Source: a virus
Length of the DNA stretch: 37,637 nt
Reading direction: 5' to 3' (one strand)
Virus record (IMG/VR): IMGVR_UViG_3300022859_000010
Location: 1-37,637 of that record
Shown here: positions 1 to 37,637 of the stretch, one piece after another
How the letters are laid out: each line of letters starts with the position of its first letter
Position numbering within the stretch: position 1 is the stretch's first letter
Program-made: the position numbers and the translations under genes
The notes under the pieces: generated by a model
What the model was told of the DNA's origin: nothing
What the model saw: only the letters and a program-made list of their open reading frames with translations
Databases searched by the model: none

Positions 1-2454
1 TGAACCACGACCTTCAGTATTAGCAGTCCAAGCCGAAGAACCATTTGGTCCACCAAAATTATTACCCCAAGTATACATACAACCAGTTGATTGGATAACA
101 CCCCATTTAGAAGTAAAGTTATCGTCTGTTGCACTCATTTGTGTTGTAGTTGGGTCACTTCCTCTTGAACTTGCTTCTGTAGTTCCATAAGCTAATGCAG
201 AAAATTCTTGATAAGTAGGTGGTCTTTTCCCATGAGAAGATAATAGTTCAGCTTGTTCCCACCAAGTATAAGAACCATAAGTTGTTGAACCATTACCACC
301 AAATAAACTTGGTACTTTAGGTGGAGAACTTCCATCTGCTATTGTAACATTATAATAAGATGTTCCATTAGTATGATGGTCAACTCCTGTTAAATAAATA
401 TCTGACCAAAAATGTCCACCAACTAAAGTCATACCTCTTGGGTCTGGACAATTAGGTTTCCATTTTAAATCCCATAATGAATATTCGTTAATTGATGCAG
501 TAGTATCTCCACCTGATGTTCCTGTTGCGTTTCCACCAGGAGCATAATGAAATCCACCTACTTTTCTAGCATTTGCTGATGGTGGACTAACATGGTCTGT
601 AGTTGCTTCTAAAGCACCAGCAGTTGTACACCAAATAGCATAATCTGTTCCAGCTGTAGCTGATGGCATAGTAATAGAAGTTGCTGAAGCTATAGTTTTA
701 ACATCACCATTAACTTCAATGTATAATCCTGTGTTAGTCTCCATTGTGAAAGCACCTGTTTTATCCCAAGCAACAACTGTTGGGTCAATTTTAGAAAATA
801 ATCCATATGCTATACTTCCAGAAGAAGCATCACCCCAAGATATATCAGTTCCATCTGATGTTAATACTTGATCTGCCGTACCTTTAGTTAAAATTGCTGT
901 AGCAGCACTAGCATTACCATAAATAATACTTCCTCTGCTTAATCCATCTAATGTATTTAATTCTGCAGCAGTAGAATCTACAGCAGCAAGTTTAGTAAAG
1001 TCAGCTTGAACTAATCCACTAACACCATCTAATAAATTTAGTTCTGTTGCAGTAGAAGTTACAGCTACATCTTCATTTATTTTAGGTGAAGTTAAAGTTT
1101 TGTTTGTAAGAGTTTCTACTCCAGCTAAAGTTGCAAAACCACTTGTACTTACAGCTACGTTTTCCCATGCACTACCACTATAAATACGCATAATATTTGA
1201 AGTAGTATTATAATAAAGCATACCAGCAGCTAAAGCATCACCATCATTATCTGTAGTTGGATCAGAAGATTTAGAACCTAAATAAACATCATCAAAAGCA
1301 TCAGCAGATGCTGCGGCTTCATTTGCAGAAGTAGCTGCGTTAGTTTCAGATGTACTAGCATTGGAAGCAGAAGTAGAGGCATTAGAAGCAGAAGTTCCAG
1401 CATTAGTTTCAGAAGTTCCAGCATTTGTTTCACTTGTACTTGCGTTACTTGCTGATGTACTTGCATTAGATGCTTGAGTAGTAGCTGTACTTGCAGATGT
1501 TGAAGCATTACTTGCTGATGTAGCAGCATTTGTTTCTGATGTACCTGCATTAGTTTCTGATGTTGCAGCGTTTGTTTCGGATGTACCAGCATTTGTTTCA
1601 GAAGTTGCTGCATTAGTTTCTGATGTTGCAGCATTAGTCTCTGCTGTCTCTGCATTAGTCTCTGCTGTTTCAGCATTTGTTTCAGCTAGTTCGGCAGCTG
1701 TTTGTGCGGTTTCTGCAGCAGTTTGTGCAGTTTCTGCATCAGTTGCTGATGCTGCGGCAGCTGTAGCAGACGTTGCAGCACTATAAGCATCTACTAATAA
1801 TGCAAAATGATCTGTGTCTGTTAAAGTATCTCCAATAACACTATTTGCTATACAAATATAAACATTATTTAATTGACCAGCAGTTGTAGATTTAATTATA
1901 TCTCTCACAACATAAGCTGCTGTGGTTGTTGTTGCGTCTGTACCTTGATATGTTCCAAGTTCTTGTGTAACTGAAAGTTCTCCATCTGCATCAAAAGCTA
2001 AAACTTTACTTGCTCTATCAGTTGCCGAATTTGTAAACTCGGTACTTGTCATAGTGTTAGTTCTTGAAATTTTTAATGATCTATTTGCTTGTTCTTGCAA
2101 TTCTTGTAGTATAGCTAAATTTTTATCAAATGCATTTTCAACACTATCAGCAGTAAATGGATCATTTTCTACTAAATCTAATGCTTGTGTTTGTGTAGTT
2201 GATCTTCTTAAAATAACTGTTTCAGTTGCAGCTGGTATATGACCAGCTTCAAATACTACATTACCACCACTTGATTCTCCAGCACCTGTTACTGTATAAT
2301 GAGTTGTTAAAGTTTTAACAGTTTCAGCACCTGCCGCAGAACGTATAATAACCTGCATATCAGCAATAGTAGATATCTTAAATTGATACGCAAATGTATC
2401 ATTACTGGCATCACCAGAATAACTGTTTTTAATTATTGTTGTAGAAATAGTCAT
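1..2454 (-). CDS. Tail fibre with DGR-variable C-terminus (first 818 residues)
   Basis: This is the receptor-binding fibre. The N-terminal ~130 residues (MTISTTIIKNSYSGD..., ending with VENAFDKNLAILQELQEQ) match the T7 gp17-type fibre domain that attaches to the tail tube. A long Ala/Ser/Thr/Asn heptad-repeat shaft follows at about residues 230-380, then repeats of the TAxELNxLDG type, then a globular C-terminal region with CMYTWGNNFGGPNG near position 1. The frame is still open at base 1 (2454 is a whole number of codons). It continues in frame at base 37637 with GGSWVY... and stops at 37515-37517, giving 858 aa in total. The end looks like the C-type-lectin-like fold used by DGR targets (GSRGVCD near the terminus). 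It lies 13 nt after the giant ejection protein gene in the late operon. Assignment of the fold is inferred from the motif and the DGR context. Confidence 0.93.
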   Translation of the reverse strand, partial: MTISTTIIKNSYSGDASNDTFAYQFKISTIADMQVIIRSAAGAETVKTLTTHYTVTGAGESSGGNVVFEAGHIPAATETVILRRSTTQTQALDLVENDPFTADSVENAFDKNLAILQELQEQANRSLKISRTNTMTSTEFTNSATDRASKVLAFDADGELSVTQELGTYQGTDATTTTAAYVVRDIIKSTTAGQLNNVYICIANSVIGDTLTDTDHFALLVDAYSAATSATAAAASATDAETAQTAAETAQTAAELAETNAETAETNAETAETNAATSETNAATSETNAGTSETNAATSETNAGTSETNAATSASNASTSASTATTQASNASTSASNASTSETNAGTSETNAGTSASNASTSASNASTSETNAATSANEAAASADAFDDVYLGSKSSDPTTDNDGDALAAGMLYYNTTSNIMRIYSGSAWENVAVSTSGFATLAGVETLTNKTLTSPKINEDVAVTSTATELNLLDGVSGLVQADFTKLAAVDSTAAELNTLDGLSRGSIIYGNASAATAILTKGTADQVLTSDGTDISWGDASSGSIAYGLFSKIDPTVVAWDKTGAFTMETNTGLYIEVNGDVKTIASATSITMPSATAGTDYAIWCTTAGALEATTDHVSPPSANARKVGGFHYAPGGNATGTSGGDTTASINEYSLWDLKWKPNCPDPRGMTLVGGHFWSDIYLTGVDHHTNGTSYYNVTIADGSSPPKVPSLFGGNGSTTYGSYTWWEQAELLSSHGKRPPTYQEFSALAYGTTEASSRGSDPTTTQMSATDDNFTSKWGVIQSTGCMYTWGNNFGGPNGSSAWTANTEGRGS
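1312..1752 (-). repeat. Imperfect 21-bp tandem repeats coding the fibre shaft heptads
   Basis: The fibre gene carries about twenty imperfect 7-codon repeats of the pattern SETNAAT / SETNAGT / SASNAST, with related AETNAET and AQTAAET units at the N-terminal side. They encode an Ala-rich trimeric coiled-coil-like shaft. The repetition also creates long spurious ORFs in the other frames of the same strand. Such arrays can expand or contract by recombination and so change shaft length. Confidence 0.85.
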
Positions 2455-2467
2455 TACTTTTTATATA

Positions 2468-5400
2468 TCATTGTTTTTTCATGAAGGGAACATTATAATC
2501 TAATTCTTTCTCAATGTCAGCCATTTTCCTTAAAGCCCTTGTTAAATCATCACCTTCTAAAGTTAATAAATACTGCATAAATTTTGTACCATATGTATAG
2601 TTTAAAGCTGTAGTATATCTTTTCATCCAACCTTTATCTTTAGATAATGCTTCTTCTTGTGATTTAGATAACTTTTTATTAGATAATAAATTTTGAACAG
2701 CTAAATCAGCAACAGCAGAATAATGATTATCCTGTTGTTTTCCTTCTGAAAGTTCTTTCCATACTTGTTCTGTAATACCTTGATTAGATACTTTTAAAAA
2801 CCTTGCTACTGTTTTACCAAATATAGGAACACCTAATGTATCTTCAATTTCTGTAACTATACTATCTAGATTATAAGGATCATAATAACTATCAAATTTA
2901 TAGAACATCATACCACCACTATTATTCCAGAACCATTTACCAAATGCTTTTGATCTTTCCCATTGACCAGCTACACCTGTCATATCTTGTAGTTTTTCTG
3001 GATATACATTTAACCCTGTAAACGGGTCTTTTGGTGCATCACCAAAACCAAATTGAGCCACAGCATTTTTAGCTGCTGCAAAAAAAGGAGAAAAACTTGG
3101 TGTTGATTCATCTAACGCAGGCATAACACCACTCATTAATTCTTGAAAATTATTTTTTAAAGGGTTATCTTCTATTTCTCCATACAATGAATTGTACCCA
3201 TGATATGCAGCTGATCCAAACATTTTTACCATTTCATCTTTAGGAAATTGTAAATATACTACTTTATATAAACTACCATTTGTTGATTTCATTCCAAATT
3301 GAAATTCACCTTGGTCATCTATTACTCCTAAAGGTACTACATAATTACTAGCTAATACATCATTGCCAATTAAATTAAAATACAAATGAGCTGCATGACC
3401 CATAAATCCATATTTAGCAGCTCTATAAATTACTTGTGGTGCTACACCATATGTTAAAAATTTAGCCCACCATGCACCTTGGCCTTGATATCTTTTTGCT
3501 TCTGTTACACTTCTCCATTCTTCTTTAGCTGCATTACCAAATAAAAATATGTTATTATATAAAGTAGCAGCATTACCTTTTCTTAAAAAATTAGGAGAAC
3601 CTGCCCAGTTTCTTATTGCATAATTTATTTGTGAATCTGTCCAATCAATTAAACCTTCATCTCTTAATTTGTTTAAATGTTTAAATGCAGCAATTTTTGT
3701 TGTTCTTTCAAAAACTCTAGATATTCTTTCAGCACTTGTTACTAATTTATAATAAGGGGGTATAACACTTTCATTGCTTAACCATCTATCTGATTGCATA
3801 TCATTTTCAAATTTAGTTATAATAGTATCTCTTAAATGTGGTGCTAATTCTCTTTCAGCTTTAGTTAAATCTTTAATTGATTTTTCTTTATGTGCAAAAC
3901 TAATAACTTTATCTAATGCTGCTTTACTTAATTCTTTCCATTTAGGTATTCTTTTTAATAATATAATACTTCTTAATACTCCATCACCACTCATCCATGA
4001 TGGCATCCCTTCTGTAATACCACCTGCTCTTGATCTATATTTTTCTGTTAATGATATAACTAATCGGTTATTTAACATTTCAACAGCATCTTTATCTTGT
4101 CTTAATTCATCTCGTTTCATTACTTGTCTAAAAGCTGGTGTCCAAGATTTTGCCATTTGTACAACAAAGCTATTTTTTCCACCATGTAATAAATCAAATG
4201 CCGTAGTTTTAGGTAAATTAATAATAGTTCTCATTGTATCTCTAAAAATATTATAAGACCAAAATGTAGGATTTATTTCAGTAAACATTTTACGATATGG
4301 TGCATTTAAACCATACACAAAATTAGTAGCAGCCATGTTATCATATGCATGACTTATCTTATCAAAACCATGTGCTACTTCTTTACCCATATAAGCAGCT
4401 CTTGGTTTACTATTTTCTGTCCATTGAATTAAACTAAACTTACTAATGTCCATTTCTTTATTTGCAGGAATCCATTTTTTATTCATGAAATCCCATTTAG
4501 CTAATTCTACTGTTCTTTCAGTAATAGGTTTGGCTTTTATAAAAGGAAATTTAGCAGTTACTCTTAATTGTTTTCTTTCAAAATTTTCTATATCATTTTT
4601 ATGTTTAATTAAAAATCTATTAATTGTACCTACAACAGAATTTCTTTCTGCTATTTGTAGTAATTGCCAATCTTTAAGTATAGTAGCTTCAAATACATTA
4701 GCTTCTTCTTTAGCTGTGCCATATTTTGTTTTAATAATAAAACCTTGTACCCATGAATCATTTTTCCAACTAGCATATTCTTCAATACGGAATGTTACAA
4801 ATTCTCTATTATTTTTAATAATCTCTAAAGTAGCTGCATCAAATACACCAGACTTTTCTAATTCCTTTATAACATATTTACTTCTGTAATTATAAAATGC
4901 TTCTGCAAGTTGTTTAATTTCTGGTGTCATTTTTTCTTGTAATGCTACCATCTCACCTGCTTTTATAACTTCTATACCTTTAGGATTTAATACATTTGCT
5001 CTTGGCCCATCTGGTTTAGCTATCCATTTATATTTTAAATATGCTGCAAAAATATCTCTATTAATTCCAGAATCTTGCATAGGTTTAAATACTTCTGTCC
5101 ATAAAGCATTTTGTACTCTTTCTATATAAGTATCTTGATATAACAATTTTTCTATTGCTAGTTCTACATTTTCTCTATCTTCTACTTTAAATCTTTTTGA
5201 ACCTTTTTCTTGTGAAATTAATTTAGCAGCTGTTTTACCTAATAAATCACTACCAAATAATTTACCTTCATGTACTTTTTTATAATAATTAAGAATAGTA
5301 AAAAATACACTATCTACATTTCTTCTTATAAAATCATAAGTATCAGAAACTTCTAATTCTTTTTCTGCTTTATTAAATATTTTCATTCTTGTTTCTCTAT

Positions 5401-8400
5401 ATGATTTTACTTGGTCTTTTAAAATATTTGCATTTTTTTGATCTTTAGGTAGATTTAATTCTGTTTGAGTTTCTTCCCATACCTTTAACACCTCTGGTTT
5501 TCTATGCATATAATTCATCCAAGTTCTAAAAGCTATAGGTGCAATTACTTGTGTTTCTTTAGGTCTTAATAAGAATGACATCATAAAATCTGCCATTAAT
5601 TCTGGTGATGAATATCTATAATCTGTAAATTTTTGATCATTTTTTTCATTAAAAGGTTTCCATTTTTGAGTAATTGCTTTTAACTCTACCATTACTTCTG
5701 CTCTACCTACTAAACCTCTTTTAATAACTTCTTTTTGAATAGTTGCTTTTAATATTTCATCTAATTTTTTCTTTTGTGCTGCTGATATGTTTTTACCATC
5801 TAGCTTTCCAGAACCTAATGCTTTTAATATTTCTGGGTGTAACTTGTCTTTCATAGCATCTTTTACAATAGCTTTTTTTAACTCTGAACTTGCTCTGGCA
5901 TAAGCCTCATATACAGCAGGATCAAGAAGTTCTCTTGCTTTAGCATCTGAAAAGATTTTTAATATATCTTTAGGCTCAAAACCTAAACTTTTAATTTCTT
6001 TGTCTGTTCTTTTAAATAATGCTTTAGCTGTTTTTTCTGCTTCATATCTTAATTTAGCCATTTCAGCAGTTGTAAATGGGCCTTCTCCACCTTCTTTACC
6101 AGCCATCCATTCATTCATATATTTTTTTAATGAAGCTAAACGACCTAATACATTACCTCTAGACAAAGTAGCATCTGGAATAAAATCTATATAATGGCCT
6201 AATTCATGGCTCATTGTCATTAAAATAGATTCTAAATTCTTTTTGTAATCTTTGTCTGTAGCATCTATTAAATCTTTGTTTATTTCTATTTTACCTTTTC
6301 CGCCTTCGGAATATTTCATCTTACCTAAAGTTATTCCGCCTCTTATTTGTCTAAATTTTTGAGCAGTAGGAGTATCTCCTTGGGATAATTCAGTAAACAT
6401 TTTAATAAGATCATATAATTCTAATCCCTTAAATACATTAGTATCTTTGTTTAACTTTATATCTTCCCATGATGGTGCTTCTCTACTAGTTCCTTTACTA
6501 GCATATGTTGCATCTGCAAATTCTTTTTCTCCTAAATCAAATTCTTGTTTAAATTTATTAGCTTCGTTATTAACTTTTTGATTAGGTTTATTAGACATTA
6601 ACAAACCTGTCATTTCACCTTTAGAATTTCTAAAAATTAAAACACCAGAATTAGAATATTTTTCACCTGATAAATTATACTTACTATTTACAGTATCGTA
6701 ATGCCCTGTTACTACAGCATCTTTATTATCATTTAATTTTTTTAATGACATATATGCGTGTAAATCAAATGTAAATGGTTTATTATTAATATCAACTACT
6801 AGACTTTCAGATTCAACACCTAGTTTATTATCTCTGTCTATTTTAAATAATAATTTAACTTTATGTTCATTTGTTTGTTTAGGTATAAAATCTTTAATTA
6901 AATCAGTTATATTTTTATCTTGTAATCTAGCAACTGTTTTTTGTATTTTATTTAACTCTGTACCTAAATTTTTATAATGAGTACCTATAAACATCATAAT
7001 ACTATTAGATGATACCATCCCACTTTTATCTGAAACAAATTTTTTATTACTTATATTTTCAAATGCTTGAACATCTTTATGATATGTTGTTTCAAATATT
7101 TTAGCATCTTCTTTTATTAATTCTATTTTTTGTTCATATTCACCTTTAGTTTGTTTTGATTCAAATTCTGTACTGTCTTTAAATATTTCAACTTTTTTAC
7201 TTGGTTTCCATTTTTCTACCAAACTTTCAGCTAGTTTAAATTTTTCACCATTTTCTTTTTCTATTAAATAAATATGTTCTTTACCTTCAAAACCAACTTC
7301 TAAAACTCTACCTTTTTCTTTTCCTATAGCATCTATTTTAACTTCCATACCTGTATAAAATAATGGTTTAGGTATATGGTCAATTCTATTTTCATTATTT
7401 TTTCCAACAGCTTCATTCATTTTTTTAATAATAGCTAATTGCTGTTCTCTATATTCAAATGGCATATCTTTACTTGTATCTAATATGTCTGTTAATACTG
7501 TTGAATCTTTTTCTATATCTTTTAAAATTTCTTTAGGTGATTTTCCTGTTTGATAATAAAGTTTATATAATTTATTAACTCCATCTTTCATGTATTTAGA
7601 TGATGTAGATATTGCAGTTTTTGAACCACTCATACCAGCTTTTAATCCAAATATAACTACTGCTGCATCTATAAAATCTTCTTTTCTAGGGGGTACATAT
7701 TGTTCATCAGTAGCTAATACATTTATTATAGATGGTACTGTAGCTAACGCAGAAATCTCTCCAGATACTTTAGATGTACCTAACAACCAATCTCCAAATG
7801 CAGTTCCTTTTTCTAATACTTTTCCTGCTTTATCTTTAATAGTAGTTGCTAATCCAAATTTATTAATTATAGGCCCAGCTACTTTACCTGCAACTATACC
7901 ACCTACTGCTACACCAGCACCTAAAGCAAAATCTTTACCATAAACTTTAGCTGTTGTTTCACTTAAAACTATATCCCAAAATCCTTCAAAAGTTTCTGCT
8001 TCACTTTGCATATATGTTTCTATTAATGCGTGTCTTAAAGCACCATGTAATGCAAATGCACTACCTGTTATAATTAGAGGACTTACAGGTAAAGTAGCAC
8101 CACCAGTTACAGTTGCTAATACTGCTGCTTTTGCTATACCAACACCTGCACCTACAGCAAAAAAACCTAAATCTTGTCCTATTGATCTAATACCTGCTAA
8201 TCCTCTTTTATCCCATCTTTGTCCATCTGACATAAATTCTTCTACAAGTTTTACTACATCTAATTTTTTACCAGTTTTTTTTTGTTCTTCTAAATCTGAA
8301 TACAATCTGTAAGACATTTCTAATACTGATTGCATACCACCTCTTTCCCAAGAATCTTTTCTTCCTTCACCCATAAGATTATCACCAGCCATAGATATAA

Positions 8401-9520
8401 AATCTGGCATTGCTTTTCCAAATGCAGGTAATTGCATAGATGTTTGTTTAACTTCTTCTCCACTAAACACAGAAGCATGATCTAAATTTTTAACAAGTCT
8501 ATTCTTAATCATTTCTAATTCTTCTGGTTTTATTCCTTTAGGTATTAAATAGTTATCTATTAATAAATTAGCTGTAGCTGCTGTGTTATTTTCATCCATG
8601 CTAATTAAACTTTTAAAACTACTTGCAAAACCTTCTTGCTTGTTTAAATATGCTAAAAATAATGCAGTTTGTGCATCTGGTGTTAGTCCACTTATATCCT
8701 TGTCATCTTTTAATTCTGCAATCCAATAAGGAAATTCTGGAGAATGAATACCATTTTTAGTTAAGATATCTATATAAGCATTTAAACCAGTTTGGACTTG
8801 TTCTTCTGACATTCTAAACATACCAGATTCTCCATTACCCCATGAGTAACTTCTTGATCCCCATGCCTCATTACCAGTTAATGCTTTAGCAAAATGTTTT
8901 AAACTACTATTTAACATAAAACTTGCAGCTTTATAACTTTTCTTTTGAACACCTAATTCATCATACATATGCTGTAATGTATTTATAGTATGTCCAGCAT
9001 ATGAATTTATTAAATCTTCATTTAATGTAAAATCGCTGTAATATTCTTCACTAACAGGAACTCCTCTATTATCATAAATTTTTTTATTAACATCTAAATT
9101 AATGGCATTTCTATTTGCAAATGCTTCTTTATCTAATTGGTCAAAATTATAAGGTACATTATCATTAGATTGTAAATTAGCATTTATATTGTTGTTTAAT
9201 AATTCTTCATATTGAATAATTTTATTATCTCTTTTTTCTTTAGTATTATTATCAACATTTAATGTTGTTTCATGTTCTTTTTCTTGTAATTGAGTAGAGT
9301 TTAAATTTGCATCTAAAGGACTAACTATATCTTGTGTATTTGTATTACCTATTAAACTATTTAATGTTTTTGATTTAGATTTAAAAGGAATACCAAAATG
9401 ATTACTTTGTTCTACTTGGTTATAACCAGCATTAGTTAAAGTTTCTCTTTCCGTATTTAACCAAGAAGCAATTTCTTCTTCCGAATAACCTGCTTTTCTT
9501 AATTCCAATACTGTAGCCAT
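2468..9520 (-). CDS. Giant internal virion (ejection) protein with HELGH metallopeptidase-like motif
   Basis: This 2350-aa protein takes up nearly a fifth of the genome. Its position next to the tail fibre and after the core proteins corresponds to T7 gp16, the large core protein ejected into the host envelope. Residues ~1105-1109 read HELGH within MSHELGHYIDF, the zinc-binding pattern of gluzincin-type peptidases. A Gly/Ala-rich hydrophobic stretch at ~450-495 could insert in a membrane. The C-terminal ~600 residues (RISRVFERTTKIAAFKHL, NWAGSPNF, GNAAKEEWRS) resemble the LPD38-type domain of phage polyvalent ejected proteins. I see no clear lytic transglycosylase domain. Start ATG at 9520 is 1 nt from the upstream gene's stop. 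The ejection role is inferred; the motif is seen directly. Confidence 0.85.
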   Translation of the reverse strand: MATVLELRKAGYSEEEIASWLNTERETLTNAGYNQVEQSNHFGIPFKSKSKTLNSLIGNTNTQDIVSPLDANLNSTQLQEKEHETTLNVDNNTKEKRDNKIIQYEELLNNNINANLQSNDNVPYNFDQLDKEAFANRNAINLDVNKKIYDNRGVPVSEEYYSDFTLNEDLINSYAGHTINTLQHMYDELGVQKKSYKAASFMLNSSLKHFAKALTGNEAWGSRSYSWGNGESGMFRMSEEQVQTGLNAYIDILTKNGIHSPEFPYWIAELKDDKDISGLTPDAQTALFLAYLNKQEGFASSFKSLISMDENNTAATANLLIDNYLIPKGIKPEELEMIKNRLVKNLDHASVFSGEEVKQTSMQLPAFGKAMPDFISMAGDNLMGEGRKDSWERGGMQSVLEMSYRLYSDLEEQKKTGKKLDVVKLVEEFMSDGQRWDKRGLAGIRSIGQDLGFFAVGAGVGIAKAAVLATVTGGATLPVSPLIITGSAFALHGALRHALIETYMQSEAETFEGFWDIVLSETTAKVYGKDFALGAGVAVGGIVAGKVAGPIINKFGLATTIKDKAGKVLEKGTAFGDWLLGTSKVSGEISALATVPSIINVLATDEQYVPPRKEDFIDAAVVIFGLKAGMSGSKTAISTSSKYMKDGVNKLYKLYYQTGKSPKEILKDIEKDSTVLTDILDTSKDMPFEYREQQLAIIKKMNEAVGKNNENRIDHIPKPLFYTGMEVKIDAIGKEKGRVLEVGFEGKEHIYLIEKENGEKFKLAESLVEKWKPSKKVEIFKDSTEFESKQTKGEYEQKIELIKEDAKIFETTYHKDVQAFENISNKKFVSDKSGMVSSNSIMMFIGTHYKNLGTELNKIQKTVARLQDKNITDLIKDFIPKQTNEHKVKLLFKIDRDNKLGVESESLVVDINNKPFTFDLHAYMSLKKLNDNKDAVVTGHYDTVNSKYNLSGEKYSNSGVLIFRNSKGEMTGLLMSNKPNQKVNNEANKFKQEFDLGEKEFADATYASKGTSREAPSWEDIKLNKDTNVFKGLELYDLIKMFTELSQGDTPTAQKFRQIRGGITLGKMKYSEGGKGKIEINKDLIDATDKDYKKNLESILMTMSHELGHYIDFIPDATLSRGNVLGRLASLKKYMNEWMAGKEGGEGPFTTAEMAKLRYEAEKTAKALFKRTDKEIKSLGFEPKDILKIFSDAKARELLDPAVYEAYARASSELKKAIVKDAMKDKLHPEILKALGSGKLDGKNISAAQKKKLDEILKATIQKEVIKRGLVGRAEVMVELKAITQKWKPFNEKNDQKFTDYRYSSPELMADFMMSFLLRPKETQVIAPIAFRTWMNYMHRKPEVLKVWEETQTELNLPKDQKNANILKDQVKSYRETRMKIFNKAEKELEVSDTYDFIRRNVDSVFFTILNYYKKVHEGKLFGSDLLGKTAAKLISQEKGSKRFKVEDRENVELAIEKLLYQDTYIERVQNALWTEVFKPMQDSGINRDIFAAYLKYKWIAKPDGPRANVLNPKGIEVIKAGEMVALQEKMTPEIKQLAEAFYNYRSKYVIKELEKSGVFDAATLEIIKNNREFVTFRIEEYASWKNDSWVQGFIIKTKYGTAKEEANVFEATILKDWQLLQIAERNSVVGTINRFLIKHKNDIENFERKQLRVTAKFPFIKAKPITERTVELAKWDFMNKKWIPANKEMDISKFSLIQWTENSKPRAAYMGKEVAHGFDKISHAYDNMAATNFVYGLNAPYRKMFTEINPTFWSYNIFRDTMRTIINLPKTTAFDLLHGGKNSFVVQMAKSWTPAFRQVMKRDELRQDKDAVEMLNNRLVISLTEKYRSRAGGITEGMPSWMSGDGVLRSIILLKRIPKWKELSKAALDKVISFAHKEKSIKDLTKAERELAPHLRDTIITKFENDMQSDRWLSNESVIPPYYKLVTSAERISRVFERTTKIAAFKHLNKLRDEGLIDWTDSQINYAIRNWAGSPNFLRKGNAATLYNNIFLFGNAAKEEWRSVTEAKRYQGQGAWWAKFLTYGVAPQVIYRAAKYGFMGHAAHLYFNLIGNDVLASNYVVPLGVIDDQGEFQFGMKSTNGSLYKVVYLQFPKDEMVKMFGSAAYHGYNSLYGEIEDNPLKNNFQELMSGVMPALDESTPSFSPFFAAAKNAVAQFGFGDAPKDPFTGLNVYPEKLQDMTGVAGQWERSKAFGKWFWNNSGGMMFYKFDSYYDPYNLDSIVTEIEDTLGVPIFGKTVARFLKVSNQGITEQVWKELSEGKQQDNHYSAVADLAVQNLLSNKKLSKSQEEALSKDKGWMKRYTTALNYTYGTKFMQYLLTLEGDDLTRALRKMADIEKELDYNVPFMKKQ

Positions 9521-9521
9521 A

Positions 9522-11447
9522 TTAATTTTTTATTTTAGTTGTTGGCATATCTGTAACTCCAAAATACTTATTAAGCATAGGTATTTTATCGCTATTAAAG
9601 TCACCTTCATAAACCCATTTTCTATAATCTTTTTGATATTTTTTATATGCAGGACTTGTTGCATATTCATCTATAGATTCTTTTTGTCCTGTTTTATCTT
9701 TTATTTGCATTTTAGGTGGTTGAGGCTTATCTAATAATCTTTTTGTAAATCTAGCATATTTTTCATCTACTATTTTTGTTCCTCTTTTAGTTACTTTTCC
9801 TTCTGTATCTATTTCTGGTGCTGTTTCTATAAATGCTAATTGATTACCTTCTAATTCTGGATCAGCATCAAAAAATGTTTTATATATTTTATCTCTTTTT
9901 GTACCAAAATAATCTTTAGCAGTAACTTCTCCTTGCATTACTTTTCCAAAATCTCCTTGTTTTATATTTTCTAATAAAGATTTTTGATAAACTTCTATAA
10001 ATTTCCATCCAATATAATTTTCACTTGTACTATCACCTAGCATAGAATAATAACTAATACCTGCTTTTTCTCCTTCTGCTAAAACTACATTTAATTCATT
10101 ATAAATTTGAGGTTTTGCAGCTCTTAAATAAGAAAGAATTTCTGCTGGATAACCAGTATCTGTAGTAGAAAATTGAGCCATAAAATTTGAAACTAATTCA
10201 TCTTTAAATTCAGTTCTGTTTTCATTATAATCTTTAGCCCATCCAATAAGCATTTCTTTTCCTTTAGCAGTTAATCTATCGTCTTGATTAATTCTTTGTA
10301 TAAATACATTATCAGTTGAATTACCCATTATTATTTGGTCAAAATGTTCATTTAAAGCAATAGGATCACCATGCGTTGGATTACTTGAAGTTCCTTTTCC
10401 AGAATTTTTATCAGCAATAATTTGTTTTAATTCTGCAAAATGAGAATCTTTTGTTTTATCTGTTAATTTACTATCATTTATTAAATTTTTTAAATATTCT
10501 TCTGCACTTGCACCTTCTGGTATTTTTAATTTATCTACTCTTAAATTGCCTAACATAGTATTTATATCAACACTATTTTCATTATCAATACGAGCATCAT
10601 TATTAGTCTTCATTGTTTTTTGTTCTGTTGCTCTAGTTTTTGCCCAAGCTAATAATTCTTCTTTTTTATCACTAGGTAAAGATTTTCCAAAATATTTATT
10701 TGTAGATGATGAATTTAATTCATTATAAATTGCTTGATAATCAACTTCTGGTTTTTGTGTCATATCATCTATATAATTTTTATTAGCTGATACTACTTTT
10801 TTCCAGACTTTATCTTCTATTTCTTTTTGATGTTTAGGAAAATCTACTGTAATTCCTAATAAAGCAGCTTTTGTAAATCTATCTTTTTCTTCTTTAATTA
10901 ATAAATCTGTTGACATCCAAATATTAGGAGTAACAGATTGATTTTCTAAATTTTCTGTAAATGTAGTAGTACCAGATTGAAAATTAATTTGTGCTTCTGC
11001 TAATACCTTTTTTCTTCTAGTAGTTCGCATATTTTCTGCACCACCATTAAAAATTGTGTACATTTGAGATTGCCATATAGCAAAAGCATCATCATCATTT
11101 TTGTAAATTTTTTTATATTTGTCTTCTAATTTTTTAACAGAAGATTCATAAAATCCATTATAACTTTCTATTGTTCCATCTGTAGAAAGTTTTTGATTAT
11201 CATTAATATTTGATAGTAATGAATTTATATCACCTTGTAATAATGCTTTATTAAGTGTATTTTTATTATCTACTCTTTGAGCTTCAATTTTATTACTATG
11301 TGCGGCAATTTTTTGACCAATAAAGTCTAATGTATTAGTTACTTTATCATAATCAATTTTATTACTTTGAACAGCACTCAACATACTGCTACCTCTATCT
11401 CCAACAGAAGGTGCTGCTATTTCACCTCTAGGTATTTTTATTGCCAT
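9522..11447 (-). CDS. Internal virion / ejection protein, gp15-like by position
   Basis: This 641-aa hydrophilic, Lys/Glu/Asp-rich, mostly helical protein begins MAIKIPRGEIAAPSVGDRGSS. It sits between a short core-like protein and the giant ejection protein, which is where T7-like phages carry gp15. I recognise no catalytic motif. The N-terminal segment (IPRGEIAAPSVGDRG) is typical of this class in marine podoviruses, as far as I recall. Its start overlaps the end of the upstream 63-aa gene by 20 nt, which implies co-translation. Role as an inner-core or DNA-ejection component is inferred from synteny only. Confidence 0.7.
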   Translation of the reverse strand: MAIKIPRGEIAAPSVGDRGSSMLSAVQSNKIDYDKVTNTLDFIGQKIAAHSNKIEAQRVDNKNTLNKALLQGDINSLLSNINDNQKLSTDGTIESYNGFYESSVKKLEDKYKKIYKNDDDAFAIWQSQMYTIFNGGAENMRTTRRKKVLAEAQINFQSGTTTFTENLENQSVTPNIWMSTDLLIKEEKDRFTKAALLGITVDFPKHQKEIEDKVWKKVVSANKNYIDDMTQKPEVDYQAIYNELNSSSTNKYFGKSLPSDKKEELLAWAKTRATEQKTMKTNNDARIDNENSVDINTMLGNLRVDKLKIPEGASAEEYLKNLINDSKLTDKTKDSHFAELKQIIADKNSGKGTSSNPTHGDPIALNEHFDQIIMGNSTDNVFIQRINQDDRLTAKGKEMLIGWAKDYNENRTEFKDELVSNFMAQFSTTDTGYPAEILSYLRAAKPQIYNELNVVLAEGEKAGISYYSMLGDSTSENYIGWKFIEVYQKSLLENIKQGDFGKVMQGEVTAKDYFGTKRDKIYKTFFDADPELEGNQLAFIETAPEIDTEGKVTKRGTKIVDEKYARFTKRLLDKPQPPKMQIKDKTGQKESIDEYATSPAYKKYQKDYRKWVYEGDFNSDKIPMLNKYFGVTDMPTTKIKN

Positions 11448-11619
11448 TTACTTCCTCGTAAGTTATTCTATATTGTGCTGGACTAAATTCTTTTTGTTCT
11501 GTTGAATTTCCATTTTTAGTTAAAGTCCATGCTTTAAATTCTTCATCTGTTTTTGGTACTTTTTTACTATATCCTTCAAATATCATTGTATCATTATCCC
11601 ATACTTTTATTTTAAACAT
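11428..11619 (-). CDS. Small hypothetical protein in internal-virion cluster
   Basis: This 63-aa protein (MFKIKVWDNDTMIFEGYSKKV..., ending YEEVNGNKNT) has no family that I recognise. It is wedged between two core-protein genes, 2 nt after the gp14-like gene and overlapping the next gene by 20 nt. It is therefore probably translated as part of the morphogenesis operon, and may be a minor virion or assembly protein. Confidence 0.6.
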   Translation of the reverse strand: MFKIKVWDNDTMIFEGYSKKVPKTDEEFKAWTLTKNGNSTEQKEFSPAQYRITYEEVNGNKNT

Positions 11620-11621
11620 AC

Positions 11622-12203
11622 TTATACTGTAGTTTTACTTGTTGAATAAGCATTGGTCATTCCACTTAATAAACTAGTTTTTCTATCCCATGATTCTTTT
11701 GCTAATGCACCTGCAAGTCTTACATCCATAGTTCTTAAATCCATTTCTACACCTTTATCTATCCAAAATAAAGTATCTTCTAAATTTTCTATAACACTTT
11801 CTTGTTCCATTAAACTTGAACCTGAAAATTGTATTCCTCTTGCACCAATAGTAGCTCTTTTTTCACTTAATAATTTTGCAGCTTGTTTATTAGCCATAAT
11901 AGTATCTTGTGTTTTTTTAATGTTTAAATGGTATTGATCCCATGCCGCAGCTGCTTTTATTTGTTTAGACTGTTGAAGGCTTCCCATGTAAGACATTCCT
12001 GTACTTAAAGCCATCATTCCTGCAACTATGTACATTGGATTAAAAGAAGGTATTCCTGTTTCTTTAACTCTTTCTCCAGAACCACCTAAATTTTTTAATA
12101 TTTGTTCTTCATCTTTATTAATGTATGCAAGAAACTCACCTTTAGGTGCATATTGTTCTAATAATTTTTTAGCTTCTATTATTTTATTATTCATATTAAT
12201 CAC
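11622..12203 (-). CDS. Internal virion protein, T7 gp14-like
   Basis: This 193-aa protein has a Gly/Ala/Met-rich hydrophobic stretch (YIVAGMMALSTGMSYMGSL) followed by long amphipathic helices (QQSKQIKAAAAWDQYHLNIKKTQDTI). A conserved-looking segment follows: EKRATIGARGIQFSGSSLM. This layout is the T7 gp14-type core protein that forms the outer-membrane pore during ejection. It overlaps the tail-tube B gene by 8 nt. The first Met is used here; MNNKIIEAKK two codons downstream is an equally good start. Assignment rests on pattern and gene order. Confidence 0.75.
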   Translation of the reverse strand: MINMNNKIIEAKKLLEQYAPKGEFLAYINKDEEQILKNLGGSGERVKETGIPSFNPMYIVAGMMALSTGMSYMGSLQQSKQIKAAAAWDQYHLNIKKTQDTIMANKQAAKLLSEKRATIGARGIQFSGSSLMEQESVIENLEDTLFWIDKGVEMDLRTMDVRLAGALAKESWDRKTSLLSGMTNAYSTSKTTV

Positions 12204-14661
12204 TTGTTACTAATGTTCCTGTTATACCTAAAACTGTCATAGGTAGTGGTTGTGTTTGTTCAATTTCTATTTGACCATCTCTATTCCATCCTAGATTACT
12301 TACTCTTTTATCTCCAGTAAATTCTGCTATGTCTTGCCCCATTGGTGTAGAAGATGATCTAAAAGGTATTTGATCTCCATTAACAGTTAAACCTACACTT
12401 TTATATAATCTTACCACAACTTCATTATATCTTTTTTTCCTTGCTTGTGCAGTACCTGCTTGTGATCCTGATTCAATTCTCATAGTTTTAATTTTAGATG
12501 TATAACCAAGGCCAATTTCAATACTTTTAAAACTTGCTGATGTAGGTAGTGTAACACTAATACTACCCCCTGTAACTGTTTGATTTGGAAATACTGCATC
12601 TCCTACTAATACTTGTACGGATTCCCCTTCAAGATGGTTTAATCCTGTTACTACTGTTAGTCCATCATTTACTAATGCAGATAATGTACAATCCATATTT
12701 AATGTTGGGTCTAGATATTCTATGTATTGTCTTTTAGTATCATTAATTCTTCTTTCGCATATTATCCAAACTTGGTTTTCAAGTGTTTCATTTATTGAAG
12801 TTATACTTTTTATTTTAGCTTTTGTTGATAAAGAGTGACTTGCACCAATACCATCTGATATTCTTTTAATTGTTCTATCTACTGCTTGTGCATAAGTATC
12901 TGCTAGTTCTAATGTATTAGCATCTCTAGCAAAAACATAATATGTTCCACCTTCTGTTAATTCTGGTATTTTAGTTCCACCACCAGCACTATAAGTTACT
13001 TCATCTCCTGTAGATAATCCATGTGCTGTTATAGTAATGTATCCATTAAAATTAGCATCATTAAGATAATCAAGAACTCCAGTTGCACCATTAAATATAA
13101 ATTTATTAGAACCACCAAAAATATGTCTATGCCATGCAACAACATCTTCTTCTCTATGGTATGTCATTCCTAATAATGTTCCATCAGTTCTTGCAGCCCA
13201 ATAAATAGAATCTGGCTCTTGTGCGTAATCAACATCAACAATTCCTGTATCTGTTATATGTTCAGCAAGTAATGTCATATCTGGTGCTTGATATGCATCA
13301 TCTTCAAAACGATATGCAAATGATCTAACTTTTCTTTGTTGTCTTTGTACAAATAAAACTTCACTACCTATTTGAATTGGTTGTGTTGTATATCCGCCAT
13401 ATGTAGTTTGTTGTGCAATATTAACATTGTCGGGCTTTAGAGGCTCACCAGCAGGTCTTCCAACTTTAAATTCACCACCAACAGTACCTACAATTAAATC
13501 TCTAGAAGGTGCTAACCATCTAATAACATTTACTTTGTTGGCTGCTATTGTATAAATAAATGCATCTGCTGCACTTCCATCTCCTACATCAAATTCTTCA
13601 TATAAACCAGATTCACTTGCCCATATAGTTTGAGGATAACTTGATGACCCCCCAAATACTAATCTTTGTTCAAAAAATGATACTGTTCTAGGATAACCTG
13701 TTGTTGCAGACCATGCTCCTAATGACCAAACCGCAGCCCCTGATCCTGTTGCAGCTACAGTAATAGTCCATGTTACAACAGTTGTGCTAGTTCTCGCTGT
13801 AATTTCTCCCCATCCATCTCCTAATTTTACCAATCTACCTACATCAGTAGTTTGAAAACCAGTTCCACTATTAATTCCCGTTATAGCAGATGCTGTTAAA
13901 GTTCTTCCCGTTCCTACTGTTGTTGCACTTGTTGTTAGTGTTGTTGCTGTTGTATTTGTATCAAGAAAAGGGCCAACTTGAAAATCAACATCATCTAAAG
14001 TCCATGTTGTATGAGCTGTTCTTGATAATTTTGCAGGGGGATGATTTGGATGTACAATATACATAACATCTGCTGATTGTGTAAATTGTAATTCACTTAA
14101 TTCTGCTGATGTATATGTTGTTGCTATTTCATATGTTTTAGATGCAGTTCCACCAGAACTATAAGCATCATAACTTGTGCTATCTTCACCAGTTAATTCA
14201 AATGTATTAGTTGTAGAACTTGCAACTGTAAATCTTCTTCCATTAAGTCTAGTCATTCCTACTACACCTGCAATCCAGACATCATTTCCATTTGAAAAAC
14301 CATGACTAGTAGATGTAACTACAGCAGGATTAGCTGCTGTAATAGCTGTTATAGTTTTTGCAGCTTCTGTTATTTGACCATTATCTTTTAAAAATCTTAT
14401 ATAATTGTTTCCAAACTCTAAAACATATGCTTGTGTAATATTAAACTCAAAAGAAATTAATCTAGTAATTGCAGTTGAATCTTTTACTTCACAAACAAAT
14501 CTACTTCCATTTCTTCTTGACACTCCACCTTGTGGAAATACTGTCATGTTTTCAAGTGTTTCTACACCATTGCTATATTTTTTAAAATCAACTTGACCAG
14601 CAAGTTTAGGTGTTAATTCTCCAGCAGTAAAGTTGGTTTGGAAAGGATGTACTCTAGCCAT
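12196..14661 (-). CDS. Tail tubular protein B (gp12-like nozzle)
   Basis: This 821-aa protein starts MARVHPFQTNFTAGELTPKL, with NGVETLENMTVFPQGGVSRR soon after. That is the hallmark N-terminus of the T7 gp12 / tail-tube B family in marine podoviruses. It is beta-rich and Thr/Ser-rich throughout, as expected for the nozzle below the portal and adaptor. The start overlaps the stop of tail tube A (TAATG at 14661), indicating translational coupling. Length is close to the usual 700-850 aa. Regulation follows the late leftward operon. Confidence 0.92.
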   Translation of the reverse strand: MARVHPFQTNFTAGELTPKLAGQVDFKKYSNGVETLENMTVFPQGGVSRRNGSRFVCEVKDSTAITRLISFEFNITQAYVLEFGNNYIRFLKDNGQITEAAKTITAITAANPAVVTSTSHGFSNGNDVWIAGVVGMTRLNGRRFTVASSTTNTFELTGEDSTSYDAYSSGGTASKTYEIATTYTSAELSELQFTQSADVMYIVHPNHPPAKLSRTAHTTWTLDDVDFQVGPFLDTNTTATTLTTSATTVGTGRTLTASAITGINSGTGFQTTDVGRLVKLGDGWGEITARTSTTVVTWTITVAATGSGAAVWSLGAWSATTGYPRTVSFFEQRLVFGGSSSYPQTIWASESGLYEEFDVGDGSAADAFIYTIAANKVNVIRWLAPSRDLIVGTVGGEFKVGRPAGEPLKPDNVNIAQQTTYGGYTTQPIQIGSEVLFVQRQQRKVRSFAYRFEDDAYQAPDMTLLAEHITDTGIVDVDYAQEPDSIYWAARTDGTLLGMTYHREEDVVAWHRHIFGGSNKFIFNGATGVLDYLNDANFNGYITITAHGLSTGDEVTYSAGGGTKIPELTEGGTYYVFARDANTLELADTYAQAVDRTIKRISDGIGASHSLSTKAKIKSITSINETLENQVWIICERRINDTKRQYIEYLDPTLNMDCTLSALVNDGLTVVTGLNHLEGESVQVLVGDAVFPNQTVTGGSISVTLPTSASFKSIEIGLGYTSKIKTMRIESGSQAGTAQARKKRYNEVVVRLYKSVGLTVNGDQIPFRSSSTPMGQDIAEFTGDKRVSNLGWNRDGQIEIEQTQPLPMTVLGITGTLVTSD

Positions 14662-15242
14662 TAAGCCTTCCTAAAGTCAGTAAAAGTATCAGAAACAAGG
14701 TCATCAATAAAGCCTTCTTGTCCATCTATACTTCTTGCATCAGAAAGTTTTAGTTGGTAAAGTTTTTGCATTTTATCTTGTAAAGATACACTATTAGTTA
14801 TTGGATAACATAAGTCTAATGCTAATTTTGCAGTTAGTACATCAACAAATAATGCATCAAATTGTGTTGTATCTGTAATTTTTGCTACATATAAAATCTT
14901 TGCAGAACTTTGATCTGTTAATAATACTCTACCTTGTGTAGAATAATTTTCTACTTTAAAAATATAGTCTTCATATTCCATTGCTAAAACTCTTAAACAA
15001 TAAGGGCTAGTTGGTAATGAATATTGATATGCAAAACCATATGATGGTGTATCTGATAGTTGTGCTAATGATGTTCTTGTGATTGCAAAATTCCAAGGAT
15101 GTAATCTTAATACTGCATCTCTTGCATCTGCGTAAAATGAATTACAAAGTCTTGCTCTTTCAGTATCGTCTGTCAAAGATGTAATAGGATTATCACCTAA
15201 TCTTCTTAATGCATTTGAGCAAATTGATACTTCTGTAGCCAT
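14661..15242 (-). CDS. Tail tubular protein A (gp11-like adaptor)
   Basis: This 193-aa protein begins MATEVSICSNALRRLGDNPI and contains ARLCNSFYADARDAVLRLHPWNFA. That motif is diagnostic of the T7 gp11 head-tail adaptor family, which joins portal to nozzle. It follows a Rho-independent terminator hairpin in the gap after the 163-aa capsid-associated gene, so it may depend on read-through or on a weak internal promoter. It is coupled to tail tube B by overlapping stop and start codons. Confidence 0.92.
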   Translation of the reverse strand: MATEVSICSNALRRLGDNPITSLTDDTERARLCNSFYADARDAVLRLHPWNFAITRTSLAQLSDTPSYGFAYQYSLPTSPYCLRVLAMEYEDYIFKVENYSTQGRVLLTDQSSAKILYVAKITDTTQFDALFVDVLTAKLALDLCYPITNSVSLQDKMQKLYQLKLSDARSIDGQEGFIDDLVSDTFTDFRKA

Positions 15243-15256
15243 AATTTTTTAAGTTT

Positions 15257-15283
15257 ATAAAAGGGGCAGTATTATCCGCCCCT
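15257..15283 (-). terminator. Rho-independent terminator between capsid and tail genes
   Basis: Read on the minus strand, a 6-bp stem (AGGGGC / GCCCCT) encloses a 10-nt loop and is followed by a short T run (TTT then A/T-rich). It sits 15 nt after the capsid-associated gene's stop and 20 nt before tail tube A. It probably attenuates transcription so that capsid proteins exceed tail proteins. Confidence 0.75.
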
Positions 15284-15297
15284 AATAATTGTTGTTA

Positions 15298-15789
15298 TTA
15301 ATCTACTATGTAAGTGATTACACCAGCTAGATCATCATCATCTGCTAAAGCCCCAATTGACTTTGCAGTAATGACAACTCCTTCTTTACTAGAGAAAGTA
15401 GCATTACCACCAAGCAATTTAGTTGCAGCAGTATTGCCTTCCATTGTAAAGTAACCAGCAGTATCAATGTCCAAGTTATCAACCATACCATCAACATCAA
15501 CAGCAACCGCTGCTCCGTCTGCATCAGTATATGCTTCCCATCCAATATCCATTGTATTTGAACCAGCAGTCCAGTTACAATAAAATCTAGATAAACCGCC
15601 TATGATTTTAACTTTTCCTGCTGGAAGTTTTCCCAGCACGACAATTGATCCTGCATCACCAACACCGTCTTGATTGTGAGTAAAAGTTAAAGTTCTTAAC
15701 TTACCCTTATCATTAACAGCATCAGCAGTTACAAGAGGAGTAGCTATTCTATTAGTGTACTCGGCACTATTTTGTGTTGTTACAGCCAT
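15298..15789 (-). CDS. Probable capsid-associated / decoration protein
   Basis: This 163-aa protein (MAVTTQNSAEYTNRIATPLV...) is acidic, Gly/Ala/Val-rich and predicted to be mostly beta. It has no recognised enzymatic motif. It follows the major capsid gene by 15 nt and precedes a terminator, so it belongs to a high-expression capsid module. That position and composition suggest a head decoration or stabilising protein. Its G+C is noticeably higher than that of neighbouring genes, as for the capsid gene, which fits selection for high expression. The role is inferred. Confidence 0.7.
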   Translation of the reverse strand: MAVTTQNSAEYTNRIATPLVTADAVNDKGKLRTLTFTHNQDGVGDAGSIVVLGKLPAGKVKIIGGLSRFYCNWTAGSNTMDIGWEAYTDADGAAVAVDVDGMVDNLDIDTAGYFTMEGNTAATKLLGGNATFSSKEGVVITAKSIGALADDDDLAGVITYIVD

Positions 15790-15804
15790 ATCTATATACT
15801 CCTA

Positions 15805-16665
15805 TTACTCTGTACAAGCAATTTCAACCATTTTCTCGTCTTCTACTCTTGTAGCTCCGATAGTCATGGATAAAAATACTTGTGTTGCATAGTTCTTATC
15901 TGCTCTTTCAGATATCTTTGTAGATATATCTGATCCAACAGCAAGACCTAATGCTGATTGATTAAATGCTAATACTTGTCTATTGCCATTTGCATCTGTT
16001 CCAAGTCTTTCTGTTCTGATAAACTTGAAGCCCATGAATGAATCAATTTGACCTTGTACTAGTGCTTTTACTGAATTAAAATCAGAAGAAGTAATACTTG
16101 TTATTGCTAACAAATCAGAAATCTGACTTGCTGAACATACAAGATATTTAGCTTCGTCTGGGTTTGTTTCAGCGGCATCTAAAATTTCTTTAGCAGAAAT
16201 TAATTTTGCTACTGATAATCCAGCTGAACCATGAACAACTTTTTGAGCTGGTGGTAAAGCAATTGAACTTCCACCTGCAACTCCGCCAAGTGCATTGCCA
16301 GTAGCTGCCGCAATAATTGCGTCATCCATAGCTCTACCCATTGCGTATGCTCCAGCTTGTGCATATTCAGATTGTGGAGATATAAGCATTCTTACTTTAT
16401 CTTCATTATCAATTAAATCTGCCCAGTCGTAGTCGTTCATTGTCACTTTTCTTCTACTATGCGGAGTATCTACTCTTGGAGTATCAGAATGTCGTGATGT
16501 TCTTAATTGTGCCGCAGTTGACCCAATTCTTTCAAAAAAGTGTGCTTTCCCTGTAACCGTTTCAGTTTTAACCGCACCTCTTAATCTAGAACCTTTTTGT
16601 TGAGCCAAATGAAACACATTACTTTTGTATTGTTCTACAAAAGCCGTTGTTATTTGTGTTGACAT
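15805..16665 (-). CDS. Major capsid protein
   Basis: This 286-aa protein begins MSTQITTAFVEQYKSNVFHL and contains GKAHFFERIG, RHSDTPRVDTPHSRR and an Ala/Gly-rich segment (AYAMGRAMDDAIIAAATGNA). It resembles the HK97-fold coat proteins of marine podoviruses. Gene order (portal, scaffold, capsid) supports the call. A good ribosome site (AAAAAGGACAAAAA) precedes ATG 16665. It has its own extended -10 promoter and a leader of about 180 nt, unlike any other late gene here, consistent with very high expression. Codon use is less AT-biased than in neighbouring genes. Confidence 0.88.
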   Translation of the reverse strand: MSTQITTAFVEQYKSNVFHLAQQKGSRLRGAVKTETVTGKAHFFERIGSTAAQLRTSRHSDTPRVDTPHSRRKVTMNDYDWADLIDNEDKVRMLISPQSEYAQAGAYAMGRAMDDAIIAAATGNALGGVAGGSSIALPPAQKVVHGSAGLSVAKLISAKEILDAAETNPDEAKYLVCSASQISDLLAITSITSSDFNSVKALVQGQIDSFMGFKFIRTERLGTDANGNRQVLAFNQSALGLAVGSDISTKISERADKNYATQVFLSMTIGATRVEDEKMVEIACTE

Positions 16666-16848
16666 TTTTTGTCCTTTTTTTAAAAGTTAAGAATAGGGGG
16701 AATAATATATATACTAATCCATATTCCATATTATCGGTCTTTGTCCTTGCGGGAAACCTTATCGTAAACGATACGATCAGATCGGAAGTTTAAAGCCAAT
16801 CACGGCTACTTCTCCGTTCTCCTAAAATAGGGCGAATTAGATTTTATA
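16666..16848 (-). ncRNA. Structured 5' leader of the major capsid mRNA
   Basis: This non-coding 200-nt gap is more GC-rich than its surroundings. On the minus strand it can fold into several hairpins. GAAGT-AGCC pairs with GGCT-(TTAA)-ACTTC around a GTGATT loop (16779-16806). ATCGTA pairs with TACGAT just downstream (~16760-16776). A small CC-GCAA-GG stem-loop follows near 16745-16752. It ends with the capsid ribosome site. It may stabilise the mRNA or control capsid synthesis. I cannot match it to a known RNA family. Confidence 0.5.
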
Positions 16849-16857
16849 ATTATAGCA
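16849..16857 (-). promoter_or_regulatory. Extended -10 promoter for the capsid gene
   Basis: Minus-strand TGCTATAAT is a perfect extended -10 element placed just after the scaffold stop codon. No good -35 is present (TTTGGC at 18 bp is weak), as is usual for extended -10 promoters. Transcription would begin near 16842 and give a leader of about 177 nt. Confidence 0.6.
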
Positions 16858-16866
16858 AATTTTTAA

Positions 16867-17679
16867 CTATTTGCCAAACCTTTTTTCATGTAATTGACGC
16901 ATATACTCAACTCTATTCATATGATCTTTATGCATATTATCATGGTAGGGATCGGTAGCATTACTAAAGATATTATCTATTTCAGATTGTGCATCTAATG
17001 GTGAAGTAGCTAGACTATTATTTTGTGTATTTTTAGCCATGTCTTCTGTTACTTCTGAACCTAATCTAGCAAACAATTTAATGACTGCTGGTATATTACC
17101 TGCTTCTCCATTCATTAATTCATTTAGTTCTTCATTACCATAAACTTGTAATGCTCTTTGTGCATTCCTAACTTGTTTATCATAATCATATCCCCATTCT
17201 TTTTTTAACGTATCTTCTGTAGTTTGTTTTGTTGCAGATAAATTAATTGATTGTCTTTGTAATTCATGGTCAACAGATTTAACTTGAAAGTCTATTAATG
17301 CTTTTGTTTGTTCATTATTTAATCCTATTTGATGTGCAACATTTCTAAACTCTTTAACTTGATCTTCATTAAAATGACTTTTATGAGTATCTGGAATAGT
17401 AAAATCATATGCTTCTCCAGATTCTGGTCTTCCTAATTTAGTATAAAGTTCTGATCTTTCTTCATCAGTTTTAGGTATAGGTATTCTACTACCTAATACT
17501 TTTTGTTGATGTACTACTGTTTTAGCAAGACTTTCTACATCTTTAAAGTTTTGCAAAGTTGCATCATTTTTAAGTTCATCTGGTAATGATGATCTCCAAT
17601 CTCCTTGATTATCACTTCCCGATCCCAAAATTGTATTTTCTACTGGATTGTCGTTAGTGGTCGTTTGTTCATCAGCCAT
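16867..17679 (-). CDS. Scaffolding protein
   Basis: This 270-aa acidic, helical, Gln/Asn/Glu-rich protein contains WRSSLPDELKNDATLQNFKD. It also has GRPESGEAYDF and a basic C-terminus (HMNRVEYMRQLHEKRFGK). This layout is typical of podovirus scaffolds that guide procapsid assembly and are then removed. It lies between the portal module and the capsid gene, overlapping the preceding 72-aa gene by 8 nt. Assignment rests on strong pattern and order; no catalytic residues are expected. Confidence 0.87.
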   Translation of the reverse strand: MADEQTTTNDNPVENTILGSGSDNQGDWRSSLPDELKNDATLQNFKDVESLAKTVVHQQKVLGSRIPIPKTDEERSELYTKLGRPESGEAYDFTIPDTHKSHFNEDQVKEFRNVAHQIGLNNEQTKALIDFQVKSVDHELQRQSINLSATKQTTEDTLKKEWGYDYDKQVRNAQRALQVYGNEELNELMNGEAGNIPAVIKLFARLGSEVTEDMAKNTQNNSLATSPLDAQSEIDNIFSNATDPYHDNMHKDHMNRVEYMRQLHEKRFGK

Positions 17680-17890
17680 TTTTATTTTCCTTCATTAGAT
17701 TGATTATTCTTATTATTACCGATCTTTGTCCTTCTCGGTATGAAGTTTCATAAGAATCATTTTTTGTATATGATCCTCTATGATAATAAGCAGATGTTAT
17801 ATCTGCTAATACTCTTTCACCTTCTTTAGATGAAAATGTAATTTGATAATCTTGTTTTAATTGTTTTAAATCTTCGTCACTATCAGCCAT
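17672..17890 (-). CDS. Small conserved phage protein between portal and scaffold
   Basis: This 72-aa protein (MADSDEDLKQLKQDYQITF...) contains SYREGQRSVIIRIINLM. I recall such segments in small phage proteins adjacent to portal genes, but the function is unknown. Its start overlaps the portal stop (TAATG) and its end overlaps the scaffold start by 8 nt, so all three are translationally coupled. It could be a minor head-assembly factor. Confidence 0.7.
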   Translation of the reverse strand: MADSDEDLKQLKQDYQITFSSKEGERVLADITSAYYHRGSYTKNDSYETSYREGQRSVIIRIINLMKENKNG

Positions 17891-19551
17891 TAAATTAGAC
17901 CTTCTTCTTGTGCTGCCTGTTCAGCTTGTGCCATACCTTCTTGTGCTTCTGGTGTACCTAATTCTGACATAGCTTGACCTTGTGTTAAAGCAGCTTGTGC
18001 GGCTTGTTGTTGTTGTTCAGCTTGTTGTTGTGCCATTTGTGCTTGTTGTCTTTGTTCTCTTAATTCTTCAACTTCATCTCTTGCTCTTAAAATAATTTTT
18101 GGAACACCTAATAAATCACCTCTTAATCTTATTGCTTCATCATGGTTTATGTTATCCATAATTGAAGGATCAATTTGTACTACATTCATTGCTAATTCAT
18201 ATAATCTATCAATAGCAACTGATTCTTCCATTCTTTGTGAACGAGCAAGTGGCCCAACATATTCTATATCTATTTTTTGTCCTTTAATAACGTCTGGCTC
18301 TGGTAATAATCCACCTGCTCTTAACATAATACCAAATGTTCTTTCTATTAATGGATTTAAAAATTCTGTTTGAAATCTTCCTAAAGTTGGCCCAAGTAAT
18401 CTTTGCATTAATTCATATCTAACTTGCACTTCTGTAGCTGTCATTTGTGGGCCATCTTGTAATTGTAATTGATCTGAATAATATGCTTGTCTAATAGATG
18501 TTCTTAATTGATTTTCTTTCAAATCAGTTATTTGCCAATTAGAACCTATTTGTAATGGTTTAATAGCACCATCATGTCTAACTACTGTAACACCGCCAGG
18601 TGTCATTCTTACTCTACCAATTACACCATCATCTTGAACAAGTAATGGTGGATCAATAGCTTTTGCCCATGCTTTTAATCCTATTTCAACTGCTTTGTTT
18701 AAAGTTTTAATATCTGGTAATGCATTGTAACTTGGTGATCTTCCAAAAATTTCACCTGTTGCTTTAGACCATCTTGGAACTAAATATGGAAATTCGTTAT
18801 AACCACCAGTACGAACAACCATTTTATCTTCTGTGCAAACATGACAACTATGTACTGGTAATTTTGTAGATGATTTACCTACTGCTCTTTCATAATCTTC
18901 TGTTGGTTCAACTGCGTGTATAAAATTAAATTCTTTGTCTGGTTTTTCTTTTACAGATTCTAATATTTTTTCACCAACATTTTCTTCGCCAAATTCTTGT
19001 ATTGCTTGTCTAGCTGTTAATTTATATTTTCTATAAAGTGTATCTACTTTACCATTAATATTTTCTTGAATAAAATATTCTGCTATATGTAAACAATTAA
19101 AATGTATTCCTTCTTTATCAAAACCTTTACTTCCTTCTTCTACAAATATTGCACCTGTACCTATTGATACTAAATCTAAATATAATTCATGCACTTCTGT
19201 ATTAAAATTAGATTCATTAAAAATTTCATACATTCTTTTAGCAGAATCTTCTAACCACAATTGAACATCTCTATTTTGATTTGTTTCTGTATCTCTTAAT
19301 TTTAAATGAAACCAAGGTAATGATGCTGACGTAAGTGTACCTTGTAAACTTGCTGCTAATAAATTGTTTGCAGTTATTGCTGTACTATCATATAATACTT
19401 CGGTTCTTTTTTCACCTTTAGAACGAACAAAGGTAACATCTGCTTTTCTTGGCATTACATAATCTAATATTTCTTGCCAATGATCTTCCCAAGTTGATCT
19501 AATAGATTCTAAATTAGCACATCTTTTTTTTATATACTCAAATGTTGCCAT
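17890..19551 (-). CDS. Portal protein (T7-type head-tail connector)
   Basis: This 553-aa protein begins MATFEYIKKRCANLESIRST. It has WEDHWQEILDYVMPRKADV, YDSTAITANNLLAASLQGTL and a Gln/Ala-rich C-terminal tail (QQQAEQQQQAAQAAL). These match the T7 gp8 / Head-tail_con family, the dodecameric ring at the packaging vertex. The length (~530-560 aa) is normal for the family. Neighbours are terminase upstream and scaffold downstream, as expected. Confidence 0.95.
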   Translation of the reverse strand: MATFEYIKKRCANLESIRSTWEDHWQEILDYVMPRKADVTFVRSKGEKRTEVLYDSTAITANNLLAASLQGTLTSASLPWFHLKLRDTETNQNRDVQLWLEDSAKRMYEIFNESNFNTEVHELYLDLVSIGTGAIFVEEGSKGFDKEGIHFNCLHIAEYFIQENINGKVDTLYRKYKLTARQAIQEFGEENVGEKILESVKEKPDKEFNFIHAVEPTEDYERAVGKSSTKLPVHSCHVCTEDKMVVRTGGYNEFPYLVPRWSKATGEIFGRSPSYNALPDIKTLNKAVEIGLKAWAKAIDPPLLVQDDGVIGRVRMTPGGVTVVRHDGAIKPLQIGSNWQITDLKENQLRTSIRQAYYSDQLQLQDGPQMTATEVQVRYELMQRLLGPTLGRFQTEFLNPLIERTFGIMLRAGGLLPEPDVIKGQKIDIEYVGPLARSQRMEESVAIDRLYELAMNVVQIDPSIMDNINHDEAIRLRGDLLGVPKIILRARDEVEELREQRQQAQMAQQQAEQQQQAAQAALTQGQAMSELGTPEAQEGMAQAEQAAQEEGLI

Positions 19552-19558
19552 AAATTAT

Positions 19559-19771
19559 TTAATATTTTTTTCCACCTAAAAGTGATCCAGATGTATCTGC
19601 TTCTTCTGTTACACCTTTTCCTGATGTAAGAATAGTTCCGTATTGGCCTTTTCTTTTTACACCCATAGCTTTTGATGTTTCACTTGCTAATTTAGCTTCT
19701 GATGCATCTAACTTATCTTGAACTGATGTATCTACTGCTGGTGGCATTTGTGGTTGTGGTTTTCCGCCCAT
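19559..19771 (-). CDS. Small virion-assembly-type protein (paralogue of the gene at 20217)
   Basis: This 70-aa protein starts MGGKPQPQMPPAVDTSVQDK. Its C-terminal half (YGTILTSGKGVTEEADTSGS then LLGG) matches the C-terminal half of the 85-aa protein two genes upstream (SIMTSSQGIEEEANVSKTVL then GG). The motif GxxxI(L/M)TSxxGxxEEA...LGG recalls small T7 gp7.3-like tail-assembly proteins found near the portal. Direct family membership is uncertain. Confidence 0.65.
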   Translation of the reverse strand: MGGKPQPQMPPAVDTSVQDKLDASEAKLASETSKAMGVKRKGQYGTILTSGKGVTEEADTSGSLLGGKKY

Positions 19772-19787
19772 AATTATTCCTTTATTT

Positions 19788-20216
19788 TTATATCCATTTA
19801 CATTCTTCTTTTAACATACCAAATACAGCTGCATCAACAAATTCATTATCAATTTTCATAACTTGTCTTATAACACCTTCTTTAGTCCATCCAGTTCCAG
19901 ACAAAATTCTTTCATTGCGTTTAAAGCCATTTTTACAAACAGCTGTCATTCTTCCACAATTAATTTGTCTAAAACCATAATCAAAAACATATCTTATATG
20001 CTTTCTAGTAAATAATCTAGGACTTTCTAAAGCTAAATGGACATAAATATTATGACCATCAAAATCTGTAAAAAGAAAACCACCTAATATTTTATTATTT
20101 TCTATAAATCCAATATATGAAAATTGATCTCCTATATCAGCAGATATATGACATTTTTTTTTAAGATACTCTCCAATTGGTTTCCGCCAACTGTCGTCAG
20201 TAACTGTTTCAATCAC
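19788..20216 (-). CDS. GNAT-fold acetyltransferase-like protein
   Basis: This 142-aa protein has the GNAT layout. A strand carries GFIENNKILGGFLFTDFDGH, followed by NIYVHLA, RKHIRYVFDYGFRQINCGRM, and C-terminal KRNERILSGTGWTKEGVIRQ. T7-like phages carry a related fold near the portal and core genes (compare T7 gp13). Whether it is catalytic or structural cannot be told. It is flanked by two paralogous small proteins, an unusual sandwich. Its ATG is adjacent to the stop of the upstream 85-aa gene. Confidence 0.75.
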   Translation of the reverse strand: MIETVTDDSWRKPIGEYLKKKCHISADIGDQFSYIGFIENNKILGGFLFTDFDGHNIYVHLALESPRLFTRKHIRYVFDYGFRQINCGRMTAVCKNGFKRNERILSGTGWTKEGVIRQVMKIDNEFVDAAVFGMLKEECKWI

Positions 20217-20474
20217 TTAAATTTTTTTTCTTTTTTGAACAGTTCCACCAAGAACAGTTTTAGAAACATTAGCTTCTTCCTCTATACCTTGTGAACTTGT
20301 CATAATACTAGAACTACCATAACTTTTACCTGCTAAAGTTTGTTTAGATTTATCTTTTTCTCCTGCTACTGGTGCTTCTGGTGCTTGTACAGGTGTTTGT
20401 ACAGGTGCTCTTTGTATTGGTGAGTTAGGTTTTGATATTACTGCTCTAATAAAACTTCTAAAAAATCCGCCCAT
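20217..20474 (-). CDS. Small virion-assembly-type protein (paralogue of the gene at 19559)
   Basis: This 85-aa protein has an N-terminus MGGFFRSFIRAVISKPNSPI and a Pro/Val/Gln-rich linker (APVQTPVQAPEAPVAGE). The C-terminal motif (YGSSSIMTSSQGIEEEANVS) is shared with the 70-aa protein at 19559-19771. It lies 9 nt after the terminase large subunit gene. It resembles gp7.3-like assembly proteins by motif and place. The function is unproven. Confidence 0.65.
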   Translation of the reverse strand: MGGFFRSFIRAVISKPNSPIQRAPVQTPVQAPEAPVAGEKDKSKQTLAGKSYGSSSIMTSSQGIEEEANVSKTVLGGTVQKRKKI

Positions 20475-20483
20475 ATATCCTTT

Positions 20484-21902
20484 TTAGTTAAAAACATTAA
20501 ATTCAGAATCAGTATGTAATTGCATAGGTTGATAGTTTTTAATTCTTGCTTTTCTTAATGACATAACACAATATCTCATTGCAGATATTACATCATCATG
20601 TGCAGGAACTATTTTACCATCTTTTCTATGATACATCCTTAATTCTTCTAACAGTTTACTTTGATTTCTAAAAATTTTCAACCTTTTAGTTTGCATTCTT
20701 GTTAATATCTCCATAATACCTGCTTCTACAGAATTTCCACCACTTCCTTCTTTCATTCCATTTGAAGGTGGATTACTAAAATGATCTCTTAACATATTAA
20801 CACTTTCTCTTTTATATTGATCTGTAAGATTTTTTCCCGATCCTTTATCTGCTTGTCTTCCATCCATAGGCCATACTACAGGAATCCATTTACCTCTACC
20901 ATTTATAGCAGATGCATGAACGGGTACTGTTTCTTGCCTCATAGCATAACAATCATAAATATATACAATATCAGTATCTCTATCCCATGTTATCCAGACA
21001 ACAGCAGTAGGGTGATCCCATCCAAAATCTATTCCACACAATCTGGGCCAATGAGTAGGTATATCTATAGGATCGCATAATATATCTTCTTCTACTATTG
21101 GGAATACTAAACCAGAACCTAATTGTGGAATACCTCTTTCTCTCATTTTTCTTTCGTGTGGTGGTAATGCAGATAAAATTTGTTCTCTAATTTCTTTAGT
21201 CATGTGAGGTGCATCATCCCAACCTGCTGTAATTAATGCTTGACCTTCTTTTAAATTATTTACAAACTGTGCAACTGTTTCTGTCATCCCTTGTTCTGGA
21301 GTAAAAGTCATAAAAACAATGCCACCTTTATCAGCTGTTCTTGTTAATGATTGTGAATATATACCTTGTGGTGGTTCTTCATCTAGCCAAACAACATCAA
21401 CTGCTTCACCCATCCATTTTTCTTTACCCATATCATAAGATTTAAAACCTATTCTAGAATAATTGCCAGATTTATGTTTTACCACTAATGAACTTAATGC
21501 ATTTGGTACACCAGCTTTTCTAACTGTGTTTCCAATATCCTTTAAGGGAATAGAGCCTGTGCCAAACGCAGATGGATCATCTGGCTGACCAGTAAGTTCT
21601 TTTTGACAGACATCCCTTGTAGTTTCATTTGAAACTCCCCCGACCCATATACGAACTGGTCTATCAAATTTTCTGCCTTCCCACCATGCAGGGTATTTAC
21701 CTGTAGCATGATATGCAATTTCCATTGCCCCACTAAAAGACTTACCGACCCTATTTCCCGCCATTAATAATCTTTGTGTTGCTTTAGAATTATGAAATTT
21801 TTTTTGGTAGTCATAAGGAGCATATCGTTCTAAACGATTAGTGGATTCTCTCCTTTCTAATTCTTTTGCTATATGTACAGCTTTTTCTAAAAGGTCTTCC
21901 AT
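20484..21902 (-). CDS. terL: Terminase large subunit
   Basis: This 472-aa packaging motor has an ATPase Walker A (AGNRVGKS, residues ~48-55) and Walker B (VVWLDEE, ~169-176). It has a coupling segment FMTFTPEQG and an RNase H-like nuclease beginning CGIDFGWDHPTAVV (Asp ~292), with a late HDDVISAMRY acidic site. The protein translocates DNA through the portal and cuts concatemers. The start at 21902 directly abuts the stop of a 55-aa gene (TAAATG), indicating coupling. The family is T7/P22-like. Confidence 0.96.
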   Translation of the reverse strand: MEDLLEKAVHIAKELERRESTNRLERYAPYDYQKKFHNSKATQRLLMAGNRVGKSFSGAMEIAYHATGKYPAWWEGRKFDRPVRIWVGGVSNETTRDVCQKELTGQPDDPSAFGTGSIPLKDIGNTVRKAGVPNALSSLVVKHKSGNYSRIGFKSYDMGKEKWMGEAVDVVWLDEEPPQGIYSQSLTRTADKGGIVFMTFTPEQGMTETVAQFVNNLKEGQALITAGWDDAPHMTKEIREQILSALPPHERKMRERGIPQLGSGLVFPIVEEDILCDPIDIPTHWPRLCGIDFGWDHPTAVVWITWDRDTDIVYIYDCYAMRQETVPVHASAINGRGKWIPVVWPMDGRQADKGSGKNLTDQYKRESVNMLRDHFSNPPSNGMKEGSGGNSVEAGIMEILTRMQTKRLKIFRNQSKLLEELRMYHRKDGKIVPAHDDVISAMRYCVMSLRKARIKNYQPMQLHTDSEFNVFN

Positions 21903-22070
21903 TTATTTTTTAGCTATTTTATCTTTATTAATTCCTTTTTTAATTACATAGCTTTGTGTGCCATTAGCACCTGTATTTACTTCTTTTTTTAAATTTCTAA
22001 ACAAACTCATTTCAATAATTTTCTTATAGTTGTCTTTTAAATATTTTTCAATTACTTTGTTATCTCTCAT
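21903..22070 (-). CDS. Tiny hypothetical protein directly upstream of terL
   Basis: This 55-aa lysine-rich protein (MRDNKVIEKYLKDNYKKIIE..., ending KKGINKDKIAKK) is not one I recognise. Its stop touches the terL start with no gap. Its start overlaps the preceding 37-aa gene by 11 nt, which is the main evidence that it is translated. It could be a DNA- or terminase-binding accessory factor given its charge, but that is speculation. Confidence 0.6.
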   Translation of the reverse strand: MRDNKVIEKYLKDNYKKIIEMSLFRNLKKEVNTGANGTQSYVIKKGINKDKIAKK

Positions 22071-22173
22071 TTTTATAACCTAAACCAGTTTTTCTATCAC
22101 TATAAAGTTTTTGCCACGACCAAGAACTTAATTTAGTTGACCAATGATATATAAATAACACTATTGTCTTCAT
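22060..22173 (-). CDS. Tiny hypothetical ORF in coupled chain
   Basis: This 37-aa ORF (MKTIVLFIYHWSTKLSSWSW...) is Trp/Ser/Lys-rich with a short hydrophobic N-terminus. It begins with an ATGA overlap on the preceding ORF's stop and runs into the start of the 55-aa gene. Support comes only from the tight overlaps on both sides. Confidence 0.4.
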   Translation of the reverse strand: MKTIVLFIYHWSTKLSSWSWQKLYSDRKTGLGYKNER

Positions 22174-22259
22174 CTTACTGGCCCACCAAAGACAGCCAAT
22201 AAACAGATCATTATAATCAATATTCCTGTAAAATAATAATTCATCCTATCAGTCTCCAT
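22170..22259 (-). CDS. Tiny single-span membrane protein
   Basis: This 29-aa ORF (METDRMNYYFTGILIIMICL..., ending LAVFGGPVR) is almost entirely one transmembrane helix. The start overlaps the previous stop (TAATG) and the stop overlaps the next start (ATGA). MNYYF with an upstream AGG could be the real start. It may be a small inner-membrane effector. Confidence 0.5.
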   Translation of the reverse strand: METDRMNYYFTGILIIMICLLAVFGGPVR

Positions 22260-22414
22260 TATTCGTATTCAACCTCATTTTCCCAAGTTTTATCATCAGC
22301 TTTTGTTTTACAATTACAATACTCACAAGTACATACCCCATACTCATCTGCATGAAGTTCCTCTTTACAATGACAATCGTGATGACAGTTAGTGCATTTA
22401 TCTACCTTGGCCAT
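22259..22414 (-). CDS. Small Cys/His-rich, probable zinc-binding protein
   Basis: This 51-aa protein has two dense Cys clusters, CTNCHHDCHC (residues 7-16) and CTCEYCNC (28-35), then an acidic tail (KADDKTWENEVEYE). The spacing suggests that one or two zinc ions are bound. It overlaps the upstream 40-aa ORF by 17 nt and the downstream ORF by 1 nt (TAATG). It belongs to no family that I can name. Confidence 0.6.
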   Translation of the reverse strand: MAKVDKCTNCHHDCHCKEELHADEYGVCTCEYCNCKTKADDKTWENEVEYE

Positions 22415-22520
22415 TATACCTCTTAAATGTTGAGCTTTTGTTTAATGACTTTTTATGCCTACGAGGTCTTTTAGGGGGTTTATCCCTAGGAACATACATA
22501 GAAAAATTTTGTTTTGCCAT
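22398..22520 (-). CDS. Tiny basic hypothetical protein
   Basis: This 40-aa, strongly basic ORF (MAKQNFSMYVPRDKPPKRPR then RHKKSLNKSS) has a Pro/Arg/Lys-rich centre that suggests nucleic-acid binding. It sits 18 nt after the 78-aa gene and overlaps the zinc-binding ORF. I recognise no family. Confidence 0.5.
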   Translation of the reverse strand: MAKQNFSMYVPRDKPPKRPRRHKKSLNKSSTFKRYNGQGR

Positions 22521-22538
22521 TATTAATTATAACACCAA

Positions 22539-22775
22539 TTACTTTTTTTGTATATATTTTCTGCGTAACTTCCTAGGTGTTGTCAACTCAAAAATTTCTG
22601 CGGTGGTCATATGTTCTTTATCATCAAAGCCATTATGATTTGTTTTAGTAACTTCGTATCTATCAACCAGTACATACCTATATACATAGTTACCCTTTTG
22701 AAAGTGTAGCAAAGCATTCGGTTTAACTATTTGTATAAACTTACGCATACCCTTACATAGTTTACTTTTTATCAT
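22539..22775 (-). CDS. Small hypothetical protein, first of the pre-terminase chain
   Basis: This 78-aa basic protein (MIKSKLCKGMRKFIQIVKPN...) has a beta-like middle (HFQKGNYVYRYVLVDRYEVT) and a basic end (TTPRKLRRKYIQKK). It is the first gene after a 370-nt non-coding gap. A 14-bp dyad lies 12-25 nt upstream of the ATG, suggesting a regulated promoter. The family is unknown. Confidence 0.6.
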   Translation of the reverse strand: MIKSKLCKGMRKFIQIVKPNALLHFQKGNYVYRYVLVDRYEVTKTNHNGFDDKEHMTTAEIFELTTPRKLRRKYIQKK

Positions 22776-22786
22776 TATTCAACCTA

Positions 22787-22800
22787 TTAACTTTGGTTAA
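22787..22800. promoter_or_regulatory. Operator-like dyad TTAAC-TTTG-GTTAA
   Basis: This perfect 5-4-5 inverted repeat shares its arms with five other sites at 23645, 30691, 31372, 31394 and 31418. It lies just upstream of the 78-aa gene and is followed by an overlapping 12-bp palindrome (GTTAATATTAAC, 22796-22807). It is probably a binding site for the phage regulator. Confidence 0.5.
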
Positions 22801-22807
22801 TATTAAC

Positions 22808-23143
22808 AAATACTCCCCGCTGGGCGAAAGGAAGCATTATATATATGAACGAATCGGACTTTGGGGGGTGGGGGGGTCAGATTTCTCTTTTTTTGATGCG
22901 TGATGCATGGCCTTGCGTATGCCTACACCCGTGCCGTGTCGCTGATGTTAGCAGGACAAGGGGAGAATGTAGCAGATAAGGAGAGATTGCCCTCGTGTGT
23001 GCGTGTGTGTGGGTGCGAAAGGGTATTCAGGCCCTATATCAAGACTTCTATTGAATAGTATTATCTCTTATCTTGTGTGTTGCTCTCTTATCTTGTGGCC
23101 CTATGTTATGGGCCTTATGCTCTCTTATACTATCTATATGTAT
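22808..23143. other. GC/G-rich non-coding gap; candidate packaging or terminus region
   Basis: About 340 nt without a convincing gene separate terS from the late genes. Composition is unlike the rest of the genome: a run of six Gs, T, then seven Gs (22863-22876), GTGTGTGCGTGTGTGTGG near 22997, and GC-rich words (CCCGTGCCGTGTCGCTG). It also holds a 14-bp direct repeat (23064 and 23084) and a hairpin GGCCC/GGGCC (23098-23115). Being beside terS, it could hold the pac/cos site or the junction of collapsed terminal repeats. Nothing proves this. Confidence 0.45.
23064..23097. repeat. 14-bp direct repeat TCTCTTATCTTGTG
   Basis: There are two exact copies (23064-23077 and 23084-23097) 20 bp apart, plus a partial copy TCTCTTAT at 23121-23128. 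A GGCCC/GGGCC hairpin follows directly. They lie 47-80 nt from the terS 3' end, on the side expected for terminase-recognition repeats. Confidence 0.6.
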
Positions 23144-23557
23144 TTAGTTTATATCTGTCTTATTGATAGCCAGACTATTAACAAGGTGATCTAATTCCGC
23201 CCGCAGTTCTTGGTCTGTCTTTCTGTGTGTCACGTCTTCAATCTTCGTAGTAGTTTGGTAGCCTGTTCTATCAAGTAAAGAATTCACCGCTTGAAGTCTG
23301 GTACTCGGTGGGATTTTAGGGTCACTAACTAACTTTGTTAATACATCAACCGCTATTGGTACTGATCCGCTTAATATCTTTTTTGTTGCTGTTTCAATCT
23401 CGGTGTGTAGTTTGTTTTTAAGTTCGTAGCCTTGTTGCTCCGCCGTTGCTTTAGAATATCCCGCCTTGATACATGAGGCGGTCGCGTTGCCCGTTGAACT
23501 AAAGTATTCAATAAACAGTTTTTGTTTATCTGTAAGGTTTCTAATCATATTTAGCAT
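23144..23557 (-). CDS. terS: Terminase small subunit
   Basis: This 137-aa protein has a helix-turn-helix N-terminus: LTDKQKLFIEYFSSTGNATA followed by SCIKAGYSKATAEQQGYEL. That is the Terminase_2/TerS DNA-recognition layout. The middle (LTKLVSDPKIPPSTRLQAVN) also occurs in TerS homologues. The protein would recognise the packaging site and feed DNA to TerL. Two starts are possible, ATG 23557 or ATG 23548 (MIRNLTDK...). A TATAAT box directly abuts the first ATG, so the second may be the one used from that promoter. It is separated from terL by the non-coding gap and the tiny-gene chain. Confidence 0.88.
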   Translation of the reverse strand: MLNMIRNLTDKQKLFIEYFSSTGNATASCIKAGYSKATAEQQGYELKNKLHTEIETATKKILSGSVPIAVDVLTKLVSDPKIPPSTRLQAVNSLLDRTGYQTTTKIEDVTHRKTDQELRAELDHLVNSLAINKTDIN

Positions 23558-23586
23558 ATTATAACCTAAAGTTTTTAAAAGAACAA
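23558..23586 (-). promoter_or_regulatory. Leftward promoter for terS (TTGTTC-17-TATAAT)
   Basis: On the minus strand, TTGTTC (23581-23586) and a perfect TATAAT (23558-23563) are 17 bp apart. The -10 touches the first ATG of terS, so a transcript would start near 23551 and be leaderless or nearly so for the ATG at 23548. Confidence 0.5.
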
Positions 23587-23615
23587 TACATGAACAAATA
23601 TAATTTAATTAACTG

Positions 23616-23644
23616 TTGACATATGTTTTATGCTAGTTTAATAC
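23616..23644 (+). promoter_or_regulatory. Rightward early promoter (TTGACA-17-TAATAC)
   Basis: A consensus -35 (23616-23621) and a good -10 (23639-23644) are 17 bp apart, the best sigma70-type promoter in the window. It drives the eleven-gene rightward cluster. The dyad TTAAC-CTAT-GTTAA directly follows the -10 and would cover the transcription start. Confidence 0.75.
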
Positions 23645-23658
23645 TTAACCTATGTTAA
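23645..23658. promoter_or_regulatory. Operator-like dyad TTAAC-CTAT-GTTAA at the early promoter start site
   Basis: This perfect 5-4-5 dyad immediately follows the -10 element, a position from which a bound protein would block initiation. It is the same motif as at 22787, 30691 and 31372-31431. Confidence 0.6.
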
Positions 23659-23672
23659 TTAATACAAAGGAT

Positions 23673-23825
23673 ATGAATATGAATTGGATAGAATATATTA
23701 AACAAGCAATCAAGGTAGGATTAGAAAGCCCTATCCCGTACAAAGTAATACCTTACAAAAATGGTATTGGAATTAGAAAAATTGAATTTATTAATAAAAA
23801 CTTAACAACACAAAGGGGGGTTTAA
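23673..23825 (+). CDS. Small hypothetical protein, first gene of early rightward cluster
   Basis: This 50-aa protein (MNMNWIEYIKQAIKVGLESP...) is not recognised. ATG 23673 follows AAAGG. A second ATG, two codons on, is also possible. It lies directly downstream of the strong promoter and 1 nt before the 138-aa gene. Its first-in-operon place suggests a host-takeover peptide. Confidence 0.6.
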   Translation: MNMNWIEYIKQAIKVGLESPIPYKVIPYKNGIGIRKIEFINKNLTTQRGV

Positions 23826-23826
23826 T

Positions 23827-24243
23827 ATGGGTACTAGAGCCGTTTACACATTTATAGATGATACTGAAAAAACGCACCATGTCTTTAAACATTGGGATAA
23901 TTATCCTAGTGGGGCTATGGAATTTTTAAACAATGCCTTGCCTTATGCTTGGGAGTTGCCTCGTTTTGAGGCTTGTGAGTTTAGTGCGTCATTTATTGCA
24001 AGTAATAAGCAGAAGGGTGGCGGTGATTTTAGACTTGCTAAACATTGGGACAAGTTTGGTGATCTTGATTATAGATATGAAATCACTCTAAAAGATAAAA
24101 ATTTGTATGTAAAAATCTTTGAGAGGGATTGGTTAAAAACAAAGGGCTTTAGTGATAAAAAGTATTTTTTACTAGATGAGGGTTTTTTGTTTAATTTAAT
24201 TCAAAAATATAAGGGAGATGAGAATGTTAGAGCAATCAATTAA
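23827..24243 (+). CDS. Conserved phage hypothetical protein
   Basis: This 138-aa protein begins MGTRAVYTFIDDTEKTHHVF, with KHWDNYPSGAMEFLNNALPY soon after. I recall proteins with the GTR(A/G)xYxFxD...HWDGYP start as conserved but uncharacterised in phages and bacteria. It has a good ribosome site (AGGGGGG). The next gene overlaps its end by 20 nt. Function unknown. Confidence 0.75.
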   Translation: MGTRAVYTFIDDTEKTHHVFKHWDNYPSGAMEFLNNALPYAWELPRFEACEFSASFIASNKQKGGGDFRLAKHWDKFGDLDYRYEITLKDKNLYVKIFERDWLKTKGFSDKKYFLLDEGFLFNLIQKYKGDENVRAIN

Positions 24244-24394
24244 AATTAATGAGCCTAAAACAATTGAGCCTAAAGACGAATTAACTCAAAAAGAAGATGA
24301 TTTTTTAGATAATCTTGGGCTATCTCGTGACGATTTAGATGATAGCGGGGATATGCTAGACGATTTAAAACAGATTGCGGGGTTTGATGAGTAA
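24224..24394 (+). CDS. Small acidic hypothetical protein
   Basis: This 56-aa, very acidic protein (MLEQSIKINEPKTIEPKDEL...) contains EDDFLDNLGLSRDDLDD. The start at 24224 is preferred over ATG 24218 because AAGGGAG lies 6 nt before it. Its high negative charge recalls DNA-mimic-type early proteins, but nothing further supports that. Confidence 0.55.
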   Translation: MLEQSIKINEPKTIEPKDELTQKEDDFLDNLGLSRDDLDDSGDMLDDLKQIAGFDE

Positions 24395-24587
24395 ATACAG
24401 TTTTAAAATAACAAAGGGGGTTTATGTTTTAAAAACTAAAAATGAAACAATTACGGGGCGGTCATATTTTGATTGCCTCGTAAAAATGGCAAAAACACCG
24501 ATACCGATTGGACTTGCTAGAATGGATATGAAGGGGCGATTTAATTGGGTTGAGGATAAACTAAAAGAGAGGGGAATATATGGATAA
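24387..24587 (+). CDS. Small hypothetical protein
   Basis: This 66-aa basic protein (MSKYSFKITKGVYVLKTKNE...) starts at ATG 24387, overlapping the previous stop by 8 nt. A TTG at 24375 extends the frame but lacks a better ribosome site. No family is recognised. Its end overlaps the following gene by 8 nt. Confidence 0.6.
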   Translation: MSKYSFKITKGVYVLKTKNETITGRSYFDCLVKMAKTPIPIGLARMDMKGRFNWVEDKLKERGIYG

Positions 24588-24834
24588 TTATTTAAAAGGA
24601 ATAGTAAAAGAAATTAAAGATTATAAATATAAAGCAAAAGAAACTATGAATAGAGAAAAAGCAAGTATTATAGCAGATGAGTTATATTTTATGTTTATAG
24701 ATAGTTTGCATGATGATGTTGCGGTTGAGTATGTTGAAACAGACCCAGACAATGATGATGGTGGAACTAGGAACACAGAAAAAGGTAGTGAACTTTATTA
24801 TGCTATTGAAAATAGAATAGCTGATATAAAATAA
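24580..24834 (+). CDS. Small hypothetical protein
   Basis: This 84-aa protein (MDNYLKGIVKEIKDYKYKAK...) has a helical basic N-terminus and an acidic C-terminal half (VETDPDNDDGGTRNTEKGSE). It is coupled to the preceding gene by overlap. AGAGAGGGGAA supplies the ribosome site. Not recognised. Confidence 0.6.
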   Translation: MDNYLKGIVKEIKDYKYKAKETMNREKASIIADELYFMFIDSLHDDVAVEYVETDPDNDDGGTRNTEKGSELYYAIENRIADIK

Positions 24835-24857
24835 ATAACTAACAAAGAGAGGATAAC

Positions 24858-25208
24858 ATGACACAACTAACACCAGAACACTTTGAACTTCATAGTATGA
24901 ACAAAGCTAAAAAGTTTGAAGATAATAAAAAGTCTTTAGATAATGAGATTAAAGACCTTAATTATGCCATAACTAGATTAGATTTAATTAAGGTTGAATT
25001 AAAAGGTAATATTGAGATTGTTTATATAAATCGCCTTAATGGTATATTAGATAAATTCGTTGATGTATTGGCCAATCTTAAAAGTAAAAACAGCACTATT
25101 GAATTGACACAAAACCAATTAGCCAAAAAAATGATTAAAAAAGGCTTTATTGAGAAGGAAAGCGATTTAGTCAATTTACATTTACAAATAAAGAAAGGTA
25201 AAAAATGA
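24858..25208 (+). CDS. Hypothetical coiled-coil protein
   Basis: This 116-aa Lys/Leu/Asn-rich protein is predicted to be almost wholly helical, for example KKSLDNEIKDLNYAITRLDL. It has an excellent ribosome site (AGAGAGGATAAC) before ATG 24858. Its stop overlaps the next start (ATGA). Function unknown. Confidence 0.65.
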   Translation: MTQLTPEHFELHSMNKAKKFEDNKKSLDNEIKDLNYAITRLDLIKVELKGNIEIVYINRLNGILDKFVDVLANLKSKNSTIELTQNQLAKKMIKKGFIEKESDLVNLHLQIKKGKK

Positions 25209-25369
25209 CAATACAATTTTTATGCAATGTATGCGGTGAACATTTAGATTATGATTATGCGACAATTGTTTTAGGTTGTGATTTAAAAGAGGATTATTGC
25301 ATACATGATACTTGTGTAGAAAAATCTTTAGAGGAAGATGAAGATGGAGAAAATAATGCCAAAATATAA
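25205..25369 (+). CDS. Small CxxC protein, possibly zinc-binding
   Basis: This 54-aa protein has CNVCG (residues 7-11), then C29, C32 and C37 (the latter two in YCIHDTC) and an acidic tail (KSLEEDEDGEN). The arrangement suits a small zinc finger. It is coupled by ATGA to the gene before and overlaps the next gene by 14 nt. No family assigned. Confidence 0.55.
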   Translation: MTIQFLCNVCGEHLDYDYATIVLGCDLKEDYCIHDTCVEKSLEEDEDGENNAKI

Positions 25370-25514
25370 ATTAACAGATACAAGCTATCAAGTAATCACT
25401 TACGAGTGTGAGGTTGAGGCTAACTCTAAAGATGAGGCTATTGCAAAAGCTGATTGGGTTGAGGTTTCAAATGAACTTGACCATAACCATATAAATATTG
25501 AAGTTAAACAATGA
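25356..25514 (+). CDS. Small hypothetical protein
   Basis: This 52-aa protein (MPKYKLTDTSYQVITYECEV...) has a beta-beta-alpha pattern with EANSKDEAIAKADW, resembling small phage beta/alpha folds. The start at 25356 is preferred because GGAGA lies 5 nt before it; ATG 25344 is an alternative. The stop overlaps the next start (ATGA). Confidence 0.55.
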   Translation: MPKYKLTDTSYQVITYECEVEANSKDEAIAKADWVEVSNELDHNHINIEVKQ

Positions 25515-25678
25515 TTATTTTTGGAAAGCCTTATAAACAAAAATATATATCCAGAATAATCAAGACAGTTATAATAGTATTGTTTATTATTGTAAGTATT
25601 TTATTGATTGGGTGTTCTAAAGATTTTAACCCTACTACTACAATTTTAAAACATTTAATAACTAATAAAGATAAATAG
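25511..25678 (+). CDS. Small predicted lipoprotein
   Basis: This 55-aa protein has a basic N-terminus (KPYKQKYISRIIK), a hydrophobic stretch (TVIIVLFIIVSI) and a lipobox LLIGC at residues 31-35. Lipidation at that Cys would leave a 21-residue mature peptide. It lies in the early cluster, far from the lysozyme. It could be a host-surface (exclusion) lipoprotein or a displaced outer-membrane spanin. The lipobox is seen; the role is inferred. Confidence 0.6.
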   Translation: MIIFGKPYKQKYISRIIKTVIIVLFIIVSILLIGCSKDFNPTTTILKHLITNKDK

Positions 25679-25688
25679 AAAGGATAAT

Positions 25689-25925
25689 ATGAGTAATGTA
25701 TTACAATTTAAACTTAAAGAAAAACCAAAACTAAAAAGAAAAACTAAACCTAAATTTTATATTGGTACTTATAAATCTCAAACACGTCAAATTAAAGGTT
25801 GGGGAATAAATAAAAAGGAATTTTTAAAAGATTGCGTTAATCTTGCAAAACATATGTTAGATGAACATAAGCCAGAAACTTCTTTTACTTGTATTAAAAA
25901 AACTTTTAAGAAAAAAATTAAATGA
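25689..25925 (+). CDS. Small basic hypothetical protein
   Basis: This 78-aa, highly basic protein (MSNVLQFKLKEKPKLKRKTK...) may bind nucleic acid on charge alone. The ribosome site is AGAAAGGATAAT. Its end overlaps the next ORF by 4 nt (ATGA). No family recognised. Confidence 0.6.
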   Translation: MSNVLQFKLKEKPKLKRKTKPKFYIGTYKSQTRQIKGWGINKKEFLKDCVNLAKHMLDEHKPETSFTCIKKTFKKKIK

Positions 25926-26071
25926 CAATAAAACAAATAGATAAAAAAATGCAAGATATTGAAGATTATTATAATCAATTTAATATGTGTTCTTATGAAT
26001 ATCCTAGTGATGTTAAAAGACAATTAAGTAGATTATATAATTTAAAATTAAAAAAAATAAGAGATAAATGA
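25922..26071 (+). CDS. Tiny hypothetical protein, last of early rightward cluster
   Basis: This 49-aa helical protein (MTIKQIDKKMQDIEDYYNQF...) is coupled to the previous gene by ATGA. It ends 7 nt before the convergent HNH nuclease gene. I see no clear terminator between the two converging units. Confidence 0.5.
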   Translation: MTIKQIDKKMQDIEDYYNQFNMCSYEYPSDVKRQLSRLYNLKLKKIRDK

Positions 26072-26078
26072 ATAAGTA

Positions 26079-26387
26079 TTAATTACATTTATTACAGCAA
26101 TTTACTAATTCTAAATTTTCTTTTAATAATTCTTTTTGGCTACCCCATTTTTCATTAAATGTTTTAGGTGAATAATGATAGCCCGTTTTCCCCGTATGAT
26201 GTTCTGGACATAATCCAATTACTTCATAATTACTAGATTTCTTTCCCATACCTCTAAAATTTTTTATATGATGTAATTGACAGGGTGATTTAGGAAATCC
26301 CATTTTATGACATATCAAGCACCCAAACTCTGCCATCTTATTCATGTGTTCCTTCATGTGTTTGGTTTTAGTAATTGTCATAAACAA
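26079..26387 (-). CDS. Ref-like HNH nuclease (RecA-dependent nuclease family)
   Basis: This 102-aa protein carries an HNH/zinc core. It shows C23-x2-C26 (CLICHK), a doublet H39-H40 (CQLHHIK), then C60 with H63-H64 (GLCPEHHTGK), followed by YHYSPKTFNEKWGSQ. The layout matches phage P1 Ref-type nucleases (RecA_dep_nuc), which nick at RecA-made D-loops, though many phage HNH proteins look alike. It is the last gene of the leftward replication operon and overlaps the previous gene by 20 nt. Met at 26381 is an alternative start. Confidence 0.78.
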   Translation of the reverse strand: MFMTITKTKHMKEHMNKMAEFGCLICHKMGFPKSPCQLHHIKNFRGMGKKSSNYEVIGLCPEHHTGKTGYHYSPKTFNEKWGSQKELLKENLELVNCCNKCN

Positions 26388-26673
26388 ATTCTCTTACTAA
26401 AAAATCTCTAGTACCTATCTTTTTAATTTTTTTAATATTTTTAGTACAAATAATCATCTCCTCACCTATCTCATCTTCTGAAATAGTCATAAAAAAAGTA
26501 TATGCGTCTTTTGTTTTTTGTAATAGATAACCCTCTGTAAATGCTATTGCGGGTTTATCTTTTTTTGCGTCTGTTATAGTTTTCCATGAACTATGGCTAA
26601 CATGGTCTGACCACCAGACCTCATACCTATCAAATGTGTGCATGACAAGTTCTTTAGGTTTTTTACGCACCAT
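26368..26673 (-). CDS. Hypothetical protein in replication operon
   Basis: This 101-aa protein (MVRKKPKELVMHTFDRYEVW...) contains SWKTITDAKKDKPAIAFTEG and FFMTISEDEIGEEMIICTKN. It is predicted beta-rich. No family is recognised. It overlaps the genes on both sides. A start at MHTFDRY is possible. Confidence 0.65.
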   Translation of the reverse strand: MVRKKPKELVMHTFDRYEVWWSDHVSHSSWKTITDAKKDKPAIAFTEGYLLQKTKDAYTFFMTISEDEIGEEMIICTKNIKKIKKIGTRDFLVREFVYDNY

Positions 26674-27016
26674 ATTGTTTTCTTTCTTTCATTTGACTTA
26701 TCATTTTAGTTTTCCATGTTTCAAAATTCATTTCTACTATCTTCTTTTCCCAATTCCATTTTGCTTCGTTCTTAACTGCAATTGCTAAAGCCTCAATATG
26801 TTTTTTATATCTATCATCTGCCCGAGCCTCTCGTTCTTGGGCAACTGCACTATCTAATTTTCCTGTATTAGAGTTTATCATAAATTCCTTCATAAGTGTG
26901 GCTAATAAAATCTTCCTATTATTATCTAATAATGACAAAGTAGCCTTTGCATCTGCGTGTTTATCGCCTATTTCTCTCAATTTCTCTATTTTTTGTTCTA
27001 GTATTTCATCAGACAT
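26663..27016 (-). CDS. Conserved phage coiled-coil protein
   Basis: This 117-aa helical protein has the segment AVAQEREARADDRYKKHIEA and the C-terminus FETWKTKMISQMKERKQYG. I recall such proteins near recombination genes in many temperate and marine phages; their function is not known. It overlaps the helicase gene end by 8 nt and the next gene by 11 nt. Confidence 0.7.
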   Translation of the reverse strand: MSDEILEQKIEKLREIGDKHADAKATLSLLDNNRKILLATLMKEFMINSNTGKLDSAVAQEREARADDRYKKHIEALAIAVKNEAKWNWEKKIVEMNFETWKTKMISQMKERKQYGA

Positions 27017-28502
27017 TTAGTTCCCTCATATTTTTTGATTTAGCATTACGAATATTACAATATTGAATAAATTTTATAACATCCTTTCCCGTTGCAACGG
27101 GGAAAACTCTTTTTGAATGTGGAAAGTGTCCATACTTTTTTTTAAATGTCCAACTTGCCCATCCTTCTTTAAATCCTTTTTGTTTTGCATAAAAAGCTAA
27201 CTGTGCATAAAAATTTTCTTTATCATGTGGGTTAGGTTTGATCTTTGGTAATTCTATTAGACGACCTTCTTTAACTAATAATAATTTTTCTTTTTTGGTA
27301 GGTTGGTGACTACAATTTGGGCAACTGCTATCATCCTTTACGGGCTTATAAACAAAAAAGCATTGAGTACAAGTTAAGGGTTGTTTTTCAACTTTTTCTA
27401 TTATCTTTAATTCTTTTTCTTTTTTAGTTGTATCTTTTAATGTCCATTTAGGAACATCCTCTGGAAATCCATGCTCATATACTGCACCGCTATGATCTAT
27501 AATTAAGGTATCAACTTTATTCGGATAAGGCCTTAATGATCTTCCTATCATCTGCAAATACATACCATAAGATTTTGTAGGCCTAGCAAGAATAACACAA
27601 GATACTTTTGGCTCATCCCATCCTTCTGTTAATACCATACAATTACATAATACTTTTATCTCATCATTTTTTAATCTTTGTAATTGTCGTTCTCTCTCAA
27701 TCTCATCCATTACTCCATCAATATGACCGCTTGGTATTCCATTGTGATTAAAGATATTAGAAATATATTTACTATGTGCGATTGAAGACGCAAAAACAAC
27801 TGTTGGTCTATTCTCTCCATGTTTAACCCAATGACTTACAATATCTCCAACTAATTTAGGGTTGTTCATTTTTTGATTTAACTGCCCCTTATCATAATCT
27901 CCCGCTACAATTCTAATACTTTGTAAGTCTGGAATACTTGGGGCTATTATTCTATTCTTAACTAGATAACCTTGTTTAGTTAAACTTCTAATAGAGCCAC
28001 ACTCTACTAATTCATCATAGATACCCCCCAATCCTTTACCATCAGCTCTAATGGGTGTTGCTGTTAATCCTACAATAAAAGCCTCTGGATATTGGTCAAT
28101 TAATTTTTTAAAAGAATTACTTATTGATCTGTGAGCCTCATCTAAAATTATTAATGTTGCAATAGGTTTAATAAAATCCTCTCTCTCAATTCTTGCATTA
28201 AATGTTTGAATACTTGCAACTTGCGTACTAGCCATTGCGTTTGGACTTTTTTGAGCCATCAACACTCCATGAGGCATTTTAAATTCTGCTAATTTTCTAC
28301 TTGTTTGCATAATTAGTTCTCGTCTATGTGCTACAAATAAATTAAAACCATATTTTTCTTTAGTTTTAGACATCATCTCACAAGCTATAATAGTTTTACC
28401 GCTACCCGTTGGGGCTACAAGTAAAACTCTTTTTTTACCCCTTCTAAAATGAAATCTAATATCTTCAATTGCTTTGTTTTGGTAATCTCTTAATTCATTC
28501 AT
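27009..28502 (-). CDS. Superfamily 2 DEAH-type helicase
   Basis: This 497-aa protein has the complete SF2 set. Motif I is APTGSGKT (residues 30-37), motif II is DEAH (121-124), motif III is GLTATPIR (~146), and motif VI is QMIGRSLRP. A C-terminal four-Cys zinc knuckle (CTQC ... CPNC) follows. It belongs to the phage UvsW/RecG-like group of ATP-dependent helicases used in replication or recombination-dependent replication. It overlaps the primase gene by 4 nt (ATGA-type). No DnaB-type helicase is present, so this may be the main unwinding enzyme. Confidence 0.93.
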   Translation of the reverse strand: MNELRDYQNKAIEDIRFHFRRGKKRVLLVAPTGSGKTIIACEMMSKTKEKYGFNLFVAHRRELIMQTSRKLAEFKMPHGVLMAQKSPNAMASTQVASIQTFNARIEREDFIKPIATLIILDEAHRSISNSFKKLIDQYPEAFIVGLTATPIRADGKGLGGIYDELVECGSIRSLTKQGYLVKNRIIAPSIPDLQSIRIVAGDYDKGQLNQKMNNPKLVGDIVSHWVKHGENRPTVVFASSIAHSKYISNIFNHNGIPSGHIDGVMDEIERERQLQRLKNDEIKVLCNCMVLTEGWDEPKVSCVILARPTKSYGMYLQMIGRSLRPYPNKVDTLIIDHSGAVYEHGFPEDVPKWTLKDTTKKEKELKIIEKVEKQPLTCTQCFFVYKPVKDDSSCPNCSHQPTKKEKLLLVKEGRLIELPKIKPNPHDKENFYAQLAFYAKQKGFKEGWASWTFKKKYGHFPHSKRVFPVATGKDVIKFIQYCNIRNAKSKNMRELNV

Positions 28503-29338
28503 TTATTTACTTTCGGTTGATACCTTTTCCATATGTCATTTACTTGAAACATTATCTCTTTAGGGTCTTCTTGTGGGTCGCATTGTTTTCCAAATTGTAA
28601 TCCCTCATTTTTTAAGTAAGCATAATCTTCACCCCTCAATCTAATTGCGATTAAAATTTTAACTAACTGTCCATGTCTATCACCTTCGTTTGAGCCATAT
28701 CTTAATGTTCCCGTATATTGCCCTTTGTATAAACTAGGTGAATAATCAAATTTTCTTACCTCTGGTTTTTTAAGATCATAATGTTTTTTAATATCTTCTA
28801 CTGAATAAGGCTCATCCCCGTTCATAGTTGAAACTTTTACAGGATAAGATTTAGATTTATTATGGTAAAATCCCGCTAACCTCATCACTCTAGGTAAATC
28901 TTTAACTTTTGGGTCTGAATTAAATCTTGTGGCCAATGCTTGTTGATATAAACTAAAACTTTCTAACGGACAATCTTTAACTAACCAATAACAATGATAT
29001 TTGCCTTTACTTGTATTGATAATTAAATGTGGCATTAATCCCAATGGTTTAAAGTCTGGTAATTGAGAGCCATCTAGATCAATAAACAATGCTCTTACTT
29101 TTTTAATGTGTTCAGTAGTTCTGCCTTTTAAGTCTGTTTCATTTACAGTAAAAAATACTCCCGCACCTTTTGAATTTAATTCAGCAAGTGTTTTAAAATG
29201 TTCTTGTAATGTTCCATGTACTTGTTTTATTAATGCCTTATTTTTGCCTTTATCATCAAATGTTTGGAAACTATGTTTATCTCCAAAATATTGCATAAAA
29301 CTATGATAATGTGACATTTCTGTATATTCTAATGACAT
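28499..29338 (-). CDS. RepB-type DNA primase (AEP superfamily)
   Basis: This 279-aa protein shows the archaeo-eukaryotic primase core. It has a D-x-D pair in ALFIDLDG (D87, D89), S110 and H115 in TSKGKYHCYW, and then DLPRVMRLAGFYHNK. These are the motifs of RepB-like primase domains of plasmids and phages. It would lay primers at the phage origin. Its location beside the helicase and a DUF1376 protein forms the replication-start module. It overlaps a small lipoprotein-like gene upstream by 10 nt. Confidence 0.88.
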   Translation of the reverse strand: MSLEYTEMSHYHSFMQYFGDKHSFQTFDDKGKNKALIKQVHGTLQEHFKTLAELNSKGAGVFFTVNETDLKGRTTEHIKKVRALFIDLDGSQLPDFKPLGLMPHLIINTSKGKYHCYWLVKDCPLESFSLYQQALATRFNSDPKVKDLPRVMRLAGFYHNKSKSYPVKVSTMNGDEPYSVEDIKKHYDLKKPEVRKFDYSPSLYKGQYTGTLRYGSNEGDRHGQLVKILIAIRLRGEDYAYLKNEGLQFGKQCDPQEDPKEIMFQVNDIWKRYQPKVNK

Positions 29339-29529
29339 TGAAATCCTACGAACAACATATCATTATTTGTGTACCATCCATTTTCATCATCATTGTATGT
29401 AGTTGTTTCTAATCTTATTTTATCTGCCATATCACCACAATAAATATACTGATTATCATAGTTGTATGTAATTTTAGTCAATCCACAATCAGTACAAGCT
29501 AATAATAAAATTGTTATTGTTTTAAACAT
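29329..29529 (-). CDS. Small predicted lipoprotein/secreted protein
   Basis: This 66-aa protein begins MFKTITILLLACTDCGLTKI, a signal-peptide-like N-terminus with a possible lipobox LLAC (Cys12). The mature part is Tyr/Asp/Asn-rich with more Cys (YCGDMADK). It is odd to find it inside the replication operon; a surface-exclusion or moron-like function is possible. It overlaps the primase start by 10 nt. Confidence 0.55.
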   Translation of the reverse strand: MFKTITILLLACTDCGLTKITYNYDNQYIYCGDMADKIRLETTTYNDDENGWYTNNDMLFVGFQCH

Positions 29530-29530
29530 A

Positions 29531-29788
29531 TTACGAAAAATCGCTTAAATAACCTTCTTCTGTTAATTCACAAATAAATTTTTCTGCTAAATTGTCTTTG
29601 TTAATTGATTTTGTATAAGCAACTAACTTACCAATTTCATAATAAATTAATGTGTCCATTTTTCTTGCTGGAAAACCTAGCCTTAAATTTGTAGAATCTT
29701 TTTTTATACTCCAATAAATTCTTGCTATTAATTGTCTTATTTGTATTACTTCTTTAAATGTATTTAAGTTATGTGTTAAGTCTGTCAT
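29531..29788 (-). CDS. Hypothetical protein in replication operon
   Basis: This 85-aa helical protein (MTDLTHNLNTFKEVIQIRQL...) is not recognised. It lies 3 nt after the DUF1376 gene and 1 nt before the lipoprotein-like gene, so it is part of the leftward operon. Confidence 0.6.
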   Translation of the reverse strand: MTDLTHNLNTFKEVIQIRQLIARIYWSIKKDSTNLRLGFPARKMDTLIYYEIGKLVAYTKSINKDNLAEKFICELTEEGYLSDFS

Positions 29789-29791
29789 TAT

Positions 29792-30181
29792 TTAATCCTC
29801 TTTTAAACTTTCCGAAGACCATCTTTTTTTTGCCCCTAACTTACCCGCTTTAGAACGCAATCTTCTGTTCTTCATTTGTTCTGCTCGTTCTTCTTCTGCT
29901 TGTTTGCATATTAATAAGGTTTTATTGCCTTCTTTTTTCTTATCAAATAAATGTTCTATTTTTGGAAATATTTTTTGTATCTTATCTAATCTGCAATTAC
30001 ATAATCTGCTTAAAATCTCCCAATCAAGTTCAATATTAAATCCTCGCCAACAATGACAATATAATAAAATATATGCCCCTTGTTCATCTAAAGATAATTT
30101 AACTCTGTTAGGGTCGCTTATCCAATCATTAGCATAAAATTGGAATGCGGGGGATTGTTCGTCTGTTGTAGATTTTCTCAT
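29792..30181 (-). CDS. DUF1376-family replication-associated protein
   Basis: This 129-aa protein has the diagnostic start PAFQFYANDWISDPNRVKLS followed by LDEQGAYILLYCHCW. This is the DUF1376 (winged-helix-like) domain often N-terminal to phage replication-initiation proteins. The tail is basic (MKNRRLRSKAGKLGAKKRWS). Here the domain stands alone and short, with no C-terminal initiator part. It overlaps the upstream gene by 4 nt. Likely DNA-binding in initiation, by family context. Confidence 0.85.
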   Translation of the reverse strand: MRKSTTDEQSPAFQFYANDWISDPNRVKLSLDEQGAYILLYCHCWRGFNIELDWEILSRLCNCRLDKIQKIFPKIEHLFDKKKEGNKTLLICKQAEEERAEQMKNRRLRSKAGKLGAKKRWSSESLKED

Positions 30182-30405
30182 ATTTTAACCGCCATATATT
30201 CATAATTACCTAATCCTATTTTTTTCTGAACAATTGCAATGACACCTCGTTCAGCAAGTCTTAAAACAGTTTTAGTATATTGCAATACTTCTTTATCTAT
30301 ATTTAATTTTCCAAAATCTTCTCCTAAAAAACCTTTATAGTATATGAAAGTATCGTTTAAAACGGCCTCTTGTAGCCATTTTTGGAAATCTACATACTTA
30401 TTCAT
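30178..30405 (-). CDS. Small conserved phage protein
   Basis: This 75-aa protein contains FIYYKGFLGEDFGK and LRLAERGVIAIVQKKIG. That pattern recalls small phage winged-helix-like proteins beside replication genes, but I cannot name a family. Its start overlaps the stop of the 86-aa gene by 1 nt (TAATG) and its stop overlaps the DUF1376 start by 4 nt (ATGA). Confidence 0.65.
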   Translation of the reverse strand: MNKYVDFQKWLQEAVLNDTFIYYKGFLGEDFGKLNIDKEVLQYTKTVLRLAERGVIAIVQKKIGLGNYEYMAVKI

Positions 30406-30665
30406 TATTTATTTCCCTCTATTTCTTTCCAATCAAAATGCTTACCATCTTTTGTTTTTTCAAATGAAACTTCTTTAACGATACAATCATCATAATCGCC
30501 ATCACTTTCTTTCTCACTTAATAAAGTACATTTATAAAGAGGGTTTTGATTTTGATTTTCTACTATATATTTGGCATCTTCTTTAGTTTCATTTTCTACT
30601 AACCAATTTTCAGTTTTAGGGGAAATATAACTTCTTGAAACTATGTAATTACTTTTCTTTTGCAT
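30405..30665 (-). CDS. Hypothetical protein, first gene of leftward replication operon
   Basis: This 86-aa protein begins MQKKSNYIVSRSYISPKTEN and has an acidic/Lys-rich remainder. The start at 30665 is chosen because AAAGGAG stands 7 nt before it. The longer frame to 30713 would run through the promoter and operator. Its repeated W/K/E/D segments suggest a small regulatory or structural protein, but no family is recognised. Confidence 0.65.
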   Translation of the reverse strand: MQKKSNYIVSRSYISPKTENWLVENETKEDAKYIVENQNQNPLYKCTLLSEKESDGDYDDCIVKEVSFEKTKDGKHFDWKEIEGNK

Positions 30666-30677
30666 TATGTATCTCCT

Positions 30678-30704
30678 TTTATATTTATAATTAACTAAAG
30701 TCAA
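30678..30704 (-). promoter_or_regulatory. Promoter and operator of leftward replication operon
   Basis: Minus-strand TTGACT (30699-30704) lies 15 bp from TATAAA (30678-30683), just upstream of AAAGGAG and ATG 30665. The -35 is part of the dyad TTAAC-TAAA-GTCAA (30691-30704), so a bound regulator would block it. A second -35-like TTGACA is at 30725-30730. The 15-bp spacing is short, so the exact -10 is uncertain. Confidence 0.5.
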
Positions 30705-30747
30705 TTTAATCAAATTATTGTCTTTGTCAATACCCTATCTTGTACTG

Positions 30748-30783
30748 TAGTTGTAGGTGTAGTTGCAGTTGCAGGTGCAGTTG
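30748..30783. repeat. Six hexamers / two 18-bp tandem units
   Basis: The plus strand reads TAGTTG-TAGGTG-TAGTTG then CAGTTG-CAGGTG-CAGTTG. The second 18-mer equals the first except that the leading T of every hexamer is C. It lies in a non-coding gap upstream of the replication operon and beside the TAGCAA array. An iteron or protein-binding role is possible. Confidence 0.7.
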
Positions 30784-30802
30784 AAGGGGATGGTTTTGCC
30801 AT

Positions 30803-30845
30803 TAGCAAAACGATAGCAAATTTTAACATTGCTATGGCATTGCTA
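30803..30845. promoter_or_regulatory. Mirror-paired TAGCAA array (candidate origin/operator)
   Basis: TAGCAA occurs at 30803-30808 and 30814-30819, and its complement TTGCTA at 30829-30834 and 30840-30845. Each pair is spaced exactly 11 bp, one helical turn, and the two 17-bp arms are inverted around a 9-bp AT-rich centre (ATTTTAACA). This suggests binding of two dimers on one DNA face. It is non-coding and next to the primase operon. Confidence 0.6.
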
Positions 30846-30861
30846 TACTTATGTAAAGGGT

Positions 30862-30914
30862 AAAAAAGGGGCAGTTTTAAACAAAAAGAGAACTAAAATG
30901 AAACAAACCGCCCC
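30862..30914 (-). terminator. Rho-independent terminator after the Cro-like gene
   Basis: On the minus strand GGGGC-G-GTTT pairs with AAAC-T-GCCCC (one mismatch) across a loop of about 28 nt and is followed by TTTTTT. It begins 9 nt after the regulator's stop codon and would end that short transcript before the replication operon. The outer stem matches the terminator at 15257-15283. Confidence 0.7.
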
Positions 30915-30922
30915 AGATAGAC

Positions 30923-31141
30923 TTACTTTTTAATTGGATTAATTTGTAAGTCTGGTCTTAAATACTCTATATCAAATTCACCAAGTTTTGCAATCTGGTA
31001 TGCTCTAAATGGCGGTATTACTTTCCATTTAGATACTGCAGGATGTGAAATACCCAACATATTAGCAAGGTTTTTACCGCCATATTGATTAATAACTTCT
31101 TTTTTTCGTTCTAAAGCTAATTGATAATTTACATTATTCAT
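30923..31141 (-). CDS. Cro/YdaS-like HTH regulator
   Basis: This 72-aa protein has a helix-turn-helix at ~23-42 (KNLANMLGISHPAVSKWKVI). It is followed by PPFRAYQIAKLGEFDIEYLR and PDL, the Cro/YdaS signature (…LRPDL). It probably binds operators in the control region. The best candidate site is the TTRAC-N4-GTYAA dyad that overlaps its own promoter. It is co-transcribed with the 70-aa gene (ATGA overlap) and ends at a terminator. There is no integrase or large CI repressor, so it more likely times gene expression than maintains lysogeny. Confidence 0.85.
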   Translation of the reverse strand: MNNVNYQLALERKKEVINQYGGKNLANMLGISHPAVSKWKVIPPFRAYQIAKLGEFDIEYLRPDLQINPIKK

Positions 31142-31350
31142 ATTTGTGTATCTTTTTCGTGGTTTAAAATAGATAGATATTCTGATTGTCCTTTAACCTT
31201 AATTGCTTCGTCTGTCATATCTAAAATAGCTTGTGCTTTATTAGTATGATTTGGAATAACCGAAGACCTATCAATATTAATAATCTCTTTTGCTATTCTT
31301 TTTTCTTTAGCATTTAATTCTTCAATTAATTCATCTAAAATTGTAGCCAT
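31138..31350 (-). CDS. Small hypothetical protein co-transcribed with the regulator
   Basis: This 70-aa, charged helical protein (MATILDELIEELNAKEKRIA...) is first in the two-gene regulator transcript. Its promoter overlaps the operator array. It could modulate the regulator, but that is only context. No family recognised. Confidence 0.65.
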   Translation of the reverse strand: MATILDELIEELNAKEKRIAKEIINIDRSSVIPNHTNKAQAILDMTDEAIKVKGQSEYLSILNHEKDTQI

Positions 31351-31357
31351 ATTTATT

Positions 31358-31385
31358 TTTATACAATTTTATTAACAAAAGTCAA
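31358..31385 (-). promoter_or_regulatory. Leftward regulator promoter (TTGACT-16-TATAAA)
   Basis: Minus-strand -35 TTGACT (31380-31385) and -10 TATAAA (31358-31363) are 16 bp apart. The -35 is inside the operator-like dyad at 31372-31385, which implies autoregulation. Confidence 0.65.
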
Positions 31386-31431
31386 TATAAAACTTGACTA
31401 AAGTAAATAGATAGTATTTAACGATAGTTAA
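31372..31431. promoter_or_regulatory. Triple operator array between divergent transcripts
   Basis: Three 14-bp dyads occur at 31372-31385 (TTAAC-AAAA-GTCAA), 31394-31407 (TTGAC-TAAA-GTAAA, one arm base off) and 31418-31431 (TTAAC-GATA-GTTAA). Centre spacings are 22 and 24 bp. The layout mirrors a lambdoid three-site operator controlling the regulator promoter leftward and the SSB/exonuclease/lysis unit rightward. A weak rightward promoter (TTGACT 31394-31399, TATTTA 31415-31420) lies inside it. Confidence 0.65.
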
Positions 31432-31461
31432 TTAATAATAAATAATAAAAAGGAAAAATAA

Positions 31462-32055
31462 ATGAGCTTAATAGCAAAAAGTGGTGAAACAAGTTATCCA
31501 AAAGTACCAATTGGAGTACATAAAGCCCGTTGTGTCAAGGCAATTGATCTTGGTACTCAAAAACAAGAGTATGGTGGTGAAATTAATTGGAAAAGACAGA
31601 TTTTAGTTATTTGGGAATTACCCGAAGAATTAAACAATGACCAACCAATGACAATCAGTAAATTCTACACTTTATCTTTACATGAAAAATCAAATCTAGG
31701 AAAAGATTTAACTTCATGGAGAGGAAGACCTTTTACTGAAACTGAAAAACAGGGATTTGATGTTAGAAATCTTATTGGTGTTCCTTGTCAATTAAATGTA
31801 ATGCATAAAGATAATGGTAAAGAAGATATTAGTTCAATCATGCCTCTAGGTAAAAATGATAAAATTGCTGAACAATTTAATGCAAGTGTTTCATTTGATA
31901 TTGATGATTTCCAAAAAGGTAAAAAAGAAACTTTTAATCAATTATCCGAAGGGATAAGAAGAATGATTTTAAGATCAAAAGAGTTAGATGGAATAGATCA
32001 AACGGATAATGGTGATGAAGGTAATGATAATGATTTAGGGAGTATTCCATTTTAA
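31462..32055 (+). CDS. Single-strand DNA-binding-like protein
   Basis: This 197-aa protein (MSLIAKSGETSYPKVPIGVH...) has an OB-fold-like middle (KRQILVIWELPEEL, ISKFYTLSLHEKSNLGKDLT). Its highly acidic C-terminus ends DNGDEGNDNDLGSIPF, echoing the DDDIPF tip by which SSB proteins bind partners. Phage annotations often label this family DUF669/ssDNA-binding. It directly precedes an exonuclease with a TAATG overlap, consistent with a recombination pair. The ribosome site is AAAGGAA. Confidence 0.75.
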   Translation: MSLIAKSGETSYPKVPIGVHKARCVKAIDLGTQKQEYGGEINWKRQILVIWELPEELNNDQPMTISKFYTLSLHEKSNLGKDLTSWRGRPFTETEKQGFDVRNLIGVPCQLNVMHKDNGKEDISSIMPLGKNDKIAEQFNASVSFDIDDFQKGKKETFNQLSEGIRRMILRSKELDGIDQTDNGDEGNDNDLGSIPF

Positions 32056-32957
32056 TGAAATACACAAATTTAAGTAATCTACCTAAAGCAATTGAACGAG
32101 CCGTAATAAATGATCCTTACGAAAGTAATTCGGATATATCTACCACTCGTTTAATTGCCCCACCTCGTATTCGTGTATTACAGAAACGAAATTGGGATTT
32201 AATCACAGAAGATGTTAGCGACAGAATATTCTCATTATTGGGGCAGTCGGTACATCATGTTATAGAACGAGCAAAAACAAGACATGAAATATCAGAAAAA
32301 AGGTTATTCTATAAAGATGACAAGATCACTAATGGATGGACTTTAAGTGGTGCATTTGATTTACTTAATCGTGATGGTCATTTAATAGATTTTAAAGTGA
32401 CATCTGCGTGGTCTGCACTTTCCGCTTTGAAAGAAGGAAAACCAGAATGGGAAAATCAATTAAATGTTTTAGATTTTCTTGCAAGTAAAAACCCTAAAGA
32501 GTTAGTCAATTACAAAACTGAAATAAAAGTAAAAAGACTATCTGTTATGGCTATATTAAGAGATTGGTCTAAAGTTAGGGTTATGACTTCTGATAACTAC
32601 CCTAAAAAACAAGTAGCTATGATACCTATTCGTAAATGGACATACGAAGAACAAGAAAGCTATGTCAAAGAACGAATAAAAATACATCAAAATGCAGAAA
32701 AAGTATCTGAACTTCCAATGTGTACTGCTACTGAAAGGTGGAGAAAGGAAGATAAATTTGCAATAATGAAATCTGGCCGTAAGTCTGCTATGAGATTGCT
32801 TGATACTAGAGAAGAAGCTATGCAATATCTTGCTTCACAAAATATGACACTTGGTAAAGGTTGTGATATTGTTGAACGTAAAGGTGAAGATGTAAGGTGT
32901 CAACATTATTGTAATGTTAATGAGTTTTGCTCATACTATATGAAGATAGCATTTTGA
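32055..32957 (+). CDS. PD-(D/E)XK exonuclease, RecB/Cas4-like
   Basis: This 300-aa nuclease has a RecB-like motif I (GQSVHHVIERA, residues 63-73). It has D102 in LSGAFDLLNRDGHL, the D112-x-K114 catalytic pair (IDFKVTS) and a motif Q (WENQLNVLDFL). Four late cysteines (C270, C282, C286, C292) resemble the iron-sulphur clamp of AddB/Cas4 enzymes. With the SSB-like partner it would resect DNA for recombination. It may be the phage's general 5'-3' exonuclease. Confidence 0.88.
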   Translation: MKYTNLSNLPKAIERAVINDPYESNSDISTTRLIAPPRIRVLQKRNWDLITEDVSDRIFSLLGQSVHHVIERAKTRHEISEKRLFYKDDKITNGWTLSGAFDLLNRDGHLIDFKVTSAWSALSALKEGKPEWENQLNVLDFLASKNPKELVNYKTEIKVKRLSVMAILRDWSKVRVMTSDNYPKKQVAMIPIRKWTYEEQESYVKERIKIHQNAEKVSELPMCTATERWRKEDKFAIMKSGRKSAMRLLDTREEAMQYLASQNMTLGKGCDIVERKGEDVRCQHYCNVNEFCSYYMKIAF

Positions 32958-33205
32958 GTAAAAAACCTATCATAAGCAAAGTAGTAAGACCATTTGTCTT
33001 TACAAAAGACCCATTAATTATGGACTTACTACAATCGTTTGCTAAACGATCTGAACAAGGCATTAAAGAGCATAAAATTACTATGGAAAAAGCCCAAAAA
33101 CCAATAGAAAAATGGATTGATGATATAATTGAAGAATTATATGATGCTTGTGTTTATCTTGAAAAACATAAAAGAGAATTAAGAAACCTCAACATAAAAA
33201 AATAA
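32954..33205 (+). CDS. Conserved small phage protein
   Basis: This 83-aa protein starts at TTG 32954, overlapping the exonuclease TGA (TTGA). A longer frame from TTG 32927 exists. It contains EKWIDDIIEELYDACVYLEK. I recall helical proteins with the (D/E)WxxxxxEEhhDxxxYhxx pattern as common in phages and possibly related to nucleotide pyrophosphohydrolase-like helical folds. No metal-binding set is complete, so function is open. Confidence 0.65.
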   Translation: MSKKPIISKVVRPFVFTKDPLIMDLLQSFAKRSEQGIKEHKITMEKAQKPIEKWIDDIIEELYDACVYLEKHKRELRNLNIKK

Positions 33206-33248
33206 TTTTATTTTACTTGACGCATAGTATGTACTAAAATGTGCTATT

Positions 33249-33470
33249 ATGATAAAATTTATATTAGTATTGCAATTATGTTTTTCGGGTGCTGATTGCT
33301 ATCCCCCAATAAGTAATCAAGATGTTGTTTATGATGGATGGAATGATTGTGCAATAGCGGGATATGAAAAAAGTATTATAATTATGAATGAAGTAAATGA
33401 ATTAGAACAAAATAAACCTTTAGTAAGATTTTGGTGTAGTGAACAATATGAAAAAAAAACAAACATCTAA
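33249..33470 (+). CDS. Small exported Cys-containing phage protein
   Basis: This 73-aa protein begins MIKFILVLQLCFSGADCYPP, a signal-like hydrophobic N-terminus. It then has DGWNDCAIAGYEKSI and RFWCSEQYE. Paired cysteines in the exported part could form a disulphide. I recall such proteins at this spot beside the lysis genes in marine podoviruses, with no known role. A lysis-timing or envelope function is inferred from place. Confidence 0.65.
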   Translation: MIKFILVLQLCFSGADCYPPISNQDVVYDGWNDCAIAGYEKSIIIMNEVNELEQNKPLVRFWCSEQYEKKTNI

Positions 33471-33663
33471 TCCATCAATATCGTTGGATGTTATATCATA
33501 CCAACTAAAAGAAATCCACTCCGAAGTATGTAAAAATAGTAGAGATATAGAAAGTTTAAAAACACAAGTTGCTATGGGTAAAGGTGGAATAAAAGCAGTT
33601 TTTGTGATAGGAACTTTTATAGGAATAGTAATAGCAGTATTAAAAAATTTTAAAATTATATGA
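33448..33663 (+). CDS. Coiled-coil plus C-terminal TM protein (XhlA-like)
   Basis: This 71-aa protein has a coiled-coil-like first part (YQLKEIHSEVCKNSRDIESL) and a C-terminal membrane helix (AVFVIGTFIGIVIAVLKNF). That is the build of XhlA-type holin partners. ATG 33448 is preferred; a GTG at 33439 gives three more residues. Its stop overlaps the holin start (ATGA). Confidence 0.7.
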   Translation: MKKKQTSNPSISLDVISYQLKEIHSEVCKNSRDIESLKTQVAMGKGGIKAVFVIGTFIGIVIAVLKNFKII

Positions 33664-34049
33664 TTGGATTATTAGCAAAATTATTACCTAGTGGAATTAA
33701 ACTAGGAATGGATATAGTAAAAAATCGTAATGAAAGTAAAAGATTAGAAAGTGTGGCGGAATTAAGACATATGGAGAAAATGGCCAATGGTGAAGTTGAA
33801 TACCAAAAAGCTGTTATGACTAATAATAATCAAGGATGGAAAGACGAATTTGTGCTTATTTTGGTGTCTTCCCCCGTAATGTTATTAATTTGGTCTATAT
33901 TTTCTGATGATCCACAAATAATGGAGAAAGTAGAAAAGTTTTTTCAACAATTTAACAATATGCCCTTCTGGTATCAAGCCTTGTTTATAGGTGTTGTATC
34001 GGCCATATACGGTCTTAAAGGGGCAGACATAATGAAAGGAAGGAAATGA
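33660..34049 (+). CDS. Holin-like protein
   Basis: This 129-aa protein has a short N-terminal amphipathic/hydrophobic segment (MIGLLAKLLPSGIKLGMDIV). Two clear membrane segments follow (EFVLILVSSPVMLLIWSIF and FWYQALFIGVVSAIYGLKG). It matches the three-TM phage holin group by layout. It stands just before the lysozyme gene and is coupled on both sides by ATGA overlaps. It would open the inner membrane so that the lysozyme reaches the wall. Confidence 0.8.
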   Translation: MIGLLAKLLPSGIKLGMDIVKNRNESKRLESVAELRHMEKMANGEVEYQKAVMTNNNQGWKDEFVLILVSSPVMLLIWSIFSDDPQIMEKVEKFFQQFNNMPFWYQALFIGVVSAIYGLKGADIMKGRK

Positions 34050-34159
34050 TGTCATTTTTAATAGGTGTTGTTCTAGGGGTGGTTTTGTGCCATCTGAACC
34101 ATAAGTTTAAAATACAAGATAAAATCAAAAAAAAATTTGATGATATTTTACTATCCTAA
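34046..34159 (+). CDS. Tiny membrane protein between holin and lysozyme
   Basis: This 37-aa ORF has a hydrophobic N-terminus (SFLIGVVLGVVLCHL) and a basic cytoplasmic tail (KFKIQDKIKKKFDD). It overlaps both neighbours by a few bases (ATGA and TAATG). Its place suggests an antiholin, a second holin or a spanin-like helper. It is supported by coupling and the membrane helix only. Confidence 0.55.
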   Translation: MMSFLIGVVLGVVLCHLNHKFKIQDKIKKKFDDILLS

Positions 34160-34608
34160 TGTTAGTAGAGTTAGAAATGTATGATGATCTTAAAGATCAA
34201 ATCAAAAACCATGAAGGTTTTGTAGATACAGTATATAAAGATAGCCTTGGTTTTGCCACAATCGGATATGGACATTTAGTTAAATCTAACGATCCTTATG
34301 AAGAAGGCAAGACATATTCCAGAGAACAATTAACGGATCAATTTGATGAAGATTTTGCAACTGCTAAAAATCAAGCAATAGATTTAATCAATGGTTTAGA
34401 AATAAATTTCAAAGCTCATTGTGTAATTATAGAAATGGTTTTTCAGTTAGGGTTAGGTGGAGTGTCAAAATTTAAAAATATGTGGAAAGCACTTGAAGAA
34501 AATGATTATGCTACTGCAAGTATGGAAATGCTTGATAGCCGTTGGGCTAAACAAACTCCAACTCGTGCAGAAAATTTAGCCGAGATAATGAACTCTTGCA
34601 ATAGTTAA
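34159..34608 (+). CDS. T4-type lysozyme (endolysin, GH24)
   Basis: This 149-aa muramidase has the catalytic Glu-Asp-Thr set in NHEGFVDTVYKDSLGFATIG followed by YGH. E19, D28 and T34 have the same spacing as E11/D20/T26 of T4 lysozyme. The C-terminal part (AHCVIIEMVFQLGLGGVSKF ... RAENLAEIM) fits the family's helical lobe. There is no signal or SAR anchor, so it needs the holin. Length is normal. Confidence 0.92.
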   Translation: MLVELEMYDDLKDQIKNHEGFVDTVYKDSLGFATIGYGHLVKSNDPYEEGKTYSREQLTDQFDEDFATAKNQAIDLINGLEINFKAHCVIIEMVFQLGLGGVSKFKNMWKALEENDYATASMEMLDSRWAKQTPTRAENLAEIMNSCNS

Positions 34609-34644
34609 TATTATTGATATAACTTTACTCAACTGTAAGGTGTT

Positions 34645-34830
34645 ATGATTATATTAAAAGATGTTATAATAAACTACCAGAACGAATCCAAAACACCTGA
34701 AATTAGAGATGTTTATATTGTTAAAGGAAAAGTAAAATATATAAATCTTATTGAACAATTAAAAAATCTTAAAGAAACAATTGACGGATCACCAAAGGAG
34801 TTGTATGAACAAACGAATATTAATAATTAG
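34645..34830 (+). CDS. Small hypothetical protein after lysozyme
   Basis: This 61-aa protein (MIILKDVIINYQNESKTPEI...) starts at ATG 34645 after AAGG. Its end overlaps the metallophosphoesterase by 26 nt and contains that gene's ribosome site. A beta-rich start followed by a helix (EQLKNLKETIDG) looks protein-like. No family. Confidence 0.5.
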   Translation: MIILKDVIINYQNESKTPEIRDVYIVKGKVKYINLIEQLKNLKETIDGSPKELYEQTNINN

Positions 34831-35503
34831 CGATTTACACATACCATACCACCATGAAGACAGTTTTGCATTTTTACGAGAGATTAAAAAACAATATAAG
34901 CCAAACTTCGTGGTTAATATTGGCGACCTACTTGATTTCCATGCTATATCTATGCACGATCACAATCCAGACTTACCTTCTGCTGGTGACGAATTAAAAA
35001 TTTCTAAAGAATACATTAAAGAATTAGAATCTATATTTCCAGAAGTTATAGAAGTAGATAGCAATCATAGTAGTCTTGTTTACAGACGAGCATTAAAATA
35101 TGGCATGAGTAAACAATTCTTAAAAGATTATGGTGATTTTCTTGGTACTAAAAAATGGAAGTGGATAGATGATCTTACTCTTACAATGGGTAATGGCCAA
35201 AGGTGTTTCTTCACTCATGGAAGAAGTGCAGATGTATTAAAGACTAGTCAAACAATGGGAATGAGTTGTGTTCAAGGACACTTTCATACTAAATTTGTAA
35301 TATCTTATTGGGCCAATCCAGACAATTTGTTTTTTGGAATGAATGTAGGATGTTTAGTTAATCAAAAATCAATGGCATTTGCTTATGCTAGAAATTTTAG
35401 AACTAGATTTATAAATGGTTGTGGTATTATTATTGATGGTATTCCTAAACTATTACCAATGGTATTAAATAATAAAGGTAGATGGATTAAGAAAGTAGTT
35501 TAA
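34805..35503 (+). CDS. Metallophosphoesterase
   Basis: This 232-aa calcineurin-like enzyme has a di-metal site. D10-x-H12 is in ISDLHIPYHHED, D41 in NIGDLLDFH, N87-H88 in EVDSNHSS, and two late histidines are in FTHGRSAD and GHFHTKF. The start is ATG 34805 because AAAGGAG lies 4 nt before it; a TTG at 34781 is a worse choice. Phage members may trim DNA ends or remove phosphates. The specific substrate is unknown. The gene meets the leftward DGR unit tail to tail. Confidence 0.9.
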   Translation: MNKRILIISDLHIPYHHEDSFAFLREIKKQYKPNFVVNIGDLLDFHAISMHDHNPDLPSAGDELKISKEYIKELESIFPEVIEVDSNHSSLVYRRALKYGMSKQFLKDYGDFLGTKKWKWIDDLTLTMGNGQRCFFTHGRSADVLKTSQTMGMSCVQGHFHTKFVISYWANPDNLFFGMNVGCLVNQKSMAFAYARNFRTRFINGCGIIIDGIPKLLPMVLNNKGRWIKKVV

Positions 35504-35649
35504 TCTTTAGGATTATCTAATTTAACTTTAGCTACTGTGTCTTTCCAAGTAGTAGTACCATTCAGTAAGTCTTTGTATTGCATATCCATTTGGTCTTGAA
35601 TTAATAAATAATCATATGCTCTTTTATTTATTGTTGTTATTGTTATTAT
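35500..35649 (-). CDS. Small tail-associated ORF lacking an ATG start
   Basis: This open frame of 49 codons reads ...NKRAYDYLLIQDQMDMQYKD then LLNGTTTWKDTVAKVKLDNPKD. It strongly resembles small phage proteins near fibre genes (pattern YxxxxDQLDxxYxD...W...IxxVKxxxPK). No ATG, GTG or TTG begins the conserved part; the frame opens with ATA codons after TGA. An ATA start, a sequencing or assembly error, or decay are all possible. It overlaps the upstream 78-aa gene's stop and the converging phosphoesterase. Confidence 0.55.
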   Translation of the reverse strand: MITITTINKRAYDYLLIQDQMDMQYKDLLNGTTTWKDTVAKVKLDNPKD

Positions 35650-35882
35650 TCAAAATCTTCTTTAGTAAATTCAAATCTTTCAATAGTAGATAAATCTTCT
35701 ATATCAGTCCAAATAGGTTCTAATTTTTCACCATCATAATTAGGTTCATTATAGTTATCAGGATAGGTTTGAGTATCTTGTTTTCTTGTAATACTTCCTT
35801 TTAATAAATTCATAAACTCTGTGTGTTCAGTAGTTCCTTGAATTTTATCTAAATCTTTTCTTGTGTTAATATTGTATTTCAT
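35646..35882 (-). CDS. Hypothetical protein downstream of DGR reverse transcriptase
   Basis: This 78-aa acidic protein (MKYNINTRKDLDKIQGTTEH...) contains LLKGSITRKQDTQTYPDNYN and an acidic end (FEFTKEDFE). It begins 3 nt after the reverse transcriptase stop and is probably in the same transcript. It could be a fibre chaperone or a DGR accessory protein. No family is recognised. The stop is followed by several further in-frame TAA codons. Confidence 0.6.
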   Translation of the reverse strand: MKYNINTRKDLDKIQGTTEHTEFMNLLKGSITRKQDTQTYPDNYNEPNYDGEKLEPIWTDIEDLSTIERFEFTKEDFE

Positions 35883-35885
35883 AAA

Positions 35886-36872
35886 TTATACTTTAAATCT
35901 TTTGATTATATTGTCAATATAATATTTAATATTATAGCTATTGCTCCATTGAATATGACCATGCCAACTAGCTAAAAATCTAGTTAATTTTTGATTATCA
36001 TTATTTAATAGATATTTATTAATTTTTCTTTTTGCACGAACTACACTTTGTTTTCTTAATAATTTATAATCTTTCCATATTCTATAACCTAAAAAATTTA
36101 TACCTTGATGGGTAGAAGAAACATGCCATTTCCCCATATTTAATTTTAAATGAATACGACAATATTCTTCTAATTGAACAAATATATTTCTTAATAATTT
36201 TTTATTATTATCAAGAATAACAATATCGTCCATGTATCTAGCAAAATATTTTACTTTTAATTTGTGCTTTATAAAATGATCTATGTCATTACCATATATA
36301 TTAGCAAATAATTGACTTGTTAAATTTCCAATAGGTATGCCTGTTTGATTGGTGGGTGTTATTAATTTAATTAAGTTAAATGTTTTATTGCATTTAATCT
36401 TTTTTCTAATCATTTCTAATAACATATTTGTATCTATGCTAGGAAAGTATTTTCTAAAATCTGTTTTTAAGAAATATGTAAAGTCATGTTTTCTTAAATT
36501 AGACTGAATATATTTAACTCCAGCATGAGTTCCATATCCTTTTCTACACGCAAAAGAATTAGGTAAAAATGTTTTTTCAAATATAGGTGTTATAATATTA
36601 CATAAAGCATGTTGGACTATTCTATCTTTAAAAGATAATGCAGATATAAGTCTTTTTTTAGGTTCATAAACATAAAAATTTCTATATTGACCTATTTGGT
36701 ATTTATTATTGATTAGTTCATTTCTTAATTGAATTAAATTATATTGATCAAATTCTTTAAATTCCAAGTAAGAAAATGTTTCCTTTTTACCTTTACAGGT
36801 ATTTTTATAAGCTAATTGTAAATTATTAATATCTACAATTTTTTCAAATAAGTTTCTATATTTTAAACCCAT
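35886..36872 (-). CDS. DGR reverse transcriptase
   Basis: This 328-aa protein has the retroelement RT domains. It has RKGYG (111-114), FLKTDFRKYFPSID with D138, the DGR-specific IGNLTSQ (181-187), the YMDD active site (213-216, D215/D216) and NFLGY (259-263). The [IVL]GNxxSQ form of domain 4 separates DGR enzymes from group II intron RTs. No maturase or endonuclease domain is present, as usual. The enzyme with Avd copies the template RNA and misreads adenine. It lies 140 nt after the template repeat in the standard order fibre-avd-TR-RT. Confidence 0.96.
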   Translation of the reverse strand: MGLKYRNLFEKIVDINNLQLAYKNTCKGKKETFSYLEFKEFDQYNLIQLRNELINNKYQIGQYRNFYVYEPKKRLISALSFKDRIVQHALCNIITPIFEKTFLPNSFACRKGYGTHAGVKYIQSNLRKHDFTYFLKTDFRKYFPSIDTNMLLEMIRKKIKCNKTFNLIKLITPTNQTGIPIGNLTSQLFANIYGNDIDHFIKHKLKVKYFARYMDDIVILDNNKKLLRNIFVQLEEYCRIHLKLNMGKWHVSSTHQGINFLGYRIWKDYKLLRKQSVVRAKRKINKYLLNNDNQKLTRFLASWHGHIQWSNSYNIKYYIDNIIKRFKV

Positions 36873-36986
36873 ATTATTGACAATGCGTTTTTATATTTCA
36901 ATACTCTGCAATACATCAAATCTAAGTTTTGTATTTGCCGAAGCAGGATAAGAAAGCTGATCGTAAAGATCAAACATAGTAGGCTT

Positions 36987-37026
36987 GTGGCGTTACTATA
37001 GTTTAAATTCATATCACAGACGCCAC
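36987..37026 (-). other. Inverted repeat spanning the template repeat end
   Basis: On the minus strand GTGGCGT (37020-37026, within the invariant end of the template repeat) is complementary to ACGCCAC (36987-36993), with 26 nt between. A second small hairpin, TGATC-TTTAC-GATCA, follows a few bases later. These may fold the template RNA and its spacer for reverse-transcriptase priming, as spacer structure does in other DGRs. Confidence 0.55.
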
Positions 37027-37117
37027 GAGACCCAATATTGTTATTAGAATTAGTTGGAGCATTATTCCATTTAGAATTACGTGATCCAGAGTTAGAAGTA
37101 TTATTCCAATTACCACC
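37013..37117 (-). repeat. DGR template repeat (TR)
   Basis: This 105-nt region matches the variable repeat at 37533-37637. By my alignment 88 positions are identical and 17 differ, and all 17 differences are adenines in this copy (17 of its 32 As). It is AAY-rich, the codon type best suited to adenine mutagenesis. The last 24 nt (37013-37036) are identical in both copies and correspond to the IMH*-type initiation segment. It begins 5 nt after the avd stop. An ORF across it (36863-37126) is only its translation. Confidence 0.97.
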
Positions 37118-37122
37118 GAGTT

Positions 37123-37515
37123 TCACGACGTGACTATATCTCTCTTACCCTTTTTATAACTAATCCACGAATCCATACAAAGAATACAATCAGACAATAA
37201 TTGCTGAGAATAACCTTGTTGTTTAAGTGTTAATGCTTTCACATTTTTATTAGTCATAAATCTTAAATAAAATCTTAATAACGACATGCCTGAATCTACT
37301 AAATACATCTTAGATATTTGATTAGATTTACCAGCATCATTAATAAGTTGAACTTGTTTTAATAAACATTCTAATATTTGTTTTTTTAATATACCATGTT
37401 TTCTAGGTATGTTTTGTATGATTGGATATAAGTAATTTATAACCTTTTCATATTTTTCCACAATATTCATTTGTTTGTGATTAATCGTTAAATCTTTAAT
37501 AATGGTTTTCACCAT
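37123..37515 (-). CDS. avd: DGR accessory variability determinant
   Basis: This 130-aa protein is basic and all-helical, with KYEKVINYLYPIIQNIPRKH, GILKKQILECLLKQVQLIND and MYLVDSGMSLLRFYLRFMTN. It matches the Avd four-helix-bundle (S23-like) family, whose pentamer binds the DGR reverse transcriptase and template RNA. Length is typical. Its ATG overlaps the fibre stop (TAATG at 37515), so it is translationally coupled to the target gene. A hairpin overlaps this junction. Confidence 0.92.
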   Translation of the reverse strand: MVKTIIKDLTINHKQMNIVEKYEKVINYLYPIIQNIPRKHGILKKQILECLLKQVQLINDAGKSNQISKMYLVDSGMSLLRFYLRFMTNKNVKALTLKQQGYSQQLLSDCILCMDSWISYKKGKRDIVTS

Positions 37516-37519
37516 TATT
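37498..37519 (-). other. DGR target-recognition hairpin with GAAA loop
   Basis: On the minus strand AATAATGGT-GAAA-ACCATTATT forms a perfect 9-bp stem with a GNRA tetraloop. It begins 13 nt after the variable repeat and covers the fibre stop and avd start. Hairpins or cruciforms with GRNA loops just downstream of VR are known from the Bordetella phage DGR to raise target recognition. The same structure is not seen after the template repeat. Confidence 0.8.
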
Positions 37520-37637
37520 CGTTTGTTTTATGATCACAGACGCCACGAGACCCAATACTGCTATTAGAACTAGTTGGAGCAGCACTCCATAGAGAAAAAC
37601 GTGAACCAGAGCCAGAAGTATAAACCCAACTACCACC
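37515..37637 (-). CDS. Tail fibre C-terminus (last 40 codons, continues from base 1)
   Basis: This is the 3' part of the fibre gene. Joined to the frame ending at base 1, it adds GGSWVYTSGSGSRFSLWSAA then PTSSNSSIGSRGVCDHKTNE and stops with TAA at 37515-37517. GSRGVCD close to the end is typical of C-type-lectin-like DGR targets. Relative to the template, most variable sites are Asn codons changed to Ser, Val, Tyr, Gly, Phe or Ala, with one Lys to Leu. These residues would lie on the binding surface. Confidence 0.93.
   Translation of the reverse strand, partial: GGSWVYTSGSGSRFSLWSAAPTSSNSSIGSRGVCDHKTNE
37533..37637 (-). repeat. DGR variable repeat (VR)
   Basis: This is the diversified copy in the fibre gene. 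It differs from the template at 17 sites, all at template adenines (by my count ten to G, five or six to T and one or two to C), with eleven amino-acid changes and one silent change. The 3' 24 nt (37533-37556) are unchanged. Its upstream edge coincides with the end of the window. Confidence 0.96.

Follow-up and report, generated by a model that had tools for sequence, protein, structure and literature searches.

The window, by which the whole analysed stretch of 37,637 nt (viral record IMGVR_UViG_3300022859_000010) is meant, carries a diversity-generating retroelement (DGR) at its right-hand end. All parts named in the original prediction, i.e. a reverse transcriptase (RT) with the motifs IGNLTSQ and YMDD, an avd gene, a template repeat (TR) and a variable repeat (VR), were found on the minus strand and in the order of phage BPP-1. 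Following this strand, the VR (37533..37637) encodes the tail fibre C-terminus GGSWVYTSGSGSRFSLWSAAPTSSNSSIGSRGVCD and is represented by the last 105 of its 119 nt, the first 14 nt falling outside the record. The end of the fibre ORF (37516..37532, HKTNE-stop) is situated between the VR and a hairpin, and its TAA overlaps the ATG of avd. The hairpin, or cruciform, 3' of the VR (37498..37519) consists of a 9-bp AT-rich stem (AATAATGGT/ACCATTATT) with a GAAA loop and also overlaps the avd start codon. The avd gene (37123..37515) encodes an accessory variability protein of 130 aa, and its end is overlapped by the first 9 nt of the 119-nt TR (37013..37131). The RT gene (35886..36872, 328 aa) is followed by ORF78 (35646..35882), the conserved partner of the Mtd-type tip, and by a remnant of ORF48 (35500..35648). 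In relatives the latter is an ORF of 47-48 aa starting with ATG, which is changed to ATA in the window, and its end coincides with the right edge of the shared block discussed below. A putative phosphodiesterase gene of the podovirus backbone (34781..35503, plus strand), 86.6% identical to that of phage Baldr, adjoins the block and is convergent with it. One TR/VR family was found, with no second VR in the window.

Repeats, target gene and carrier phage

Alignment of 37013..37117 with 37533..37637 revealed 17 mismatches among 105 positions, all 17 at TR adenines, exactly as originally reported; with 32 A among the 105 positions, the probability of this by chance is 3.5e-11. Both 105-nt copies could thus be located where they had been predicted, but the length of the repeat had to be revised. 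Since the TR extends to 37131 (ACGTCGTGAAACTC), where it covers the stop codon of avd, and the VR of relatives holds the same extra 14 nt, with changes at adenines, the repeat measures 119 nt and the VR is incomplete at the record end. A chance repeat was rejected on the basis of the probability (~3e-11) and the pattern seen in relatives. In minus-strand order, window positions 1 and 37637 are separated in relatives by 30 nt, corresponding to 10 codons and containing the initial 14 nt of the VR. The record thus represents a single phage genome that was opened within its VR, ~30 nt being missing. No target ORF is readable within 35886..37637; as the VR is cut by the record end, the target gene is the open minus-strand ORF 1..2454. 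Contigs L003, L007, L009 and L015 show an uninterrupted fibre reading frame that passes through the VR and reaches the same C-terminus.

The N-terminus of the fibre (aa 1 to ~290) is of the podovirus type, like that of Baldr, and is followed by 7-residue repeats and then by an Mtd-type tip. The shaft (1286..1704, minus strand) contains at least 15 tandem 21-nt (7-residue) repeats. The tip spans from ~834 down to position 1 of the window, the ORF continuing into the VR at 37637 after the missing nucleotides. Homology of the tip to the crystal structures of Mtd includes the VR (phmmer, 6e-107), which places the VR at the C-terminus of a target for which a C-type-lectin fold is predicted from this homology. 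An Mtd-like tip, 59-60% identical to that of the window, was also seen in gene 17 of LR745708.1 and LR745707.1, both named Escherichia phage T7; these fibres are probably engineered or hybrid.

Homing in BPP-1 requires a hairpin after the VR, and the stems described in phages are GC-rich (PMC3240598). Compared to the described GC-rich stem of 7-10 bp with a GRNA loop, the hairpin of the window has G-C pairs at two of its nine stem positions; its predicted DNA fold has an energy of -6.8 kcal/mol (z -4.3). In L010 and L018 the loop is AAAA, and pairing of the 9-bp stem is kept through a compensatory T-A to C-G change.

The RT of the window is 52% identical to Brt of BPP-1 and matched the solved structure 8ub7 with an E-value of 2e-108. 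In a phylogenetic tree of seven DGR RTs, four group II RTs and one Cas RT, it grouped with BPP-1 in the DGR clade (support 100/100), apart from the group II intron RTs, as expected for a DGR. Relatives in bacterial genomes were only 29-39% identical, and none was found in SAR11. Avd matched bAvd (PF22296, 3e-23), NF033474 (1.6e-22; with 79.7 bits just under the cut-off, which is 80) and, at E 3e-30, the Avd structures 4dwl and 8ub7 of BPP-1. That the RT belongs to a group II intron or a retron and lies beside a chance repeat has a negligible probability: with TIGR04416, a model of group II intron RTs, the score of 125.8 bits stays far below the cut-off of 300, as does that with the retron St85 model (63 bits, cut-off 235), and the tree speaks against the group II RTs. 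Avd and the bias towards adenines are moreover specific features. On the models and the tree, this explanation was rejected.

Where the sequence downstream of an Mtd-type tip was long enough, a homologue of ORF78 came next in nearly all cases, both in modules carrying a DGR and in those lacking one; in BPP-1 this homologue is bbp4 (63% identical). A confident AF2 model of ORF78 (pLDDT 92.8) gave no fold match in PDB or BFVD. The sole functional lead is a longer homologue (L151) carrying DUF4376, and a role in tip assembly would be a guess.

Homologues in Baldr were identified for 25 ORFs of the window, with 82% identity for the major capsid protein (MCP), 90% for the terminase and up to 75% for the fibre N-terminus. 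Judged by its homologous virion genes and gene order, the carrier is a pelagiphage of the HTVC010P/Baldr type, for which Pelagibacter (SAR11) is the host predicted from relatives only. Baldr (EXVC032P) shares this backbone, but no RT, Avd or Mtd tip was found in it, and three other genes are located between its fibre and the convergent phosphodiesterase. The supposition that DGRs are uncommon in small podovirus-like genomes held in part: an RT or a tip was found in none of 24 other HTVC010P-type contigs, many of them fragments, but BPP-1 has the same organisation. A second HTVC010P-type phage (L134, contig G029), with an MCP 55% identical, carries a diverged tip and DGR (RT 56% identical). The 2350-aa internal virion-like protein of the window (2468..9520, minus strand) is only 26% identical to that of Baldr, while most neighbouring virion proteins reach 70-90%; this region may be another swapped segment.

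Natural diversity of the variable repeat

Ten nearly identical cassettes including that of the window, all from consensus contigs, were compared. No variable column was present in the TR (0 of 105, for the 105-nt part), against 33 of 105 in the VR, 2 of 396 in avd and 8 of 987 in the RT. Eight distinct VRs occur naturally in this set, showing 131 differences from the TR, of which 128 are located at template adenines (58 changes to G, 48 to T and 22 to C). The expectation that polymorphism would be confined to these sites was partly borne out, at the level of consensus contigs, from which polymorphism within populations is inferred, the exceptions being three changes, all T-to-G. Together with the RT, Avd, TR, VR, hairpin and homology to Mtd, this adenine-restricted polymorphism in ten cassettes supports the predicted aim of the DGR at the tail-fibre tip. 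Among the samples that contain relatives, 3300023227 (L009) and 3300023237 (L015) originate from Ace Lake, Antarctica (PMC9716671), as does sample 3300016486 (L117) (PMC7416419).

A decayed element, reduced to remnants and with a VR that no longer changes, was considered as an alternative. Such decay does occur: in L017, L018, L019 and L115, from several samples, one deletion with AAATTA on both sides begins at about codon 28 of avd and reaches as far as the final 65 codons of the RT. The 3' part of avd, the whole TR and the greater part of the RT are thereby lost, and these contigs carry a decayed DGR with a fixed VR. Furthermore, the three siphovirus-type contigs L005, L006 and L009 share one VR, indicating that the VR is not always changing. 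In the window, however, the RT and Avd are intact, the catalytic YMDD is present and the TR is invariant, and among the cassettes eight different VRs stand over nearly identical TR and RT sequences. Decay is therefore a very improbable explanation for the element of the window, and we regard it as very probably a complete and recently active DGR of the BPP-1 type in a podovirus of the HTVC010P/Baldr group, forming part of a circulating, recombining receptor-tip module.

A block shared among unrelated phages

The tip and the DGR form a block of ~3 kb, from the fibre tip to ORF48, which showed 96-98% DNA identity across otherwise different contigs. Its carriers, the podovirus of the window, an HTVC111P-type pelagiphage and a Methylophilales-type phage, have little else in common. 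The 31.6-kb contig L009 is of the HTVC111P type, with 29 ORFs matched and a portal 84% identical, and it encodes a J-like tail protein as well as a tape measure protein; apart from the block, the phosphodiesterase and two weakly similar small ORFs are all that it has in common with the window. This phosphodiesterase (34781..35503, plus strand, in the window; 12229..12930 in L009) is 80% identical between both, and HTVC111P's own copy less than 50%; the gene beside the block was perhaps exchanged as well. L113 and L012 are Zobellviridae-like and nearest to Methylophilales phage MEP402 (portal 85% identical; 15 ORFs of L113 matching MEP402), and L113 has the tip alone in common with the window (98.6% nucleotide identity). 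L108 (55.7 kb) represents another phage type, only distantly like HTVC027P (33%). For a 1091-aa protein of L004 no match was found.

The left end of the block is located either within a fibre linker that the contigs share or precisely where the Mtd module begins (window ~829-834), and its right end coincides with that of ORF78 or ORF48. No recombinase was seen in it, and homologous recombination in the tip and ORF78 would be the simplest cause of its movement. Alternatively, the DGR could be native to one phage, e.g. a siphovirus, with the window and several other contigs being assembly chimeras formed through the shared repeat. The block is indeed a near-identical repeat of 2-3 kb, the short contigs L003, L005 and L007 join flanks of different phages and may be mis-phased assemblies, and an exact search of other viral contigs gave no second example of the window's right-hand junction. 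A repeat can mis-pair flanks, but it cannot create the junctions themselves, which must exist in the reads. In the window, 36 kb of unique podovirus sequence is joined to the block at both ends, and the record breaks off inside the VR, as would be expected of a real carrier; in several contexts, moreover, the fusion within the fibre preserves the reading frame. Both junctions are also present in L009 on one contig of a single phage type, with the same order in its cousin L017/L115. A chimeric origin is thus very unlikely, and exchange of the block between phages is the preferred reading.

The DGR itself was not constant within this module. L012 and L113 belong to one phage type: their left flanks (3.9 kb) are 99.7% identical and their right flanks (0.9 kb) 100%. 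Between these flanks, L012 (4885..6529) contains avd, TR and RT with the DGR-linked allele of ORF78, where L113 (5763..5775) has 13 nt and the other allele. As the RT of L012 is frameshifted in the contig, L012 indicates the presence of a DGR and not its function. From these alignments, the DGR is gained or lost between backbones of more than 99.6% identity. A tree of the tips shows at least 10 switches between presence and absence of a DGR, a few of the rows labelled as lacking a DGR being partial deletions.

Five modules without a DGR (L108, L109, L111, L113 and L116) share one junction between VR and ORF78, with 2-6 differences over 209 nt. In pairwise comparisons of these modules, 16-25 of the 36 template-A sites of the VR are different, as against 0-4 of the other 83 sites. 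Compared to the TR of the window, all 19 differences of L109 and all 20 of L111 are situated at adenines (p 2e-12 and 3e-13), with no adjoining TR in either. If the junction arose once, the VR diversity reached these phages afterwards, and a shared junction with VRs differing at A-sites points to recombination, or homing in trans, as the process which parts the rewritten tips from their writer.

In the case of homing in trans, a co-infecting phage would supply RT, Avd and TR for mutagenic homing in the DGR-less phage. The five modules, with one junction and one ORF78 allele and with VRs differing mostly at template-A sites, would fit this route. However, the hairpin needed for homing in BPP-1 (PMC3240598) was absent from all ten DGR-less modules checked, which makes the route less likely, and recombination in the near-identical tip, a process independently seen for the whole block, gives the same pattern. 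Homing in trans is thus rather unlikely, and VR diversity most likely reached the DGR-less phages through recombination with phages that carry a DGR.

Proposed mechanism and comparison with known systems

By analogy with BPP-1, the TR RNA would be copied by the RT with Avd, errors entering at template adenines, and the cDNA would replace the VR at the fibre C-terminus; the hairpin and an IMH-like 3' end would serve to mark the target. Progeny would in this way gain new receptor-binding surfaces, and the DGR, as had been proposed from the sequence, would let the phage shift its receptor binding. The unit of exchange is very probably the tip with its VR, the avd-TR-RT segment and ORF78, often with ORF48, circulating between unrelated phages. 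Its exchange would be explained most simply by recombination, which at the left end would fall within the tip or linker and at the right end within ORF78/ORF48 or beyond them. The DGR itself is gained and lost from the receptor-tip module.

Tentatively, and with slightly less than even confidence, the DGR may be seen as a shared diversifier: the tip module would pass between phages that occur together but belong to different families and probably infect different hosts (SAR11, Methylophilales), and phages lacking a DGR would continue to acquire tips written by one, through recombination (or homing in trans). If so, a few mutator-bearing phages would supply tip diversity to the wider phage community. 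A BPP-1-like system in the HTVC010P group would also mean targeted change of receptor binding for SAR11 phages. The interest of the locus lies in the pelagiphage DGR, in the near-identical sharing among unrelated phages and in the split of rewritten tips from their writer. With a near-identical block and with DGR-plus and DGR-minus alleles in near-identical backbones, a long-standing question becomes testable in nature, namely how receptor tips and mutators move between phages and what is gained from keeping a mutator versus borrowing its products.

No pelagiphage DGR was found in the literature searched. According to the accessible part of the global survey of Roux et al. 2021, DGRs move between genomes, their targets are modular and may recombine within genes, and saline lakes are DGR-rich and the open ocean DGR-poor (PMC8144416); DGRs have been described as rare in the open ocean. 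In contrast to the present case, that part of the survey names no pelagiphage example, no near-identical block across phage families and no pair of DGR-plus and DGR-minus forms of one backbone (PMC8144416). The Pseudoalteromonas phages ACA1 and ACA2 and phage VHML, in the portion of their description available, likewise carry antireceptor, avd, TR, RT and a small third gene as a module, and the VR holds most of the differences between the ACA phages (PMC10612066). These are P2-like phages with an RT 39% identical to that of the window, and the same portion does not describe sharing with unrelated phage types (PMC10612066).

The closest resemblance is to BPP-1, with the gene order mtd-VR-avd-TR-brt followed by bbp4, and with identities of 52% for the RT, ~56% for the tip and 63% for ORF78. 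The same YMDD, a hairpin with GAAA loop after the VR and a C-terminal VR with AAC/AAT codons in nearly the same places are also shared. Differences from BPP-1 were also seen. The stem of the window is AT-rich and overlaps the start of avd, its TR overlaps the end of avd, and the backbone is that of a pelagiphage. Mtd of BPP-1 is a short and separate protein, whereas the tip of the window is fused to a long pelagiphage tail fibre.
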